A DNA stretch of 64,000 nucleotides. It comes from Micrococcaceae bacterium RIT 802 (lineage in GTDB: Bacteria; Actinomycetota; Actinomycetes; Actinomycetales; Micrococcaceae). The notes under the pieces are model-generated. The model made no database searches, was not told the origin of the DNA, and was given only the letters and a program-made list of their open reading frames with translations. Both the position numbers and the translations under genes were made by a program. Positions 1 to 64,000 of the stretch are shown here, piece after piece. The stretch lies in assembly GCA_016892645.1 (NCBI GenBank), contig JAFEMX010000001.1, positions 434,001-498,000 of the forward strand, read 5' to 3'. The stretch's first letter is position 1, and every line of letters begins with the position of its first letter.

Positions 1-344
1 CAATTGCGTCCGGTCAGCCGATTCGCCTGGGCGACCAAGGGCGCCCCATCCAAGAGAATGAGCCAATCCATGCGCATCGTTTCCATAATCGCCCCATCAA
101 CCCCATCGGTGGCTTGGACGGTCGGCCGCATGGAGTCCCCGAGGGTCTGGTGCCACCGGCCCCCTCGACCGAACTGGGCGATGTGGTCGAGATTAGCCGA
201 GACGACGGACAAGGGGACCGCCCCTCCACCATCCACCCTGGAGATAGTCTGCGTGTGGCCGATGATGCGCTCGACGGCACCATCTTCGTCGACGAGATCG
301 ACGACGACGTCTGCGAGATTGACTCGTTGGTATTCGGGGGTCAT
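1..344 (-). CDS. WecG/TagA/CpsF-family glycosyltransferase, N-terminal part (runs off left edge)
   Basis: The minus strand reads without a stop from an ATG at 344 to the edge (114 codons seen). Recognisable stretches are PLSVVSANLDHIAQFG and LILLDGAPLVAQANRLTGR, which match the N-terminal part of WecB/TagA/CpsF (GT26) proteins; the family transfers N-acetylmannosaminyl or related residues to lipid-linked sugars at the cytoplasmic face of the membrane. An AAGGAA ribosome site lies 6 nt before the ATG. It lies downstream of the acetyltransferase at 440-1033 on the same strand with about 95 nt between, so the two may be co-transcribed in a surface-glycan cluster. The C-terminal catalytic part is not in the window, so substrate cannot be judged. 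Confidence 0.75.
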   Translation of the reverse strand, partial: MTPEYQRVNLADVVVDLVDEDGAVERIIGHTQTISRVDGGGAVPLSVVSANLDHIAQFGRGGRWHQTLGDSMRPTVQATDGVDGAIMETMRMDWLILLDGAPLVAQANRLTGRN

Positions 345-439
345 GTCCAATTCCTTTTTCGGAACAAATGGCGGGCGCGTCTGATGTGGTTAGAAGATGG
401 GTGGCACCTCTGTGCCGGACTCCTCTGGAAATGGGCCCG

Positions 440-1033
440 CTAGACCGGTTCCAAGTCTTCGCCTGATTCGACGTAACGGCGGCCCGTCGCCGGACATGTC
501 CAGGTCCCATCGCCGTCTGATCGCAGAGGGTGCCCCGCTTCTCCGACCCAGCCTCGGCGTCGCGCTGGCACCCCGGCCACCACCGCATATGGCGGTACAT
601 CCCGGGTGACCACTGCCCCGGCGGCAACCGTTGCCCAGGCGCCGATTTTCACGGGTGCGATGCACACAGCCCGTGCACCGATAGAGGCTCCGTCGTCAAT
701 GACCACGCCGACCTGTTCCCAATCCTCATTGTTCTTCAAGGTGCCGTCGACGTTGATGGCCCGAGGAAATTGGTCATTGGTCAGGACGGCGGCAGGACCG
801 ACGAACACGCCATTTCCGAGTCGGGCCGGCTCGTACACGAGGGCGTAATTTTGGATCTTGCAGTTGGCCCCGAGCTCCACGTCCGGTCCAATGTAGGCTC
901 CGCGGCCGATGTTGCATCCTGCGCCGACGACCGCGCCCTCGCGGATTTGCGCCAAGTGCCAAATGTGCGCCCCGTCGCCCACGACAGCATTCGTGGCCAC
1001 ATCAGCACTGGCCTCACTAAGGTAGTTCACCAT
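440..1033 (-). CDS. Sugar N-acetyltransferase, left-handed beta-helix (WbpD/WlbB-like)
   Basis: 197 residues. The middle is a run of hexapeptide repeats (such as VVGAGCNIGRGAYIGPDV and IGARAVCIAPVKIGAWATV), the signature of trimeric left-handed beta-helix acyltransferases. The NDQFPRAINVDG insertion and the C-terminal AVVAGVPARRRGWVG segment resemble WbpD/WlbB enzymes, which acetylate the 3-amino group of UDP-2-acetamido-3-amino-hexuronate for surface polysaccharides. The ATG at 1033 is chosen because a GGGGGG ribosome site lies 3 nt upstream; an in-frame TTG at 1054 is less likely. A C-terminal tail after the helix (PLRSDGDGTWTCPATGRRY) looks like a small degenerate appendix. The exact nucleotide-sugar substrate is inference. 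Confidence 0.82.
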   Translation of the reverse strand: MVNYLSEASADVATNAVVGDGAHIWHLAQIREGAVVGAGCNIGRGAYIGPDVELGANCKIQNYALVYEPARLGNGVFVGPAAVLTNDQFPRAINVDGTLKNNEDWEQVGVVIDDGASIGARAVCIAPVKIGAWATVAAGAVVTRDVPPYAVVAGVPARRRGWVGEAGHPLRSDGDGTWTCPATGRRYVESGEDLEPV

Positions 1034-1316
1034 CGTCCCCCCAAATATTGGCAAAAGGCGTCACGTTGACGGTTTCCGTATGTGCCCGGCCGCCCAATTT
1101 GCAATGCCCTTGTGCCGCCGAGACTAGGGGAAGTTGCCATGTGTCTCAACGAGGAACGAGTGAAGCGCGTGATAAACGAGTGTCCCTAGATGGGGGAGCG
1201 TCTGGTGCAAGTGCCGCGGCGCGTGGAGACCACCCTTTTGGCATGAAATACCGCGCCATATGCTTGGTCTAGCACAACCGCTTCGGAGGTTGCGTGCCAA
1301 ATCCCCGGGGGAGCAA
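1034..1316. promoter_or_regulatory. Divergent intergenic region with repeated AACGAG hexamers
   Basis: This 283-bp gap separates the minus-strand acetyltransferase from the plus-strand 1317 operon and must hold both promoters. Three AACGAG hexamers lie at 1148, 1155 and 1175; the last two continue to AACGAGT, which is also the core of the 24-bp repeat at 9489 and 11787. I find no convincing -35/-10 pair on either strand and no gene. Confidence 0.35.
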
Positions 1317-2084
1317 ATGAAGTCGAAATACTTGGTGGCGGCAGTCGTGGCCGTTGCACTGGTGCTGACCGGAATCGCGTGGTCATTGGATTCCGGGCTC
1401 CTGGGCCGCCCAACCGCCGACGGGGACCGATCCATTTCGCCGAGTGGTGGAAGTGCTTCATCGGTGAGCGACCCAAGCGTCTTGCCCGACGGCAGCGGAA
1501 AAGCAGAAGCTCGACTGCCAGCGAAAACGGAGCCTGCCCGGTCGAGCGCAGCGGGGAGTGGGCCGAAAGCTTCATCGCCGGCCGTTGCGGACGATCGAGC
1601 GGCCAAGGCCAGCCGCCCCTCCTGGAATCCGCAACCTGCGGCATCAGAGACTGCTGGCCTGGAGATGCCGACCGCCACACCAGGAACGCACAAGGCGCTG
1701 CCCAAATCCAAGGTGAAAAAGCCGACTCTTTCCGCCGCCCCCAAGAACGGCGTGGCCAAGGGAAAACTGACCTCGAGCTTCCCCAAGAAGGCAGTGCCCG
1801 TGCCTCCCCATCTCAAGATAACGTCGTCATCCGTGGCCGCCCAAGGCACCCGGGTACTCGTCGGCGTCGATGGGCGGTCGAAATCATCCTCCGCCTCGAT
1901 CTTGGCATTCTTCAACCGCGACTTCGCGGCCAGGGGCTGGACCGTAACACGTTCCACCCCCGCTGATCTCACGACCACCCTCCGGGGCACCTACGGACAA
2001 GACGCCGTCGTGGCGACTGTTCGGCAGTTGCCCACCGGGCAAACTGCCCTCACGGTCGCAGGCACCTTCAAGGTGGGGGACTAG
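1317..2084 (+). CDS. Membrane-anchored Ser/Ala/Pro-rich hypothetical protein
   Basis: 255 residues, no recognised family. Residues about 5-24 (YLVAAVVAVALVLTGIAWSL) form one hydrophobic helix suitable as a signal anchor. Residues about 30-165 are rich in Ser, Ala, Pro and Lys, low complexity and probably unstructured. The last 90 residues (from about PVPPHLKITSSS) look folded, with an alpha/beta pattern around ILAFFNRDFAARGW. The ATG at 1317 has a GGGGGAG ribosome site 4 nt upstream; the longer reading from 1260 lacks one. It is the first gene of an apparent operon: the MFS gene starts 2 nt after its stop. Location at or outside the membrane is inferred from the single N-terminal helix. Confidence 0.7.
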   Translation: MKSKYLVAAVVAVALVLTGIAWSLDSGLLGRPTADGDRSISPSGGSASSVSDPSVLPDGSGKAEARLPAKTEPARSSAAGSGPKASSPAVADDRAAKASRPSWNPQPAASETAGLEMPTATPGTHKALPKSKVKKPTLSAAPKNGVAKGKLTSSFPKKAVPVPPHLKITSSSVAAQGTRVLVGVDGRSKSSSASILAFFNRDFAARGWTVTRSTPADLTTTLRGTYGQDAVVATVRQLPTGQTALTVAGTFKVGD

Positions 2085-2086
2085 GC

Positions 2087-3388
2087 GTGTACCTCAGCTT
2101 GTCCGACTGGACAGCGCGGCGTCAGGCTGCAGGAGCCCATCCCGCGGCGACCGTAGCCTTCAAGGCTTCTCCAACGGTTATCGCTCTCGGCATCGTCAGC
2201 ATGCTGACCGACATATCATCGGAGTCAGTCGCCGCCATTCTTCCCCTGTACATCACCGGCGCCCTCGGCCTGTCCATGGTGGCCTATGGCTTCCTTGACG
2301 GGCTGAACCAGGGGACGAGCGCCATCGTGCGCATAGCGGCTGGCTATACGGCGGATCGTACGAACCGGCCCAAGCCGGTCGCCGTGGTCGGCTACGGGCT
2401 CTCCATGGTCGCCCGGATTGGCCTGCTATTCGCGCAGGGCTTCGCTGGTATCACGGCCATCATCGGTGCCGACCGCATCGGCAAGGGCATTCGGACCGCT
2501 CCACGCGACGCCATGATCCAGTCCTCATCCCAACCGGAACATTTGGCGCGTTCGTTCGGGATACACCGCATGCTGGACACAATCGGCGCAACCATCGGGC
2601 CGTTCCTGGCTTTCGTTGTCCTGTTGCTCGTCCCCGACGGCTACCGGGTCGTTTTCGTGGTATCTCTGGCAGCAGCAATTCTGGGTGTAGCCGTATTGGG
2701 ACTCATCGTCCCCAACCTTCGACTGCGCCGTCCCGTCGCCGAAACGGCAGGAGCGCCGTCGGAATCGAAAATCGGCCTGCCTGCCCGGCCCTCGGTGCGG
2801 TTCCGTGACGTCGTCAAGGGGAGACTACGCTACGTCCTGTTCGCTGCAGGTCTCCTAGGCCTCGTGACAGTCGGCGATGGGTTCGTGTACCTCGCGCTCA
2901 TGGACCACGGACACCTCCAGACCTATTGGTTCCCTCTGCTGTTCGTCGGTTCAAATGCGGTCTTCCTGGCCCTGGCCATACCTCTGGGACGGCTCGCCGA
3001 CCGGACGTCACGTGCCGGAGTTTTTATCGTCGGACACTTGGCATTGGCTGCATCCTACCTATGTGCAGGCCTGGATGGTTCGATCCCCATCGTGCTGCTG
3101 TGCCTGGTGTTGCTGGGGGCCTTCTACGCAGCGACAGACGGAGTACTTGCTGCACTCGCCGGTCAGATCTCCCCGGAAGGAGCCACCTCGACCGGAATCG
3201 CGTCGGCCCAAACCGTGGTGGCAGTGACAAGGCTAGTTGCCTCCACCGGCTTTGGCTTCCTCTGGTTCCTGTTCGGTGCAGGGCCAGTCATGATCGGTGC
3301 GGCCGTCATGATGACACTCTTAGTTCCGGTCGCCTGGCGAGTGATCTCGAAACGAATCACCCAGCCCGTGGACAGGGCAGCACCGTGA
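2087..3388 (+). CDS. Major facilitator superfamily transporter
   Basis: 433 residues with about twelve hydrophobic segments in two halves separated by a polar loop near residues 205-240. The segment DRIGKGIRTAPRDAMI is typical of an MFS subgroup common in bacteria whose substrates are mostly unknown. The GTG at 2087 has AGGTGGGGGA just upstream, inside the end of the previous gene, implying translational coupling. Its TGA overlaps the GTG of the next gene (GTGA at 3385-3388). In a polysaccharide/surface region it may export a small molecule or a precursor, but the sequence does not identify the substrate. Confidence 0.85.
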   Translation: MYLSLSDWTARRQAAGAHPAATVAFKASPTVIALGIVSMLTDISSESVAAILPLYITGALGLSMVAYGFLDGLNQGTSAIVRIAAGYTADRTNRPKPVAVVGYGLSMVARIGLLFAQGFAGITAIIGADRIGKGIRTAPRDAMIQSSSQPEHLARSFGIHRMLDTIGATIGPFLAFVVLLLVPDGYRVVFVVSLAAAILGVAVLGLIVPNLRLRRPVAETAGAPSESKIGLPARPSVRFRDVVKGRLRYVLFAAGLLGLVTVGDGFVYLALMDHGHLQTYWFPLLFVGSNAVFLALAIPLGRLADRTSRAGVFIVGHLALAASYLCAGLDGSIPIVLLCLVLLGAFYAATDGVLAALAGQISPEGATSTGIASAQTVVAVTRLVASTGFGFLWFLFGAGPVMIGAAVMMTLLVPVAWRVISKRITQPVDRAAP

Positions 3389-4407
3389 CGGGTCAGACGC
3401 AGTGGTCCACACGTCGTGTGCGATGGATTGCACTGGTGGCTGTCGCCGCCATTGCGCTGGCTGGTTCGGTGATCTATGCCCTGCAGGCCTACCAGCGATA
3501 TCAGGACCGGAGCTCGGGTGTTTCCGCGGCGTCCGTGACGGAACAATTGCCCAGTGGCAGCCGGATCGTTTTCCGGAACACCGCGTCCGGCGAGGGGTAC
3601 GGGAAGATTGCAGCCGTTCCTCTGGACGACCCCCATGGTCCACGAGGCCTGGGCGACGTGGCCTGCGATCGTGTGTATGCCGCCGAAGGCCTGGTCTCGT
3701 GCATGCGCATCATCAGGGGCATACCGACAACCTTCGAAACCCAGATTCTTGATTCGGCGGGTCGCCAGATCCAGGCCTGGTCATTGCCGGGAATCCCCAG
3801 TCGCACACGCATATCCAACGACGGACTCGTGGCAACGACGGCTTTCGTCACGGGACATTCCTACGCAACGAATTCATTCTCGACGGAGACCACTATCCGC
3901 GGCACGGATGGACGAGACTATGGGAATCTGGAGAATTTTCGCATGCTCATCAACGGATCGGAATTGACTGCCATCGATCGCAACGTGTGGGGCGTGACGT
4001 TTGCCTCCGATGATGCGTTTTTTGCGACGGTGGCTTCCGGCGGGAAGACCTGGCTGGTGTCAGGCAGCCTGCAGGATAAGACACTGACGTCAGTGGTGGA
4101 GAATGCCGAATGCCCATCGATTTCGCCTGACGGTACCCGCGTCGCCTTTAAGAAGCGGCGAGCTGGGGTGGGTGCCGTTCATTGGGATATCGCGGTACTT
4201 GACTTGGCCGCGGGGGATGAAACCCGAATACCTCTTGAACGAAGCGTGGACGACCAGATCGAGTGGCTGGACAATGACACGATGCTGTTCGGGGAGCCAC
4301 GGGAAGGAGCAGTTGGCGACAGCGACATTCTCTCCCTCAGGCCAGTGGCAAACGCGAAGCCACAGCTCTTCATAGAACACGCATGGTCTCCATCTGTCGA
4401 GCGCTGA
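3385..4407 (+). CDS. Membrane-anchored TolB-like beta-propeller protein
   Basis: 340 residues from a GTG that overlaps the MFS stop by 4 nt, so the three genes from 1317 look translationally coupled. Residues about 9-29 (VRWIALVAVAAIALAGSVIYAL) are a single membrane helix after a short Arg-containing N-terminus. The remainder resembles a TolB/WD40-like propeller: repeated blades with phrases such as CPSISPDGTRVAFKKRR and IEWLDNDTMLF. Such domains bind proteins or glycans at the outer face of the membrane; no catalytic signature is visible. Specific function is unknown. A longer in-frame reading from 2926 is a shadow of the MFS gene. Confidence 0.75.
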   Translation: MTGQTQWSTRRVRWIALVAVAAIALAGSVIYALQAYQRYQDRSSGVSAASVTEQLPSGSRIVFRNTASGEGYGKIAAVPLDDPHGPRGLGDVACDRVYAAEGLVSCMRIIRGIPTTFETQILDSAGRQIQAWSLPGIPSRTRISNDGLVATTAFVTGHSYATNSFSTETTIRGTDGRDYGNLENFRMLINGSELTAIDRNVWGVTFASDDAFFATVASGGKTWLVSGSLQDKTLTSVVENAECPSISPDGTRVAFKKRRAGVGAVHWDIAVLDLAAGDETRIPLERSVDDQIEWLDNDTMLFGEPREGAVGDSDILSLRPVANAKPQLFIEHAWSPSVER

Positions 4408-4747
4408 CCTCACTGAGGAGTTGCGACGATGGCCCGGTGACGCTTCCCGACCGAGGGATTCATGGTGATCGACGGCAACGACGATCGAGATAACGCATGA
4501 TGTTGAATCGCCTGGCGACCACGTGCCATCGGCTTCGCGAGGAACTGGCGACGCACGGGCCGCCGGCCGCCATCCAGATGTTGAGCCGCGATGCTCGTCC
4601 ACTCGCGTGTCGCCTCGGCGGACCACACGGGTCGGTCGGCTGGGGGCGGCCCGGGCTCCCGGCAGCAGCTCGTACGATCCATGCGCGTCGCGGTGAGGGA
4701 TCGGGTTGCAGATCTGCCAGGGATGGTTCCCCAGGGGATCCGGGCAA
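4408..4747. other. Convergent 340-bp intergenic gap, no gene recognised
   Basis: It lies between the ends of two convergent genes. Short open frames exist on both strands but none has a ribosome site with family-like sequence. Small inverted repeats are present (CCTCACTGAGG near 4409 and TCCCCAGGGGA near 4728) without a T-run, so neither is a convincing intrinsic terminator. A decayed gene cannot be ruled out. Confidence 0.4.
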
Positions 4748-7700
4748 CTAGCCAGTTTCGTCAGGGGTGAAGGCCAAATCGACGAAGTAATTTGTCGATT
4801 TCCAGGTGGAAGTGGGAACCGTACCTCCCGCTGTACCATAGCGATATCGTCCGTTCGTCGACGTGGCGGCGACTGGTCCGATCGCCACGGATCCGAAATC
4901 GGTCGATTCGGCCCAGGTATAACTGCCGTGCGGGGCGTAGTAGCTAACCGTATAGGTTCCCGGGCCAAGGGGGACCGGATCGTCGAACAACGCGCCTTGC
5001 CAACCAGAAGCGGATTCTGATGTGAAGTCGGCCGTCGCCAGGACTTCCCCGCTGCTGGAGTAGATGTAGCCACGATGCGTCCCGGTGTTCTGTGGTGACT
5101 TGTCGAAGGCAATGCCGTACGCGGTGATTGGTTGGCTCACCTCGAGCTGGAGACCCAGCTCAACGGCGTCCGTCTCCCCTGAATAGGAGGAGTCCTTCGG
5201 AGCCCCTCCGGTGTGATCGAACAACCACGACACTCCGTCGGGGAAGCTGACGGCCGCACTAGGGGTTGGCGTGGGCGCAGCGCTAGCGGACGTCGAAACG
5301 GACGGAGCCGGCGAGGTCGGAGATTCTGTCGGAGTTGGAGATGATGTTGCAGTCGGCCCTCCGGAAGGCGAAGCAGCGGGGCTCGTCGGCTGCTCGGACG
5401 CCGAAGTGGGGATCGAATACAACAAGTCGGCAAAGTAGTTCGAGTTGTTCCAGGTCCCCGTGGGAAGGCCTCCCTCGGGGCCGTAGACGAAGCGGCCATT
5501 GGACGACTCAAGACTCAACGGGCCCGAAACGTGCCCCGAGGCGAAATCGCCGCCGGTGAACACATACCCGCCGCTTGGTGCGAAGTACGAGACCGCGAAG
5601 GTGCTGCCGGCTTCAATGGTGACCGGTTGGCTCAGGAATGCTGTCTGCCATCCGGTCGTTGTACCGGTCCCGAAAGTGACCGTGGCCAGGCGCTCCCCGT
5701 TGGACCCCCAGATCGTCCCGGTGTGCTTTCCTGTCCCCAGCGGTCCCCGGTAGTAGCGGATGGCGTGAATCTCGACTGTCTTGGAGGTGGACAACTGCAG
5801 CCCCAGTTCGACTGGTGCGTTGTCTTGAGGATCGGTCTGCGCGGGGGTGGTCTCTTCGCCCAGGAATGAGCTCAGAGGCTGTCCCTGACCAGCCGTCCGG
5901 AACGTCCAGGGCGCGATCTCCGCCGGACCCGAGTCGACTCCGGAGACGTTCTGGGGGGCAACGGTATAGACGTTGCCGTCGCCGAGGGCATCCGATGGGG
6001 TGAAGGTCAGCTTTTTGCTGTCGCCGGATACTGCCGTTGTTCCGTCCACGATGCCATCCGGCCCAGACACCTTCAGAACAGCCCCGGACTTGAGAGGCTC
6101 CGAGAAGGTAGCGGAAATCGGCGCCTGCTGATCCACACCGTCGGCTCCCGCAGCGGGCTGGCGCTCTGACACGGTGACAGGGGGCGCGTCCTCGACGAAA
6201 CGGACGTCTACCAGATAGCTGGAAGTTACTTGTCCGTCGGGGAATCCGTTGCCGTAAGTGAAGGAACCAGCCGCGAAACTCGTCCGCAGGGGGCCGCTGA
6301 CTGTGTCTGTCGAGAAAGCGCCTGGAATGGCCGGATAGGTCCCGTTGCTGCGGTACGCGGCGACGTATTCGACGCCAGGCTCGATGGCGACGGGATGGTC
6401 GAATTCCGCGTACTGCCAGCCGGAGACGGAATCGTCAGGGAACTGGACTTCGGAGAGGACTTCGCCGGAGGTGGTGTAGAGCCAGCCGGTATGGGGGCCG
6501 GTCTCGCCAGGACTCCGGTAGAACTTGATTCCGGTCACGGTGCCGCCGACGCTGCTCGAGAAGCGTGTTGCGAGCGTGACAGGGGTTCCGTCCTTGATGC
6601 TGTCGATAGCGGGAACGGTAGCGTCCTGGTACAGGCCGCACGGGCACACGGATGGGTCAACCGGTGCCATGACGGTTCGGAATCCCCAAGTACCGCCTCG
6701 TTGGACGCCGTTGCCAGCTTGGTCTAGCGCCGTCAATTGAGCCGTGTATTCCGTACCCTGGGCGAGTGGGGAGCCTGGGGTAAAGGTAGCGGTTCGGGTG
6801 TCCGGATCGTACGTCGTCGTTCCGGGAACCGTTTCGCCGTCGGCGTCGCTGAGTTTGATCCTGACGCTGGAAGCGGTCACCGGCTTCGACAGCACAGCGC
6901 TGATGGGAGTGGTCACCGGGACGCTGTGGGCGGTGTCCGACGGAGTCGGCTTGGCCGCCGAGAGCGGTATTGCATCCGAAGTCTCGAAAATGGCGTCGAC
7001 ATAGTAATTGGAACGTAGATAGGAGCTCTGCGGGAAACCGCCACCACTCCAGTACAAGCCCGATTCCGGGGCGTCGAAGCCACCGCCAACATGGAGGGGA
7101 GGGGCATTCACGCCACGGTAGGCGAAGTATTCAAGATCCGCGGAGTAGTGCCCATTAGGGGCGAAGTAGGAGACTACGTACTCCGTGCCGGCGGTCGCCT
7201 CGACTGGCTGGTCGAACGTCGCGCTCTGCCAACCTTCCGTCGACTCCTGGGTGAAGGTCACGGTCGCCAGCCGTTGGCCGTCGACCGACCAGAGTGTCCC
7301 AGTGTGGGTTCCCGTGTTGGCCTTGCTCTTGTAGAACCTCACGCCTGTGATATAGCCATCCGCCGTGGCGTTGAAGCGCAATCCCAATTCGACGGCAGAT
7401 CCGTCACCCGAATCGATCTGGCCGGGCACGGCCGAACCGAGTGCGCTGTACGGACCCTTGACGTTGATGGGGACCACGGTCCCCGTGCTGGAGTAGTTTC
7501 CGGAATCGTCGATGCCCCGAACGAGAAGTGAAGCATCACCGGAACCGTGTTGGATGATGCTGAAGTTCCATGTCGTGGTGCCTGCCGCCGGTTTCCAACT
7601 GGCACCGCCATCGGTGGAATATTCAACGCCAGCGACTTGCCCGGCCGCGTCGCGAGCCGTCCCCCTAATGGTAATAGTGTCGCCATTGGCGACTGTTCCT

Positions 7701-9370
7701 GATGGGGAGGAAGTGATGGCTACGGTGGGCGCAGTCTTGTCCGTGGAGGCCTGTGCTGCGACGAGTCCGTCCATGAGCGTCGAGGGCTGGGCTCCCATGT
7801 CGGCAAGGAGGTTTACCTCGGCTTGTTGCATCCGGGGATCTGCTGGCGCTCCGTCGCCGTCGTGCCATTCGTCCAAGCCCCAGGTCCACTGGACGCTGCC
7901 AGCAGAGAACACGAGTGCCCCGCTGGCGGCCTTGTACAAGGTGACGTGGTGCGTCGTAGTGCCTGCGGCCACTACATTGCCGAAGTCCTGCAAATACTCG
8001 GGTACGTCGCCGGTGGTCGTCGACAAATTGACCAGCCCCGGCGGTCGGAAGCCGTTTTCGAGCGGTTCATCGGATTCATATCCGACAGTATGAGGGGCGA
8101 GAGCTACTTTTTGACCGGAAGCAAGATCGTCCAGTGGAGTATGCTGCCACAATCGCATTTTGCCTTCCCGATCGTTAACGGTCACGGGAAGGTCCCCATT
8201 ATTCACGACGTAGGCGGTGCCAGTGAGTCCGTTTTCGGGAAGGCCGGCCCCATTGTCCGGGGAGGCGAATCGTGGGTCACGCCAAGTGCCCGTCCATTCA
8301 TCCTCGGGATCGATCTTGGCGTTCGACCATGTTTCCTTGTAGCTGACCAGCGTGCGGTAGTCGTTGCCACCGGTGGAGGACGGCTCGTAGCGGGTGTGCC
8401 AATAGACCTCGTTGCCGGAAAGAAATTGCAAGTTCACGCCGGAATCACGCGCGGCTTCCACGTTCTTGCGCTGGTTGCCGGACCAGTACTCGTCATGTCC
8501 GACCGAGAGGAACGTCTTGTGGTTGGTCAGGAGAGAGCCATATCGGTCCGTATCGACGCCGGAAAAGTAGCTGACGTCGTACCCATTGCGTTCGAGGAAC
8601 CGGACCATCGGGTATTCCGCGCCGAAGTAGAAGTCGCGGGCTTCAATGCCGGCCCTAGTGGCGAAGGGGCGGTTGTAGCTGATTTTGTATGCGCGTCCAT
8701 TGGCCGCACCAGAATAGAAGTCGGAACCACCGTAGGTGTTATAGGCGTGCCATGTAGGGTCCGAGGTCTGGAACAAGACGTCGGAGTGGCTCGACTCATC
8801 GCGGACGATGAAGGTGATGTGGCTGTCGTCTCCATTGTCCTTGCGGGTGAGCTTGGCGATGTAGACACCGGATACGGCGTCGTCGGGTACATTCCATGAG
8901 GCGGACACCGCCCACGTCCCGCAGTCGGTCAGTTCGGTCGACACGTCCTGGAGGCATTCGGGCTGCTTTTGCGGCAGGGCGGCGCTTGGTGTCACCGAGG
9001 CAATCTTGCGTGCGCCGAGGCCTTGGTACCAGCCGGTCCGGTAGATGTCGATGGAGTACGCCGAGGCGTCCGTGTCGATCTTGAAGTCGATCTTTCCGCC
9101 CACGTCGACGCTGATGTCTGTGGCGTAACCCTGAATCGACTCATCGCCGGCTCCGATGACCTCCCATTCCTGCCAAGGAGATCCCGGCTTGGAGTTTTCG
9201 CAGACGATGGGGTTCTCATCGGGTCCGCACGGGGTCGCGGCCGCAGACCCGGGCACGACCACTACCGGGATGACGAGCGTTGCGACGGCCATCAGGATTA
9301 TCCCGAGGCGGTGATGCCACCGAGGGGGCGTGCTGTGACGTTTGCTGGTGAAATCCTTCGTGGAAGACAC
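4748..9370 (-). CDS. Secreted dimethylformamidase-like protein with four DUF4082 modules
   Basis: 1540 residues. A signal peptide (Arg/His-rich start, hydrophobic residues about 22-43, then AAATPC) predicts export. Residues about 50-540 resemble the large-subunit-like domain of N,N-dimethylformamidase (N-terminal Ig-like part; then DPTWHAYNTYGGSDFY, FLSVGHDEYWS and FLSGNEVYWHTR). An Ig-like segment follows (about 550-645). Then come four DUF4082 modules (around 650-810, 925-1080, 1180-1330, 1385-1540), recognisable by paired 'TGTHTGTLWS...GW' and 'Y.VSYFAP.G.Y' phrases, with two Big_5-like domains between and a Ser/Thr/Pro linker (about 1335-1385). DUF4082 modules are often attached to secreted, possibly glycan-associated proteins. 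Whether the first domain is an amidase here is not shown. The operon partner at 9527 ends 156 nt upstream. Confidence 0.85.
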   Translation of the reverse strand: MSSTKDFTSKRHSTPPRWHHRLGIILMAVATLVIPVVVVPGSAAATPCGPDENPIVCENSKPGSPWQEWEVIGAGDESIQGYATDISVDVGGKIDFKIDTDASAYSIDIYRTGWYQGLGARKIASVTPSAALPQKQPECLQDVSTELTDCGTWAVSASWNVPDDAVSGVYIAKLTRKDNGDDSHITFIVRDESSHSDVLFQTSDPTWHAYNTYGGSDFYSGAANGRAYKISYNRPFATRAGIEARDFYFGAEYPMVRFLERNGYDVSYFSGVDTDRYGSLLTNHKTFLSVGHDEYWSGNQRKNVEAARDSGVNLQFLSGNEVYWHTRYEPSSTGGNDYRTLVSYKETWSNAKIDPEDEWTGTWRDPRFASPDNGAGLPENGLTGTAYVVNNGDLPVTVNDREGKMRLWQHTPLDDLASGQKVALAPHTVGYESDEPLENGFRPPGLVNLSTTTGDVPEYLQDFGNVVAAGTTTHHVTLYKAASGALVFSAGSVQWTWGLDEWHDGDGAPADPRMQQAEVNLLADMGAQPSTLMDGLVAAQASTDKTAPTVAITSSPSGTVANGDTITIRGTARDAAGQVAGVEYSTDGGASWKPAAGTTTWNFSIIQHGSGDASLLVRGIDDSGNYSSTGTVVPINVKGPYSALGSAVPGQIDSGDGSAVELGLRFNATADGYITGVRFYKSKANTGTHTGTLWSVDGQRLATVTFTQESTEGWQSATFDQPVEATAGTEYVVSYFAPNGHYSADLEYFAYRGVNAPPLHVGGGFDAPESGLYWSGGGFPQSSYLRSNYYVDAIFETSDAIPLSAAKPTPSDTAHSVPVTTPISAVLSKPVTASSVRIKLSDADGETVPGTTTYDPDTRTATFTPGSPLAQGTEYTAQLTALDQAGNGVQRGGTWGFRTVMAPVDPSVCPCGLYQDATVPAIDSIKDGTPVTLATRFSSSVGGTVTGIKFYRSPGETGPHTGWLYTTSGEVLSEVQFPDDSVSGWQYAEFDHPVAIEPGVEYVAAYRSNGTYPAIPGAFSTDTVSGPLRTSFAAGSFTYGNGFPDGQVTSSYLVDVRFVEDAPPVTVSERQPAAGADGVDQQAPISATFSEPLKSGAVLKVSGPDGIVDGTTAVSGDSKKLTFTPSDALGDGNVYTVAPQNVSGVDSGPAEIAPWTFRTAGQGQPLSSFLGEETTPAQTDPQDNAPVELGLQLSTSKTVEIHAIRYYRGPLGTGKHTGTIWGSNGERLATVTFGTGTTTGWQTAFLSQPVTIEAGSTFAVSYFAPSGGYVFTGGDFASGHVSGPLSLESSNGRFVYGPEGGLPTGTWNNSNYFADLLYSIPTSASEQPTSPAASPSGGPTATSSPTPTESPTSPAPSVSTSASAAPTPTPSAAVSFPDGVSWLFDHTGGAPKDSSYSGETDAVELGLQLEVSQPITAYGIAFDKSPQNTGTHRGYIYSSSGEVLATADFTSESASGWQGALFDDPVPLGPGTYTVSYYAPHGSYTWAESTDFGSVAIGPVAATSTNGRYRYGTAGGTVPTSTWKSTNYFVDLAFTPDETG

Positions 9371-9488
9371 GTTGCCCCTCGAATTTCCTAGGCCTAAGCC
9401 GACGGCTCGCGCCGACGTGGAAAGCCCATGGCGGGTTTCCCGCTTCAGCGTATTCCGGCCGATTCTTCCGGGGTAGTTAGCAGCGCCA

Positions 9489-9512
9489 ATCCAAGCAATT
9501 AACGAGTATGAC
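9489..9512. repeat. Copy 1 of a 24-bp element upstream of the DUF4082 gene
   Basis: The 24 bases starting ATCCAAGCAATTAACGAG match 11787-11810 at 23 of 24 positions (T/C difference at the eleventh base). It lies 119-142 nt before the ATG at 9370. The second copy is 82-105 nt before the ATG at 11705, in the same orientation relative to the minus-strand genes. This suggests a shared regulator site or promoter element. Confidence 0.6.
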
Positions 9513-9526
9513 CGCGCTGCGTGCCC

Positions 9527-11134
9527 CTAATGATATTCGGCGGTGTACGCCCCTGCGTCAGCGTCAAAGAAGGCATAGTCGATACCCTTGATCGTCCGTA
9601 CTGTGAAATCCACGTCCTGGCCGCCCCGGTGAAGTGCGGCCAAGGTGCCCGTCGCTGATTGGACGGGAAGCATCGTCTGGAGCATGCCCGCTACCCGGGG
9701 ATCCGGTTCCACGGTGAAGTTCACGGAACCGGCCACGGCCTGGAGCCCGCTGATAGTTGACTGGTTACGGCCGTCGGTGAAGTCGAGCAGCTGTCGAGCG
9801 GAGATCATGGGTACGTGGTGTTTCGTTGCTGCATCCATCAGCTGACGGTCGAACGAATCACTGTAGTCGTAGTGGGTCCCGAGGACACCGAAATAGCCCT
9901 CGGTTCCGTTGGCGGCGGCGATCAGCTTTTCGATGCCCTCGGTCGAACCGTTCCAGGTTTCGTTGACGAGGTGGGTTTCCTGTTGGAAGACGTTGATAAG
10001 TTGCCCGTCATCAGATCCGAAGCGCATGGGGAGAGCCGACCCCGTCATGTAGCCGGGGCGATCCTGGATCCAGGTCGGCGGCCAGTTGTAGTAGTTCATG
10101 TCCAACCGGATTCCCCAGCTGCGCTCCACGTGGGGCTGGGAGGTCCAGTCACTCCAGGCAATGCAGTGAAGGCGGCTGCCCACTTGCTCGGGCAAGGACG
10201 GGTACTTCTCACGAAAGGCGGCGAGCGATCGGGCAAAGGAGACGTCGAGGGAAGCAGGTGTCCAGTTCTGGCACTGCGTGGTGACGTGCGCGCCCATGTC
10301 GAAACCGTCGTCGAAGAATTCCGCGGCTTCGCCGTCGGTCATCGGTGATGAAGGATAAATCCAGGAGGTCGCCCGGGGGCATTCCCACAGTCGGACACTG
10401 CAGTCGACCGGATCGAGTGTGAGCATGTGCTCGAACGACGACTTGGTGCCGTCGCCGGTTGCGTGGTCGTCGGACGCCATCAGTAGGGCGACATTGGCTC
10501 CGTGGGGCAGGTACCAGAATCGTGGGAGTGGAACAGCATCCTGGTGCAGTTGTTCGATGATGTTGGTGAGCAACCTCATTTGCTCGTCAGCTTGGGGGAT
10601 GCCGATCTTGTCGAGGTCTAGGTAGTCGGCTTCGCCGTCAGTGCCTCGGAAGAGATCGTCAGGTCGGATCGGGGGGATGCCGTCGCGCTCCTCACCCGAC
10701 CATTTCGGGTTCCCCTGGCGGCTATACATCACCGACGTGGCCAGGTCGTAGCTGAATGCTGCCACGTGACCGTGTAGATCGGCGGCGTCCCGCAGGGTGA
10801 CTGCGGGAAGTTCAGTGCGGCTGTTAGCAGTGGCGAACAACGAAGCAACCACCTCGGTGCCTGGTGACACGTCATATCCGGATGCTGTCCCGTGGAACTG
10901 CATGGTCTCCCCGGTGATGCCCCTACCGGGGGCTCGGGACGTATTCACCTTGAGGTAGTCATCGGTAAGCCGCTGGCCGGTGGCCTTCAGACCCGCAAGG
11001 GTGGCGAGCCGGCCACGGGGACGCATGGCGACGACATCACCACCTTCGCGCACCCACCCCTGGAGCCGGTCCGCGAGTTCCGTGGTGCCGCTATGAGCGC
11101 CGATGATGGCGACCGAGTGCCGATCGAAGGACAT
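9527..11134 (-). CDS. Polysaccharide-deacetylase-like hydrolase, C-terminal part of a frameshifted gene
   Basis: 535 residues if started at the ATG at 11134. The sequence begins mid-domain (FDRHSVAIIGAHSG, a Rossmann/GATase-like strand-loop) and continues into a hydrolase domain with YLPHGANVALLMASDDHA, WECPRATSWIYPSSP and FDMGAHVTTQCQNW, which resembles the NodB/polysaccharide-deacetylase fold with its Asp and His metal ligands. The reading frame overlaps the upstream ORF (11091-11705) by 44 nt, and the two translations join smoothly (TADVL + FDRHSVAII) if one base is removed near 11129. I therefore read 9527-11705 as one gene with a frameshift, either real or a sequence error. Translation from the ATG at 11134 alone would give a protein without a membrane anchor. 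Confidence 0.65.
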   Translation of the reverse strand: MSFDRHSVAIIGAHSGTTELADRLQGWVREGGDVVAMRPRGRLATLAGLKATGQRLTDDYLKVNTSRAPGRGITGETMQFHGTASGYDVSPGTEVVASLFATANSRTELPAVTLRDAADLHGHVAAFSYDLATSVMYSRQGNPKWSGEERDGIPPIRPDDLFRGTDGEADYLDLDKIGIPQADEQMRLLTNIIEQLHQDAVPLPRFWYLPHGANVALLMASDDHATGDGTKSSFEHMLTLDPVDCSVRLWECPRATSWIYPSSPMTDGEAAEFFDDGFDMGAHVTTQCQNWTPASLDVSFARSLAAFREKYPSLPEQVGSRLHCIAWSDWTSQPHVERSWGIRLDMNYYNWPPTWIQDRPGYMTGSALPMRFGSDDGQLINVFQQETHLVNETWNGSTEGIEKLIAAANGTEGYFGVLGTHYDYSDSFDRQLMDAATKHHVPMISARQLLDFTDGRNQSTISGLQAVAGSVNFTVEPDPRVAGMLQTMLPVQSATGTLAALHRGGQDVDFTVRTIKGIDYAFFDADAGAYTAEYH

Positions 11135-11705
11135 CGGCGGTGACCAATTCCGGTGCCACCGTATCGAAGCTGTTCAGACCTTCCGCCCTGAGGATCTCCG
11201 CGAGGTAGGAATCACGTGTTCCGGGATCTGCTAACAGTAGAAGGGATCCACCGTTTCCGTTGGCCAGATTAACAGGCTTCTTGACCTGGAATCTCCAGCT
11301 GTCCAGCATCTTTTCTGTTCCGCTGGAGTCCGGTAGCTTGACCTCGACAGTGTACGCGCCCGGCTTGAGCCGGTCCGTGGGTTGGAGGGTCGCCGTGTCT
11401 AGGGCACCGTTGAACCGGAGCGAACCCGGGACCGACACCCCGGTGCCGTCGGTGACGACGATGTCCAACTGCTCAGCAGCGCCCTCCAGGGGTTGTGAAA
11501 ACGAGGACATAATCTTGGTGGTGGGCGGCGCTTTGCGGGTGCCGTCGGAGGGGAAATGGGAAACCACCTCCACGGTCGCCGAGGCCGGTCGCAGGACCAT
11601 GAATGCCGCCCCGCCAGCTATGAGCAGCGCTGCGCACGTGACGACGGCAGCCGCCATGCGGAACCAACGACGTGACACCCGTCGTTCCCTGTTCGACATA
11701 CTCAT
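11091..11705 (-). CDS. Anchored Ig-like protein, N-terminal part of the same frameshifted gene
   Basis: 204 residues. A positively charged N-terminus (MSNRERRVSRRWFR) precedes one membrane helix at about residues 18-39, then a Big_5-like Ig domain (VVSHFPSDGTRKAPPTTKI to DSWRFQVKK), then GGSLLLLADPGTRDSYLAEI, which begins the alpha/beta domain completed by the 9527-11134 ORF. Out of frame it ends with ALGRHHRRS, unrelated to the fold. The ATG at 11705 has GGGGGA 7 nt upstream. The architecture anchor + Ig-like + alpha/beta + deacetylase-like fits secreted glycan-modifying proteins and suits its place next to the DUF4082 gene. Confidence 0.65.
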   Translation of the reverse strand: MSMSNRERRVSRRWFRMAAAVVTCAALLIAGGAAFMVLRPASATVEVVSHFPSDGTRKAPPTTKIMSSFSQPLEGAAEQLDIVVTDGTGVSVPGSLRFNGALDTATLQPTDRLKPGAYTVEVKLPDSSGTEKMLDSWRFQVKKPVNLANGNGGSLLLLADPGTRDSYLAEILRAEGLNSFDTVAPELVTADVLRSALGRHHRRS

Positions 11706-11786
11706 GTGAATATCCCCCAAGATCCCCAGAACCTCTTGTCGTTCAGAGTAGATGCGTTCCTTTGCCGCGGAGAGGGCGGCAATGCG

Positions 11787-11810
11787 ATCCAAGCAACTAA
11801 CGAGTATGAC
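11787..11810. repeat. Copy 2 of the 24-bp element upstream of the Ig-like/deacetylase gene
   Basis: It differs from 9489-9512 by one base (ATCCAAGCAACTAACGAG and onward). It lies in the divergent region between the minus-strand gene at 11705 and glmU at 11939, so it could affect either, but the matching copy at 9489 is near a minus-strand gene only. Confidence 0.6.
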
Positions 11811-11875
11811 GAGTTGGTCACGGCTGCGTTGGGGTCGGCGCGACGTCTCGTCGTGGGACCGCCAACCCAAGGCGG

Positions 11876-11881
11876 TAGACT
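11876..11881 (+). promoter_or_regulatory. Candidate -10 element (TAGACT) for glmU
   Basis: TAGACT lies 58 nt before the chosen glmU start. The same hexamer precedes rplY (14552), the first giant surface gene (49382) and, on the minus strand, the operons at 34585 and 45023. No good -35 is visible 17 bp upstream. Confidence 0.45.
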
Positions 11882-11938
11882 GGCGTGGCCCGGCCGTGCG
11901 CCGGCACCGAACCACCAACACCGCAGGGAGTTCAAAAC

Positions 11939-13393
11939 TTGAGCGTGGAAGCCACCACACCGGCCGCCGTCATCGTCCTCGCAGCAGGGGCAGGGACCCG
12001 GATGAAATCGGCGAAGCCGAAGATCCTCCACGAGATCGGTGGCCGCTCCATGGTCGGCCACGCGATTGCCGCCGCGAAGGGTCTGGACCCCGAGCGCCTC
12101 GTCGCCGTCGTCCGCTTCGAACGGGACATCGTCGTCAAGCATCTGCTGGACATCGAACCGGGCATCACCATCGCCGACCAGGACGAGATCCCCGGCACCG
12201 GTCGTGCCGTGCAGGTCGGACTCGAGCAGGTCCCGGCGGACCTCGAAGGCACCATCGTCGTCACCTACGGCGACGTGCCGCTGCTGACCACCGAGCTCAT
12301 CGGCGAACTCGTGACGGCCCACGAATCCGAGGGCAACGCCGTCACCGTCCTCAGCGCGGAGCTTTCCGACCCGACCGGCTACGGGCGCATCGTCCGCGCC
12401 GCCGACGGCACCGTCGAGGGCATCGTCGAGCACAAGGACGCCACCGCCGACCAGCGGGCCATCAACGAGGTCAACTCCGGCATCTACGCCTTCGACGCCG
12501 AGGTCCTGCGCAATGCCCTGGCCAGCGTCACCACCGACAACGCACAGGGCGAGATGTACCTGACCGACGTGCTGGGCATCGCCCGGAAGGACGGAGGACG
12601 GGTCGCCGCAGTGGTCACCACCGACAGGTGGCAGGTCGAAGGAGCCAACGACCGTGTCCAGCTCTCCGCACTCGGCAAGGAAATGAACCGGCGCATCCTC
12701 GAACAATGGATGCGCTCCGGCGTGACCATCATCGACCCGGACACCACCTGGATCGACGCCTCCGTCGCCTTGTCCCCGGACGTCACCCTCAAGCCCGGCA
12801 CCCAGCTGCACGGCTCGACCGCCATCGGAACCGGCGCGGTCATCGGCCCGGACACCACGCTGGTCGACACACGCGTCGGGCAGAACGCCGAGGTCAAGCG
12901 CAGCGATGTCACCTCCTCGGAGATCGGCGCCGGCGCGTCGGTCGGCCCTTTCGCCTACCTGCGCCCGAAGACCCGCCTCGGGGAGGCCGGCAAGATCGGC
13001 GCCTTCTACGAGACCAAGAACGTCACGGTCGGCCGCGGCTCCAAGCTCTCCCACCTGGGCTATGCCGGTGACGCCGAGATCGGCGAATACACCAACATCG
13101 GCTGCGGCAACATCACCGCCAACTACGACGGCGTCAACAAGCACCGCACGACCATCGGCTCGCACGTGCGCACCAGCTCCAACACCGTGTTCATCGCACC
13201 GGTCACCATCGGCGACGGGGCATACACCGCCGCCGGCGCCATCGTCCGCAAGGACGTTCCGGCCGGAGCCCTCGCCCTGTCCGTGGCACCGCAGGCCAAC
13301 AAGGAGGGGTGGACCGCGGCCAAGCGCCCGGGTAGCCCGGCCGCCGAGGCCGCCGCATCCGCCCTCGAGAAGAGCACCCCCACCGCCGGTTAG
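11939..13393 (+). CDS. glmU: Bifunctional UDP-N-acetylglucosamine diphosphorylase / glucosamine-1-phosphate N-acetyltransferase
   Basis: 484 residues. The N-terminal half is a nucleotidyltransferase with VIVLAAGAGTRMKSAKPK (residues about 10-27); the C-terminal half is a left-handed beta-helix with hexapeptide repeats ending at AAGAIVRKDVPAGALA. The enzyme acetylates glucosamine-1-phosphate and then couples it to UTP, giving UDP-GlcNAc for peptidoglycan and surface glycans. A TTG start at 11939 is chosen because GGGAG ends 8 nt before it; GTG at 11945 is the alternative, and the ATG at 11885 has no ribosome site. prs follows 86 nt downstream, the usual actinobacterial order. The low-complexity Ala-rich C-terminus is typical for the group. 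Confidence 0.96.
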   Translation: MSVEATTPAAVIVLAAGAGTRMKSAKPKILHEIGGRSMVGHAIAAAKGLDPERLVAVVRFERDIVVKHLLDIEPGITIADQDEIPGTGRAVQVGLEQVPADLEGTIVVTYGDVPLLTTELIGELVTAHESEGNAVTVLSAELSDPTGYGRIVRAADGTVEGIVEHKDATADQRAINEVNSGIYAFDAEVLRNALASVTTDNAQGEMYLTDVLGIARKDGGRVAAVVTTDRWQVEGANDRVQLSALGKEMNRRILEQWMRSGVTIIDPDTTWIDASVALSPDVTLKPGTQLHGSTAIGTGAVIGPDTTLVDTRVGQNAEVKRSDVTSSEIGAGASVGPFAYLRPKTRLGEAGKIGAFYETKNVTVGRGSKLSHLGYAGDAEIGEYTNIGCGNITANYDGVNKHRTTIGSHVRTSSNTVFIAPVTIGDGAYTAAGAIVRKDVPAGALALSVAPQANKEGWTAAKRPGSPAAEAAASALEKSTPTAG

Positions 13394-13479
13394 CCGACGG
13401 CCCGCTCACCCACACGATCAACCGCTCCATCCACCACGACCAGACCGCACGAACCCCTCACAAGTGAGAAAGTGAACAC

Positions 13480-14460
13480 ATGAGCGAACTGAGCCACAAC
13501 GTCGACAAGAAGCTGGTGTTGGCATCCGGCCGCGCACACCCGGAGCTGGCCGAGGAGATCGCGTCGGCACTCGACACCGAGCTGCTGCCCATGTCCGCCT
13601 ACGACTTCGCCAACGGGGAGATCTACGTCCGCTCGGGGGAGAGCGTGCGCGGCAAGGACGTCTTCATCATCCAGGCGCACCCGGCCCCGCTGAACAACTG
13701 GCTCATGGAACAGCTGATCATGATCGACTCCATGAAGCGTGCCTCCGCCCGCCGCATCACCGTCGTCTCGCCGTTCTACCCCTACGCCCGCCAGGACAAG
13801 AAGGGCCGCGGCCGCGAGCCGATCTCCGCCCGCTTGGTCGCGGACCTCTACAAGACCGCCGGTGCCGACCGCGTCATGAGCGTTGACCTGCACACCGCGC
13901 AGATCCAGGGCTTCTTCGACGGCCCGGTCGACCACCTGTTCGCCATCCCGCTGCTGGCCGACTACATCCGCACCCGCGTGGAAGCCGACAACGTCACCGT
14001 CGTCTCCCCGGACACCGGACGCGTCCGCGTCGCCGAGCAGTGGGCCGAGCGCCTCGGCGGCGCCCCGCTGGCCTTCGTGCACAAGTCGCGTGACCTCACC
14101 GTCCCGAATCAGGCCATCTCCAAGACCGTCGTCGGTCAGGTCCAGGGACGCACCTGTGTGCTCATCGATGACATGATCGACACCGGCGGAACCATCTCCG
14201 GGGCCGTGCGCGTGCTCAAGGACGCCGGTGCAAAGGATGTCATCATCGCCGCGACGCACGCCGTCTTCTCCGATCCGGCGGCGCAGCGCCTCTCCGAGTC
14301 CGGCGCCCGCGAGGTCGTCGTGACGGATACGCTGCCGATCCCGAACGCCAAGCGTTTCAAGCAGCTGACCGTCCTGTCGATCGCCCCGTTGATCGCCCGG
14401 GCGATCAAGGAGGTCTTCGAGGACGGCTCCGTCACCAGCCTCTTCGACGGCAACGCCTAG
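13480..14460 (+). CDS. prs: Ribose-phosphate diphosphokinase
   Basis: 326 residues, the normal length. It makes phosphoribosyl pyrophosphate from ribose-5-phosphate and ATP for nucleotide, histidine and tryptophan synthesis. Visible signatures are the catalytic flexible-loop/PRPP-synthase motif DLHTAQIQGFFDGPVDHL and the PRPP-binding loop CVLIDDMIDTGGTI near residues 226-240. The ATG at 13480 follows GAGAAAG at 7-8 nt. It is probably co-transcribed with glmU, and a strong terminator follows at 14482. Confidence 0.97.
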   Translation: MSELSHNVDKKLVLASGRAHPELAEEIASALDTELLPMSAYDFANGEIYVRSGESVRGKDVFIIQAHPAPLNNWLMEQLIMIDSMKRASARRITVVSPFYPYARQDKKGRGREPISARLVADLYKTAGADRVMSVDLHTAQIQGFFDGPVDHLFAIPLLADYIRTRVEADNVTVVSPDTGRVRVAEQWAERLGGAPLAFVHKSRDLTVPNQAISKTVVGQVQGRTCVLIDDMIDTGGTISGAVRVLKDAGAKDVIIAATHAVFSDPAAQRLSESGAREVVVTDTLPIPNAKRFKQLTVLSIAPLIARAIKEVFEDGSVTSLFDGNA

Positions 14461-14481
14461 AAAAGACAGTACGACGGCGGT

Positions 14482-14525
14482 GCGCAGCCCCCTTCCCCGC
14501 GTGGGGAAGGGGGCTGCGCCGTTTT
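14482..14525 (+). terminator. Intrinsic terminator after prs
   Basis: A perfect 17-bp stem (14482-14498 with 14503-14519), loop GCGT, is followed by CGTTTT. It closes the glmU-prs unit and separates it from rplY, which has its own promoter. Confidence 0.92.
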
Positions 14526-14551
14526 CGGTCCACCGCACGTCCCCGTCCTGC

Positions 14552-14725
14552 TAGACTGGTCTGCAGTGCCCAGGCGAGGGAACTGCCGGATGAAGATCCG
14601 CAGGTTCCGTGATCGACAAGGCCCAACGCCCCACGGCGTCCATCCTGCGGGATCGGCTTCGTACGGTGTCCGGACCACGATCTGTCCGGGCAGACCGCAA
14701 CAGCCACACCACCCAGGAGATACCC
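14552..14725 (+). promoter_or_regulatory. rplY promoter (-10 TAGACT) and long 5' leader
   Basis: TAGACT at 14552-14557 would start transcription near 14564, leaving a leader of about 160 nt before the ATG at 14726. The leader holds short inverted segments (GCAGT/ACTGC near 14564-14585 and repeated GTCCGG near 14668 and 14689). Ribosomal-protein leaders are often autoregulatory; that is only a possibility here. Confidence 0.4.
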
Positions 14726-15349
14726 ATGACGCACGACAAGGTCACCCTGCCCGCAGAGGTCCGCACCGACTTCGGCAAGGGCGCTGCCCGCACCGCACGC
14801 CGCGAATTCAAGATCCCGGCAGTCATCTACGGCCACGGTGCCGAGCCGATGCACATCCTGCTGCCGGCCCAGGAGACCACGCTGGCAGTCCGCGTCTCCA
14901 ACGCGCTGCTGACCATCGACGTCGACGGCGAAACCCACCTCGCCCTGGTCAAGGACATCCAGCGCCACGCCCTGCGCCAGACCGTCGACCACATCGACCT
15001 GCTGACCGTGAAGAAGGGCGAAAAGGTCACCGTTGACGTGTCCGTGCACATCGAAGGCGAAGTCGCCCCCGGCGCCGTCCTGGACGTGGACCACTACACC
15101 GTCTCCCTCGAGGCCGACGCCACCAACCTGCCCGAGCAGGTCACCGTGAACGTCGACGGCCGCGAAGTGGGCAACCACGTTCTGGCCTCCGACCTGGTCC
15201 TGCCGAACGGCGCCTCCCTGCTCATCGAGGCCGACACCGTCATCGCCACGGTCGACGAGCCGAAGGTCCAGGACCTCGGCACGACCGAGGAAGCGGCCGA
15301 GACCGTTGCCGCTGAGGGCGCGCCCGCCGCAGCCGCCTCCGCAGAGTAG
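14726..15349 (+). CDS. rplY: 50S ribosomal protein L25/general stress protein Ctc
   Basis: 207 residues: an N-terminal L25 5S-rRNA-binding domain (EVRTDFGKGAARTARR, IPAVIYGHG) and the C-terminal TL5/Ctc beta domain, then an Ala/Glu-rich tail (from about residue 190). The protein sits on 5S rRNA in the large subunit. The ATG at 14726 has CAGGAGA 8 nt upstream; the upstream ATG at 14609 has none and lies in the leader. pth begins 17 nt after its stop, so the two are likely one transcript, as in related genomes. Confidence 0.96.
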   Translation: MTHDKVTLPAEVRTDFGKGAARTARREFKIPAVIYGHGAEPMHILLPAQETTLAVRVSNALLTIDVDGETHLALVKDIQRHALRQTVDHIDLLTVKKGEKVTVDVSVHIEGEVAPGAVLDVDHYTVSLEADATNLPEQVTVNVDGREVGNHVLASDLVLPNGASLLIEADTVIATVDEPKVQDLGTTEEAAETVAAEGAPAAAASAE

Positions 15350-15366
15350 GGAAACCCCCTGCCCTG

Positions 15367-15948
15367 ATGGCAAGCAACACCTGGCTCGTAGCCGGGCTCG
15401 GGAATCCCGGGCCCGGCTACGCCCATAACAGACACAATGTGGGCCAGATGGTCCTCGACGAACTCGCCGGCCGCATCGGCGGATCCTTCAAGTCCCACAA
15501 GGCCAACGCGCAGGTCCTTGAAGGGCGCCTGGGCATCGGCGGGCCGCGGCTCGTGCTGGCCAAACCCATGACGTACATGAACGTCTCGGGAGGGCCGGTC
15601 GCGGGACTGGCACGCTTCTTCGACGTCGATCCGCTGCACATTGTTGCGATTCATGACGAAATCGATATTCCCTTCAACACCATCAAGCTGAAGCTCGGCG
15701 GGGGAGAGGGCGGGCACAACGGCCTCCGTGATATCTCCAAGGCCCTGTCCACGAAGGACTACTACCGGGTAAGGGTCGGCGTCGGCCGCCCGCCGGGACG
15801 GATGGACACCGCGGATTTCGTGCTCCGCGATTTCGGGACCACCGAGCGCAGGGAGCTGCCGTTCCTCATCGGCGACGCCGCAGACGCCGCGGAACTGCTG
15901 GTCCGCGAGGACCTGCAGGCCGCCCAGCAGAAATTCCACGGGGCCTAG
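15367..15948 (+). CDS. pth: Peptidyl-tRNA hydrolase
   Basis: 193 residues, usual length. It cleaves the ester bond of stalled peptidyl-tRNAs to recycle tRNA. Family motifs are GLGNPGPGYAHNRHNVG (catalytic His and Asn), KPMTYMNVSG and GGGEGGHNGLRDI. It follows rplY closely on the same strand. Its stop is followed by the promoter-terminator cassette at 15969-16088. Confidence 0.97.
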   Translation: MASNTWLVAGLGNPGPGYAHNRHNVGQMVLDELAGRIGGSFKSHKANAQVLEGRLGIGGPRLVLAKPMTYMNVSGGPVAGLARFFDVDPLHIVAIHDEIDIPFNTIKLKLGGGEGGHNGLRDISKALSTKDYYRVRVGVGRPPGRMDTADFVLRDFGTTERRELPFLIGDAADAAELLVREDLQAAQQKFHGA

Positions 15949-15968
15949 TCCACGGCCCGTGGTCGGAA

Positions 15969-15998
15969 TTGTTGTTTGACAACAACTTCACATACTAT
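15969..15998 (+). promoter_or_regulatory. Palindromic operator overlapping a leaderless-type promoter
   Basis: TTGTTGTTTGACAACAA (15969-15985) is a perfect inverted repeat: 7-bp arms around TTG. The -10 candidate TACTAT (15993-15998) is followed by 6 nt and then an ATG at 16005, the pattern of leaderless actinobacterial transcripts. TTGTTG at 15969 is 18 bp from this -10; TTGACA at 15976 is only 11 bp away. The palindrome covers the promoter, so a dimeric repressor (for instance MarR or TetR type) is a reasonable inference. Confidence 0.55.
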
Positions 15999-16004
15999 CT
16001 ATCC

Positions 16005-16037
16005 ATGCCTTACGGCTCCCTTATGCGGGGCCGGTAG
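16005..16037 (+). other. Ten-codon ORF ending inside a terminator stem (candidate leader peptide)
   Basis: The ORF reads MPYGSLMRGR then TAG. Its last codon and stop (CGG TAG) lie in the 5' arm of the hairpin at 16031-16079, so a ribosome stopped at the end would mask that arm. It begins 6 nt after a TACTAT -10, so the message could be leaderless. Translation and function are not shown. Confidence 0.45.
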
Positions 16038-16088
16038 CGGGCGGCCTCTGAGACTGGGCCACCCCCATCCCGCTACCGGTCCCTTTTT
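16031..16088 (+). terminator. Intrinsic terminator or attenuator between pth and the cysteine desulfurase gene
   Basis: The arms CCGGTAGCGGG (16031-16041) and CCCGCTACCGG (16069-16079) form a perfect 11-bp stem; five T residues follow at 16084-16088. The 27-nt loop can form a small GGCC hairpin. It may end the pth transcript, end a short RNA from the promoter at 15993, or attenuate the gene downstream. Confidence 0.8.
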
Positions 16089-16229
16089 CGTGCCCGGGGA
16101 CACCCGCGGTAAGGCGTGACTCACATGAACCGGCCCCGTCGTGCGTGCGATCATTAGGTCATGGATTCGTTGCGGAATCCACGGGGCCTGTGCCCCGACG
16201 ACCATCCCCGATCCAAGGACGCGACGTAC

Positions 16230-17555
16230 GTGGAAACAGTTACCGGACCCCGCGGGTCAGCCGAAGCCGAACCGGCACTGACGCCGCTGGACGACACGGA
16301 AGTGCGCCGCCTGCGCGGTGACTTCACCCTGCTGGAACGGACCGTGAACTCCGTGCCCCTGGTCTATCTCGACTCCGGGGCGACGTCGCAGAAGCCCCAA
16401 TCGGTCCTGGACACCGAGCAGCACTTCTACGAGAACTTCAACGCGGCCGTCCACCGTGGCGCGCATACCCTCGCTGTCGAGGCCACCGAGATCTACGAGG
16501 AGGCCCGCGAGAAGACCGCACGGTTCATCGGGGCCGGACCCGACGAGGTCGTTTGGACCTCGAACGCGACCGAGGCATTGAACCTGCTGACCTACTCCTT
16601 CTCCAACGCCAGCGCCGGCAGGGGCGGGGAGGCAGCCCGTCGGTTCGCGTTGGGCCCGGGCGACGAGATCCTGGTGACCGAGCTCGAGCACCACGCCAAC
16701 CTCATCCCGTGGCAGGAGCTCGCCTTCCGCACCGGAGCGAGCCTGAAGTACATCCCGGTCGACGCCGACGGCGCGTTGCGGATGGACCTGGCCGCGGACC
16801 TTGTCGGCCCGCGCACCCGCGTCCTCGCCTTCACCCACGTCTCCAACGTGCTGGGAACCGTGGTCGATGTCGCCGCCCTGGTGGAGCTGGCCCGCGCCGT
16901 CGGCGCCCTGACGGTCCTCGACGGCTGCCAGTCGGTCCCGCACCTGCCCGTGGACGTGAAGGCACTGGACGTGGACTTCATGGCCTTCTCCGGCCACAAG
17001 ATGCTCGGCCCCACCGGCATCGGCGTCCTGTACGGTCGGCGGGAACTGCTCGACGCCATGCCCCCCTTCCTCACCGGCGGCTCCATGATCACCACCGTGA
17101 CCATGGAGCGCGCCGAATTCCTCGAGGCGCCGACACGCTTCGAGGCGGGCACGCAGCGGATCTCCCAGGCCGTCGCGCTGGCTGCGGCGATCGACTACCT
17201 GGACGAGGTCGGCATGGGCCGCATCGCCGCCTGGGAGGAACACCTCGGCCGGCGTCTGGCCGCCGGGCTGGCCTCGATCCCCGGTGTGCGCCAACTCGGA
17301 CCGGCCGGAGCCGCTCGGATCGGGACCGCCACCATCGACGTGCCCGGCGTCCACCCCCACGATGTCGGGCAGTTCCTTGACAGCCGCGGCGTCGCGGTGC
17401 GCGTCGGGCATCACTGCGCCCAGCCGCTGCACCGCGCCCTGGGTGTCACCGCGAGCACGCGGGCAAGCACCTACCTCTACAACACGGACGACGACGTCGA
17501 TGCCTTCCTGGGCGCGGTGGCCGACGTGCGCGGGTTCTTCGGAGTCGGCGCATGA
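16230..17555 (+). CDS. sufS: SufS-type cysteine desulfurase
   Basis: 441 residues from the GTG at 16230 (AAGGA 10 nt upstream); an in-frame ATG at 16161 has no well-spaced ribosome site and would add 23 residues. This PLP enzyme takes sulfur from cysteine as a persulfide for Fe-S assembly. Visible features: VYLDSGATSQKPQ at the start of the fold, TSNATEALNLL and ELEHHANLIPWQ, the PLP lysine in FSGHKMLGPTG, the catalytic Cys in GHHCAQPLH, and the YLYNTDDDVDAF C-terminal motif. Its TGA overlaps the ATG of sufU (ATGA), so the pair is coupled. It stands apart from any full suf operon in this window. Confidence 0.92.
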   Translation: METVTGPRGSAEAEPALTPLDDTEVRRLRGDFTLLERTVNSVPLVYLDSGATSQKPQSVLDTEQHFYENFNAAVHRGAHTLAVEATEIYEEAREKTARFIGAGPDEVVWTSNATEALNLLTYSFSNASAGRGGEAARRFALGPGDEILVTELEHHANLIPWQELAFRTGASLKYIPVDADGALRMDLAADLVGPRTRVLAFTHVSNVLGTVVDVAALVELARAVGALTVLDGCQSVPHLPVDVKALDVDFMAFSGHKMLGPTGIGVLYGRRELLDAMPPFLTGGSMITTVTMERAEFLEAPTRFEAGTQRISQAVALAAAIDYLDEVGMGRIAAWEEHLGRRLAAGLASIPGVRQLGPAGAARIGTATIDVPGVHPHDVGQFLDSRGVAVRVGHHCAQPLHRALGVTASTRASTYLYNTDDDVDAFLGAVADVRGFFGVGA

Positions 17556-18016
17556 GCGACCTCGAACAGCTCTACCAGCAGATCATCCTGGACCACTCCA
17601 AGCGCCGCAACGGGGAAGGGCTCGTCGAGCCGGAACCGGGTCACGCCTGGGGGGAGACCCACCAGCACAACCCGGTCTGCGGGGACCAGATCCGGCTGCG
17701 GGTCGAGACCGACGGCGGGGCCATCCGCCGGATCAGCTGGGAAGGCGACGGCTGCTCGATCTCGATGGCGTCCGCCTCGGTGCTGGTCGACCTCGCCGCG
17801 GGGGAGAGCCGGGAATCGTTGTTGGGCCTGGTCGCGCAGTTCCGGGCCGTCATGCGCTCCCGGGGGGCCATCGAAGCCGACGAGGAGGCCTTGGGCGATG
17901 CCGCGGCCTTTGCCGGCGTTTCCCGCTTCCCCGCACGCGTCAAATGCGCGATGCTCGCCTGGGTGGCCGCCGAACAGGCCCTGGCCGCCGCCGATACGGC
18001 GGCCGGCCAGGGCTAG
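17552..18016 (+). CDS. sufU: SufU zinc-dependent sulfur-transfer protein
   Basis: 154 residues. SufU accepts sulfur from SufS through a zinc-bound cysteine and passes it to the Fe-S scaffold. The IscU-like fold is clear: MSDLEQLYQQIILDHSKRRN at the N-terminus, the first Cys with following Asp in NPVCGDQI, the second in GDGCSISMASASVL, and the third in RVKCAMLAW. It overlaps sufS by 4 nt. Convergent nhaA ends 3 nt after its stop, and no terminator is visible between the two. Confidence 0.95.
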   Translation: MSDLEQLYQQIILDHSKRRNGEGLVEPEPGHAWGETHQHNPVCGDQIRLRVETDGGAIRRISWEGDGCSISMASASVLVDLAAGESRESLLGLVAQFRAVMRSRGAIEADEEALGDAAAFAGVSRFPARVKCAMLAWVAAEQALAAADTAAGQG

Positions 18017-18019
18017 GGC

Positions 18020-19339
18020 CTAGTCCCGTTCGTAGACGTCGGGAATGCCGTCGGCGTTGTCGTCGCGCTGGGCTTCTTCCTCGAGTTGCCGGTAGCGGCG
18101 GTTGCGGGGGATCAGCCAGGCCGCGCCCAGGGCCGCCGCGAGCAACGAGCCGGTGAGGATCGCGACCTTGGCATGCTCGTAGTGTGGCGACTCCAGCCCG
18201 AAGCTCAATTCGGAGACGAGCAGCGAGACGGTGAAGCCGATGCCCGCCAACAGTGTCACCCCGAGCAGGTCTGCCCACCTCACGGCCGGGTCCAGGTTCG
18301 CGTGCCGGGTCTTGGTCAGCAGGAAGGTCGAGCCCAGGATGCCGATGGGCTTGCCGAGAACGAGCCCGGCGACGATTCCCCACACGACGGGGTCGGTCAT
18401 CGCCTTGGAGATGCCCTCGGCGCCGCCCAGGGCGACGCCTGCGGAGAAGAAGGCGAAGATGGGCACGCAGATCCCCGAGGACAAGGGCCTGAAGCGGTGC
18501 TCGAAGCGTTCCGCCAGGCCGGTGCCGTCGCGTTCGTCGCGTCGGCGGACGGGCACGGAGAAGCCCAGCAGCACGCCGGCGATCGTCGCGTGGATGCCGG
18601 ATTCATGGACGAACGCCCACGTGATGACGCCCAGCGGCAGCAGGATGGCCCATGCCGTCCAGCGCCGGGTCGCGAAGTATTTCTGGAACCGGTTGGCAAT
18701 GAGGAAGAACAGCAGCAGCGGAACCAGGGCCAGGCCCAGGAAGAGGAAGTCCAGGTCGTCGGTGTAGACGAAGGCGATGATGACGATGGCGATCAGGTCA
18801 TCGACCACGGCGAGGGTCAGCAGGAAGATCCGCAGGGGGGAGGGCAGGCTGGAGCCGATGACGGCCAGCACGGCGACCGCAAACGCGATGTCGGTCGCGG
18901 TGGGGATGGCCCACCCGTGCAGCGTGGTGCCGCCCTCGCTGATGTTCAGTGCGACGTAGATCAGGGCAGGCACCAGCACGCCGCCGAAGGCGGCCGTCAC
19001 GGGGACGATCGCCCGGCTGAAGTCGCGGAGGTCGCCGATGACGAATTCCTTCTTCAGTTCCAGGCCGACGAGGAAGAAGAACACGGCCAGCAGGCCGTCC
19101 GAGGCCCAGTGGCCGAGGCTCAGGTCCAGGTCGAGGCCGGGGATGGGGACGGCGAGATGCAGGTCACGGAGGGCAAAGTAGCTGTCGCCCCAGGGCGTGT
19201 TCGCCCAAATGATGGCGATGGCCGCCGCGGCGATGAGCACGAGGCCGCCAATGGTCTCCGTGCGCAGGATCTCCCCGATGCGCAGGGATTCGAGATAGCT
19301 GCCGCGACCTAGGATCGTATTTCGGGCGGGTTTGGTCAT
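18020..19339 (-). CDS. nhaA: Na+/H+ antiporter NhaA
   Basis: 439 residues with about twelve hydrophobic segments. NhaA exports sodium in exchange for protons. The family core is visible: the cation-binding Asp pair in [11 protein letters not shown], the [15 protein letters not shown] segment, and the GWAIPTATD entry. The C-terminus is a polar tail with acidic residues ([19 protein letters not shown]). The ATG at 19339 (GAGG 8 nt upstream) is preferred to ATGs at 19366 and 19438. The vanZ-like gene ends 102 nt upstream on the same strand, so these are probably one operon. Confidence 0.93.
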
Positions 19340-19441
19340 GCGAGAACCTCGATTTCGAGTGGGCATAGCGTTGTCTTTGCCGACCAGACTTCCCGGCTCA
19401 CCGCCATCGATCCTATCGCGGCAGGTGGCACCGGACACAAA

Positions 19442-19924
19442 TCATGACGACGGCGACACCCGGGTCCCGTAGCGCCGACGAACCGAGGAGACCACCAGAG
19501 GCAAGGTCGCGGCGCAGAACAGGACGCCGACCACCGCTCCCAGGGTGTTGGCCGCGACGTCGGCTCCGGAGGCGAAACGGGCCGAGATCAGCACCAGCTG
19601 TGCCGTCTCGATGGCCGCGCTGGCCAGCAGGGCCGCCGCCGCCACCATCCACCATCTGCGGGGCGCCACGATGACCGCCCCGAAGGCACCCCACGGGACG
19701 AACATGGCCACATTGGCCAGCCACTCGACCGCACCGTAGTCGAACCACCCGGGAACGCCGTGGCCATGCAGCCACGAGAGGGCCCGGTCCAGGCTGCCCT
19801 GCACCGGCCGGTCGACCGGCACGGGCCAGAACACCACGAACAGCACGGCGGCCAGGTACAGGGCCGCCGGGACCACGATGTAGGCCAGGCGCTGGCGACG
19901 GGGCAAGAGGCCGGCCAGCGGCAC
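19442..19924 (-). CDS. VanZ-like membrane protein
   Basis: 160 residues from a GTG at 19924. Four hydrophobic segments and the VanZ pattern are clear: LFVVFWPVPVD, the conserved EWLANVAMFVPWGAFG, IETAQLV and DVAANTLGAVVGV. VanZ-family proteins are linked to teicoplanin resistance in Enterococcus, but most are uncharacterised. The start is uncertain: the frame is open far upstream, but that part is only the antisense of mfd and DUF2505. GTG at 19924, 24 nt after the stop of the DUF2505 gene, fits an operon. Confidence 0.8.
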   Translation of the reverse strand: MPLAGLLPRRQRLAYIVVPAALYLAAVLFVVFWPVPVDRPVQGSLDRALSWLHGHGVPGWFDYGAVEWLANVAMFVPWGAFGAVIVAPRRWWMVAAAALLASAAIETAQLVLISARFASGADVAANTLGAVVGVLFCAATLPLVVSSVRRRYGTRVSPSS

Positions 19925-19947
19925 GCCGGTCCGCAGGGCCGCGAAGC

Positions 19948-20448
19948 CTAGGCCGGCTGGTCGAGCCACTTCTTGGCCTCGGCGGCCTGCAGGTTCAGGG
20001 CCTTGGCCAGGTACGGCTCGGCGGTGGCGGCGATCTTCCCGCCCAGAAACGGGATGGAGGAGGTGACGTCGCCGGTGAGCTCGATCGTGGTGGCCCCGGG
20101 GGCGGCCACCAGCTTCTGCACGGCCTTGACCTTGACCGGGGCGCCGGCGACGTCGACCGTGACCTCCGCGGTGCGGCTGCCATCCGCCGCGGGAGCTGAC
20201 CAGGATTCGTGCTGGGTGACGTTCAGCGTCTGGCCGACGAACTTCTTGACCATGTCGGGGAACCGGTCGGTCGGCAGGGTGCGGGCGGTGGTGGTGGTGA
20301 AGGCACCGCCGACCGGGCCGGAGACGCTGAAATCCGTCAGGGTTGCTCCGGCGCGCTGGCTGACGTGCTCGACGAAATCGCGGCGGGTCAACACGTCGAC
20401 GACGGCTTCGACGGGATGGGGCAGCGTGGTGGAGGCATTCAGGGCCAC
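19948..20448 (-). CDS. DUF2505 (SRPBCC-fold) protein
   Basis: 166 residues. The start MALNASTTLPHPVEAVVDVLTRRDFV and the later TVDVAGAPVKVKAVQKLV and GKIAATAEPYLAKAL fit the actinobacterial DUF2505 family, a START/SRPBCC-like hydrophobic-pocket fold with unknown ligand. No signal peptide is seen. It leads the short minus-strand operon with the VanZ-like gene and nhaA, and is divergent from mfd with 136 bp between starts. Confidence 0.85.
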   Translation of the reverse strand: MALNASTTLPHPVEAVVDVLTRRDFVEHVSQRAGATLTDFSVSGPVGGAFTTTTARTLPTDRFPDMVKKFVGQTLNVTQHESWSAPAADGSRTAEVTVDVAGAPVKVKAVQKLVAAPGATTIELTGDVTSSIPFLGGKIAATAEPYLAKALNLQAAEAKKWLDQPA

Positions 20449-20516
20449 AGGGTCTCCTCGGCAATCGGGGTGGTGGTATCGGTCTCCATGCTACGGGCTG
20501 GGGCGTCGAATCGCGG

Positions 20517-20555
20517 TAGGCTGGGATCCACCCCGGCCTCCTTGTGGACGCCGGG
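20517..20555 (+). promoter_or_regulatory. Candidate mfd -10 (TAGGCT) and small leader hairpin
   Basis: TAGGCT at 20517-20522 would start an RNA about 55 nt before mfd. The leader contains CCCGGC (20532-20537) paired with GCCGGG (20550-20555), followed by CTTTTG. The stem is short, so attenuation is only a weak possibility. Confidence 0.35.
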
Positions 20556-20584
20556 CTTTTGTGCTGTTTCCCGGAAGGAACCCC

Positions 20585-23500
20585 ATGGCCCTCACTGGCC
20601 TCCGCGCGGCATTGGCCGCCGATCCGTCCTATGCGCGCGTGCGCACCTATGCATCGAAGGACTTCGGCGCACGGAGCCAGGACCTCGAGGTCGCGGCCCC
20701 CGCCGGGTTGCGGGCCGCATTGGTCACCGAGGTCGTCGACGGTTTGGCTGCCGGGGAGGGCATCGTCGTGGCCGTCACCGCCACCGGCCGCGAGGCCGAG
20801 GAACTGGCCGGTGCACTGCGGGCCTACCTGCCCGACGGCGCCGTCGAGGAGTTCCCCAGCTGGGAGACGCTCCCGCACGAACGGCTCTCCCCGCGCTCGG
20901 ACACGGTGGGCCGTCGGCTGAACGTGCTGCGCCGGCTCGCCCACCCGGAGCATCACGGGGGCCCGCTGCAGGTCGTCGTCGCGCCGATCCGCGCCGTGGT
21001 GCAGCCGCTGGTCAAGGGGCTGGGGGAGCTGTCCCCCGTGCGGTTGGCGACCGGCGAGGAGAAGCAGTTCGACGCCGTCGTGCAGGAGCTGGCTGCTGCG
21101 GCCTACGCCCGGGTGGACATGGTCACGCACCGGGGCGAGTTCGCCGTGCGCGGCGGCATCCTCGACGTCTTCCCGCCCACCGAGGACCACCCCCTCCGCA
21201 TCGATTTCTTCGGCGACGAGGTCGAGTCGATGCGCTGGTTCTCCGTCGCCGACCAGCGCTCCTTCTCCAAGGCCGACAAGGCCGAGGGCGGGATCGCCGA
21301 CCCCACTGTCCTGTACGCCCCGCCGTGCCGGGAACTGCTGATCACCCCCGCCGTCATGTCCCGCGCGGCCAAGCTCAAGGCCTCGATGCCTGCGGCGGCG
21401 GACATGCTGGAGAAGATTGCCGGCGGCATCGCCGTCGAGGGGATGGAGTCCCTCGCACCGCTGCTGGTCGATGCCATGGTCCCGTTTGTCGGGGAGCTGC
21501 CGGCGGATTCCGTGGCCGTCGTGATGGAGCCCGAAAAGGTCAGGGCACGCGCCCACGACCTGGCCGAGACCAACGCCGAATTCCTCGCCGCCGCCTGGTC
21601 CACCGCCTCCGACGGCGGCGCGGCACCGGTGGACCTGATGCAGGCCGACGGCCTCGGCGCCGCCCTGGACGCCGGGAACTTCTCCACCCTGGCCGATACC
21701 CGCGTCACCGCCCTGGCCTCGCAGGTCAGCTGGTGGTCCATCACCTCGCTGACCCGGGACGACGAGGTGGAACTGGACATCGACTCGCTGAACGTCGCGG
21801 CCCGCGAACCGCGCGGCTACCAGGGCGAGGTCGCCGAGATGATGGAATTCATCGGCTCCCGCGTGCGCGATGACTGGCGCGTGGTCGTGGCCACCGACGG
21901 CCCCGGCCCGGCCCAGCGCCTGGCCGAGCTCTTCCACGACGCCGGCATCCCCTGCCACCGCATCGACTCCGTCGACGACACCCCCACGAAGGGCCTGATC
22001 GAGATCACGACGGCGGTGGCCGGCCGCGGGTTCGTCTTCGACTCCCTGAAACTCGGGTTGCTCACCGAGGCCGACCTGTTGGGACGCTCCAGCGCCTACT
22101 CGGCCAAGTCCAGCCGGAAGCTCGCCGCCCGCCGACGCAACGCGGTGGACCCGCTGCAGCTGAGCGAGGGCGACTTCGTGGTGCACGAGCAGCACGGCAT
22201 CGCCCGGTTCGTCGAGCTGATCCAGCGCAAGGTCGGCGGCACCTCGGGGTCCATGCGCGAATACCTGGTCCTTGAATACGCCCCGTCCAAGCGCGGGGCA
22301 CCCGGCGACCGGCTCTTCGTGCCCACCGACCAGCTGGACCAGGTCACGCGCTACGTCGGCGGGGAGACCCCGTCGCTGTCCAAGATGGGCGGCAGCGACT
22401 GGTCGAACACCAAGTCCAAGGCGCGGCGGGCGGTCAAGGAGATCGCCGCGGACCTCATCCGCCTCTACTCGGCGCGGATGGCCTCGCGGGGGCACGCGTT
22501 CGCGAAGGACACGCCCTGGCAGTCCGAACTCGAGGAGGCCTTCCCGTTCGTCGAGACGCCCGACCAGCTGACCACGATCAACGAGGTCAAGGCCGACATG
22601 GAGCGCGAGATCCCGATGGACCGGCTCATCTCCGGCGACGTCGGCTTCGGCAAGACCGAGATCGCGGTCCGCGCCGCGTTCAAGGCCGTGCAGGACGGCA
22701 AGCAGGTCGCGGTGCTGGTGCCCACGACCCTGCTGGCCCGCCAGCACGTCGAGACCTTCGGGGAGCGGTTCTCCGGCTTCCCGGTCCGCGTGGCGTCCCT
22801 CTCGCGGTTCCAGACGCCCAAGGAGGCGAAGGACGCCGTCGAGGGGCTGAAGAACGGGTCGATCGACGTGGTCGTCGGCACGCACCGGTTGCTGTCCAAG
22901 GAGGTGCAGTTCAAGGACCTGGGCCTGGTGGTCGTCGACGAGGAGCAGCGCTTCGGCGTCGAGCACAAGGAGGCGCTGAAGCAGATGCGCACCAATGTCG
23001 ACGTGCTGTCCATGTCCGCCACCCCGATCCCGCGCACCCTGGAGATGTCGCTGACCGGCATCCGCGAGACCTCCACGCTGGCGACCCCGCCGGAGGAACG
23101 CCACCCGGTGCTCACCTACGTTGGCCCGCGCACCGACAAGCAGATCTCCGCCGCCATCCGGCGCGAACTCATGCGCGAGGGCCAGGTCTTCTTCGTCCAC
23201 AACCGGGTCTCCTCGATCGACTCGGTCGCCGCCCAGCTGCGCGAACTCGTCCCGGAGGCACGCGTGGAGGTCGCCCACGGCAGGATGAGCGAGGCGAAGC
23301 TGGAGCAGATCATCGTGGACTTCTGGGACAAGAAGTTCGACGTCCTGGTCTCCACCACGATCATCGAGACCGGACTGGACATCTCCAACGCCAACACGCT
23401 GATCGTGGACCGGGCGAACAACTACGGGCTGAGCCAGCTGCACCAGCTGCGCGGACGCGTGGGCCGCGCGCGCGACCGGGCCTACGCGTACTTCCTCTGG

Positions 23501-24190
23501 GATGTCGAAAGGCCACTCGGGGAGGTCGCGCTGGAGCGGCTGAAGGCCGTGGCGGCGCACAACGAGCTCGGTTCCGGGTTCCAGCTGGCGATGAAGGACC
23601 TGGAGATCCGCGGTGCCGGCAACCTGCTCGGCGGCGAGCAGTCGGGCCACATCGCCGGCGTCGGCTTCGACCTCTACATCCGGCTGGTCGGCGAGGCGGT
23701 GGCCAACTTCAAGGGCGAGACCGAGGAGAAGGTCGCCGACATGAAGATCGAGCTGCCGGTCAACGCCCACCTGCCCCACGACTACGTGCCGGGGGAGCGG
23801 CTGCGGCTGGAGGCCTATCGCAAGCTCGCGGCGGCCACCGACGCCGAGGGCATCGACGCGGTGGTCGCCGAACTCGTCGACCGCTACGGCGAGCCGCCGG
23901 CGGCGGTGGTGAACCTCGTGGAGGTCGCCCGCTTCCGGGTCAGGGCGCGGGCCGCGGGCCTGACGGATGTGGCGATGCAGGGCAACTTCATCAAGTTCGC
24001 CCCGGCGAGCCTGCCCGAGTCGAAGCTGCTGCGCATGGACCGGATGTACAAGGGTGCACAGAACAAACAGGCGCTGGACGCCGTGCTGATCCCCAAGCCC
24101 AAGACCGCGCCGATCGGGGGACGGGACCTGGCCGATGCCGAGATCCTCGCCTGGGCCTCCGGCGTGCTGGAGGCGCTGTTCGAGGGCTGA
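20585..24190 (+). CDS. mfd: Transcription-repair coupling factor
   Basis: 1201 residues, the usual Mfd length. Mfd pushes or dislodges RNA polymerase stalled at DNA damage and recruits UvrA. N-terminal UvrB-like modules come first (FPSWETLPHERLSPRSDTVG), then the RNA-polymerase interaction domain (VHEQHGIARFVEL, near residue 535), then the RecG-like motor with Walker A GDVGFGKTEIA, Walker B DEEQRFGVEHKE and motif VI QLRGRVGRARDRAYAY, and a C-terminal TRCF domain. The ATG at 20585 follows GGAAGGA; the much longer open frame upstream from 19973 runs antisense to DUF2505. Confidence 0.97.
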   Translation: MALTGLRAALAADPSYARVRTYASKDFGARSQDLEVAAPAGLRAALVTEVVDGLAAGEGIVVAVTATGREAEELAGALRAYLPDGAVEEFPSWETLPHERLSPRSDTVGRRLNVLRRLAHPEHHGGPLQVVVAPIRAVVQPLVKGLGELSPVRLATGEEKQFDAVVQELAAAAYARVDMVTHRGEFAVRGGILDVFPPTEDHPLRIDFFGDEVESMRWFSVADQRSFSKADKAEGGIADPTVLYAPPCRELLITPAVMSRAAKLKASMPAAADMLEKIAGGIAVEGMESLAPLLVDAMVPFVGELPADSVAVVMEPEKVRARAHDLAETNAEFLAAAWSTASDGGAAPVDLMQADGLGAALDAGNFSTLADTRVTALASQVSWWSITSLTRDDEVELDIDSLNVAAREPRGYQGEVAEMMEFIGSRVRDDWRVVVATDGPGPAQRLAELFHDAGIPCHRIDSVDDTPTKGLIEITTAVAGRGFVFDSLKLGLLTEADLLGRSSAYSAKSSRKLAARRRNAVDPLQLSEGDFVVHEQHGIARFVELIQRKVGGTSGSMREYLVLEYAPSKRGAPGDRLFVPTDQLDQVTRYVGGETPSLSKMGGSDWSNTKSKARRAVKEIAADLIRLYSARMASRGHAFAKDTPWQSELEEAFPFVETPDQLTTINEVKADMEREIPMDRLISGDVGFGKTEIAVRAAFKAVQDGKQVAVLVPTTLLARQHVETFGERFSGFPVRVASLSRFQTPKEAKDAVEGLKNGSIDVVVGTHRLLSKEVQFKDLGLVVVDEEQRFGVEHKEALKQMRTNVDVLSMSATPIPRTLEMSLTGIRETSTLATPPEERHPVLTYVGPRTDKQISAAIRRELMREGQVFFVHNRVSSIDSVAAQLRELVPEARVEVAHGRMSEAKLEQIIVDFWDKKFDVLVSTTIIETGLDISNANTLIVDRANNYGLSQLHQLRGRVGRARDRAYAYFLWDVERPLGEVALERLKAVAAHNELGSGFQLAMKDLEIRGAGNLLGGEQSGHIAGVGFDLYIRLVGEAVANFKGETEEKVADMKIELPVNAHLPHDYVPGERLRLEAYRKLAAATDAEGIDAVVAELVDRYGEPPAAVVNLVEVARFRVRARAAGLTDVAMQGNFIKFAPASLPESKLLRMDRMYKGAQNKQALDAVLIPKPKTAPIGGRDLADAEILAWASGVLEALFEG

Positions 24191-24242
24191 GGCCTTCCGG
24201 CCGAAGGCCGGACACGGGCCAGGCCCTGCGCGGCGGGACACG

Positions 24243-24282
24243 AAAAACGGCGGGGGACCGGCTGTGCGCCGTCCCCCGCCGT
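24243..24282 (-). terminator. Intrinsic terminator for the minus-strand salvage operon
   Basis: A perfect 12-bp stem, ACGGCGGGGGAC (24247-24258) with GTCCCCCGCCGT (24271-24282), is followed on the minus strand by TTTTT (24243-24247). It lies just past the YtxH-like gene. In the plus direction there is no T-run. Confidence 0.88.
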
Positions 24283-24300
24283 GATGCGGGCCGGTGGGGC

Positions 24301-24726
24301 CTACGAGTGGCCGGTGGCCGGGCCGGTCGGCGTGGCGCCGCCCTCTGCGGCCCATTCGGTGCCGTCGTCGCCGCCGTCCTCGGGGCGTGCCGCCGATCCG
24401 AGCGCCGGGTCGGAGACGTGGTCTGCGGCGTGGGACGGGGTTCCGGAAGCCGTGCCGGAGTCATGGTCCTTGGCGCGGTGCATGGCGTTGGCTGCGGTGT
24501 CCTTCACCTTCCCGGCCACGGTGCCGGCGGCCGAAGCGGCCGCCGAACCGACGTCGGGGGCCTTGTCCTTGATGGCGGCTTCGACGTCGTGGACCTTCTC
24601 CTGGGTGCGGGGGTCCTGCCATAGGTCCTGGGCCTTGTCGCGGAGCTGGTCGTACTTTTCGCGGCCCGCGCGGGCGCCCAGGACGTATCCCACAGCTGCT
24701 CCGGCCAGAAATGTAAAGATGCGCAT
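24301..24726 (-). CDS. YtxH-like small membrane protein
   Basis: 141 residues. It starts with one glycine-rich hydrophobic helix (MRIFTFLAGAAVGYVLGARAG) followed by REKYDQLRDKAQDLW, the pattern of YtxH-domain proteins, then an amphipathic Ala/Lys/Asp-rich stretch and a disordered acidic tail with Gly, Ser and Pro. The ATG at 24726 has GAGGAGG upstream. The family is implicated in stress or envelope functions but without a defined activity. It is the last gene before the terminator at 24243. Confidence 0.75.
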   Translation of the reverse strand: MRIFTFLAGAAVGYVLGARAGREKYDQLRDKAQDLWQDPRTQEKVHDVEAAIKDKAPDVGSAAASAAGTVAGKVKDTAANAMHRAKDHDSGTASGTPSHAADHVSDPALGSAARPEDGGDDGTEWAAEGGATPTGPATGHS

Positions 24727-24859
24727 TGCATTCCTCCTCTGCTCAAGCGTGGGATCCGGTGCGGAACCCGGATCCCACACTAACGCGTTCGACCCCGGCA
24801 CGCAGCGCAGGGCGTCGTCGACCGCATCCGCCCGGCTGACGACGGGACCGCAGACGACG

Positions 24860-24894
24860 ACGGGCGCCCGCCGGCATGGCCGGTGGGCGCCCGT
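24860..24894 (-). terminator. Long GC-rich hairpin after the two-helix membrane protein
   Basis: A 16-bp stem with one G-T pair (24860-24875 with 24879-24894) and a 3-nt loop lies 19 nt past the stop at 24913. There is no T-run, so it may be a weak or tail-less terminator or a processing site before the YtxH-like gene. Confidence 0.45.
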
Positions 24895-24912
24895 GGTGGC
24901 GGTGCGGTGCTG

Positions 24913-25173
24913 CTACTTCTTGACGACCTCTGCGGCCGGGATGCGCTCGGCCTGGTGCGAGTTGGAGTGGCCGAGGATGGTCTGCGGGATGCCGAAGGCA
25001 AGCAGCGCCAGCACGAAGCAGGCGATGCCCGGCAGCCAGGCGTTCTCCAGCGTCCAGAAGCTCAGCGCGTACAGGGCGCCCAGGAACAGGATGAAGAACA
25101 CCGCGAAGGCCAGGAAGTTTCCCGCGAAGTTGCCCTGGCCGGAATAGGCCTTGCTCTTGCCGTCTGAGTACAC
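24913..25173 (-). CDS. Small membrane protein with two predicted helices
   Basis: 86 residues from a GTG with AAGGAG 7 nt upstream. After a polar start (VYSDGKSKAYSGQGNFAGN) come two hydrophobic segments (FLAFAVFFILFLGALYALSF and WLPGIACFVLALLAFGIP) and a short charged tail. No family is recognised; similar short proteins are conserved in Micrococcaceae to my knowledge. It begins 50 nt after the deoC stop on the same strand, so it is probably in the same transcript. Confidence 0.7.
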   Translation of the reverse strand: MYSDGKSKAYSGQGNFAGNFLAFAVFFILFLGALYALSFWTLENAWLPGIACFVLALLAFGIPQTILGHSNSHQAERIPAAEVVKK

Positions 25174-25223
25174 TGCGATTCTCCTTGTTGTCCTGCGCCG
25201 GCTGGCGGTGGTGCGCGCTCGCG

Positions 25224-25910
25224 CTAGTAGCCGGCGGTGCCCTGCTCACCCTCTACAATAGCAACTCCCGAGCTGGCCCCGAGCCGTGTGGCTCCGGCCT
25301 CGATCATCGCCTGCGCATCGGCCAGGGAACGGACCCCGCCGGAGGCCTTGACGCCCAGCTCCGGGCCGACCGTGCGGCGCATCAACGCGATGTCCTCGAC
25401 CGTCGCCCCTCCACCGGCGAAACCGGTGGAGGTCTTCACGAAGTCGGCCCCGGCCTCGACGGCGGCCTGGCAGGCGAGGACCTTGGCCTCCTCGTCCAGC
25501 AGCGAGGTCTCGATGATCACCTTGAGGATGGCACCGCCGTCGTGCACGGTGGCCGCGACGCCGCCGATGTCCGCGACCAGCGCGTCACGGTCGCCCCGGC
25601 GTGCCGCGGCGATGTCGATGACCATGTCGATCTCGCTGGCCCCGTCGGCGATGGCCCCGGCGGCCTCGAAGGATTTCACCGCGGTGGTGGTCGCCCCGAA
25701 CGGGAAGCCGATCACCGAGCAGGTCAGCACGCCGGTGCCCTGCAGGGCACCGGCCACGGTGGCGACCCAGAGCGGGTTCACGCAGACGGACTTGAAGTGG
25801 TACTGCGCGGCCTCGGCCGCCACGGCGAGGATGTCCTCGCGGGACGCGTCGGGCTTGAGCAGCGTGTGGTCGATGTAGGAGGCGATGGTGGCTGGCGTGG
25901 GCTGGGGCAT
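25224..25910 (-). CDS. deoC: Deoxyribose-phosphate aldolase
   Basis: 228 residues. DeoC splits 2-deoxyribose-5-phosphate into acetaldehyde and glyceraldehyde-3-phosphate. Family features: [38 protein letters not shown], the Schiff-base Lys in [12 protein letters not shown] and the second Lys in GVKASGGVR. The ATG at 25910 has AGAGGGA upstream. It lies 29 nt after the phosphohexomutase and with punA forms a nucleoside/deoxyribose salvage operon, in which the mutase could convert sugar-1-phosphates for DeoC. Confidence 0.96.
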
Positions 25911-25939
25911 GGTTCCCTCTCGGTGGTGGGTCGGTTGGT

Positions 25940-27700
25940 TCAGAGGCCGAGTGCGGTGCCGGTGTCGGCCCGGACGCGGGCCAGCCGGTCGTGGGCGCGC
26001 AGCCGCGCGGCGGGCAGGTCCCCGGCGGAGGCCACCGGTTCGATGACCTCGAGGTAGCACTTGAGCTTGGGTTCGGTGCCGCTGGGCCGCACGATCACCC
26101 GGCTGGCATCGGAAGTCGTGAACGCCATCGCGTCGGTCGGCGGCAGCGCCGCACTGCCCCGGGCCAGGTCGGTGGCGATGTCCACGGCGGAGCCGGCGAG
26201 CGACTCCGGTGCCCGGGACCGCAGGCGGGCCATCAGGGTGCCCAGCTCGTCGAGCGAGGCCACGCGCACCGAGAGCTGGTCGGTGGCGTGCAGCCCGTGC
26301 TCCAGGGCCAGGGCGTCGAGTTCATCGCTCAGCGTGCGGTCGACGGCCTTGAGCCGGGCCGCGAACTCGGCCAGCAGCAGGGCCGCCGACATGCCGTCCT
26401 TGTCGCGCACCAGGTCCGGGGCCACGCAGTATCCCAGTGCCTCCTCGTACCCGAAGGACAAGCCGGGAACCCGCGAAATCCACTTGAAGCCGGTCAGGGT
26501 TTCCTCGTGGGCGATCCCGGCGGCGGCGGCAACGCGGGCCAACAGGCGCGAGGAGACGATCGAGTTCGCGAAGACGGGCGAACCGGATGCGGTGGCACCG
26601 GGCCCGCCGGCGGCCGTCCGGGCGGCGATGTGCACGCCGAGCAGGGCGCCGACCTCGTCGCCGGAAAGCATCCGCCAGCCCGCCTCCGGGTCGTTGATGG
26701 CCGCGGCACAGCGGTCCGCGTCCGGATCGTTGGCGATGACCAGGTCCGCATCGGTCGCCCGGGCCAGGTCCAGGGCCAGGTCGATGGCGCCGGGCTCCTC
26801 GGGGTTGGGGAATGCGACGGTGGGGAAATCCGGGTCGGGTTCGGCCTGTTCCGCCACCAGGTGGACGTCGGTGAAGCCGGCGGTGGCCAGGGCCCGGGAC
26901 ATCGTGTCCCCGCCGACACCGTGCATCGGGGTCAGCACGATGCGCAGGTCGGCACGGTGCTCGCGTTCGGACGCGTCGGCCGGGACCAGGGCGGTGATGG
27001 ACTCGAGGTAGCGGGCCTGCACGTCGCCGGGTTCGCCGGCTGCGGGCAGCACGGTCCAGCCGGCGTCGGCCAGCTCGATGCCGGCCAGCGGGCCGGTGGC
27101 CGCGATGCGCTCGGCGATCCCGGCATCCATCGGGGCGACGATCTGCGCGCCCTGCCCCGAGTCGGAGACGGCCCGTCCTCCCAGATAGACCTTGTAGCCG
27201 TTGTCCTGGGGCGGGTTGTGGCTGGCGGTCACCATGACCCCGGCCTCGCACGCCAGCGCGCGGACCGCCCAGGCGAGCACCGGCGTGGGCAGCCGGGTGG
27301 GCATCAGGAACGTCTCGATGCCGGCGGCGGTGAAGATGGCGGCGGTCTCCTCGGCGAAGACGTCCGAGTTGTAGCGGGCATCGAACCCGACCACGGCCCG
27401 CGGGGTGTAGGCGCCGGCCGCGGCGTCGAGCAGGTACCGGGCGACGCCGGCGGCGGTGTGCCGGACCACGACCCGGTTCATCCGGTTCGGTCCGGCGCCC
27501 AGTGCCGCCCGCAATCCCGCCGTCCCGAAGGAAAGCGTCCCGGAGAACCGGTCGGCCAGCTCCGCCCGGGCCGCATCGTCGGTGCGGGCCTCCCCGAGCA
27601 GGGCCAGCAGCTCGGCGGCGGTCGCCGGATCGGGGTCCTCGGCGGCCCAGGCCTCGGCGCGGGCGAACAGGTCCTCGGGCAGCTGGGGGGCGGAATTCAT
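25940..27700 (-). CDS. Phospho-sugar mutase (phosphomannomutase/phosphopentomutase-like)
   Basis: 586 residues, alpha-D-phosphohexomutase superfamily. The phosphoserine loop is [13 protein letters not shown], the metal loop DPDADRCA, the sugar loop GYEEALGY and the phosphate-binding loop [12 protein letters not shown] near the C-terminus. The large N-terminal extension ([17 protein letters not shown]) matches the PMM/PGM2-like subgroup, which acts on hexose or pentose phosphates. Neighbours punA and deoC suggest it converts ribose- or deoxyribose-1-phosphate to the 5-phosphate, although a glucose/mannose role is also possible. The ATG at 27700 follows CAGGAG. Confidence 0.92.
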
Positions 27701-27744
27701 GGTGCTCCTGGGGTGGTGCGGTTCTCGGATGGGCAGGGCAGGGG

Positions 27745-28554
27745 TCAGATGCGTCCGACGATCTCCGCGAGCAGTTTCGAGATGCGCGGCCCGGCGGCCT
27801 GTCCGGCCTCGATGACCTCGGCATGGCTCAACGGCACCGGGCTGATTCCGGCGGCCAGGTTGGTCACCAGCGAGACGCCGAAGACCTCCATGCCCGCGTG
27901 CCGGGCGGCGATGGCCTCCAGCGCGGTGGACATGCCGACCAGGTCCGCTCCGATGCGTCGGGCGTACCTGACCTCTGCCGGGGTCTCGTAATGGGGCCCG
28001 GTGAACTGGGCGTAGACGCCCTCGTCCAGGCTCGGGTCCACCTCGCGGGCGATCGCACGCAGGCGCGAGGAGTAGAGGTCGGTGAGGTCCACGAAGGTGG
28101 CACCTTCCAGCGGGGAGGTGGCCGTGAGGTTGAGGTGGTCGCTGATCAGCACCGGCGTTCCCGGGGCCCAGGCCTCGTTCAGTCCGCCGCACCCGTTGGT
28201 GAGGACCATCGTGGTGCAGCCTGCGGCGGCCGCGGTGCGTACGCCGTGGACGACGGTACGCACGCCCTTGCCCTCGTAGTAGTGGGTCCGGGCACCGAGC
28301 ACCAGCACGCGTTTCCCGGCCGGGGTCAGGATCGAGCGGATGGTGCCGGTGTGCCCGACGACGGCGGGGGAGTGGAACCCGGGCAGGGTCGCCGCATCCA
28401 GGGTGTGGGTGGTCTCGCCGATCAGTTCGGCGGCCTCGCCCCATCCGGAGCCCAGGACCAAGGCGGTGTCGTGGGATTCGATGCCGGTCTGCTCGGCCAG
28501 GGCGGCCGCGGCGTCCCGCGCCAGCTGGAAGGGATCTTCGTTGATTTCGTTCAC
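27745..28554 (-). CDS. punA: Purine-nucleoside phosphorylase
   Basis: 269 residues, class II (trimeric) PNP. It splits purine (deoxy)nucleosides with phosphate. Seen: [14 protein letters not shown] (phosphate-binding), [30 protein letters not shown], and [16 protein letters not shown]. The start is a GTG at 28554 without a ribosome site; TAGGTT at 28561-28566 lies 6 nt before it, so the message is probably leaderless. It is the first gene of the operon with the mutase and deoC. Confidence 0.95.
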
Positions 28555-28560
28555 GGCACT

Positions 28561-28566
28561 AACCTA
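28561..28566 (-). promoter_or_regulatory. Leaderless-type -10 (TAGGTT) for the punA operon
   Basis: The TANNNT hexamer lies 6 nt before the GTG start on the minus strand and no Shine-Dalgarno sequence is present. The divergent lpdA start is 73 bp away. Confidence 0.5.
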
Positions 28567-28638
28567 CCGTCGGTTGCACTGCACCCGGAACCGGCCCCGG
28601 CGTGCAAGTTACGCACAGGTAGTGGAGAATGGGCTGAC

Positions 28639-30042
28639 GTGAGCGTAGAACAGAGCAAAACGTCCCAACGGCTGATCATCCTGGGCGGCGGCCCCGGCGG
28701 CTATGAGGCCGCGATCGTGGCCGCGCAGCTCGGCGCCGACGTGACCATCGTCGAGCGGCAGGGCATGGGCGGCTCGGCAGTGCTGACCGACGTCGTGCCG
28801 TCCAAGACCCTGATCGCCACGGCCGATGCCATGCGTCGGGTCAGCGGCGCGCAGTCATTCGGCGTGACCGTCGAGGGCAAGGCCGATGCCAGCGCCGACC
28901 TCGGCGTCGTGAACGCCCGCCTGATGGAGCTCGCCCGTGAACAGTCGGCCGACATCCGCATCGGCCTTGAACGCGCCGGCGTGCGCGTCGTCCTGGGCGA
29001 GGGCCGCCTGCTCGATAACCGCCACATCACCGTCACCGGAAACGACGGCAGCGAGGAGACCCTGGAAGCCGACGCCATCCTGCTCGCCCTGGGTGCCCAC
29101 GCCCGCGAGCTGCCCACCGCGAAGCCGGACGGCGAACGCATCTTCTCCTGGACCCAGGTCTACAACCTCCAGGAGATCCCCGAACACCTCATCGTCGTCG
29201 GTTCCGGCGTCACCGGCGCCGAGTTCGCCTCCGCCTACAACATGCTCGGGACCCGCGTGACGCTGGTGTCTTCCCGCGACCGGGTGCTCCCCGGCGAGGA
29301 CGCCGACGCGGCGGCGGTGCTGGAGGATGCGTTCGAGGCCAACGGACTGGAAGTCGTGGCCAAGTCGCGCGCCCAGTCCGTGGACCGGACCGCGGACGGC
29401 GTGCGCGTCACCCTCTCCGACGGGCGGACCCTGGACGGCAGCCACTGCCTGGTGGCCGTCGGCGGCATCCCGAACACCGCAGGCATCGGCCTGGAGGAAG
29501 CAGGCATCGAGCTCGCCGAGTCCGGCCACATCAAGGTCGACGGCGTCTCGCGCACCACGGCCCCGAATGTCTACGCCGCCGGGGACTGCACCGGCGTCTT
29601 CGCGCTGGCATCCGTGGCGGCGATGCAGGGCCGCATCGCGATCGCGCACCTGATGGGCGACGGCGTGCGCCCGCTGAAGACCCACGAGGTCTCCTCGAAC
29701 ATCTTCACCAGTCCGGAGATCGCCACGGTCGGCGTGACCGAGGCGCAGGTCAAGGAGGGCAAGTACCAGGGCGACATCCTCAAACTCGATCTGGCCACGA
29801 ATGCCCGCGCGAAGATGATGAACGTCAAGGAGGGCTTCGTGAAGATCATCGCCCGCAGCGGCTCCGGCACGGTGATCGGTGGCGTCGTGGTCGCCCCTCG
29901 CGCCTCCGAGCTGATCTACCCGATCGCCCTGGCCGTGCAGAACCGGCTGCACGTGGACGACATGGCCCAGACCTTCACGGTGTATCCGTCCCTCTCGGGC
30001 TCGGTGTCCGAGGCGGCACGCCGCCTGCACAAGCACCTGTAG
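28639..30042 (+). CDS. lpdA: NAD(P)H-quinone dehydrogenase of the LpdA (Rv3303c) type
   Basis: 467 residues, two-dinucleotide-binding flavoprotein fold. FAD motif IILGGGPGGYEAAI is at the N-terminus and the NAD(P) motif VVGSGVTGAEFASAY near residue 180; the C-terminal dimer domain ends SEAARRLHKHL. The redox-active CXXXXC of true lipoamide dehydrogenases is missing: the place reads GMGGSAVLTDVVPSKTL. The mycobacterial LpdA has the same loss and acts as a quinone reductase, so that function is inferred. The GTG at 28639 follows GGAG; the reading upstream from 27502 is the antisense of the punA/mutase genes. Confidence 0.88.
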   Translation: MSVEQSKTSQRLIILGGGPGGYEAAIVAAQLGADVTIVERQGMGGSAVLTDVVPSKTLIATADAMRRVSGAQSFGVTVEGKADASADLGVVNARLMELAREQSADIRIGLERAGVRVVLGEGRLLDNRHITVTGNDGSEETLEADAILLALGAHARELPTAKPDGERIFSWTQVYNLQEIPEHLIVVGSGVTGAEFASAYNMLGTRVTLVSSRDRVLPGEDADAAAVLEDAFEANGLEVVAKSRAQSVDRTADGVRVTLSDGRTLDGSHCLVAVGGIPNTAGIGLEEAGIELAESGHIKVDGVSRTTAPNVYAAGDCTGVFALASVAAMQGRIAIAHLMGDGVRPLKTHEVSSNIFTSPEIATVGVTEAQVKEGKYQGDILKLDLATNARAKMMNVKEGFVKIIARSGSGTVIGGVVVAPRASELIYPIALAVQNRLHVDDMAQTFTVYPSLSGSVSEAARRLHKHL

Positions 30043-30200
30043 CGCGCCGCTTCCCGCGGCCAGCCGACCGCGGGAGGCCAACATGACGCCACTATGACGC
30101 CAAGAGGCGTCCAATATGTGGACGCAATGATGGGCGGGTGGTCAAAAGTTCTAGTATTACTCGAAGTATTGATCACACGCGCACAAGAGGTGTCCTTATA

Positions 30201-31598
30201 GTGTCCAGTTTGCCCACCACCGCCGTTCCGAAGGCGAACACGCGAGGCCGCGTGATCTTCTCGAGCATGATCGGCACCACCGTGGAGTTCTACGACTTCT
30301 ACGCCTACGCCACGGCCTCGGTCCTGGTCTTCCCGGCGTTGTTCTTCCCGAACGCCACCAACATCAACGCCATCCTCAGCTCCTTTGCGATCTTCGGCGT
30401 TGCCTTCGTCGCCCGCCCGCTGGGCTCGGTGATCTTCGGCCACTTCGGCGACAAGATCGGCCGCAAGGGAACGCTCGTGGCGTCCCTGATGACCATGGGC
30501 ATCGCGACCTTCCTCATCGGCTTCCTGCCGGCGGCCAGCGGCGGGTTCGTCGTCCTGGCACCTTTGTTGCTCGTGCTGCTGCGCTTCGCACAGGGCCTGG
30601 CACTGGGCGGCGAATGGTCCGGTGCGGCCCTGCTGGCCACCGAGAACGCCCCGGCCAACAAACGCGCCATCTACGGCACGTTCCCGCAGCTGGGGGCGCC
30701 GATCGGCTTCATCATCGCCAACCTGGTCTTCGTCGGCCTGCAGCTGGGTCTGAGCCCCGAGCAGTTCCAGGCCTGGGGCTGGCGCGTGCCGTTCATCCTC
30801 TCCGCCGTGCTGGTGGCCGTGGGCATCTACGTCCGCCTGAAGCTGGTCGAATCGGTCTCCTTCCAGAACGTCATCAAGCAGGAAAAGGTCGTGAAGTCCC
30901 CGGTCAAGCAGACCTTCCGCTTCCACTGGCGTCCGGTCCTGGCCGGCACGATCATCATGTTCGCCACCTACGTGCTGTTCTACCTGATGACGTCCTTCAC
31001 GCTGACCTACGGCACCTCCCCGGCCACCGTCGACCAGGCGCGGGCCGCCGCCGAGGCCAAGGGCAAGGTGTTCGACGCCGCCGCCGAGGCCGCCTTCGTG
31101 CCCGGCTTGGGCGTTCCCCGCACCGAGTTCCTGTGGATGCTGATCCTCGGCGTCGTGTTCTTCGGCATCTTCACCGTCATCTCCGGGCCGCTGGCGGAGA
31201 AGTTCGGCCGCCGCAAGTTCCTGCTGGGCGTCTCCATGCTGATCCTCGTCTTCGGCGCCACGTGGACGCTGATGTTCGGTCCCGGTACGGGTGCTGCAAT
31301 GGTCGGGCTGATCATCGGGCTGTCCCTGATGGGACTGACCTTCGGACCCATGGCCGCCTATCTGCCGGAACTGTTCCCCGCCAACGTGCGCTACACCGGC
31401 TCCGCGGTCGCCTACAACCTGTCCTCCGTGATCGGTGCCGCGCCGGCGTCGTTCGTGGCCATCGCCCTGTGGCAGGCAGGTGGAGGGAACACCATGTGGG
31501 TGGGCGTCTACCTGGCCGCCGCCGCCGCGCTGACGATCATCGCGCTGATCATGACGGGTGAAACCCGCGACCAGGACTTCGAGAACAACGTGGGCTGA
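30201..31598 (+). CDS. MHS-family MFS transporter
   Basis: 465 residues with twelve hydrophobic segments. The N-terminal GTTVEFYDFYAYATA and GHFGDKIGRKGTLVASL motifs identify the metabolite:proton symporter (MHS) group, whose members take up dicarboxylates, shikimate, proline/betaine or alpha-ketoglutarate. The substrate is not evident. GTG at 30201 (AAGAGG about 10 nt upstream) is chosen over ATG/GTG codons at 30138-30190 because the MHS N-terminus begins soon after it. An AT-rich stretch at 30145-30175 may hold the promoter. Confidence 0.88.
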   Translation: MSSLPTTAVPKANTRGRVIFSSMIGTTVEFYDFYAYATASVLVFPALFFPNATNINAILSSFAIFGVAFVARPLGSVIFGHFGDKIGRKGTLVASLMTMGIATFLIGFLPAASGGFVVLAPLLLVLLRFAQGLALGGEWSGAALLATENAPANKRAIYGTFPQLGAPIGFIIANLVFVGLQLGLSPEQFQAWGWRVPFILSAVLVAVGIYVRLKLVESVSFQNVIKQEKVVKSPVKQTFRFHWRPVLAGTIIMFATYVLFYLMTSFTLTYGTSPATVDQARAAAEAKGKVFDAAAEAAFVPGLGVPRTEFLWMLILGVVFFGIFTVISGPLAEKFGRRKFLLGVSMLILVFGATWTLMFGPGTGAAMVGLIIGLSLMGLTFGPMAAYLPELFPANVRYTGSAVAYNLSSVIGAAPASFVAIALWQAGGGNTMWVGVYLAAAAALTIIALIMTGETRDQDFENNVG

Positions 31599-31623
31599 TA
31601 TGCCCCGGCGGGGCTCCCGCAAA

Positions 31624-31667
31624 CGACCATGGCCTGCCACCCCGTCCGGGGAGGCAGGCCATGGTCG
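31624..31667. terminator. Bidirectional hairpin between convergent MFS and accA3 genes
   Basis: A perfect 15-bp stem CGACCATGGCCTGCC (31624-31638) with its complement (31653-31667) separates the MHS transporter end from the accA3 stop at 31682. The minus-strand side is followed by TTTG. Confidence 0.7.
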
Positions 31668-31681
31668 CTGTGCGGTGGGGT

Positions 31682-33448
31682 TCAGTCCTGGATGCTGGCC
31701 AAGACGGCCCCGGCCGATACGGTGTCGCCGGCAACGGCGGTGAGGCCCGTGATGGTTCCTGCGCGGTGCGCGGTGAGCGGCTGCTCCATCTTCATGGCTT
31801 CCAGCACGACCACCAGGTCGCCCTCGGCGACGGTGTCACCGTCCGCGACGGCGACCTTGACGATGGTGCCCTGCATGGGCGACGTCAGGCTGTCGCCGGT
31901 GACTGCGGCGCCCGTGGTGGAGCGGTTCGAGCGTTTGCGCTTGGCCTTGCCGTTGGACTTGCCACCGCCGGAGAGCGCGCCCAGCCCGGCGGGCAGGACG
32001 ACCTCGAGGCGCTTGCCGCCCACTTCGACGGTCACGGACTGGCGTTCATCGACGGCCTCGGGCAGGGCGCCGGTGGGCGTCCAGGGTTCGATCGTGTTCT
32101 CGAATTCCGTTTCGATCCAGCGGGTGTGGACGCTGAAGGGGCCGGAGGCCGGAACGAAAGCCGGGTCGGCCATGACGGCGCGGTGGAATGGGATGACCGT
32201 GGGCATGCCCTCCACGACCATCTCGCCCAGTGCGCGCCGGGCGCGTGCGGCCGCCTGGTCGCGGGTGGCGCCGGTGACGATCAGCTTGGCGATCATCGAA
32301 TCGAAGTTGCCGGAGACTGATTCGCCCTGTTCGACCCCGGAATCGACGCGGACGCCGGGGCCGGTGGGCAGGCGGAGGGTGGAGATGGTCCCGGGGGCCG
32401 GCATGAACCCGCGCCCGGCGTCCTCGCCGTTGATGCGGAACTCGAAGGAGTGCCCGCGCAGTTCGGGGTCCCCGTAGCCCAGTTCCTCGCCACGGGCGAG
32501 ACGGAACTGCTCGCGGACCAGGTCGATCCCGGAGATCTCCTCGGAGACGGTGTGCTCGACCTGCAGCCGGGTGTTCACCTCGAGGAAGGAGATGATGCCG
32601 TCGGTGCCCACGAGGAACTCGCAGGTTCCGGCCCCGACGTACCCGGCCTCGCGCAGGATGGCCTTGGACGAGTCGTACAGGCGGCGGACCTGGTCCTCGG
32701 ACAGGAACGGGGCCGGTGCCTCCTCGACGAGCTTCTGGTTGCGGCGCTGCAGCGAGCAGTCGCGGGTCGAGATGATGGAGACGTTGCCGTGGGCGTCCGC
32801 CAGGCACTGCGTCTCGACGTGGCGGGGGGAGTCCAGGAAGCGTTCGATGAAGCACTCGCCCCGGCCGAAGGCGGCGGTGGCCTCGCGGACGGCCGACTCG
32901 TACATCTCCGGGATCTCGTCGCGGGAGCGGACGACCTTGATGCCGCGGCCGCCGCCACCATAGGCGGCCTTGATCGCCAAGGGCAGCCCGTGGTGGTCGG
33001 CGAATTCCAGAACCTCCTGGGTGGAACGCACCGGCTCCTTCGTGCCGGGGACCAGCGGGGCGCCGACCTTCGTGGCGATGTGCCGCGCCTGGACCTTGTC
33101 GCCGAGCTGGGCAATGGCGCCGGGCGGCGGTCCGATCCAGGTCAGGCCGGCGTCGATCACCCGTTGGGCGAAGTCGGCGTTCTCGGAGAGGAATCCGTAT
33201 CCGGGGTGGACGGCGTCGGCGCCGGAGGCGGAAGCCGCCTCGAGGATCTTGTCCATGACCAGGTAGGACTCGGCGGCGCTCTGGCCGCCGAGGGCGAAGG
33301 CCTCGTCGGCCAGGCGGACATGGAGCGCCTCGCGGTCGGGTTCTGCGTAGACGGCGACGGAGGCGATGCCCTCGTCGCGGGCCGCGCGGATGACGCGGAC
33401 GGCGATCTCGCCACGGTTGGCGATGAGGACCTTGGTCAGCTGGGGCAT
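31682..33448 (-). CDS. accA3: Acyl-CoA carboxylase alpha subunit (biotin carboxylase + biotin carboxyl carrier)
   Basis: 588 residues. The biotin carboxylase part spans about residues 1-450 ([22 protein letters not shown]-grasp [21 protein letters not shown]); the biotinyl domain is at the C-terminus with the modified Lys in [12 protein letters not shown] near residue 550. With AccB and AccE it makes malonyl- or propionyl-derived CoA thioesters for lipid synthesis. Between them lies a linker including KRKRSNRS. The ATG at 33448 has AAGGAG 12 nt upstream; TAGGCT at 33481-33486 (minus strand) is a candidate -10. A palindrome at 33547 is shared with accB. Confidence 0.95.
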
Positions 33449-33546
33449 GGCAGGTAGAACTCCTTCACTTTGCTGTTTGGAGCCTACCCGCGCTTGTTGG
33501 TTGTGCACGTAATTCCACGCCGGTTCCCGGGAGTCCGCCAGTGAAT

Positions 33547-33565
33547 TTTGTAGAGGTCCTACAAA
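33547..33565. promoter_or_regulatory. Palindrome upstream of accA3 (shared with accB)
   Basis: TTTGTAGAGGTCCTACAAA has 7-bp arms and a 5-bp centre. On the minus strand it reads CTTTGTAGG-N4-CTACA, exactly the pattern at 45115-45131 before accB and in the same orientation. It lies about 100 nt before the accA3 start and overlaps the stop codon of the winged-helix gene. Confidence 0.65.
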
Positions 33566-33906
33566 GAACCGGCACTGGGTGGTTCGTCGGCGATCTGCCG
33601 CAACGCCGCCAGGTGCTGCTCCCAGACCGTCCGCCCTTCGTCGCTGAGGGCGAACCACGTACGCGGGCGCTTGCCGATAAATCCCTTGCGGATCTTCAGG
33701 ATCCCGGCCGCCTCGAGTTGTGATGCCTGGCGGCTCAGCACGGAATCGCTGACCTGGAGGTGGTCGCGGATGACGGCGAACTCGGACTCGTCGGTCCCGG
33801 CGATGGCCGCGACGAGCGAGAACCGCACGGGGTGGGCGAGCTGGTCCGAGAGCTTCAGCCGGGGGTGTTCCCCCTGGTGCTCCGGGTCGACGCCCTTGGC
33901 GTTCAT
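33559..33906 (-). CDS. Winged-helix transcriptional regulator
   Basis: 115 residues. The sequence [48 protein letters not shown] and [20 protein letters not shown] is a winged helix of the MarR/HTH_34 type, with the recognition helix at about residues 53-68. Such short regulators often repress their own operon together with small membrane proteins. The start ATG overlaps the stop of the four-helix protein (ATGA), so the three genes from 34585 form one operon. The likely autoregulatory sites are at 34645-34677. Confidence 0.85.
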
Positions 33907-34346
33907 GCCCGGGCCTCGAGCCAGGCGCCGACGACCGAGTTCACGGTGAGGGCCGCGGCGATGACGATGGCGAACCACAGCTGGCCGGAGAAGAGGGTGC
34001 TGGCGAGCAGGATGCCCACGACCCAGAGGCCCGCCCAGATCATCATGAAGGTCATCCACCGTCGCCCGAACCCGCGTTTGGTCGATCGGCCGAAGACGAT
34101 CATGAACACCATGAAGATGCCGAGCCAGACGAGCATCGCGATCATGGGCAACGCCACGAGCGACTCGTCGAACCGGCCCACGAACCAGAAGGCCAGCATG
34201 CTCAGCGAAGTGATGGCACCCAGTCCGAGCAGCATGGCGATGTGCGGCCAGCCGGCCGCGGCGCGCGACGCCGATTCGAGGCGGCCGGCTTCGCTCAGCA
34301 GATCGCGCGCGGCCTGGGCCGAGGGTCGGGATTGCTCGGAGTCCAT
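33903..34346 (-). CDS. Four-helix membrane protein, unknown function
   Basis: 147 residues with four hydrophobic segments ([79 protein letters not shown]) after a polar N-terminus [21 protein letters not shown] precedes the ATG at 34346. It sits between the two-helix protein and the winged-helix regulator with a 4-nt overlap to the latter. No family is recognised; membrane location is inferred from hydrophobicity. Confidence 0.78.
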
Positions 34347-34348
34347 GA

Positions 34349-34585
34349 TCAGACTCCGCCCTGCGCGCCAGAGCTGCGGCTTGCGGACTTCTTGGCAGCG
34401 ACGGAGGTCGAGGACCACACGGCACCGAGGAGTGCGGCCATGCTGCCGGCCATGACGGAGAGTTGGGGCTTGCCCATGACGAGGCCGGCGATGAAGAGGG
34501 CCGCCATGCAGGCGATGCCCAGGATGTAGCCGATCCAGGCATATCGCTGGCCGTTGATGGTGGTGGATTCCCTGCCTGCGTACAT
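34349..34585 (-). CDS. Two-helix membrane protein, unknown function
   Basis: 78 residues: YAWIGYILGIACMAALFIAG and LSVMAGSMAALLGAVWSSTS are the hydrophobic segments; the tail is polar and Lys/Ser-rich. The ATG at 34585 has AGGAG 5-6 nt upstream. It is the first gene of the three-gene operon read from the promoter at 34638-34666. Confidence 0.75.
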   Translation of the reverse strand: MYAGRESTTINGQRYAWIGYILGIACMAALFIAGLVMGKPQLSVMAGSMAALLGAVWSSTSVAAKKSASRSSGAQGGV

Positions 34586-34637
34586 GGTGGCTCCTGCGGT
34601 GCGCCGGTGCCGGTGGATCCGGCAACCTGGTCACATC

Positions 34638-34677
34638 AGTCTAGAAAATACTTTCCAATATGACAAGTACTTTCTGG
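34638..34677 (-). promoter_or_regulatory. Promoter with two AAGTANTT operator-like sites for the winged-helix operon
   Basis: On the minus strand TTGTCA (34661-34666), a 17-bp spacer and TAGACT (34638-34643) form a clear promoter. AAGTACTT, an 8-bp palindrome, overlaps the -35 side (about 34665-34672), and GGAAAGTATTTTC lies in the spacer (34644-34656). Sites in these positions would block polymerase, which suits autorepression by the regulator at 33559. Confidence 0.7.
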
Positions 34678-34693
34678 AATCAGGTGACGAGGT

Positions 34694-35407
34694 TCAGGCC
34701 CACACGTCCATGATCGACAGCTCGGCCGAGGCCAACAGGGCCCGCAGGGTGCTGACAGAGAGGCCGACCACGGCGTGCGGGTCGCCTTCGATGCCGGTGA
34801 TGAACGCGGAACCACGCCCGTCGATGGTGAAGCCGCCCGCGCAGGGCAGCGGTTCGCCGGTGGCGACGTACGCCTCGATCTCCGCATCGCTGACGTCCTC
34901 GAAGGTGACCGAGGCGGAGGACACCGCGCCCAGCGTGGCACCGGTGCCGCCGTCGTCCTCCTCCGTGCTGCGGTTGTCCACGAGCCAGTGCCCGGTGTGC
35001 AGGATGCCGGTGCGCCCGCGCATGGCCTGCCAGCGCTCGGTGGCCACCTCGGGGGTGTATGGCTTGCCGTAGGGGACGCCGTCGAGCTCGAACACCGAAT
35101 CGCAGCCGAGCACCACCGCGCCGTCGGCGGCGTCGAGGGCCGCCACGGCCTCGGCCTTGGTGCGGGCCAGCAGCAGGGCCATGGCGGACGGGTCCAGCTC
35201 GCCGCCGAGGCGCTCGGTGGCCTCGGCGACGGCAGCATCCTCGTCGACCTCCGAGACGATGGCCTCGAAGCCGATGCCCGCATCCGCCAGGATCCGGGCC
35301 CGACCCGGGGACTGGGAGGCCAGGACCAGCAGCGGCAGGTCCTCCTCGGGGGAGGAGCCGATGGCGTGGGCTTCGATGGCCGTGGGGACGGAGTCGTTGG
35401 CGCTCAT
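34694..35407 (-). CDS. maf: Maf/YceF-family nucleoside-triphosphate pyrophosphatase
   Basis: 237 residues. Maf proteins hydrolyse dTTP/UTP or modified nucleotides to monophosphates. Seen: LLVLASQSPGRARIL (the conserved S-P-x-R loop), VSEVDEDA, LARTKAEAVA, VLGCDSVFELDG and CAGGFTIDGRGSAFITGIEG. A 20-residue N-terminal extension and a middle insertion (STEEDDGGTGATLG) make it longer than most (about 190-210). The ATG at 35407 lies 4 nt after the MMPL stop, so the two may be co-transcribed; the ribosome site is weak. Confidence 0.93.
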   Translation of the reverse strand: MSANDSVPTAIEAHAIGSSPEEDLPLLVLASQSPGRARILADAGIGFEAIVSEVDEDAAVAEATERLGGELDPSAMALLLARTKAEAVAALDAADGAVVLGCDSVFELDGVPYGKPYTPEVATERWQAMRGRTGILHTGHWLVDNRSTEEDDGGTGATLGAVSSASVTFEDVSDAEIEAYVATGEPLPCAGGFTIDGRGSAFITGIEGDPHAVVGLSVSTLRALLASAELSIMDVWA

Positions 35408-35411
35408 GCCA

Positions 35412-38400
35412 CTACCGTAGTGCGTCCTGGCGTTCGTCCGGATCGTGGGCCTCTCCGAACGGGAACCACGCATTGGCGTCGTCGGGGGCATCGGCTGCCG
35501 CGGCGTGCGGGGCGTCGTGGCCACCGCCGCCTCCGCCATCGTCGTTGCCGCCGCCGTTGCCACCATTGTTGTCCGGGCCGCTGGACCCCGGACCGGTGCC
35601 GGGGGTACCGCCTGCTCCGCCTGCTCCGCCTGCGGATCCGGCAGCTCCGCCGCTCGACAAGGCTGCGATCTTCGAGCCCTCGACGTCGACATCTGGCAGG
35701 ATGCGCTCCAGCCACTTCGGGATGTACCAGGCATGGCGGCCTAGCAGGTGCATGATCGCCGGCGTGATGGTCATGCGGACCACGAACGCATCCAGGATCA
35801 CGCCGATGGCCAGCGAGAAGCCGATCGCCCGGATCATCGTCAGGTGGGAGAAGATGAAGCCGGCGAACACGCTGGTCATGATCAGCGCGGCCGCGGTGAC
35901 CACGGGCGCCGAATGGGCGAACCCGGAGCGGACGGCGGCGCGCGGCTTCTCCCCATGGGCAAACGATTCGCGCATGCCCGAGACGAGGAACACCTGGTAG
36001 TCCATCGCGAGGCCGAACAGGATGCCGGTCAGCAGGATGGGCAGGAAGCTCATGATCGGACCCGGTGTCTCCACACCGAACACCGCGGACAGCCAGCCCC
36101 ACTGGTAGACGGCGACCGTGGCGCCGAACGCCGCGACCAGCGAGAGCAGGAAGCCCGCGGTGGCCAGCAGCGGCACGACGACCGAGCGGAAGACGAGCAA
36201 CAGCAACACCAGGGACAGTCCGACGACGATGCCCAGGTAAAGCGGCAGCACCTCCGCGAGGCGTTCGGAGACGTCGATCTGGGCCGTCACCTGGCCGGTG
36301 AGGGCCAGATGGGAGCCGGTGTCGGCCTCGATCTGCGGTGTCGCGTTGCGGATGTCGGTGACGACCTGTTCCGTGGCCGCGCTGGCCGGGCCGTCCTGCG
36401 GGATGATCTGCAGCACGCCGAGGGTATGCGCGTCGTTGGTGCCCACGGGAACTGCTGCGACGACGCCGTTGATGCCGCGCAGCTGGTCGGCGATGTCCAG
36501 GGTCTTGACCTCGGCCTCTTCGGCGTCGAGTCCGGCCGGCAGGTCGGCCAGGGCGATGATCGGGCCGTTGTAGCCGGCGCCGAACTTATCGCTGAGCAGG
36601 TCGTAGGCCTGGTGGGCACTGGAATCCGCCGGTTCGGCGCTGCCGTCGGGCAGGGCGGTGCGCAGTTGCAGTGCCGGCAGGGCCATGATGCCCAGCAGGA
36701 GGATGCCGACGACGCCCATGAGGATCGGGCGCTTGGTCACGAAGGCGCCCCAGCCGCGGTTGCCCGTGGCATTCGGGTGCGCTGCCGAGTCCGTGCTGGC
36801 CGAGACGGGCGCCGCGTGCGCTCCCGCCGCGGAGGTGTCGGAGGCCGCGTTCGCAGCTGCCTTGCGCCAGGCCCGCTTGCTGACGAGCTTCTTCCCGATG
36901 ATGCCGAGCAGTGCCGGGGTCAGGGTGATGGCGATCAGCACGGCCATGGCGACCGTGAACGCCGCGGACAAGCCGAGGACCGAGAGGAACGGCAGCCCCG
37001 GGACCGCCAGCGCCGAGAGGGCGATGATGACGGTCAGGCCGGCGAAGACGACGGCGTTGCCGCTGGTGCCGGTCGCCCGGCCGATGGATTCCTCCATGCC
37101 CATGCCGTCCAGCAGCTGGCGGCGGTGGCGGTGCACGATGAACAGCGAGTAGTCGATGCCCACGGCCAGCCCGAGCATCAGCGCGAGCGCCGGGGTGATG
37201 GAGGCCATCTCGATCACGCTGGACAAGGCGAGGGTGCCGCCCACGCCCGCTCCGACGCCGAGCACGGCCATCACCAGCGGCAGGCCGGCGGCGACCAGGG
37301 TGCCGAGCATGACCAGGAGCACGACGGCGGCGATCACCAGGCCGATGATCTCGGCGGATCCGAAGATCGAGGAGATGTCCTGGACGATCTCCTTCGAATA
37401 GTCGACCTCGAGGCCCGTGGAGGCGGGCTCGCCGGCGATGTCCTGGATCTTCTCGCGGACCTCGGGGGTCAGGGCGTCGGCCGAGCCGACGAAGCTGACA
37501 TTGACCGCCACGGTGGTCCCGTCCTCGGAGACGAAGCGCATGCCCTGGGTTGACTGGGCCTTGCGCTCGCCGAGGGCGAGGTCCTTCTGCCCGTCCTCGA
37601 GCTTCCGTTCGGAGTCCTGCAATTTCTTTTCAGCGGCGGGCAGCTTGGCCTCCGCGGCCTTGAGCTCCTTCTCCCCGGCGTCGAGCTTGGCCTGGTTCTG
37701 GTCGATCTCCTGCTGGCCGGCGTCGAGTTTGGCCTCGTTCGCGGCGATGTCGCGCGCCCCGGCGTCGACCTTGGCCTGGCCGGCGGCCAATTGTGCGGCA
37801 CCGGCATCGAGCTTCTTCTCGTTGGCGGCGATCTGGGCCCAGCCCGAGTCCAACTTCTTTTTGGCGGCGGCGGACTTCTTCTCGCCCGCGGCGAGCTCCT
37901 GCTTCTTGGCGGCCAGCGTCTTCTTGCCCTGTTGCAGCTGGGCGGCACCGGAGTCCAGCTGCTTCTTGGAGGCGTTGAGCTTCGCGACGCCGGCGGAGGC
38001 CTGGTCGATGTCCTTCTGGGTCATCGGCGCAGTGTCGGGATCGGCGTCGAGGGCCTTTTGCGCTGCGGCGATCGCTCCGGGCACCTGGGACAGCGAGGAG
38101 ACGCCGAACTGGTCGGCCATCCGTGCGGCTCCTGCCTGGTACTTCTCCCGGCCGTCGGCGATCTCCTGCTCGTTGGCCTTCAGGTCCTGCTCGGCCTCGC
38201 CGAGCTGGGCCTTGCCGTCGGCGATCTGGGAGGCACCGGCGTCGTACTGCTGTTGACCCTGGGCGAGCTGGTTCTTGGCGGCCTGAAGCTTCTGCCGTCC
38301 ATCGGCGACCTCGGCACGGGGAGCCGCGAGCTTCTGCTTGCCCTGCGCGAGTTCGGCCTTGCCGTCGGCGAGCTGGGCGCGCCCGTCGTCGATCTTTGCC

Positions 38401-38909
38401 TGGGCCTTCTTCAGCTCGGCGCGGCCGTCGGCGATCTTCTTCTTGTTCTGCGCGATCTGCTCTTTGCCGTCGGCCAGCTCCTGCTTGCCGTCCTGGAGTT
38501 TCTGGCGCCCGTCGGCGAGCTGGTCGTTGGCCTTCTTGACCTGGACGGCGGCATCGTCGAGCTGGTCCTGCGTGGTGAAGGGGTTGGAGGCCTCGCGGAC
38601 GTCCTTGAGATCCTCCAATTCGTCCAGCGAGGTGCCGATGGCCTTCTTCTGCTCGGTGGTGAAGCGTGAGCCGTCGGCCGTCTGGTAGACGATCGAGCCG
38701 CTGCCGCCGGAGAACTCCGGCATCTCGGCCTTCAGCTTGTCCAGGGCGCGCTGGGTCTCGGTTCCGGGGATGGAGAAGCTGTTGGTCAGCGTACCCATGA
38801 ACGCGCCGGCCGAGGCGCCGATCGCCAGCAGGGCGACGAGCCATGCGGAGACGAAGGCCCAGCGGCGGCGGTAGGCCAGGCGGCCGAGCTTGTAGAGGAA
38901 GGTGGCCAT
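35412..38909 (-). CDS. MMPL-family transporter with long Leu-x-x-Gly heptad region
   Basis: 1165 residues. An N-terminal helix (WAFVSAWLVALLAIGASAGAF) is followed by a large external part containing many AxGKxxLxxGK-type heptads (nucleotides about 37550-38530, residues about 125-455), the 'x-x-x-L-x-x-G' repeat seen in phage-infection-like and some MMPL proteins. Then come two RND/MMPL membrane blocks (ALALMLGLAVGIDYSLFIVH and ILLTGILFGLAMDYQVFLV, each with the conserved GxDY/MDY) and a Gly/Asn-rich cytoplasmic tail. MMPL proteins move lipids or drugs out of the cell with the proton gradient. tetR ends 3 nt upstream, implying one operon. Confidence 0.9.
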   Translation of the reverse strand: MATFLYKLGRLAYRRRWAFVSAWLVALLAIGASAGAFMGTLTNSFSIPGTETQRALDKLKAEMPEFSGGSGSIVYQTADGSRFTTEQKKAIGTSLDELEDLKDVREASNPFTTQDQLDDAAVQVKKANDQLADGRQKLQDGKQELADGKEQIAQNKKKIADGRAELKKAQAKIDDGRAQLADGKAELAQGKQKLAAPRAEVADGRQKLQAAKNQLAQGQQQYDAGASQIADGKAQLGEAEQDLKANEQEIADGREKYQAGAARMADQFGVSSLSQVPGAIAAAQKALDADPDTAPMTQKDIDQASAGVAKLNASKKQLDSGAAQLQQGKKTLAAKKQELAAGEKKSAAAKKKLDSGWAQIAANEKKLDAGAAQLAAGQAKVDAGARDIAANEAKLDAGQQEIDQNQAKLDAGEKELKAAEAKLPAAEKKLQDSERKLEDGQKDLALGERKAQSTQGMRFVSEDGTTVAVNVSFVGSADALTPEVREKIQDIAGEPASTGLEVDYSKEIVQDISSIFGSAEIIGLVIAAVVLLVMLGTLVAAGLPLVMAVLGVGAGVGGTLALSSVIEMASITPALALMLGLAVGIDYSLFIVHRHRRQLLDGMGMEESIGRATGTSGNAVVFAGLTVIIALSALAVPGLPFLSVLGLSAAFTVAMAVLIAITLTPALLGIIGKKLVSKRAWRKAAANAASDTSAAGAHAAPVSASTDSAAHPNATGNRGWGAFVTKRPILMGVVGILLLGIMALPALQLRTALPDGSAEPADSSAHQAYDLLSDKFGAGYNGPIIALADLPAGLDAEEAEVKTLDIADQLRGINGVVAAVPVGTNDAHTLGVLQIIPQDGPASAATEQVVTDIRNATPQIEADTGSHLALTGQVTAQIDVSERLAEVLPLYLGIVVGLSLVLLLLVFRSVVVPLLATAGFLLSLVAAFGATVAVYQWGWLSAVFGVETPGPIMSFLPILLTGILFGLAMDYQVFLVSGMRESFAHGEKPRAAVRSGFAHSAPVVTAAALIMTSVFAGFIFSHLTMIRAIGFSLAIGVILDAFVVRMTITPAIMHLLGRHAWYIPKWLERILPDVDVEGSKIAALSSGGAAGSAGGAGGAGGTPGTGPGSSGPDNNGGNGGGNDDGGGGGGHDAPHAAAADAPDDANAWFPFGEAHDPDERQDALR

Positions 38910-38912
38910 CGG

Positions 38913-39587
38913 TCAGGCCTCTCGGGTCGTGGCCGGGGCGGCCGAAACGTTCAGGGTGGGGAAGCCGTCGCGCAGCTGGGCCAGCGCGGTGGTCAGGTGG
39001 TCCTGCAGGCGGGTGAGCGAGGCGTCGGAGAGATCTCCGTCTGCCGTTTGGATCCAGTATTCGAAGGCCGCGCGGCCGGCCCCGATGAGCGAATTGGCGA
39101 ACACGGAGACCGTGAGGGGGTCCGCCCCCGGAAGGCGGCCGGTAATGGCGTCGACGAGGCGGGCCGCACAGTCGTTCCACGCCTCGAGCTGGAGGCGGTC
39201 CAGCTGTGGGCTGGCGTGGGCCGCGGCGACGAGTTCGGCGACCGGGGCCAGCAGGCTGCGGTCGGCCAGGCCATTGAGCGCGTTCACGGCGGCGGCCATG
39301 ATCGGCAGCTCGCGAGGCTGCGTCTCGAAGATCTGCAGCACGTGCTCCACGAAGGCCTCGGTGGGGCCGTTCAGCGCGGATTCGAGCGTGGAGAAGTAGT
39401 TGAAGAACGTCCGGCGCGAGACCCCGGCGGCCTCCGCCACCCGGTCCGCGGTGACCGCCTCCAGGCCTTCGGTGCGCAGCAACGCCAGGGAGGCGTCGAT
39501 GATCGCCTGGCGCGTGGCGGTCTTGTTGATTTCGCGGCGCGACGGCGTGGGCGTCGCGGGAGGGGACGTGTTCGGGGGGGCAATCAC
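38913..39587 (-). CDS. TetR-family transcriptional regulator
   Basis: 224 residues. The helix-turn-helix is clear: RQAIIDASLALLRTEGLEAVTADRVAEAAGVSRRTFFNYF is split over residues about 24-63. The C-terminal ligand domain has no recognisable specificity. The GTG at 39587 is preferred: TAGTGT (39595-39600) lies 7 nt before it, giving a leaderless start, whereas the ATG at 39593 is too close to that -10. It begins the tetR-mmpL operon and very likely represses it through the palindromes at 39593-39625. Confidence 0.88.
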   Translation of the reverse strand: MIAPPNTSPPATPTPSRREINKTATRQAIIDASLALLRTEGLEAVTADRVAEAAGVSRRTFFNYFSTLESALNGPTEAFVEHVLQIFETQPRELPIMAAAVNALNGLADRSLLAPVAELVAAAHASPQLDRLQLEAWNDCAARLVDAITGRLPGADPLTVSVFANSLIGAGRAAFEYWIQTADGDLSDASLTRLQDHLTTALAQLRDGFPTLNVSAAPATTREA

Positions 39588-39592
39588 GATCA

Positions 39593-39625
39593 TTACACTA
39601 CGTGCAAGTTTGCACGCTGTGCAAA
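39593..39625. promoter_or_regulatory. tetR-mmpL promoter with two palindromic operators
   Basis: TTTGCACGCTGTGCAAA (39609-39625) is perfect with 7-bp arms; TTACACTACGTGCAA (39593-39607) has 6-bp arms with one mismatch. On the minus strand TTGCAC, an 18-bp spacer and TAGTGT make the promoter, so both sites overlap it. They are the right size and place for TetR dimers. Confidence 0.72.
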
Positions 39626-39649
39626 TTACCGGAATGTGGGCTTCGCGAC

Positions 39650-39691
39650 ACAAAGCACCGGACCCGGTTCGTGGTGAACCGGGCCCGGTGC
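39650..39691 (-). terminator. Terminator after the dicarboxylate symporter gene
   Basis: A 16-bp stem with one mismatch (39655-39670 with 39676-39691), loop GTGGT, is followed on the minus strand by CTTTG. It lies 14 nt past the stop at 39705 and shields the tetR promoter. Confidence 0.75.
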
Positions 39692-39704
39692 GTGCGGGAA
39701 CTGC

Positions 39705-41123
39705 CTAGCGTGCGGCGGGTACCGCGGCGTCCCCGATTGCCGCCGCGGCGGCGTCGTCCGCAGCTGCCTCGTCCTGTGCGGCGGCGAACTCATCCGCGAA
39801 CGGGTTGCCGTTGCGCGGGGCGTTGTAGAGCTCGTGGTCCAGGATGCCCTCGCGCTTCGCGACGATGACCGGCACCAGTGCCTGACCGGCGACGTTGACC
39901 GCCGTGCGGCCCATGTCGATGATCGGGTCCACGGCCAGCAGCAGGCCGACACCAGCCAGGGGCAGTCCCAGCGTGGACAGCGTCAGGGTCAGCATCACGA
40001 CGGCGCCGGTGGTCCCTGCCGTCGCGGCCGAACCCAGGACCGAGACGATCGCGATGAGGATGTACTGCGTCACGTCGAGCTGGATCCCGAAGAACTGGGC
40101 GACGAAGATCGCGGCCACCGCAGGGTAGATCGCGGCGCAGCCATCCATCTTGGTCGTCGCGCCCAGCGGCACGGCGAACGAGGCATAGCCGCGCGGCACC
40201 CCGAGGTTGCGCTCGGTCACGCGCTGGGTCAGCGGCAGCGTGCCGATGGAGGAACGCGAGACGAAGCCCAGCTGCACCGCCGGCCAGACGCCGGAGAAGT
40301 AGGAACGCACGTTGAGGCCGTGGGAGCGGATGAGGATCGGGTACACCACGAAGAGCACCAGCGCGAGCCCGACGTAGATCGCCACGACGAATTTGCCCAA
40401 CGCGCCCATGGTGTCCCAGCCGTAGGAGGCGGTCGCGTTGCCGATCAGGCCGACGGTGCCCAGCGGGGCCAGGCGGATGATCCACCACAGCACCTTCTGG
40501 ATGATGGAGAGCAGCGAGGCGCTCAGGTCCAGGAATGGCTTGGCGGCCGAGCCGATCTTCAGGGCCGCGACGCCAACGGCCACGGCGATGACCAGGATCT
40601 GCAGGACGTTGAAGCTGATGCTCGTGTCCGCGACACCGTCGGTGATCTTCGTGCTGGACTCCAGGCCCAGGAAGTTCTGCGGGATGAGCCCCGTGAGGAA
40701 GGCCCACCAGTCGCCGGTCTTGCCGGTGTAGTCATCCGGCGTGCCCTGCCCGGTGTTGGCCCCGGGCTGGAAGATGGTGCCCAGGCCCATGCCGATCAGC
40801 ACGGCGATGAGGGCGGTGATGCCGAACCAGAGGATGGTCCGCCAGGCCAGCCGGGCGGCGTTGGTGACCTGCGCCAGGTTGGCGATCGAGGCGACGACGG
40901 CGAAGAAGATCAGCGGGATGACCGCCGCGCGCAGCAGCGAGACGTAGCTGGAGCCGATGGTGTCCAGGGTGGCGCCGAGCGCGTTGGGGGCGTCCTCGGT
41001 GCTGCCGGTGTACTTGGCGACCAGGCCCAGGACGACGCCGAGGATGAGGCCGGCGACGATTTGAGGCCCGAAGGCGGTCACCCAGCGGGGCAGTTTGCGG
41101 TGGGGTGCGGTTGATGTGCTCAC
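39705..41123 (-). CDS. Dicarboxylate/amino acid:cation symporter (DAACS family)
   Basis: 472 residues from GTG 41123. About eight helices and two hairpin loops as in GltPh: the serine-rich hairpin 1 is degenerate (GFVSRSSIGTLPLTQ), the conserved PLGATTKMDGCAAIYP (NMDGT-like) and AVDPIIDMGRTAVNVAGQALVP are present. These carriers take up glutamate, aspartate or C4-dicarboxylates with Na+ or H+. TACCGT at 41130-41135 lies 6 nt before the GTG, so the start is probably leaderless; ATG at 41147 has no ribosome site. The Ala/Asp-rich C-terminal tail is unusual but common in the group. Confidence 0.92.
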   Translation of the reverse strand: MSTSTAPHRKLPRWVTAFGPQIVAGLILGVVLGLVAKYTGSTEDAPNALGATLDTIGSSYVSLLRAAVIPLIFFAVVASIANLAQVTNAARLAWRTILWFGITALIAVLIGMGLGTIFQPGANTGQGTPDDYTGKTGDWWAFLTGLIPQNFLGLESSTKITDGVADTSISFNVLQILVIAVAVGVAALKIGSAAKPFLDLSASLLSIIQKVLWWIIRLAPLGTVGLIGNATASYGWDTMGALGKFVVAIYVGLALVLFVVYPILIRSHGLNVRSYFSGVWPAVQLGFVSRSSIGTLPLTQRVTERNLGVPRGYASFAVPLGATTKMDGCAAIYPAVAAIFVAQFFGIQLDVTQYILIAIVSVLGSAATAGTTGAVVMLTLTLSTLGLPLAGVGLLLAVDPIIDMGRTAVNVAGQALVPVIVAKREGILDHELYNAPRNGNPFADEFAAAQDEAAADDAAAAAIGDAAVPAAR

Positions 41124-41302
41124 CGGACGACGGTAGGGCGGAAACATACACCGGGGGGAGTCGTTGTTGCGCTTTGTGACGCCGGGGTGTCGCGGCCCCG
41201 GTGCCGGCCCTGCCGTGCATCCCGTGCGGGACAGGGCATCCGCCGGGGCATTCCCGATCCGGCTGTGGCGTATCTCTCCTTCCCGGTGACGCGGTTAAGG
41301 CA

Positions 41303-41338
41303 CGACGCCGGTGCCCCCTTCGGGAGGCACCGGCGTCG
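41303..41338 (-). terminator. Hairpin terminator after the DUF885 gene
   Basis: A 16-bp stem with one mismatch (41303-41318 with 41323-41338) and TTCG loop lies 27 nt past the stop at 41365. The T-run is poor. Confidence 0.6.
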
Positions 41339-41364
41339 AATACTGGTGCTGGCGAGGGCCCGGG

Positions 41365-43056
41365 TCAGCCGGCGGGCAGCAGCGCCCGGCGCAGCGTGTC
41401 CAGCCCGACCGAGCCCATGTTCAGCGCCTCGGTGTGGAAGGCGCGCAGATCGAACCCGTCGCCCTCGGCCTCGCGGCGGGCGTCGCGGATCTGCTCCCAG
41501 AGGCGTTGGCCGACCTTGTAGGAAGGGGCCTGGCCCGGCCAGCCGAGGTAGCGGGTGAACTCGAACCTGCGCTGGCCCTCGGAGATGTCCAGGTGCTTCG
41601 AGAGGAAGTCGTACCCCTTCTCCGGGGTCCACGGACCGGAGCCCCAGCGTTCGGGCATGTCCAGTTCCAGGTGCACGCCGATGTCGAACACGACGCGGGC
41701 CGCGCGCATCCGCTGCATGTCGAGCATGCCCATGTGGTCGCCCGGGTCCGCGAGGTAGCCCAGGTCCAGCATCAGCCGTTCGGCGTAGAGCGCCCAGCCC
41801 TCGCCGTGGCCGGAAACCCAGCAGGCGTTGCGGCGCCAGTTGTTCAGCGTGTCCTTGCGGTAGGTGGCGGTGCCGACCTGCAGGTGGTGGCCCGGGACCC
41901 CCTCGTGGTAGACCGTCGTGGTCTCCGCCCAGGTGGTGAACTCGTCCTCGCCGGCCGGAACGGACCACCACATGCGCCCGGGGCGGGTGAAGTCGTCCGA
42001 GGGGCCGGTGTAGTAGATGCCGCCCTCCTGCGTGGGGGCGATCATGCACTCGAGCCGGCGCATCGTGTCGGGGATGTCGAAGTGCACGCCGGCCAGGTCG
42101 GCGACGGCGCGGTCGGCCTTCTCCTGCATCCAGGTCTTCAGCGCGTCGGTGCCCTTGAGCTGGCGGTCCGCGTCGGCGTTGAGGATCTCCTTGGCCTCGG
42201 CAATCGAGGCACCGGCCTTGACCTGGTCGGCGACCTTTTCCTGTTCGGCGATCAGCCGGTCCAGTTCGGCCACGCCCCACGCGTAGGTCTCGTCCAGGTC
42301 CACCTCGGCGCCGATGAAGCGGCGCGAGCACAGCGAATAGTACTCCCGGCCCACGGCGTCCTTCTCCGGGGCGGCCGGCAGCAGCTCGGTCTCCAGGAAG
42401 TCGGCCAGGCGGGTGTAGGCGGCCGCCGCGTCGGCGGCGTTCGCGGACAGCTCCGCACGCAGGGACTCGTCCAGCTCGCCGTCGGTGGGGCTGGCGTTGG
42501 CGGCGAGTGAGGTGAAGAAGCCACCGTCCTTGGCGTAGTCGCGGGCCTGTTCGACGACGATGCGCACCTGGCGCGCGGCGGCGACGTGGCCCTCGTCCCG
42601 GCTCTTGCGCAGCGAGGCGGTGTAGCCGTCGAGCGCGGCGCCGACGTTGGCCAGCCGGCCGGCAATGTGCCCCCATTGCCCGGCGGTGTCGGTGGGCATC
42701 AGGTCGAAGATCGCGCGGATGTCCTGGGCCGGGCAGGCGATGTTGTTCAGCTCGGTGATGCCGGTGGCGTGCAGCTCCAGATCCAGTCCGAGGCGTTCGC
42801 GCATGGCGTCCAGGGTGATGGCATCGACGTCGTCCACGGGCTCGAGGCCCTGGAGCGCGTCGAGCGTCTCACTCGCTGCCGCGGCGTAGGCGTCCTGCCC
42901 GGCGGGGGAGTAGTCGGAGTATTCGGTCTCGTGGCCGGGGATGCCCAGCGAGGTGGCGAAGTCCGGGGCGAGCTCGAGCAGGCGGTCGAAGAAGCGGTCC
43001 GCGACGGCGTCGATGGCGCTCGGGGTCCGGGTGGCGGCAGATGTGGCGTTGGTCAT
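41365..43056 (-). CDS. DUF885 (metallopeptidase-like) protein
   Basis: 563 residues. The C-terminal half carries VYHEGVPGHHLQ, the HExxxxHH-like zinc motif of DUF885 proteins, with SGHGEGWALYAERL downstream providing the usual Glu. Members are predicted gluzincin peptidases and one is known from yeast-like homologues only by sequence; substrates are unknown. No signal peptide is present, so it is cytoplasmic. The start ATG at 43056 has no ribosome site but TAGTCT (43064-43069) lies 7 nt before it, a leaderless arrangement. Confidence 0.9.
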   Translation of the reverse strand: MTNATSAATRTPSAIDAVADRFFDRLLELAPDFATSLGIPGHETEYSDYSPAGQDAYAAAASETLDALQGLEPVDDVDAITLDAMRERLGLDLELHATGITELNNIACPAQDIRAIFDLMPTDTAGQWGHIAGRLANVGAALDGYTASLRKSRDEGHVAAARQVRIVVEQARDYAKDGGFFTSLAANASPTDGELDESLRAELSANAADAAAAYTRLADFLETELLPAAPEKDAVGREYYSLCSRRFIGAEVDLDETYAWGVAELDRLIAEQEKVADQVKAGASIAEAKEILNADADRQLKGTDALKTWMQEKADRAVADLAGVHFDIPDTMRRLECMIAPTQEGGIYYTGPSDDFTRPGRMWWSVPAGEDEFTTWAETTTVYHEGVPGHHLQVGTATYRKDTLNNWRRNACWVSGHGEGWALYAERLMLDLGYLADPGDHMGMLDMQRMRAARVVFDIGVHLELDMPERWGSGPWTPEKGYDFLSKHLDISEGQRRFEFTRYLGWPGQAPSYKVGQRLWEQIRDARREAEGDGFDLRAFHTEALNMGSVGLDTLRRALLPAG

Positions 43057-43063
43057 AGTGACC

Positions 43064-43069
43064 AGACTA
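43064..43069 (-). promoter_or_regulatory. Leaderless-type -10 (TAGTCT) for the DUF885 gene
   Basis: TANNNT lies 7 nt before the ATG at 43056 on the minus strand, with no Shine-Dalgarno sequence between. Confidence 0.5.
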
Positions 43070-43122
43070 GCCGCTTGTGAAGCCCTTGTTGAAGGGTTTT
43101 CCGGGGCAGGTTTTCCCCGCGC

Positions 43123-43413
43123 CTAGAACCGGCCGCTGCGCCAGGCCCCGGGGTGCCCGGAGAGCTGGTGGCGGCGGCGGGCCTGGCTGCGCAGTGCGTC
43201 GCGGCGCGAGCCGGTGGGTCCGGTGCCGGAATCGTCCGTCCCGCCCGGGGTGCCACCGGAGAGCGCCGTGAGGACCGCGGCCAGGGCCGCGACCTCCTCG
43301 GCATCGGGGTTGCCGCGCACGACCCGGAACAACTCCGGTGAGGTGCCCGCAGAGGGGGCACCGCCGTCGTGCAGGGTCTTGTCGGTGACCCGGACCGCCT
43401 GGTCGCCGGTCAC
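43123..43413 (-). CDS. accE: Acyl-CoA carboxylase epsilon subunit
   Basis: 96 residues. The segment [22 protein letters not shown] is the hallmark of actinobacterial acyl-CoA carboxylase epsilon subunits, which bind the beta hexamer and tune its activity; the Arg-rich C-terminus ([17 protein letters not shown]) is also typical. GTG at 43413 overlaps the accB stop (GTGA), so the two are translationally coupled. A Gly/Thr/Ser-rich linker of about 20 residues is in the middle. Confidence 0.92.
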
Positions 43414-45023
43414 AGCGGGATGTTCCCGTGCTTCTTGGCCGGCAGCGAGGCGTGCTTGTCGCGCAGGGCGCGCAGCCCGCGGACGATCTGGGTGCGGGTG
43501 TCGGCGGGGGCGATGACCGCGTCGATGTAGCCCAGCTCGGCGGCCTGGTAGGGGTTGAGCAGCTCGGCCTCGTAGCCCTCGATGATCTCGGTGCGGCGGG
43601 CCTCGACGTCTCCGCCGTCGGCGGCGATGGCCGCCAGGTCGCGGCGGTAGAGGATGTTGACCGCGCCCTGGGCGCCCATGACGCCGATCTGGGCGGTGGG
43701 CCAGGCCAGGTTCAGGTCGGCGCCGAGCTTCTTGGAGCCCATGACGATGTAGGCGCCGCCGTAGGCCTTGCGGGTGATGACGGTCAGCTTCGGGACGGTG
43801 GCCTCGGCGTAGGCGAAGAGCAGCTTGGCGCCGCGGCGGATGATGCCCTGGAACTCCTGGTCCTTGCCGGGCAGGAAGCCGGGGACGTCGACGAGGGTGA
43901 GGATCGGGATGCCGAACGCGTCGCAGTGCCGCACGAAGCGGGCGGCCTTTTCCGAGGCGGCGATGTCCAGGGTGCCGGCGAACTGCAGGGGCTGGTTGGC
44001 CACGATGCCGATGCTGCGGCCCTCGACGCGGGCGTAGCCGATCATCACGTTGGGAGCGTAGAGCGCCTGCATCTCCAGGAAGGCGCCGTCGTCGACGATG
44101 TGCTCGATGACCGTGCGCATGTCGTAGGGCTGGTTGGCGGAGTCGGGGATCAGCGCGTCGAGGTCGAGGTCGGATGCGGTGATCTCGAGTTCCTCCTCGA
44201 ACTCCACGGGTGGGGCCTCGGTGAGGTTGTTGGAGGGCAGGTAGTCGAGCAGTTCCTTGACGAAGTCGATCGCGTCGGATTCGTCGGTGGCCAGGTAGGT
44301 GGCGGTGCCGGTGTTGGCGTTGTGCTGGCGGGCACCGCCGAGGGTCTCCATGTCGACCTCCTCGCCGGTGACGGTCTTGATGACGTCGGGTCCGGTGATG
44401 AACATGTGGCTGGTCTTGTCCACCATGACGATGAAGTCGGTCAGGGCCGGGGAGTAGGCGGCACCGCCGGCGCAGGGGCCGAGGATGACGGAGATCTGCG
44501 GGACGACGCCGGAGGCGTGGACGTTGTTGCGGAAGATGTCGGCGAACATCGCCAGCGAGGCGACGCCCTCCTGGATGCGGGCGCCGCCGCCGTCGTTGAT
44601 GCCCACGACCGGGCAGCCGTTGCGCAGGGCGAACTCCTGGACCTTGACGATCTTCTCGCCGTTGACCTTGCTCAGCGAGCCGCCGTAGACGGTGAAGTCC
44701 TGGGAGTAGACGGCCACGAGGCGGCCGTCGACCGTGCCGTGGCCGGAGACGACGCCGTCGCCGAGCGGGTGCTTGGCGTCCATGCCGAAGGCGGTGGTGC
44801 GGTGCACGGCCAGGGCATCGAATTCGACGAACGAGCCCTCATCCAGCAGCAGCTCGATGCGCTCGCGGGCGGTGTTCTTGCCGCGCGCGTGCTGCTTTTC
44901 GATGGCGGCCTGGCCGGAGGGGGCCTGCGACAGCGACTGCCGGCGCCGGAATTCGGCGATCTTGCCCGCGGTGGTGGACACGTCGATCTGCTCGTCCGGG
45001 TCCTGGAGGCCGGTCTCGCTCAT
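43410..45023 (-). CDS. accB: Acyl-CoA carboxylase beta subunit (carboxyltransferase)
   Basis: 537 residues, crotonase-fold carboxyltransferase of the AccD/PccB group. Oxyanion-hole glycines are in [13 protein letters not shown] and in the second half in [29 protein letters not shown] and [14 protein letters not shown] are strongly conserved. It transfers CO2 from the biotin of AccA3 to acetyl- or propionyl-CoA. The ATG at 45023 has GGGAG 8 nt upstream. The candidate promoter is TAGACT (45086-45091, minus strand), with a palindrome immediately upstream at 45115-45131. Confidence 0.95.
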
Positions 45024-45114
45024 GCGGGAGACTCCCGTCTGCTTGAAAATAGTAGGAATGGCACAACCAACGTGCCCGCATGGCCAGTCTAGTGACGCCG
45101 CATGCCGGGTCCGC

Positions 45115-45131
45115 TGTAGGAACCCTACAAA
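45115..45131. promoter_or_regulatory. Palindrome upstream of accB (shared with accA3)
   Basis: TGTAGGAACCCTACAAA contains TGTAGG-AAC-CCTACA, a perfect 6-bp inverted repeat. On the minus strand it reads CTTTGTAGG-N4-CTACA as at 33547-33565. It lies about -36 to -52 from the inferred transcription start, directly upstream of the -35 region. Confidence 0.65.
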
Positions 45132-45208
45132 GTCGCCGCGTGTGGCTCGGTCGATACCGGGGCCAAAACTCTTGTTACTGGCGGGTAACATTTGGAGTAA
45201 GTTTCCCG

Positions 45209-45214
45209 TAGGCT
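45209..45214 (+). promoter_or_regulatory. Leaderless-type -10 (TAGGCT) for the SDR gene
   Basis: TAGGCT lies 6 nt before the ATG at 45221 and no Shine-Dalgarno sequence fits. The divergent accB start is 197 bp away. Confidence 0.55.
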
Positions 45215-45220
45215 GGTGTC

Positions 45221-46096
45221 ATGACCGAGTCTTCAGCACCCCAGAACCCTGCCGGCGACGCCGCCGATGATTCCCGCCCCTTCTCCGGGCGCACCGTCCT
45301 GATGAGCGGTGGCAGCCGCGGCATCGGGCTGGCCATCGCGTTGCAGCTGGCCGCCGGCGGCGCGAACATCGCCCTGATGGCCAAGACCGCCACCGCCCAT
45401 CCCTCCCTCGAGGGGACCGTCTACACCGCGGCCGAGCAGATCCGCTCCTACGGTGTCCGGGCGCTGCCGATCGTCGGCGACGTGCGCAACGATGCGGATG
45501 TCCAGGGCGCCGTCGAGGCGACCGTGGCCGAATTCGGCGGCATCGACATCGTGGTGAACAACGCCTCGGCCATCGACCTGTCCACCACGGATGCCGTGTC
45601 GATGAAGCGCTACGACCTGATGCAGGACATCAACGTCCGCGGGACCTTCCTGCTCTCCAAGCTGAGCCTGGACGCCTTGCGCGCCTCGGACAACGCCCAC
45701 ATCCTCACCCTGTCCCCACCGCTGAACCTGGACCCGAAATGGGCCGGCGCCAACCTGGCCTACACGATGGCCAAGTACGGGATGTCCCTGACCACGCTGG
45801 GGCTGGCCGAGGAACTGCGCGGAGACGGGATCGCCGTGAACTCGCTGTGGCCGGCCACGATCATCGACACCGCGGCCATCCGCAACATGCCCGGCGGCGA
45901 GCAGATGGTCCGCGGGGCCCGCAAGGACGTCATCGTCTCCGATGCGGCCGCCGCCATCCTGGCCCGGCCCGCGAGCGAATGCACCGGCAACTTCTTCATC
46001 GACGAGGAGGTCCTGCGTGCCGAGGGGGTCACCGACTTCAGCGGCTACAGCCTGGGGGCACCGGAGGACCGGCTGGTTCCCGACATGTTCCTCTGA
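45221..46096 (+). CDS. Short-chain dehydrogenase/reductase (HSDL2-like)
   Basis: 291 residues. Rossmann motif GGSRGIGLAIAL, the NNAS segment (VVNNASAIDL) and the active-site YTMAKYGMS are present; the catalytic Ser lies in LTLSPPLNL. The sequence after the Rossmann motif (MAKTATAHPSLEGTVYTAA) resembles HSDL2-type SDRs, which in eukaryotes are peroxisomal lipid enzymes. Reaction unknown; an acyl-chain role would fit the acc neighbourhood but is inference. The C-terminus ends APEDRLVPDMFL, as in relatives. It is transcribed away from accB. Confidence 0.9.
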   Translation: MTESSAPQNPAGDAADDSRPFSGRTVLMSGGSRGIGLAIALQLAAGGANIALMAKTATAHPSLEGTVYTAAEQIRSYGVRALPIVGDVRNDADVQGAVEATVAEFGGIDIVVNNASAIDLSTTDAVSMKRYDLMQDINVRGTFLLSKLSLDALRASDNAHILTLSPPLNLDPKWAGANLAYTMAKYGMSLTTLGLAEELRGDGIAVNSLWPATIIDTAAIRNMPGGEQMVRGARKDVIVSDAAAAILARPASECTGNFFIDEEVLRAEGVTDFSGYSLGAPEDRLVPDMFL

Positions 46097-46311
46097 CCCG
46101 CAGCCCGCGGCCGGGCCCGGGGGTCCTGGCGGTGGAGCCGCCACCGGATCTGCTGGCCGGCACGCCGGGCGAGGAATCGGTCGTCCACCCCTGGGCACCC
46201 GCGGCCGCAAGACAGGCCTTGAGGCGCTGAGGGTTGCGGCCATCGACGCAGGCAACACCGCCGCGTACGGTGGAATGAAGGACCACCAGCCAGCGATGGA
46301 GGGAGCCGGGC

Positions 46312-46479
46312 ATGTTTGGATCGATCGGGCAACCGGTATCGGGCGGAAAGAACGACCAGTCGGCGCGTCTGTTCCTGAAGTACCTGCGCGCCGAGGGGGA
46401 CCGCCCCGGTGGCCGCCGACAGCGGGAACGACGGCGGGATGTGTGGCGTCGCGTCAAGGCATGGCTGGCCCGGCGCTGA
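46312..46479 (+). CDS. Small basic protein, 55 codons, unknown function
   Basis: ATG at 46312 follows GGAGGGAG by 6 nt. The translation starts MFGSIGQPVSGGKNDQSARL and ends in an Arg-rich stretch (RRQRERRRDVWRRVKAWLARR read in two parts). No family is recognised. It lies between the SDR stop and birA in a 457-bp interval that otherwise has no gene. The ribosome site and the frame staying open support it; conservation cannot be judged here. Confidence 0.5.
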   Translation: MFGSIGQPVSGGKNDQSARLFLKYLRAEGDRPGGRRQRERRRDVWRRVKAWLARR

Positions 46480-46540
46480 ACGCGCACCCGCCGCAGGGGA
46501 AGCTCCCACGATCAACATCCCCGGGCCGGGGCGGTCCGGA

Positions 46541-46546
46541 TAGGCT
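46541..46546 (+). promoter_or_regulatory. Leaderless-type -10 (TAGGCT) for birA
   Basis: TAGGCT lies 7 nt before the ATG at 46554 and there is no Shine-Dalgarno sequence. Confidence 0.55.
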
Positions 46547-46553
46547 TGAACCC

Positions 46554-47432
46554 ATGACCGACTCCGCAGCCCTGCGCGCCCCGCTGGATGCCACTGCCTT
46601 GCGCCGCGACCTCGTCGAGCCGGGGGCCATCCACCGGTTGGATACCGTGGAGAGCACGGGCTCGACCAACACGGACCTGGCAGCGGCCTTCACCGCCGAT
46701 CCGGATGCCTGGCCGGAGATCGGCGTGTTGGCCACCGATTTCCAGTCGGCCGGTCGCGGCCGTCTGGAACGGGTCTGGCAGGCGCCGCCGCGCAGTTCGC
46801 TGGCCGTGAGCGTCCTCTTCCGCCCCGCGCCCGGTGGCGGGTCCGCGCCCGAGGACGCCTACGGCTGGCTGTCCATGCTCTGCGCCACCGCGCTGGCCAC
46901 CGCATTGCGGGACACCGCGGACGTGCCTGCCGAACTCAAGTGGCCCAACGACGTGATCATCTCCGGCCGCAAGGTCGCCGGGATCCTGGCCCAGCTGGTC
47001 CCGGCAGGTGACGGGCCTCCGGCCGTCGTCGTCGGATGCGGGGTCAACGTCACGCTCGCACGCGACGAATTGCCCGTGCCCACGGCCACCTCGCTGCTGC
47101 TCGAAGAAGCCACCACGCTGGACACCACCGTGCTGCTCAGCGCCTACCTGCGCGAGGTGGCCAGCCTCTACGCCGGTTTCCTGCGGGCCGGGGGCCGGGC
47201 CCACGAAGCGATCGACGGCGGAGCGAGCCTGCGTGAGCGGGTCGCGGGGAACATGGCCACCCTCGGTGCGCCGGTCCGGGCGGAGCTGCCGGGAGGGAGC
47301 ACGCTCGAGGGCACCGCCGTCGGGCTGGAACCCGACGGGGCGTTGAGCGTGAGGACCGCCGACGGCACGACCACGGCCGTCCGCGCCGGCGACGTGATCC
47401 ACCTGCGCCGCACCGACGGCCGCTACGCCTGA
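46554..47432 (+). CDS. birA: Biotin--[acetyl-CoA-carboxylase] ligase
   Basis: 292 residues. BirA makes biotinyl-AMP and transfers biotin to the carrier lysine of AccA3. Motifs: ESTGSTNTDLAA, SAGRGRLERVWQAP (ATP/biotin loop), LKWPNDVIISGRKVAGIL and VVVGCGVNV. No N-terminal helix-turn-helix is present, so it is a class I enzyme without repressor function. The C-terminal SH3-like domain holds LEGTAVGLEPDGALSV. Its position near accA3/accB reflects the common actinobacterial order. Confidence 0.95.
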   Translation: MTDSAALRAPLDATALRRDLVEPGAIHRLDTVESTGSTNTDLAAAFTADPDAWPEIGVLATDFQSAGRGRLERVWQAPPRSSLAVSVLFRPAPGGGSAPEDAYGWLSMLCATALATALRDTADVPAELKWPNDVIISGRKVAGILAQLVPAGDGPPAVVVGCGVNVTLARDELPVPTATSLLLEEATTLDTTVLLSAYLREVASLYAGFLRAGGRAHEAIDGGASLRERVAGNMATLGAPVRAELPGGSTLEGTAVGLEPDGALSVRTADGTTTAVRAGDVIHLRRTDGRYA

Positions 47433-47462
47433 GGCCCGGGGCAGCGACCCCGCCGGCACGCC

Positions 47463-47468
47463 TAGAAT
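47463..47468 (+). promoter_or_regulatory. Candidate -10 (TAGAAT) for the PH-domain gene
   Basis: TAGAAT is 26 nt before the ATG at 47495, which has its own GGAAGGA ribosome site. Confidence 0.4.
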
Positions 47469-47494
47469 TGATGGACACGTAACGGAAGGACACG

Positions 47495-48055
47495 ATGAGG
47501 CTGCGGCTGGCGGACGACGAGTGGGTGATCGTCAAGACCCGTGCGCACCGCCGCGTCCTGAACCGTCCCGCCGTCGTCTTCATCGTCGTTGCGGCCCTGA
47601 CCGCGTTCGCGATGGGAACGCTCACCCGCCGGGACCTGCCGCAGGCGGTGCTCGATACCGTGCCGCTGTTGCAGGTCGTGGTCCCGATCGTCGGAGCCGT
47701 CCTGCTGCTGGCCTGGTGCGTGATCCCGCTGCTTCGCTGGCGCCGGACCATCGTCTTCTTGACCAACCAGCGCATCGTCGTGCGCCGCGGCGTTACGGCG
47801 AAGAACCAATGGGAGTTGCCGCTGGCGTTCGTGCAGACCCTGCGCACCAGCCAGAAACTGCTCGAACGCGGCAGCGGCTCCGGCGCACTCGTGCTCGATA
47901 CCGCCCATGGGCCGGTGCGGCTGCCCCATCTGCCGCGGGTGGACCGCGTCCGGTCGCTGGTCGTGACGGCCATTGAGCATTTACCCAGATCCATCGGGTT
48001 CGATGGTGTAGATATTGGTACAGAGGAACGCGTGGATGGGATCGGACATGGATGA
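47495..48055 (+). CDS. Bacterial PH-domain (bPH_2/YdbS-like) membrane protein
   Basis: 186 residues. Two membrane helices (AVVFIVVAALTAFAMGTL; LLQVVVPIVGAVLLLAWCVI) precede a cytoplasmic bPH domain with TNQRIVVRRGVTAKNQWELPLAFVQTL, the conserved strand-turn of the YdbS family. Such proteins are envelope-associated with unknown ligand. The gene follows birA by 62 nt; its end overlaps the cyclase start (48036) by 20 nt, so translation may be coupled. Confidence 0.87.
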   Translation: MRLRLADDEWVIVKTRAHRRVLNRPAVVFIVVAALTAFAMGTLTRRDLPQAVLDTVPLLQVVVPIVGAVLLLAWCVIPLLRWRRTIVFLTNQRIVVRRGVTAKNQWELPLAFVQTLRTSQKLLERGSGSGALVLDTAHGPVRLPHLPRVDRVRSLVVTAIEHLPRSIGFDGVDIGTEERVDGIGHG

Positions 48056-49343
48056 TGGGCAAGCAGCCGGTGAGCAGGGAGCGGAGAATCCCGCAACCCC
48101 CGGCCAGGAGCCCACACCACAGACGGCCCAGCTGCCCATCGTGAACCCCGCGCAGGCGGGGGACGTCGGATCCGCTGACGTCGACCGGGCCCGGATCGCC
48201 GACCCGGAACCGCCGCGCACCAGCACCGGATCGCTGCCGGCGCTCAGCCCCGATGCCGGCCCGGAAACCCGGGCCCTGCCGCTGGCCCAGGCGCTCGAAC
48301 GCGAAAAGGTCAAGGAGTCCGCGCAGGGCCTGGAGATGCTCTTGCTCGGGGCCAAACGCACCATGCGCCGTCGCGACGTGGCCGCCGCCGCCGGCATCTC
48401 GCTGCTCAGCGCGCGCAAGCTCTGGCGTGCCCTCGGCTTCCCCAATCTGGGCGACGACGACGTCGCCTTCACCGAGAACGACCTCGAAGCACTGCAAACC
48501 ATCCTCGGCAATGTGCGCTCCTCCAACCTGACCGAAGAGGCCGCCGTCTCCATCACCCGCTCCATCGGCCAGATGACCGATCGCATGGTCGTCTGGCAGA
48601 TCGAGGCCCTCGTCGAGGACATGGTCCAGAACCAGGGCGTGAGCGACCCGGAGGCCCGCCGCCGGCTGGTCGACCGCCTCCCGGACCTGATCGAACCGCT
48701 GGAGAAGCTGCTGGTCTACTCGTGGCGCCGGCAGCTCAACGCCGCCGTCCACCGCCTGGGTGTCCGCGCCGAATCCGGGCTGGCCTCCAGCGAGGAGGGC
48801 CGCGACGGCAGCGAGGACGACGCCCCGCTGCCCCTGGCCCGCGCCGTCGGATTCGCCGACCTGGTCTCCTACACCTCCCTCTCGCGCCGCATGAACGAAC
48901 GCACGCTGGCGCAGATGGTGCAGCGCTTCGAGAACAAGTGCGCCGAGATCATCTCCATCGGCGGTGGGCGCCTGGTCAAGACCATCGGCGACGAGGTCCT
49001 GTTCATCGCCGAAACCCCCCAGGCCGGCGCGCAGATCTCGCTGGCGCTGGCCACGGAGTTCGCCAACGACGACTTCCTGCCCAAGGCCCGCGTCTCCGTC
49101 GTCTGGGGCCGGATCCTTTCCCGGCTGGGCGACGTCTACGGCCCCACCGTGAACCTCGCCTCCCGCCTGACGGCGCTCGCCGACCCCGGAACCGTGTGGA
49201 CGGACTCGGTCACCGCCGGCACCCTCGAGGGGGACAAGCGGTTCGTGTTGTCCCCACAGCCCACCACGCAGGTGCGCGGCTTCGGGGACATCAACCCCGT
49301 CGTGCTCTCCATGGGCGAGGGCGAGGGGCTCGTCCTCGACTAG
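48036..49343 (+). CDS. Class III adenylate/guanylate cyclase with Rv1264-like regulatory domain
   Basis: 435 residues. A Pro/Ala/Gly-rich disordered head (residues 1-75) precedes a helical regulatory domain with RRDVAAAAGISLLSARKLWRA and DDDVAFTENDLEAL, like the pH-sensing autoinhibitory part of M. tuberculosis Rv1264. The catalytic domain has the metal Asp in VGFADLVSYTSL and GDEVLFIAE, the substrate Lys in LVKTIGDE, and GDVYGPTVNLASRL with the transition-state Asn/Arg. A soluble cAMP-forming enzyme is most likely. ATG 48036 (GAGGA 8 nt upstream) is chosen over ATG 48048. It lies just before the giant surface genes. Confidence 0.9.
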   Translation: MGSDMDDGQAAGEQGAENPATPGQEPTPQTAQLPIVNPAQAGDVGSADVDRARIADPEPPRTSTGSLPALSPDAGPETRALPLAQALEREKVKESAQGLEMLLLGAKRTMRRRDVAAAAGISLLSARKLWRALGFPNLGDDDVAFTENDLEALQTILGNVRSSNLTEEAAVSITRSIGQMTDRMVVWQIEALVEDMVQNQGVSDPEARRRLVDRLPDLIEPLEKLLVYSWRRQLNAAVHRLGVRAESGLASSEEGRDGSEDDAPLPLARAVGFADLVSYTSLSRRMNERTLAQMVQRFENKCAEIISIGGGRLVKTIGDEVLFIAETPQAGAQISLALATEFANDDFLPKARVSVVWGRILSRLGDVYGPTVNLASRLTALADPGTVWTDSVTAGTLEGDKRFVLSPQPTTQVRGFGDINPVVLSMGEGEGLVLD

Positions 49344-49381
49344 CGCCGGGGTCGGCTCGTCCGCGGTTTTCGTCCATCCCC

Positions 49382-49387
49382 TAGACT
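49382..49387 (+). promoter_or_regulatory. Candidate -10 (TAGACT) for the first giant surface gene
   Basis: TAGACT in the context CCATCCCCTAGACTGG is repeated almost exactly before the second copy (CCATCCCTTAGAATCG at 55664). The leader after it, including TTCTGCGTCC and GGGGGGCACGGAA, is also shared, so promoter and leader were part of the duplicated unit. Confidence 0.5.
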
Positions 49388-49453
49388 GGGTGCTGGCCCA
49401 GTTCTGCGTCCTTTGGGGGGCACGGAAATAGACGGTGGATGAGGACCGAATAC

Positions 49454-52400
49454 ATGTCCCGATGGGGAGCGCGCCCTGGCAAGAGCACGGGCTTCAAGGC
49501 GGCGGCGGTTTCCGCGGTCTCGGCATTGGCCATCACCGGCGCCATCATCTACCCGGGATTCAAGACCGCGGACGTCGACCTGAACGACGGCGGTGTCTGG
49601 GTCGTGAACAAGACCCTGAACAAGATCGGGCACCTCAACTACCAGTCCAAGGTGCTCGACGGCGGTGTCCTGACGCCGCTGCCGGACTATGACCTTGAGC
49701 AGAACGCCGACAAGGTCTTCGTGCGCAACCTCGAGCAGGGCGCGTTGACGACGATCGATCCGGCCATGGTCCAGTTCGCCGACGACAACGCCCTTCCCGC
49801 CAACTCCTCCTTCTCCTATGGCACCGACGTCGTCTCGGTCGCCGACGCCGAGCACGGCATCGTCTACGCCACCGGCACCGGGGAACTGGGCAGTTTCGCC
49901 TCCCAGGACACCCCACCGCTGATCGACGCACAGGGCAAGGTCCTCACCGCCGTCGGGCAAAACGACCGGGTCTGGGCCGTGGACGTCGACGCCCAGCAGT
50001 TCATCAGCTGGACCCGCGAGCCTGACGGATCGTTCTCCCAGGAGTCGGAGAAGCACGTGGAGACGATCCCCGGCGGAGCCAAACTCCAATTGACCGTGGT
50101 CGGAGACACAGCTGTCCTCTTCGATGAAGGGGCGGGCACGGTGATCACTTCCGATGGCAAGACAACCACCGTCGTGGACCCTGCGGGTGGCAAGCTGCAG
50201 GCCGTCGGACCGGATGCCGACCACGTGGCGATCGCGTTGGGCAACAAGCTGGCGAACGTTCCTGTCGACGGCGGCGAGGCCGAGTACCTCCCCCTGGAAT
50301 CCAGCGGAACCGCCATCCAGCCGGTCCGCGTCGGCGAGTGCACCTACGCGGCATGGCAGGGCAATGCCGAATACCTGCGCGATTGCGATGACGACGGGCA
50401 GGACGTCGCCGAGCAGGTCCCGGAAATGCCCAGCACGGCCGAACTGCAGTTCCGGGTCAACCGCGACGTCGTCGTTCTCAACGACGTGGCCTCCGGTCAG
50501 GTGTGGCTGGTCAACGAGGGCATGCAGATTGTCAGCAACTGGAGCGACTTGGAGCCTCCCAAGGGCAAGGGCGAGGCGAAGAAGGAGGACTCCAAGGAGA
50601 TCACCGACGCCATCGAGTTGCCGAACCGCACCAAAGACAACAAGAAGCCGATCACCAAGCCCGACGACTTCGGCGTCCGTGCCGGCCGCACCACCGCCCT
50701 GCCGGTCTTGTTCAACGACGTGGATCCCGACGGCGACCTCCTCACTGCCGGTCTCAAGGGAAAACAGCCCTCGATCGGCACCCTGCAGCAGATCCACGAC
50801 GGCACCGGCTTCCAGCTCGTCGTTCCCGAGGACGCCTCGGGGCGGACCTCCTTCACCTATGAGGCGAACGACGGCCGCGGCGGTCGGGCCACCGGGACGA
50901 CGAATGTCCGGGTGGTTCCGGAGGGGGAGAACCACCAGCCCACGCAGGAACGCGTGACCACCCTGCGCGTCCAGCAGGGCGAATCCGTCACCCAGGACGT
51001 GTTGAGCGACTGGAAGGATCCGGACGGTGATGACCTGCAGCTGCTGGGAGGCTCCAGCGACGACAAGGACATTGTCCGGGTACGCCCCGACGGTGCGCTG
51101 ACCTTCCAGGACAACGGGAAGAAGGTCGGCCGCAAGGAGATCACCGTGCAGGTCTCCGACGGCCGCGAGGGGGCCCAGGGTCGCATTGTGGTGGAGGTCC
51201 TCGCCACATCGGCCACCCCGCCGGTGACCGCGACGGACCATGTGACCGCAAACGTCGGGGAGGAAGTGACTTTCTCCCCATTGGAGAACGACACCGATCC
51301 CAGCGGCACCGAACTGCGGCTGGCCAACGTCGAATCCGTGAACGGGCTTGAGTTGAAGGGCAACTCCGATACCGGAACCGTCACCATCCGCGGCCAGCGC
51401 ACCGGGACGTTCTACGCGAAGTACGTGGCCAGCAACGGGCCTGCCAGCGCCCCCGGTCTGATCCGCATCGACGTCAAGGACCCAGAGCAGAACTCCGGCA
51501 ACCCGGTCGCGGTGCGCGATGTCGCCCTGCTTCCGGCCGGTCAGGATGTGCTGGTCAACGTCTTGGGCAACGACTCGGACCCGGCGGGTGGCGTCCTGGT
51601 TCTCACCGGTGCCGAAGTGCCCGAGGACGCCCCGTTCACGGTCTCCGTCGAACGCAACAGCTTCGTGCGGGTCACCGATGTCCGCGGGCTGACCGAACCG
51701 ACCAAGGTCAAGTACACGGTCTCCAACGGCAATGGCGTCTCCACCGGTGAGATCAACGTGATCCCCGTCCCCGCACCACCGAAGCTCGACCCTCCGCGCC
51801 CGAATCCCGATGACGTCGTCGTCCGCGCCGGGGACGTGGCCACGGTCGACGTGCTGGAGAACGACGTGCACCCCAACGGGGCCGAGCTGACCTTGCGGCC
51901 GGGCCTGAAGGAAGCGGACCAGCTGGGCGAGGGGTCGCTGATCAGCGTGGCCGACGACACCGTCCGCTTCCGTGCCGGGGAGTTCGACGGCAAACCCCAC
52001 ACCGTCTCCGCCGTCTACACCGTCGCCGGCCCCGACGGGCAGGAGGCCAACGCCCGCGTGAACTTCCACGTCCAACCGGTGGATCTGGACTCGAATGCAC
52101 CGCCAACCCCGGAGCAGATCACCGGTCGCGTCTTCGCCGGTGGCACCACGGCCATCCAGGTCCCATTGGCGGGCATCGACCCGGACGGGGACTCGGTGAC
52201 CCTCGTGCAGTTGGGTGCGGCCCCCAAGCGGGGCTCGGCCAAGGTCAAGGGCTCATCCATCGAATACACCGCCAGCAAGACGGCCAGCGGGACCGACGTG
52301 TTCTCCTACGTCGTGGAGGACCGGTTGGGCGCACGGGCCACCGGCACGGTGATGGTCGGCATCGCCCCGCTGTCCTCGACCAACAATCCCCCGGTAGCCG

Positions 52401-55400
52401 TCAATGATTCCATCACCGTGCGGCCGGACCGCCCGGTTGCCGTAGATGTGATGGATAACGACACCGACCCGGACGGGGACCGCACGACGCTCGTCGATGA
52501 TCTGCGTGCCTCGGAGGGGGTCGACGCGAAGGTCGTCAACGGCCGCATCCAGGTCACCTCGCCGAAGGAAAAGGGCTCGCTGTCCATCCGCTACAACATC
52601 AGCGATGGGCGTGGTGGTACCGCCAGTGCGACGCTGACCGTCCAGGCCGACCCGGAAGCCCAGCTGTTGGCTCCCATCGCCCGCGATGACCGCGCATCCC
52701 TGCAGGAGACCGTGGGCAAGGACGAAGTCACGCTGCCGATCCTCGACAACGACGAGGACCCCGACGGGCGCGTCGATGACCTGACGGTCTCCCTGCCGGA
52801 CAAACCAAGCTCGGCCACCGTCACCGGTGACAACCAGCTCAAGGTCAAGGTGGGCGACAAGTCCCAGGTCATCGCCTACACGATCACCGACCAGGACGAA
52901 TTGACGTCCACTGCCTTCGCACTGGTCCCTGGAGCCGGCGGGGCCCGTCCGGTGCTGCGCAGCGACAAGGCGCAGGAGATCATGGCGGGGGAGACCCTCA
53001 CGCTCGATCTTGGGGACCTGGTCCAGGTCCGCGATGGCCACCAGCCGCGTCTGACCGACGAGAACAAGGTGACCTCGGTGCCGGAGAACGACGGCGAATT
53101 GGTCAAGTCGGCCACGGAGCTCACCTTCAAGGCCGACAGGGAATACTCCGGCACCGCCTCCGTCACGGTGGAAGTCACCGATGGCTCCGGTCCCGACGAC
53201 CGCGACGGACTCACCAGCGTGCTGTCCATCCCGATCAAGGTGCTGCCGCGTCCGGAGGACAACAAGCCCCCGACCATCCAGTCCAATTCGCTGGACGTCG
53301 CCCAGGGTGAGGACCCTGCGCGTTTGGATCTGAACCAGATCGCCAGCGATCCGGATCCCGACGACGCCGGGACGCTGGAGTTCTCTGTGGGCGAGCAGAA
53401 CATCGACGGCGTGGAGATCAAGCTGGTCGAGGGCAACGTCCTCACCGCCGAGGCGGGTGTGAACACTCCGAAGGGAACCAAGGGTGCGGTCAAGGTCTCG
53501 GTCACTGACGGGGAGAATGACCCGGTCTCGGCGAACATCGCGATCAATGTGCTCGCCTCCACCCGCGAGAAGCCCGTCGCCATCGACGACACCGTCACCG
53601 ACGCACACCAGGGCCGGACCGAGGTGGTCCCGGTGTTGGCCAACGACCACAACCCGTACGCGGAAGAGGGGCCACTGAAGATCATCGGCGCCACCGGGCA
53701 GCAGGGCGATGGGGGCGCCGAAATCCGCGGCGACCAGCTCGCCATCACCCCGGCGAAGGACTTCGTCGGGACCATGAGCGTCCAGTACACCATCGGGGAC
53801 GTGACCGAGGATCCCGACCGCCAGGCGACTGGCAACGTCACCCTCAATGTCAAGGGAAAGCCGGACGCCCCCGGACTGCCGTTGGTTGAGTCGGCGGGTG
53901 ACTCCCGGGCCGTCCTCAGCTGGGATGCGCCGTCGAACAACGGTGCTCCGATCGAGTCGTACACGGTCTCCGGGGACGGAGTGAAGCAGACCTGCCAGAC
54001 GACCACCTGCACGATCACGGGTCTGAAGAACGACCACGTTTACAACTTCACCGCCACCGCGACCAACGCCGTCGGCGAATCCGAGCCGTCGGCGGCCTCC
54101 GCGGACGCGCGCCCGGACGTCGAACCCGAGCAACCGGGGGCACCGACCGCGGCATCGGGCGACGAACAGGCCACCGTGAAATGGAACCGTCCCGCAAGCC
54201 GCGGTTCCGCGGTGACCGGATACACGTTGGAGGTCTCCCCGGCACCGGCGACCGGCGTTAGCCAGGTCACGGGCATCTCCGGGACCAGCCATACGTGGAA
54301 GGGACTGAAGAACGGGGTTGCCTATCAGTTCCGTGTCCAGGCCGTGAACAAGGCGAACAAACCGTCTCAATGGAGCACCTACTCCGCGTCGGTCATCCCG
54401 GCCGGCAAGCCGCTCCAACCGACAGCTCCTGTAGCGGTGCGGTCCCAGTCCAACGTCAACGGCGGCGTCGTCAACGTGGACTGGACCGAGCCGGACGACA
54501 ACGGTGCCCCCATCCAGGGCTACACGTTAAAGGTGCATGAAGGCGGCTCCGTGGTGCGGACCGTGTCTTCCAGCGAAACACAGCAGACGGTGACCGGGTT
54601 GAAGACCACTGGTTCCTACAGCTTCTCCGTCATGGCTAAGAACAAGGTGGGTACTTCGCTCGCGAGCGGACGTTCGACCGCGGTCACGCCGTATGGGCGG
54701 CCCAAGACGATCGGCAAACCCACGGCGGGCGCTACGGGGGCGAACAACAAGGTCAAGCTCTCGTTCAAGAAGCCCGGCGCCAACGGCTCGGCGATCACCG
54801 GATACCAGTATTCGACCGATGGCGGCGCCTGGAAGTCCATCGGTGGTCCCGGGTCCGTCATCACCACCAATGCCAATGGCGCATCCCATTCCTGGAGGAT
54901 TCGCGCCCTCAATGCCGCCGGGGCTGGTGACCCGAGCAGCGCCTCCAACTCGACCAGCTCCTATGGCCCGCTGCGCGACGGGGGTGGCCGGTCGGCCTCT
55001 CATGGAGATGACTGGATCAAGTTCGGATGGAATTCCAAGCCTGCCGACTACGCCAACGGGCGCAAAGTGACACTCGCTGCTTCCATCAGCGGAAGCTCGA
55101 CGACCAACGACGGCAGCGAACAAGTAGCTGTCGGCTGGGAAGAGACCCGGAAGTTGACCATCACGGTGAAGGACTCAGAGGGCCAAACCTTGTCCCGGTC
55201 CACAAGCGAGACCTCGAACCCGAAGCCGCCGCCGCCACCCAACCCGCGGGCCAAGACCCTGGCGGGGCAGCCGAAGTCCGGCTGCGGCAAGCAATGCACG
55301 CACTTAATGGTCGAGCTGACGGGGTTCACCAGGAACTACGAGGGAACCTGGACCGCCACCTGTTACGGCGACGGAGGACGAAAGAGAATCAGTGAATTCT

Positions 55401-55555
55401 CCACGCCGGTTACCGTTGATAAAGATGGGGCGGAGACCAAGCAGCTGAATTGCGCGCAACCCAGGAATAAAGACCTTCCCCTCAGCGTGAAGTTGACCAA
55501 GGGAGGCCTCACGGTCTGGTCCAACGAGGACTGGACCTGGCCCTACGCCGACTGA
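49454..55555 (+). CDS. Giant Ig-like/fibronectin III surface protein, copy 1
   Basis: 2033 residues. Residues about 17-38 are a signal anchor (FKAAAVSAVSALAITGAIIY), without a clear cleavage site. Residues about 45-360 look like a beta-propeller (LNDGGVWVVNKTL, DVASGQVWLVN); a Lys/Glu linker follows. Then come about eleven Ig/cadherin-like repeats of some 90-100 residues, marked by phrases such as VLFNDVDPDGD, PLENDTDPSG, VMDNDTDPDGD and VLANDHNPY, with Asp-rich turns suited to calcium. Four fibronectin III domains (53860-54960) and a degenerate fifth follow, then a PPPPPNP linker and a four-cysteine tip (GCGKQC, TATCYGD, QLNCAQP). The start ATG (GAGGA 8 nt before) matches that of copy 2. Role as surface adhesin is inferred. 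Confidence 0.9.
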   Translation: MSRWGARPGKSTGFKAAAVSAVSALAITGAIIYPGFKTADVDLNDGGVWVVNKTLNKIGHLNYQSKVLDGGVLTPLPDYDLEQNADKVFVRNLEQGALTTIDPAMVQFADDNALPANSSFSYGTDVVSVADAEHGIVYATGTGELGSFASQDTPPLIDAQGKVLTAVGQNDRVWAVDVDAQQFISWTREPDGSFSQESEKHVETIPGGAKLQLTVVGDTAVLFDEGAGTVITSDGKTTTVVDPAGGKLQAVGPDADHVAIALGNKLANVPVDGGEAEYLPLESSGTAIQPVRVGECTYAAWQGNAEYLRDCDDDGQDVAEQVPEMPSTAELQFRVNRDVVVLNDVASGQVWLVNEGMQIVSNWSDLEPPKGKGEAKKEDSKEITDAIELPNRTKDNKKPITKPDDFGVRAGRTTALPVLFNDVDPDGDLLTAGLKGKQPSIGTLQQIHDGTGFQLVVPEDASGRTSFTYEANDGRGGRATGTTNVRVVPEGENHQPTQERVTTLRVQQGESVTQDVLSDWKDPDGDDLQLLGGSSDDKDIVRVRPDGALTFQDNGKKVGRKEITVQVSDGREGAQGRIVVEVLATSATPPVTATDHVTANVGEEVTFSPLENDTDPSGTELRLANVESVNGLELKGNSDTGTVTIRGQRTGTFYAKYVASNGPASAPGLIRIDVKDPEQNSGNPVAVRDVALLPAGQDVLVNVLGNDSDPAGGVLVLTGAEVPEDAPFTVSVERNSFVRVTDVRGLTEPTKVKYTVSNGNGVSTGEINVIPVPAPPKLDPPRPNPDDVVVRAGDVATVDVLENDVHPNGAELTLRPGLKEADQLGEGSLISVADDTVRFRAGEFDGKPHTVSAVYTVAGPDGQEANARVNFHVQPVDLDSNAPPTPEQITGRVFAGGTTAIQVPLAGIDPDGDSVTLVQLGAAPKRGSAKVKGSSIEYTASKTASGTDVFSYVVEDRLGARATGTVMVGIAPLSSTNNPPVAVNDSITVRPDRPVAVDVMDNDTDPDGDRTTLVDDLRASEGVDAKVVNGRIQVTSPKEKGSLSIRYNISDGRGGTASATLTVQADPEAQLLAPIARDDRASLQETVGKDEVTLPILDNDEDPDGRVDDLTVSLPDKPSSATVTGDNQLKVKVGDKSQVIAYTITDQDELTSTAFALVPGAGGARPVLRSDKAQEIMAGETLTLDLGDLVQVRDGHQPRLTDENKVTSVPENDGELVKSATELTFKADREYSGTASVTVEVTDGSGPDDRDGLTSVLSIPIKVLPRPEDNKPPTIQSNSLDVAQGEDPARLDLNQIASDPDPDDAGTLEFSVGEQNIDGVEIKLVEGNVLTAEAGVNTPKGTKGAVKVSVTDGENDPVSANIAINVLASTREKPVAIDDTVTDAHQGRTEVVPVLANDHNPYAEEGPLKIIGATGQQGDGGAEIRGDQLAITPAKDFVGTMSVQYTIGDVTEDPDRQATGNVTLNVKGKPDAPGLPLVESAGDSRAVLSWDAPSNNGAPIESYTVSGDGVKQTCQTTTCTITGLKNDHVYNFTATATNAVGESEPSAASADARPDVEPEQPGAPTAASGDEQATVKWNRPASRGSAVTGYTLEVSPAPATGVSQVTGISGTSHTWKGLKNGVAYQFRVQAVNKANKPSQWSTYSASVIPAGKPLQPTAPVAVRSQSNVNGGVVNVDWTEPDDNGAPIQGYTLKVHEGGSVVRTVSSSETQQTVTGLKTTGSYSFSVMAKNKVGTSLASGRSTAVTPYGRPKTIGKPTAGATGANNKVKLSFKKPGANGSAITGYQYSTDGGAWKSIGGPGSVITTNANGASHSWRIRALNAAGAGDPSSASNSTSSYGPLRDGGGRSASHGDDWIKFGWNSKPADYANGRKVTLAASISGSSTTNDGSEQVAVGWEETRKLTITVKDSEGQTLSRSTSETSNPKPPPPPNPRAKTLAGQPKSGCGKQCTHLMVELTGFTRNYEGTWTATCYGDGGRKRISEFSTPVTVDKDGAETKQLNCAQPRNKDLPLSVKLTKGGLTVWSNEDWTWPYAD

Positions 55556-55631
55556 CCGTGGCCGGCCCGACGCACCGGGCCACCAGTTGCCTGAACGAAA
55601 GCTGGACATCTGCTGGTGACAGGCTGCGTGG

Positions 55632-55649
55632 ATGGGGAGTTCTCCCCAT
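55632..55649. promoter_or_regulatory. Palindrome before the second giant gene only
   Basis: ATGGGGAGTTCTCCCCAT is a perfect palindrome (8-bp arms, 2-nt centre) lying about 23 bp before the -10 TAGAAT at 55672-55677. The first copy has no counterpart upstream. It lacks a T-run, so it is not a terminator; an operator specific to copy 2 is possible. Confidence 0.45.
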
Positions 55650-55671
55650 GTCGCCGAATTCATCCATCCCT

Positions 55672-55677
55672 TAGAAT
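55672..55677 (+). promoter_or_regulatory. Candidate -10 (TAGAAT) for the second giant surface gene
   Basis: It is positioned as in copy 1 and gives an RNA leader of about 65 nt. It implies that copy 2 can be transcribed separately from copy 1. Confidence 0.5.
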
Positions 55678-55746
55678 CGACGGTGGCCGGTTCTGCGTCC
55701 CGTTGGGGGGCACGGAAGAACGCGACATTGATGAGGAAACCAGAAC

Positions 55747-58700
55747 ATGTCCCGATGGGGAGCGAACCCGGGCAAGAGCACGGGCTTCAAGGCGGCCGCG
55801 GTTTCGGTCGTCTCCGCTCTCGCCATCACCGGCGCCGTCATCTACCCGGGCTTCAAGACCGCCGACGTGGACCTGAACGACGGCGGTGTGTGGGTCGTGA
55901 ACAAGACCCTGAACAAGGTCGGGCACCTCAACTACCAGTCCAAGGTGCTCGACGGCGGTGTCCTCACGCCGCTGCCGAACTACGACCTCGAGCAGAACGC
56001 CGACAAGGTCTTCGTCCGCAACCGGGATCAGGGCGCGTTGACCACCATCGACCCTGCCATGGTCCAATTCGCCGACGACAACGCCCTACCGGCCAACTCC
56101 TCCTTCTCCTATGGGACCGACGTCGTCTCCGTTGCCGACGCGGACCATGGCATCGTCTACGCCACCGCCACCGAGGACCTGGGCAGTTTCGCCTCCCAGG
56201 ACACCCCGCCGCTGATCGACGCCAAGGGCAAGGTGCTCACCGCTGTCGGCGAGAACGACCGGGTGTGGGGCGTGGACATCGACGCCCAGCAGTTCATCAG
56301 CTGGACCCGCCAACCCGATGGGACCTTCACCGAGGAGTCGAAGAAGCAGGTCGACGGCATCGCCAGCGGTGCCAAATACCAGCTCACCGTCGTCGGCGAC
56401 ACCGCGGTGCTCTTCGACGAGGGCTCCGGCACCGTGATCACCTCCGACGGCAAGACGTCCACGGTGGTCGATCCCGCGGGTGGGAAGCTCCAGGCTCCCG
56501 GTCCGGATGCCGACCACGTGGCGATCGCGCTGGGCAACAAGCTGGCCAACGTTCCCCTCCGTGGCGGCGACGCCGAATACCTCCCCCTGGAATCCAGCGG
56601 AACTGCCATCCAGCCCGTCCGCGTCGGTGAGTGCACCTACGCGGCGTGGCAGGGCAGCGCCGAGTACCTCCGGGACTGCAACGACGACGGACAGGATGTC
56701 TCCCAGAAGGTCCCGGAAATGCCCAGCACGGCGGAACTGAAGTTCCGGGTCAACCGCGACGTCGTCGTCCTCAATGACGTGACGTCCGGGCAGGTGTGGC
56801 TCGTCAATGACGGCATGCAGATTGTCAGCAACTGGAGCGACCTGGAGCCCCCGAAGGGCAAGGGCGAGGCGAAGAAGGAGGACTCCAAGGAGATCACCGA
56901 CGCCATCGAACTGCCCAACAGGACCAAGGACAACAAAAAGCCCATCACCAAGCCCGATGACTTCGGCGTCCGGGCCGGCCGCACCACCGCCCTGCCGGTG
57001 CTGTTCAACGACGTGGATCCCGACGGCGACCTCTTGACCGCCTCGCTAGAAGGCAAACAGCCATCGGTGGGTACCTTGCAGCAGATCCATGACGGAACCG
57101 GTTTCCAGATGGTCGTTCCGGACGATGCCACCGGGCGGACCTCCTTCACCTATGAGGCGAACGACGGCCGCGGCGGCCAAGCCACCGGAACGGCGAACGT
57201 CCGGGTGGTACCCCAAGGGGAAAACAGCAAACCGACCCAGGAACGCGTGACCACCCTGCGCGTCCAGCAGGGCGAATCCGTCACCCAGGACATCCTCAGT
57301 GACTGGATCGATCCCGACGGCGATGACCTGCAGCTGCTCGGCGGCTCCAGCGAGGACAAGGACATCGTCCGCGTACGCCCCGACGGTGCACTGACGTTCC
57401 AGGACAACGGCAAGAAGGTCGGCCGCAAGGAGATCACCGTGCAGGTCTCCGACGGCAGGGAAGGCGCACAAGGCCGGGTCGTCGTCGAGGTCCTGGCGAA
57501 GTCGGCAACACCGCCGGTGACGGCCACCGATCACGTGACGGCCAACGTCGGGGAGGAAGTGACCTTCTCGCCGCTGGAGAACGACACCGATCCCAGCGGA
57601 ACCGAACTGCGGCTGGCCAACGTCGAGTCCGTGGATGGGTTGGACCTGAAGGGCAACTCCGATACCGGAACCGTCACGATACGAGGAAAGCGTACCGGGA
57701 CGTTCTACGCGAAGTACGTGGCCACCAACGGTCCCGCCAGCGCCCCGGGGCTGGTGCGCATCGACGTCAAGGACCCCGAGCAGAATTCGGGTAACCCCGT
57801 CGCCGTGCGCGACGTGGCCCTGCTCCCGGCCGGACAAGACGTCCTGGTCAACGTCTTGGGCAACGACACCGATCCGGCGGGTGGCGTCCTGGTGCTCACC
57901 GGCGCCGAGGTGCCGGAGGACGCCCCGTTCACGGTCTCCGTCGAACGCAACAGTTTCGTGCGCGTCACCGATGTGCGCGGGCTGACGGAGCCGACGAAGG
58001 TCCACTACACGGTTTCCAATGGGAACGGGGTCTCCACCGGGGAGATCAACGTGATCCCGGTTCCCGCGCCACCGAAGTTGGATCCGCCGCGCCCGAACCC
58101 CGATGATGTGGTCGTGCGCGCCGGAGACGTGGCCACGGTGGATGTGCTGGAGAACGACATCCACCCCAACGGGGCCGAGCTCACCTTGCGGCCTGATTTG
58201 AAGGAAGCGGATGGCCTCGGCGACGGCTCCTTGATCAGCGTCGCAGACGACACCGTGCGTTTCCGTGCCGGGGAGTTCGACGGGAAGCCACACACCGTCT
58301 CGGCCGTCTACACCGTCGCCGGACCGGACGGGCAGGAGGCCAACGCCCGCGTGAATTTCCACATCCAGCCGGTCGACGTGGCCTCCAACGCGCCGCCGTC
58401 ACCGGAACAGATCACCGGCCGCGTCTTCGCCGGTGGCACCACGGCCATCCAGGTGCCGTTGGGGGGAATCGACCCGGACGGGGACTCCGTGACCTTGGTG
58501 CAACTGGGTGGGGCGCCTCGGCTCGGATCGGCCAAGGTCAAGGGCTCATCCATCGAATACACGGCGAGCAACACCGCTTCGGGTACCGACGTGTTCTCCT
58601 ACGTCGTGGAGGACCGGTTGGGCGCCCGCGCGACCGGTACCGTCATGGTGGGCGTCGCCCCGTTGTCCTCGAAGAACAACCCCCCGGTGGCCGTCAACGA

Positions 58701-61700
58701 CTCCATCACCGTGCGGCCGGACCGTCCGGTCTCCGTCGACGTCATGTCCAACGACACCGACCCGGATGGGGACCGCACGACGCTGGTCGACGACTTGCGT
58801 GCTTCCGACGGCGTCGATGCCAAGGTCGTCAACGGTCGCATCCAGGTCACCTCGCCGAAGCAAAAGGGCTCGCTGTCCATCCGATACAACATCAGCGACG
58901 GCCGCGGCGGCACCGCCAGCGCCACGCTGACTGTCGAGGCGGACCCGGAAGCCAAGCTGCTGGCACCGATCGCCCGCGATGACCGGGCCAGCCTGCAGGA
59001 GACCGTCGGCAAGGACGAGGTCACGTTGCCTATCCTCGAAAACGACGAGGACCCCGACGGCCGGGTCGATGACCTGAAGGTCTCCCTGCCGGACAAGCCG
59101 GGCTCGGCCAGCGTCACCGGTGACAACCAGCTCAAGGTCAAGGTGGGCGACAAGTCCCAGGTCATCGCCTACACGATCACCGACCAGGACGATCTGAAAT
59201 CCACCGCGTTCGCGATCGTTCCCGGTGCCGGCGGCGCCCGACCCGTCCTGCGCAGCGACAAGGCCCAGGAGATCATTGCGGGGGAGACCCTCAGGCTCGA
59301 TCTCGGGGACCTGGTCCAGGTCCGCGATGGCCACAAGCCACGGCTGACCGATGAGAACAAGGTCAAGTCCGTACCGGAGAACGACGGCGAATTGGTCAAG
59401 TCGGCCACGGAACTGACCTTCAAGGCCGACAAGGAGTACTCGGGCCCCGCCTCCGTCACTGTCGAAGTCACCGATGGCTCCGGACCGGATGACCGGGACG
59501 GGCTCACGAGCATGCTCTCGATTCCGATCAAGGTGCTCCCGCGCCCGGAGGACAACAAGCCCCCGACCATCCAGTCCAACTCCCTGGACGTCGCCCAAGG
59601 TGAGGATGCCGCACGTCTGGACCTGAACCAGATCGCCAGCGACCCGGACAAGGACGACGCGGGCAAGCTCAAGTTCTCCGTGGGCGAGCAGAACATCGAG
59701 GGGGTCAAGGTCGGACTCGTCGATGGGCACATCCTCACCGCCGAAGCCGACGCCAAGACGCCCAAGGGCACCAAGGGGTCCGTCAAGGTCTCAGTCACCG
59801 ACGGACACAACGACCCCGTGTCGGCGAATATCTCCCTCAACGTGTTGGCCTCCACCCGCGAACTGCCCGTTGCCGTCGCCGATACGGTGGCAGATGCCCA
59901 CCAGGGCAGCAAGGTGGTCGTTCCCGTGTTGGACAACGACCACAACCCGTATCCGGAGGAGGGTCCGCTGAAGATCGTCGATGCCTTTACCGGAACCGGC
60001 GGCACCAATGGTGATGGGTCGGTCTCCGTCGATGGTGACAAACTCGCCATCACACCGAACGACGATTTCGTCGGGACCATGACCGTTCAGTACACGATTG
60101 CTGACGTGACTGAGGACGTGGATCGTCAGGTCAATGGAACGGTCACCCTGAACGTCAAGGGTAAACCGGATGCCCCTGGCTTGCCGTTGGTCGAGTCAAC
60201 CAGTGATTCCAAGGCCGTTCTCAGCTGGGATGCGCCGTCGAACAACGGTGCTCCGATCGAGTCCTACACGGTATCCGGCGACGGGGTGAAGCAGACTTGC
60301 CAGACCACCACCTGCACCATCACGGGTCTGAAGAACGACCATGTCTACAACTTCACGGTGACGGCGACCAATGCCGTCGGCGAATCGGAAGCCTCGGCGG
60401 CTTCCGCGGATGCCCGCCCGGACGTCGAACCGGAACAGCCGGGGGCGCCGTCCGCGACGTCTGGCGACGAACAGGCCACGGTGAGGTGGAACAAGCCGGA
60501 AAACCACGGCTCACCCGTCACCGGATACACCCTGGAGGTCTCCCCGGCACCGGCGACCGGCGTCAGCCAGGTCACGGGCATCTCCGGGACCAGCCATACC
60601 TGGAAGGGCCTGAAGAACGGGGTTGCCTATCAGTTCCGTGTCCAGGCCGTGAACAAGGCGGACAAACCGTCGCAATGGAGCACCTATTCAGCCTCGGTCG
60701 TTCCGGCAGGCAAGCCCTTCCAACCGACGGCGCCTGTCGCCGTGCGATCCCAGTCCAGCGTCAACGGCGGCGTCGTCAACGTCAACTGGAACGAGCCGAA
60801 CAACAACGGAGCCCCCATCCAGGGCTACACCCTCAAAGTCCACCAGGGCGGCTCGACGGTCCGATCGATCACCGTTGCAGCGGGGACGACCGATCAAACG
60901 GTGACCGGGCTGAAGACGACCAGTTCCTACACCTTCTCCGTCATGGCGAAGAACAAGGTCGGGACTTCTCCCGAGAGCGGACGTTCGACCGCGGTCACGC
61001 CGTACGGCAAGCCGCTCAAGGTCGGCAAGGTGACCGCCACGGCCACCGGTACAAGCGGCCAGGTTCGATTGAGCTTCACAGCCGCATCCTCCAACGGCTC
61101 TCCTATCCGTGAATACAAGTACCGGGCTGAAAGCGGCGCTTGGCAGTCGTTCGGAAATCGGACGTCCGGCACTATTTCCTCCAGGAACGGGGCACCACAT
61201 AGCTGGCAGGTGGCCGCCGTCAACGCCGCTGGCCAGGGGCCAGCAGGCTCATCCAATTCAACCAGTGCGTTTGGCCCGCCAAAGGACGCGGCTAATGCCA
61301 GTGGTAGCGGCGGAAAGAAATCAGCGACATTCAAATGGAACAAGACCGAAAGCGCCTACAACAACGGACGGAGCACGAAGCTCACCGCCAAAGTCAACAA
61401 GGGTACCTTGAACCAAACGACGGGCAAGGTAACAGGCTTAGGTGAAAGCGACACCGTGACACTCACCGTCACCGCGACTACCAAGCTCAACTCGGGTGAT
61501 CCGTCCAGCGCGTCCAGCAGCAGGTCATGGACTGCCTCGGCGAAAACCGATCCACCGCCACCGCCGCCGGCGCCGAAGAAACGAGTCGTCCTATCAAGGG
61601 GAGCAAAGGTGGAGCCCGCCAAATGCGAAGGCTCGAACAATTGCTACAGGTACCACGTGGAGGCCTACGATTTCCCGGATGGCAAATATGAGGGAAAGTG

Positions 61701-61866
61701 CATGGCACAGCCGCCGCACCAAGTCGGTTCGACGAAGGAAGGCCTCGAGGTGGTAAACGGGCGATTCAGCGGCGACTACTCCTGCTGGATCACCCCCGGG
61801 GCGATCAATGGTGCGCCCTTCTTCGCCTACTTCGGCGGAGTGAAATCCAATGAGACCAATTTCTAA
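55747..61866 (+). CDS. Giant Ig-like/fibronectin III surface protein, copy 2 (paralogue of copy 1)
   Basis: 2039 residues. The order of parts is that of copy 1: signal anchor, propeller (about 55875-56840), charged linker, about eleven Ig/cadherin-like repeats (56965-60155), four fibronectin III domains, Pro linker (61549-61575) and a four-cysteine tip (PAKCEGSNNCYRY, YEGKCMAQ, DYSCWITPG). By eye it matches copy 1 closely from the N-terminus through the second fibronectin domain, then diverges; the tip keeps only the cysteines and YEG. Its gene ends 48 nt before moxR, so it is the copy linked to the ATPase. The ATG has GAGGA 9 nt upstream, as in copy 1. Anchored to the membrane and extended outward by inference. 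Confidence 0.9.
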   Translation: MSRWGANPGKSTGFKAAAVSVVSALAITGAVIYPGFKTADVDLNDGGVWVVNKTLNKVGHLNYQSKVLDGGVLTPLPNYDLEQNADKVFVRNRDQGALTTIDPAMVQFADDNALPANSSFSYGTDVVSVADADHGIVYATATEDLGSFASQDTPPLIDAKGKVLTAVGENDRVWGVDIDAQQFISWTRQPDGTFTEESKKQVDGIASGAKYQLTVVGDTAVLFDEGSGTVITSDGKTSTVVDPAGGKLQAPGPDADHVAIALGNKLANVPLRGGDAEYLPLESSGTAIQPVRVGECTYAAWQGSAEYLRDCNDDGQDVSQKVPEMPSTAELKFRVNRDVVVLNDVTSGQVWLVNDGMQIVSNWSDLEPPKGKGEAKKEDSKEITDAIELPNRTKDNKKPITKPDDFGVRAGRTTALPVLFNDVDPDGDLLTASLEGKQPSVGTLQQIHDGTGFQMVVPDDATGRTSFTYEANDGRGGQATGTANVRVVPQGENSKPTQERVTTLRVQQGESVTQDILSDWIDPDGDDLQLLGGSSEDKDIVRVRPDGALTFQDNGKKVGRKEITVQVSDGREGAQGRVVVEVLAKSATPPVTATDHVTANVGEEVTFSPLENDTDPSGTELRLANVESVDGLDLKGNSDTGTVTIRGKRTGTFYAKYVATNGPASAPGLVRIDVKDPEQNSGNPVAVRDVALLPAGQDVLVNVLGNDTDPAGGVLVLTGAEVPEDAPFTVSVERNSFVRVTDVRGLTEPTKVHYTVSNGNGVSTGEINVIPVPAPPKLDPPRPNPDDVVVRAGDVATVDVLENDIHPNGAELTLRPDLKEADGLGDGSLISVADDTVRFRAGEFDGKPHTVSAVYTVAGPDGQEANARVNFHIQPVDVASNAPPSPEQITGRVFAGGTTAIQVPLGGIDPDGDSVTLVQLGGAPRLGSAKVKGSSIEYTASNTASGTDVFSYVVEDRLGARATGTVMVGVAPLSSKNNPPVAVNDSITVRPDRPVSVDVMSNDTDPDGDRTTLVDDLRASDGVDAKVVNGRIQVTSPKQKGSLSIRYNISDGRGGTASATLTVEADPEAKLLAPIARDDRASLQETVGKDEVTLPILENDEDPDGRVDDLKVSLPDKPGSASVTGDNQLKVKVGDKSQVIAYTITDQDDLKSTAFAIVPGAGGARPVLRSDKAQEIIAGETLRLDLGDLVQVRDGHKPRLTDENKVKSVPENDGELVKSATELTFKADKEYSGPASVTVEVTDGSGPDDRDGLTSMLSIPIKVLPRPEDNKPPTIQSNSLDVAQGEDAARLDLNQIASDPDKDDAGKLKFSVGEQNIEGVKVGLVDGHILTAEADAKTPKGTKGSVKVSVTDGHNDPVSANISLNVLASTRELPVAVADTVADAHQGSKVVVPVLDNDHNPYPEEGPLKIVDAFTGTGGTNGDGSVSVDGDKLAITPNDDFVGTMTVQYTIADVTEDVDRQVNGTVTLNVKGKPDAPGLPLVESTSDSKAVLSWDAPSNNGAPIESYTVSGDGVKQTCQTTTCTITGLKNDHVYNFTVTATNAVGESEASAASADARPDVEPEQPGAPSATSGDEQATVRWNKPENHGSPVTGYTLEVSPAPATGVSQVTGISGTSHTWKGLKNGVAYQFRVQAVNKADKPSQWSTYSASVVPAGKPFQPTAPVAVRSQSSVNGGVVNVNWNEPNNNGAPIQGYTLKVHQGGSTVRSITVAAGTTDQTVTGLKTTSSYTFSVMAKNKVGTSPESGRSTAVTPYGKPLKVGKVTATATGTSGQVRLSFTAASSNGSPIREYKYRAESGAWQSFGNRTSGTISSRNGAPHSWQVAAVNAAGQGPAGSSNSTSAFGPPKDAANASGSGGKKSATFKWNKTESAYNNGRSTKLTAKVNKGTLNQTTGKVTGLGESDTVTLTVTATTKLNSGDPSSASSSRSWTASAKTDPPPPPPAPKKRVVLSRGAKVEPAKCEGSNNCYRYHVEAYDFPDGKYEGKCMAQPPHQVGSTKEGLEVVNGRFSGDYSCWITPGAINGAPFFAYFGGVKSNETNF

Positions 61867-61914
61867 AAAGGCCCCGAGCCCACGAAGACGTTTTCCGAAG
61901 GGAACCAGAAAACC

Positions 61915-62892
61915 ATGACCATGACCAACGACCAGGCCGAGTGGTTTGCCGGCACGTTCGAGAAGCTCTCGGCCAACGTGGGGCAGGCAGTGCTCGGCAA
62001 GCAGGACGTGATCAAGTTGATCCTCACGGCCATGCTCTCCGAGGGACACGTGCTGCTCGAAGACGCCCCCGGAACGGGCAAGACCATGCTGGCCCGGTCG
62101 CTGGCCGCCACGGTGCAGGGGTCGAACTCCCGCATCCAGTTCACCCCCGACCTGCTGCCCTCCGACGTCACCGGCATCACGATCTACGACCAGAAGACCC
62201 AGCTCTTCGAGTTCCACCAAGGGCCGATCTTCGCGAACATCGTCCTGGCGGACGAGATCAACAGGGCCTCCCCGAAGACCCAGTCCGCGCTGCTGGAGGT
62301 CATGGAGGAGTCTCGGGTCAGCGTCGATGGCAAGACCTACACGCAGGACCGCCCGTTCATGGTCATCGCCACCCAGAACCCCATCGAGCAGGCCGGCACC
62401 TACCGGTTGCCCGAGGCCCAGCTGGACCGCTTCCTCATCAAGACCTCCATCGGCTACCCGGACCGCGAATCCACCGTGAGTCTGCTCTCCGGCGCCTCGA
62501 CCCGCGACCGGTCGCTGGCCCTCAAGCCGATCATCACCACCGGCGCCATCGCCGACATGGCCGACCTGGCCACCACCACCCATGTGGACGACTCGGTGCT
62601 GCACTACATCGCCGAGCTCACCGAGCAGACCCGCGAGGCCCCGGAAACCCGCCTCGGGGTCTCCGTCCGCGGCGCCCTGGCCATGGTCCGCGCGGCCAAG
62701 GTGTGGGCGGCCTCCGAGGGACGCAACTACGTGCTGCCCGACGACGTGAAGGAACTCGCACCCTTTGTGTGGACCCACCGGTTCGTGATGGACCCGGAGG
62801 CGGAATTCTCCGGCGCGACGGCCGACTCCGTGCTGGCACGCGTCCTGGTCGAGACCGCGGCACCCCAGCAGCGCTCCGGCGCCCACGCCTAG
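61915..62892 (+). CDS. MoxR-family AAA ATPase
   Basis: 325 residues. Walker A is EDAPGTGKTMLARS, Walker B VLADEINRASPKTQSAL, sensor motif ATQNPIEQAGTY and the MoxR lid PEAQLDRFL. MoxR ATPases act as chaperones that assemble or activate partner proteins; DUF58 proteins are their usual partners. The start has AAGGGA and ATG at 61915, with a second ATG at 61921. It follows copy 2 of the surface gene by 48 nt and precedes DUF58 by 27 nt, so it is probably in one operon. In bifidobacteria a related fn3-aaa-duf58 order exists. Confidence 0.95.
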   Translation: MTMTNDQAEWFAGTFEKLSANVGQAVLGKQDVIKLILTAMLSEGHVLLEDAPGTGKTMLARSLAATVQGSNSRIQFTPDLLPSDVTGITIYDQKTQLFEFHQGPIFANIVLADEINRASPKTQSALLEVMEESRVSVDGKTYTQDRPFMVIATQNPIEQAGTYRLPEAQLDRFLIKTSIGYPDRESTVSLLSGASTRDRSLALKPIITTGAIADMADLATTTHVDDSVLHYIAELTEQTREAPETRLGVSVRGALAMVRAAKVWAASEGRNYVLPDDVKELAPFVWTHRFVMDPEAEFSGATADSVLARVLVETAAPQQRSGAHA

Positions 62893-62919
62893 GTCCGGCC
62901 GGAAGGTATCCACCCCAGC

Positions 62920-64000
62920 ATGAGCACCCCCACGCAGGAGTCCGGACGGCGGTCCGCCCGCACCCAGGAACGACCCCGGCGGCGCACCGCCGGATCCCTG
63001 GGCACCTCGGCCGCCGCCTGGTTCAAGCGCAGGACCACGCCCACACCGGGTTCCACGAACCAGCGCTCGCGCCTGCCTCCGACGTCGTTGTCGGCCGAAA
63101 TCGCCAAGCTCATCCGGCTCGAGGTCCAGCCCGCCTGGCAGCGTGTCTCCGGCTGGACCGCCACGCGGCTCGAGCCGGCCACCGAGGTGGTGAGCCCGCT
63201 CGGATGGCTGCTGGCCGCCGTCGTGCTTGTCCTGGCGGTGCTCGGGGGGATCTTCGGGTGGCAGGAGGCGAAGATCGCCGCACTGCTGGGCGCCCTGCTG
63301 CTGTTGCTGGCCATCGCCTTCATCCTGGGCCGTTCGGTGTACCGGGTGACGTTGGACCTGAACCGCACCCGGGTGGCCGTCGGCGACCGGGCCGTGGGCG
63401 GCATGGAGGTGGCGAACGCCTCGCCCAAGGCGCTCCTGCCGGTCTCCATGGAGCTCCCGGTCGGCGCGTCCACCGCCTTCTTCAGGATTCCGCGCCTGGC
63501 CCCGGAGGCCTCGCACGACGAGCTCTTCACCATCCCCACGCACCGCCGCGCGGTCATCCAGGTCGGCCCGGTGCGCTCCATCCGCCAGGACCCCTTCGGG
63601 CTGCTGCGCCGGCAGGTCAAGTGGACCGACGCGCAGGACCTCTTCGTCCACCCGCGCACCACCGCGCTGGGCGGCACCAGCTCCGGCTTCATCCGCGACC
63701 TGGAGGGCCAGCCCACCCGCGACCTGTCCTCCTCCGACGTCTCCTTCCACGCCCTGCGCGACTACGTCCCGGGCGATGACCGCCGGCACATCCACTGGAA
63801 GACCACCGCCCGCACCGGCGAGCTGATGGTCCGCCAATTCGAGGAGACCCGCCGCTCCCACCTGGCCATCGCCCTGTCCTCCAACACGGGGGAGTACTCC
63901 TCGGAGGACGACTTCGAGCTGGCCGTCTCCGCCGCCGCATCGATCGGCCTGCAGGCGGTCCGCGAACAGCGCAACCTCTCCGTGCTCACCCAGGGCGGAC
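62920..64000 (+). CDS. DUF58-domain membrane protein (runs off right edge)
   Basis: 360 codons are visible. A basic Ser/Arg/Pro-rich head (residues 1-85) precedes two hydrophobic segments (PLGWLLAAVVLVLAVLGGIFGW; IAALLGALLLLLAIAFIL) and a soluble part. DUF58 is marked by LRDYVPGDDRRHIHWKTTARTG near residues 283-304. The remaining C-terminal sequence with the vWA-like fold lies outside the window. DUF58 proteins are partners of MoxR ATPases. GGAAGG lies 14 nt before the ATG, a wide spacing, so the start is slightly uncertain. Confidence 0.9.
   Translation, partial: MSTPTQESGRRSARTQERPRRRTAGSLGTSAAAWFKRRTTPTPGSTNQRSRLPPTSLSAEIAKLIRLEVQPAWQRVSGWTATRLEPATEVVSPLGWLLAAVVLVLAVLGGIFGWQEAKIAALLGALLLLLAIAFILGRSVYRVTLDLNRTRVAVGDRAVGGMEVANASPKALLPVSMELPVGASTAFFRIPRLAPEASHDELFTIPTHRRAVIQVGPVRSIRQDPFGLLRRQVKWTDAQDLFVHPRTTALGGTSSGFIRDLEGQPTRDLSSSDVSFHALRDYVPGDDRRHIHWKTTARTGELMVRQFEETRRSHLAIALSSNTGEYSSEDDFELAVSAAASIGLQAVREQRNLSVLTQGG

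Follow-up and report, generated by a model that had tools for sequence, protein, structure and literature searches.

The DNA between pth and sufS in a Micrococcaceae genome (G000; 3.87 Mb) holds a promoter-like sequence, a ten-codon open reading frame and a terminator, which raises the question of whether this segment is a peptide-sensing attenuator or an RNA element in its own right. The region studied, here called the window, is the stretch of 64,000 nucleotides at C1 434001-498000. All the parts listed in the initial annotation are present: a perfect palindrome with 7-bp arms, a TACTAT hexamer followed after 6 nt by ATG, the frame MPYGSLMRGR closed by TAG, and a terminator whose 5' arm contains the last codon, CGG, and this stop (Table 1). 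A ribosome stalled at the Arg-x-Arg end of the peptide had been proposed to permit readthrough into sufS-sufU, with a simple small RNA as the fallback. The fallback is the reading that our analysis supports.

Table 1. Features of the class-1 element and its flanking genes, in window coordinates.
Feature	Position	Strand	Basis or remark
pth (peptidyl-tRNA hydrolase)	15367..15948	+	ORF; constant upstream neighbour of the RNA
Palindrome TTGTTGT-TTG-ACAACAA, perfect 7-bp arms	15969..15985	+	contains -35-like TTGTTG/TTGTTT
-10-like TACTAT	15993..15998	+	predicted transcription start ~16004-16006
Predicted small RNA, class 1, ~85 nt	16005..16088	+	comparison and fold
ORF MPYGSLMRGR-stop	16005..16037	+	judged incidental, not a gene; not conserved
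P1, small 5' hairpin GCC-UUAC-GGC	16007..16016	+	fold; pairs kept in 74% of cells of an imperfect alignment
P2, alternative hairpin CGGCUCCC/GGGGCCG	16013..16033	+	competes with P1 and the terminator foot
Terminator hairpin T	16027..16083	+	outer stem 16027-16041/16069-16083; inner stem 16043-16047/16056-16060
Apical 8-nt loop CUGAGACU	16048..16055	+	GAGACU invariant in 43 aligned copies
C-rich internal loop ACCCCCAU	16061..16068	+	conserved; CCCCCA also in class 2 and the g9 hairpin
Terminator U tract (TTTTT)	16084..16088	+	kept in most class-1 copies
sufS, next gene after the RNA in the window	16161..17555	+	ORF

The fold of positions 16003-16090 has a predicted energy of -43.9 kcal/mol (z = -4.1), and none of 200 shuffled sequences was equally stable. 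The outer stem is built from two arms of 15 nt that are 93% complementary, with one G-U pair, and T5 follows directly. The 27-nt loop of this terminator holds a second hairpin, GGCCU-CUGAGACU-GGGCC, followed by the unpaired stretch ACCCCCAU. This inner hairpin and the C-rich internal loop, which the initial annotation overlooked, are the heart of the element.

A blastn search with positions 15955-16095 gave matches in 58 of 295 Micrococcaceae genomes at E < 1e-5, and a covariance model located the hairpin in nine genera. The alignment of 43 distinct copies yielded a single consensus hairpin, in whose outer stem 10 of 15 pairs showed double compensatory changes and 99.1% of the cells were paired. 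RNAalifold returned 20 pairs, 10 of them with double changes, and the covariation score was 0.331; shuffles scored 0.178, and slid structures did not exceed 0.134. The mean identity was 92% in the apical module, which has as its consensus the 8-nt loop CYGAGACU and the internal loop ACCCCCAU; the stem arms averaged 68-77% and the flanking DNA 26-28%. The pattern of substitutions indicates that the hairpin structure is under selection at the RNA level and that its tip is nearly invariant. Among 84,980 species genomes, the exact 26-mer of the tip, GGCCTCYGAGACTGGGCCACCCCCAT, turned up in 36 contigs with a single occurrence in each, and all these matches were in Arthrobacter, Paeniglutamicibacter or uncultured Micrococcaceae. 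Searches at the level of the order and the class returned plain terminators or chance-level matches only, and an occurrence of the family outside the Micrococcaceae was rejected.

The hairpin might merely end the rplY-pth transcript, or be a repeat at the DNA level, and have no function as an RNA. In favour of this view, the site is a strong terminator immediately after pth. However, a plain terminator has no need of an invariant tip, identity here is higher in the loop than in the stem, the stems change by compensation, and a promoter-like sequence separates pth from the hairpin. The single site per genome and the lack of matches to the 26-mer in viral contigs, phages and plasmids argue against a mobile element or repeat. 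We consider a mere terminator or repeat highly improbable. No Rfam 15 family matched at or above its gathering threshold, the hits being chance matches mostly to microRNA models, and our literature searches found no description of the class-1 RNA.

Downstream of pth in genus g9 (L319 in genome G010) we observed a divergent class-1-like hairpin that the covariance model had missed. It keeps CCCCCAUUCCC in the absence of the GAGAC loop, so that of all parts of the hairpin the C-rich loop is the one most persistently kept.

The reading frame did not share the conservation of the hairpin. A start codon near the predicted transcription start combined with a stop codon in the 5' arm was found in 6 of 40 distinct copies, and the ATG form, MPYGSL(M/K)RGR, in two, both from the genus of this genome. 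RGR-stop is a translation of the stem sequence GGGGCCGGTAG and recurs wherever the stem has that sequence; the small frame is thus, judged on the comparison of copies, a by-product of the stem. A ribosome-mediated attenuator in which MPYGSLMRGR senses arginine or macrolides could claim that the frame, the stop in the 5' arm and the RGR are all real, and that GTG frames ending in RGR occur in two copies from genus g22. With 34 of the 40 copies lacking such a frame, the RGR derived from the stem and no sensing gene kept downstream, we give this explanation almost no chance, and a leader peptide was ruled out as a candidate by the absence of frame conservation: a kept hairpin with an unkept frame is the very outcome that the initial annotation had named as contradicting its proposal. 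As in trp-type and erm-type peptide attenuators, a gene is preceded by hairpins that would exclude one another (1:2, 2:3, 3:4); the class-1 element differs from them in having no conserved leader peptide and a variable downstream gene. That the element is a functional non-coding RNA rather than a peptide attenuator is very likely.

Synteny links the RNA to its upstream neighbour. A pth homologue adjoined it on the same strand in 58 of the 60 loci examined, while on the other side 31 loci had a LAL-type LuxR regulator and 23 had sufS as the next gene; in 6, neither of these was detected. The changing downstream gene ruled out a dedicated suf attenuator. The class-1 RNA is by gene order tied to the position of pth, whichever gene comes next. 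A cis regulator would be expected to move with its target gene; this element keeps to pth and is, in its synteny, autonomous. Class 1 is apparently absent from one sister genome (G002), an uninformative result since pth is missing from that assembly.

Evidence for a separate promoter came from the aligned upstream regions. A TAnnnT hexamer ending 30-42 nt before the equivalent of position 16036 was present in 27 of 40 copies (mean 7.3 and maximum 14 in 300 shuffles), and 23 of the 40 had in addition a TTG at a spacer of 15-19 nt from this hexamer. The near-fixed position of the -10-like hexamer implies that transcription would start at P1. Part of genus g8 has no -10. In a strict consensus scan no sigma-70 site passed, owing to the weak -35. 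The palindrome has no conserved counterpart in relatives, not even in the sister genome (TTTTGTTTGACAACAATTT); the TTG at -35 spacing is kept. Two properties by which an autonomous sRNA is recognized are present: a promoter of its own and an intrinsic terminator between two genes, both predicted from the sequence only, and a secondary structure kept by compensatory changes. We conclude that the element is probably an autonomous sRNA.

The main rival is a cis attenuator or riboswitch that works with no peptide. The segment upstream of the terminator (GGCYCC) can pair with the terminator foot to form P2, which would act as antiterminator against T, readthrough being decided by whatever binds the conserved tip, be it a factor or a small molecule. 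P1, P2 and T cannot form together, and P2 is conserved in most copies of class 1, with a mean helix of 6.0 bp as compared to 3.1 bp in shuffles. Stepwise folding of the window RNA proceeded in the order P1, P2 (-13.6 kcal/mol) and T, and in many genomes copies of a related RNA described below precede exopolysaccharide genes by 20-70 nt. Against this stand the constant upstream and changing downstream gene of class 1, and no Rfam riboswitch model matched. Furthermore, T totals -38.8 kcal/mol and its upper part (-15.2 kcal/mol) forms freely despite P2. In our view P2 is rather a step on the folding path than an antiterminator with real effect, because it covers only the lowest part of T and is lost in one subgroup that keeps T. 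Attenuation of this kind is, in our estimate, unlikely.

The covariance model R1 returned further copies in many genomes at E values of 1e-10 to 1e-5, which we refer to as class 2. The outer and inner stems are shared with class 1, the inner one covarying here too, and so are the loop CYGAGACC and CCCCCAG. The class-2 site is mostly flanked by LAL-LuxR genes on one side and, on the other, by the gene for a bacterial sugar transferase (Pfam Bac_transf; exopolysaccharide priming transferase); other sites precede a DUF4082/DMFA2_C surface protein, sufS or mfd. With model R2, class 2 was identified in the present genome at C1:414157-414229 (L251:8158-8230), where it separates three LAL genes from the sugar transferase gene, 36 kb upstream of the class-1 copy and 20 kb to the left of the window. 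Outside the Micrococcaceae, R2 gave chance-level scores only. A reading of class 2 as protein-coding was rejected, as the frames disagree and substitutions, judged by eye, do not look biased towards third positions. In two loci, two class-2 RNAs were seen in tandem before the same sugar transferase gene (L200:8487-8700 in G077; L195:6969-7448 in G116).

The window also encodes a 1540-aa protein (4748-9370, minus strand) with a DMFA2_C domain, four DUF4082 domains and Ig-like domains. This protein probably belongs to the polysaccharide locus, because a homologue directly follows the class-2 RNA in genus g16 (L124).

Upstream of class-2 copies we found the hexamer GGTCTC, the exact complement of the loop, in contexts such as GAAGGTCTCACAATG and as tandem copies in two genomes; examples of GGTCTC(A/G) are in L153, L165, L174 and L180. 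The hexamer accompanied 27 of 54 GAGAC-bearing copies and none of 13 copies that have no GAGAC, a count confounded by phylogeny; a rough estimate from length gives an expectation of about 6%. GGTCTC may be an RNA partner of the loop, or a DNA operator read in both directions, for example for LAL regulators. In genus g10 (L125, L127, L131), the region upstream of class 2 displays a palindrome-like CGAGTAC...ACTCGTGCC block, perhaps a putative LuxR-type binding site. One speculative scheme would treat the tip (CYGAGACY loop plus CCCCCA) as a new RNA module used at two points of a single network, in the sRNA beside pth and in the exopolysaccharide leader. The leader loop would pair with GGUCUC some 65-180 nt upstream, and the sRNA would compete in trans and so set capsule or slime production; we regard this as rather improbable.

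A further possibility is that class 1 serves as a decoy: it would bind, and so titrate, whatever protein recognizes the class-2 element at the exopolysaccharide genes. In favour of this, the architecture and the GAGAC and CCCCCA motifs are common to both classes, and R2 matched in all 30 class-1 genomes tried, more than once in 29 of them. Yet the GAGAC loop is gone from class 2 in the genus of this genome and in g22, with CCCCCCAG kept, whereas class 1 retains GAGAC. The best candidate for the protein by analogy would be a LoaP-type NusG paralogue. LoaP-bound leader hairpins of polyketide and polysaccharide operons resemble class 2 in that a biosynthetic cluster is preceded by a hairpin plus terminator. 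The LoaP hairpin is of the UNCG type (PMC12691694), and the Micrococcaceae tested have a single NusG, with one NusG-domain protein in each of 24 genomes; a LoaP target was rejected on this ground. A decoy is, overall, very unlikely.

Comparison with other known RNAs did not reveal an identity. Ms1, a 6S-like RNA, is also an actinobacterial non-coding RNA gene fixed by synteny, and is much longer than the class-1 RNA. Arthrobacter is among the genera listed with Ms1 (PMC9130861). Ms1 adjoins a HAD hydrolase gene, whereas class 1 adjoins pth, and Ms1 was rejected on this difference in synteny. An ANTAR-target RNA, which is defined by two hexaloop hairpins with A1/G4, was rejected: in alignments inspected by eye the P1 and P2 loops did not display this pattern, and there was no Rfam hit. 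There is a likeness in design to 6C/B11 (RF01066), a small actinobacterial RNA with C-rich unpaired stretches in its hairpins, whose B11 loops pair with G-rich ribosome-binding sites in mycobacteria (PMC10470900). Class 1 differs in its synteny and in its unpaired parts, namely one C5 internal loop, shorter than the C6 loops of 6C, and a GAGAC loop, both held within the terminator. The 6C model had no match in the window or in the whole genome, and a recognizable 6C was missing from 18 of the 19 Micrococcaceae genomes tried, the remaining one being sub-threshold. This match scored 46.3 of the required 47 bits (L355; G007:C1:516878-516953), in a genome where neither class was found.

The explanation that we favour, with somewhat more than even confidence, is that positions 16005-16088 form an autonomous Micrococcaceae sRNA gene with its own promoter, the small hairpin P1 at the 5' end, a terminator that doubles as functional domain, and action in trans through its loops. 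The RNA would be transcribed from its own promoter and would present the single-stranded ACCCCCAU and the GAGAC loop to mRNAs. In the simplest mode it would mask G-rich ribosome-binding sites on the pattern of 6C/B11 and its C-rich loops, a mechanism that we hold to be somewhat less likely than not. Its regulon is plausibly connected with the LAL-LuxR/exopolysaccharide system nearby, the site of the second RNA of the same build. A search for AGTCTCRG-N3-14-ATG in 12 genomes gave 146 sites as compared to 99 for the reversed-pattern control, a slight excess in which no conserved target was recognized by eye. Against the favoured explanation count, besides this search, the weak -35 and the -10 missing in part of g8, that the C-rich stretch is an internal loop within a very stable hairpin and that the conserved P2 hints at a switching role for which a plain sRNA has no need.

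To our knowledge, almost no small RNAs have been described in Arthrobacter-like bacteria. The present element represents a new and well-supported structured RNA family for this group, from which a recognizable 6C seems to be missing. It also illustrates that a convincing-looking leader peptide, here an RGR beside a terminator, can be a by-product of stem sequence. Finally, an RNA linked to the LAL-LuxR/exopolysaccharide locus offers a testable entry into the control of surface polysaccharides in soil bacteria.

Follow-up and report, generated by a model that had tools for sequence, protein, structure and literature searches.

Two adjacent genes of Micrococcaceae bacterium RIT 802, here called A and B, form a real and well-observed duplicated pair. 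We consider it probable that they encode, as tandem paralogues, the giant FN3 surface protein found in PFNA-like operons, and that B is a mosaic of a conserved stalk and an older or imported tip. The propeller and most of the stalk of the two genes coalesce within the species lineage, after its split from Arthrobacter rhombi. The tip, which extends from the fourth FN3 domain (FN3-4) to a C-terminal end domain with four cysteines, appears not to share that coalescence. Throughout the family the gene behaves like a mosaic: gene conversion between twins overwrites its 5' regions, and its C-terminal cassettes are passed from species to species.

Architecture of the gene pair

The original prediction described two adjacent genes of 2033 and 2039 codons, and both open frames were confirmed at the coordinates given in Table 1. 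They are 191 nt apart and lie in the window, the 64,000-nt stretch of DNA that was analysed, which is inside a 619-kb contig of a 3.87-Mb draft genome of 38 contigs. A and B are the only two copies in this genome, and a search of it for further copies of the four-cysteine domain found none. The host is described as a soil-type actinobacterium.

Table 1. Features of the gene pair and its flanks (window coordinates)
Feature	Position	Strand	Remarks
Adenylate/guanylate-cyclase-domain gene, upstream of A	48015..49343	+	neighbourhood annotation
Gene A	49454..55555	+	2033-codon surface protein: N-terminal membrane anchor, beta-propeller, 11 Ig-like domains, 4 FN3-like domains, beta domain, Pro-rich linker, four-Cys end domain
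A propeller region, residues 46-345	49589..50488	+	88% identity with B; AlphaFold and domain comparison
A Ig-like repeats 1-11, residues 402-1468	50657..53857	+	profile and motif count
A Ig10-Ig11	53279..53857	+	second divergence dip against B, 81% and 71%
A FN3 domains 1-3	53858..54697	+	94, 89 and 82% identity with B
A tip: FN3-4, beta domain, Pro-rich linker, four-Cys domain	54698..55552	+	Cys 1944, 1948, 1970, 2000
A-B intergenic region	55556..55746	+	final ~95 nt homologous to region upstream of A
Gene B	55747..61866	+	2039-codon paralogue of A; stalk like that of A, tip unlike
B tip: layout as in A	61021..61863	+	Cys 1960, 1966, 1985, 2013
moxR-type AAA ATPase	61915..62892	+	first gene of conserved downstream cluster

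In a draft of 38 contigs a duplication may in principle be an assembly artefact, but about 14% of the stalk nucleotides differ between A and B, and the tips differ far more. Eleven relatives whose assemblies consist of a single contig also have comparable tandem pairs. An artefact is therefore extremely improbable, and we rule out assembly duplication.

The start of A was assigned to ATG 49454, because the alternative ATG at 49439 falls within the ribosome-site-like sequence GGATGAGGA and because MSRWG is conserved in B and in A. rhombi. Each gene had been expected to possess its own promoter and ribosome site. The ribosome-site-like sequence GATGAGGA precedes both starts, and about 95 nt of upstream sequence is homologous between the two genes, whereas the promoter part of the claim is unproven, the search for a sigma-70-type promoter upstream of A and of B having found none. 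An inverted repeat, TGGGGAGTTCTCCCCA, is present between A and B, upstream of the single gene of A. rhombi and, for the most part, in the MAG described below; it is absent upstream of A.

The N-terminal residues of both proteins resemble a membrane anchor by eye. The AlphaFold model of the head has pLDDT >90 across much of the propeller and matches solved propellers of the NirF, YVTN and BamB types, which supports the predicted beta-propeller fold. Eleven Ig-like repeats were counted by motif, as had been proposed, and Pfam Big_9 delimits 10 Ig-like stretches in A and 9 in B, together with three FN3 stretches detected in each. The scores for PF17963 Big_9 are 294 bits for A and 274 for B (cut-off 23.6), and those for NF012211 tand_rpt_95 are 141 and 136.6 bits (cut-off 90), so that both are tandem-95 repeat proteins by NCBIfam. 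FN3-1 to FN3-4 occupy residues 1469-1838 of A and are followed by the beta domain, the Pro-rich linker and a four-cysteine domain of about 100 residues.

Divergence between A and B

Protein identity is 88% in the propeller, 89-98% in Ig1-Ig9, 81% in Ig10 and 71% in Ig11. It is 94, 89 and 82% in FN3-1 to FN3-3, and falls at the border between FN3-3 and FN3-4 to 48% in FN3-4, 29% in the next domain and 33% in the four-cysteine domain. Codons 1-1680 show 90% protein identity with pS 0.40 and pN 0.056, and codons 1760-2033 show 33% identity with pS 0.66 and pN 0.51. A ratio of dN to dS above 1 was not seen in the tip, where pS is near saturation. Divergence is thus non-uniform by domain, so that the original prediction withstands the check that it had set for itself, and the reading of the pair as paralogues that share a conserved stalk while the tip changes stands. 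The divergent part begins near codon 1749 and spans about 285 codons, rather than the last 350 or so, with Ig10-Ig11 as a separate, second dip.

The difference extends to silent positions. At fourfold sites in unchanged residues the divergence rises from 0.36 in the stalk to 0.56 in the tip (Fisher p 0.0013); A against A. rhombi and A. rhombi against the MAG likewise show more silent divergence in the tip than in the stalk. The first 150 codons show a mild drop only (0.25 vs 0.36). In B, GC3 lies at 0.78-0.92 except around Ig11 (0.72) and in the tip (0.64-0.76), so that these two stretches have an unusual codon composition.

Comparison with relatives showed that the tip of A is orthologous to that of A. 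rhombi, with about 62-64% identity to it and about 35% to B. The ratio of tip to stalk divergence is 10.9 for A and B, vs about 2.5 for A and A. rhombi. A donor for the B tip was sought in 395 genomes of the family and 396 of the order; the best relative had 43% identity. Long frames with related tips are present in several families of the order.

Conflict between stalk and tip trees

Trees and AU tests were computed for A, B, A. rhombi and the MAG with ten outgroups. The propeller, Ig401-900 and FN3 partitions favour A+B (AU p of the alternatives 0.0005-0.046; the propeller is indecisive at the protein level). Ig901-1275 leans towards A+B without full rejection of the alternatives, and Ig1276-1500 favours neither. 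The whole tip favours a group of A, A. rhombi and the MAG with B outside, the AU p for A+B being 0.018 for amino acids and 0.039 for nucleotides. Under a mixture model the tip gives p 0.034 for A+B and support of 100/99 for A with A. rhombi and the MAG, while an origin of the B tip within the genus, at p 0.24, is not rejected. The branch to the B tip has a length of 2.2-2.5 (median 0.16), and because it is so long, the outside placement of B could reflect long-branch attraction. In counts over the three sequences of A, B and A. rhombi, the stalk has 427 sites with A=B vs 220 with A=rhombi, and the end domain has 33 vs 68 (p 3e-10). Since the stalk pairs A with B and the tip pairs A with A. rhombi without B, a recent duplication with nothing but uniform drift after it is disfavoured.

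A competing possibility is a plain recent tandem duplication after the A. rhombi split, followed by very fast change of the B tip under relaxed or diversifying selection, with no recombination. It would account for the single copy in A. rhombi, for a stalk pS between A and B that is below that between A and A. rhombi (0.54), for the shared upstream region, and for the pace of change in tips, which in many orthologue pairs exceeds that of stalks by a factor of 2-5. We nevertheless regard it as unlikely, given the rejection of the A and B tips as sisters (p 0.018-0.034), the excess of the tip/stalk ratio over that for A and A. rhombi, the departure of silent sites and GC3 in the B tip, and the second dip at Ig10-Ig11. 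Together, the tree conflict, the silent sites and the GC3 of B favour a mosaic B over simple drift, though not beyond doubt. The tip trees and the unusual codon composition of B make it more likely that its tip is older than, or was imported into, its stalk. The proposal that one adhesin was duplicated and only its binding end diversified thus holds for the duplication and the divergence and is too simple for A and B.

Mosaic genes in relatives

A. rhombi, of the same genus, has one copy at the same site, between a 462-aa frame and moxR. That frame resembles the cyclase gene upstream of A in size, and the likeness is one of size only. In the MAG (G002), the third member of the genus, one contig ends inside the tip of the gene and another begins at codon 25 of moxR; because the break falls between tip and moxR, this genome does not tell the copy number. 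Single-copy orthologues in A. rhombi, Glutamicibacter, Paeniglutamicibacter and Citricoccus are orthologous over their full length; A. rhombi and the majority of the others have just one copy. Their tips are orthologous to that of A, and the B tip is close to none of them.

A head match was found in 69 of 149 Micrococcaceae genomes. By the listed positions, two or three copies lie within about 15 kb in 26 of the 69, the window's genome included, and eleven of these 26 are single-contig assemblies. The twins and triplets of other Micrococcaceae genera (g8, g10, g19, g24, g25 and g30) resemble A and B in being head-to-tail, about 6.3 kb apart and diverged in their tips, some with gene conversion at the 5' end. 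They differ in that many carry the type II end domain described below and in that their stalks are usually only 45-60% identical, most tandem pairs in the family being old. In the stalk tree, the companions of A and B are the single genes of g1, g20, g22 and g23, together with those copies of g8, g25 and g30 that come second, on the moxR side.

Gene conversion, which the original prediction had suggested as a means of keeping stalks alike, does occur in the family. In the L068 twins a 5' tract of 1,060 nt is 100% identical, against 43-66% in other parts (about 55% overall outside the tract), which shows gene conversion. Similar tracts occur in the L071 twins (98.6% over 1,164 nt), in the L090 twins (99.0% over 581 nt) and in the L077 twins of a one-contig genome, where about the first 120 codons are identical and the tips are 32-63% identical.

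These tracts, and the old tandem pairs common in neighbouring genera, lend some weight to a sub-case of the preferred explanation, in which the pair predates the genus, repeated conversion has kept the stalks alike, and B was lost in A. rhombi; the contig break in the MAG also leaves room for a second copy. We find this sub-case doubtful. The B stalk belongs to the orthologue class of the g1, g20, g22 and g23 single genes and lies outside the upstream-copy class of g8, g25 and g30, and conversion would be needed over about 5 kb. The sub-case is also hard to separate from import of a tip.

C-terminal cassettes have moved between species. In the g19 trio, G087 and G046 are about 97% identical in the stalk (92-98% in the FN3 part), and in the end domain G046 and G020 share 87-96% vs 53-70% for G087. 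Informative sites number 350 vs 71 in the stalk and 10 vs 112 in the end domain (Fisher p 4e-54; 1e-58 for a second partition). At least one conflict between stalk and tip was found in 7 of 12 orthologue groups, the window's group included; these p-values are uncorrected for the many triples tried, though the strongest would survive any correction. Because tips also diverge fast between single-copy orthologues, duplication is not what allows tip divergence.

The end domain

Both tips keep four cysteines, as predicted, and the relatives' end domains keep them too, together with a GVxSN-like motif, while the remainder changes. The cysteines are therefore a feature of a family-wide end domain and are ruled out as a peculiarity of the pair. 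The YEG motif, which had been taken to be conserved in the tip, did not hold up: it is at residue 1962 in A and 1981 in B, 8 and 4 residues before the third cysteine, so the two positions are not homologous. They fall in different alignment columns, most relatives have no YEG, and the likeness is coincidental. The family has two types of end domain. A and B have type I; in type II the last cysteine is at or near the C-terminus, and this type is, judged by eye, putatively SH3b-like. A sequence comparison of the four-cysteine domain with solved structures gave no significant match, and the AlphaFold model of the tip matched generic FN3 chains only.

Gene neighbourhood and the PFNA operon

Genes for moxR, DUF58, transglutaminase/TgpA, RDD, PP2C, FHA and a Ser/Thr kinase follow B in that order, mostly past the window end. 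AAA_3/bpMoxR, DUF58 and Transglut_core with TgpA_N come directly after B, and the order fn3 - moxR - DUF58 - transglutaminase is thus that of the PFNA operon, which continues with PP2C and FHA and also includes a Ser/Thr kinase. The kinase that follows B has one transmembrane segment by eye; it is not at the head of the cluster, the place of pkb2, and comes last, behind RDD, PP2C and FHA at the 3' end.

The FN3 protein of Bifidobacterium longum GT15, the closest relative to have been studied, has 1,994 aa with FN3 domains at 1,494-1,671 and then a C-terminal region, and a fragment comprising the FN3 domains and the C-terminal region bound TNF-alpha in vitro, as neither half did alone (PMC10688814). 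Cytokine-receptor motifs in the FN3 domains are likewise reported for that protein alone. A and B agree with it in a size of about 2,000 aa, an N-terminal transmembrane segment and FN3 domains near residues 1,500-1,670, followed by a C-terminal region, which is of about 320 residues in B. longum (PMC10688814, PMC8430577). Unlike the PFNA operon, the locus described here has two tandem copies, the kinase last and not first, an extra RDD gene and four FN3-like domains. From architecture and gene order we argue that A and B belong to a PFNA-like cluster, and that they may work like PFNA is better supported than formal membership. The PFNA operon has been called Bifidobacterium-only (PMC10688814, PMC8430577). 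A search of the text of two PFNA-operon papers for duplication found no mention of it, and one paper reports no recombination. Leptospiral Lig proteins, from another phylum, are likewise reported to be surface proteins with Ig-like domains that occur in multiple copies (PMC7821625), a likeness of description.

That the gene stays linked to moxR, DUF58, transglutaminase, PP2C, FHA and kinase genes points to machinery of the envelope and to signalling. It could mean that the end domain is a part for wall attachment or assembly under weak constraint, not a ligand-binding tip, and that the protein serves the MoxR/transglutaminase system in maintaining the envelope. The putative SH3b-like character of the type II end domains would agree with such a role. 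We judge this improbable, since the end domain retains its four cysteines and its GVxSN-like motif as the remainder changes, and whole cassettes are exchanged, unlike simple decay.

Discussion

In the mosaic explanation that we prefer, the stalk of B would derive from A, or the reverse, by duplication or conversion, and the tip of B would be an older paralogous tip or one brought in by recombination. The anchor and propeller would sit at the membrane and the Ig/FN3 rod would pass through the wall, and the tip may bind an external ligand such as a surface, a neighbour cell, a wall polymer or a phage. Two tips on one scaffold would widen what is bound. An anchor, a propeller, a long rod and a small cysteine-containing end domain, together with cassette exchange, fit a surface recognition protein with its specificity in the last ~285 residues, and it is from this that we infer adhesion or ligand binding by the tip.

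The protein kind itself is known. New here are the signs, gathered across the family, that 5' regions are converted and tip cassettes exchanged, as well as the PFNA-like cluster in Micrococcaceae. The finding sets the PFNA surface protein of Bifidobacterium, described as restricted to bifidobacteria and tied to host cytokines, beside many similar actinobacterial clusters. We tentatively suggest, as a possibility that falls somewhat short of probable, that giant FN3 proteins of the PFNA type form a surface-recognition system widespread among actinobacteria: the scaffold would be kept by conversion between tandem copies and the C-terminal binding cassettes traded between species, and A and B would be a fresh instance of gaining a second specificity. 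Conversion between twins at the 5' end, combined with exchange of tip cassettes, is a concrete evolutionary mechanism that predicts where specificity would be located and supplies tip pairs for binding tests.

Homologous genes and upstream regions

Tandem pairs of the giant gene also occur outside the genus of the window, in Agromyces sp. Root81 (L017) and Arthrobacter sp. VKM Ac-2550 (L010), and the identity of these pairs is much lower. Among the homologous copies of unusual length, the two short ones may be degenerating genes from a pair or triplet. Relatives in groups g8, g10, g19, g24, g25 and g30 carry a different four-cysteine end domain (type II), which has a WY...GRYV motif and a C-terminus at or near the last cysteine; by eye, it resembles an SH3b domain.

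In the metagenome-assembled member of the genus (G002), contigs C105 and C28 break within the tip and at codon 25 of moxR; strain-to-strain variation of the tip in the sample could be the source of these breaks.

Coordinates of the inverted repeat regions and of homologous copies of unusual length
Feature	Location	Remark
Inverted repeat TGGGGAGTTCTCCCCA	window 55556-55746	upstream of B; sequence comparison of upstream regions
Inverted repeat TGGGGAGTTCTCCCCA, relatives' upstream regions	L003 9860-10010; L055 10740-10885	A. rhombi and G002
Short copy	L060 6878-11957 (G101)	open frame 1693 residues
Short copy	L063 9683-13904 (G095)	open frame 1407 residues
Longest open frame of all	L095 2108-9428 (G019)	2440 residues

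In a comparison of the regions upstream of A, B and the A. rhombi and G002 genes, TGGGGAGTTCTCCCCA is absent from the region preceding A. The repeat also lies 5' of the single A. rhombi gene, and most of it is present in G002. It may be a regulator site.
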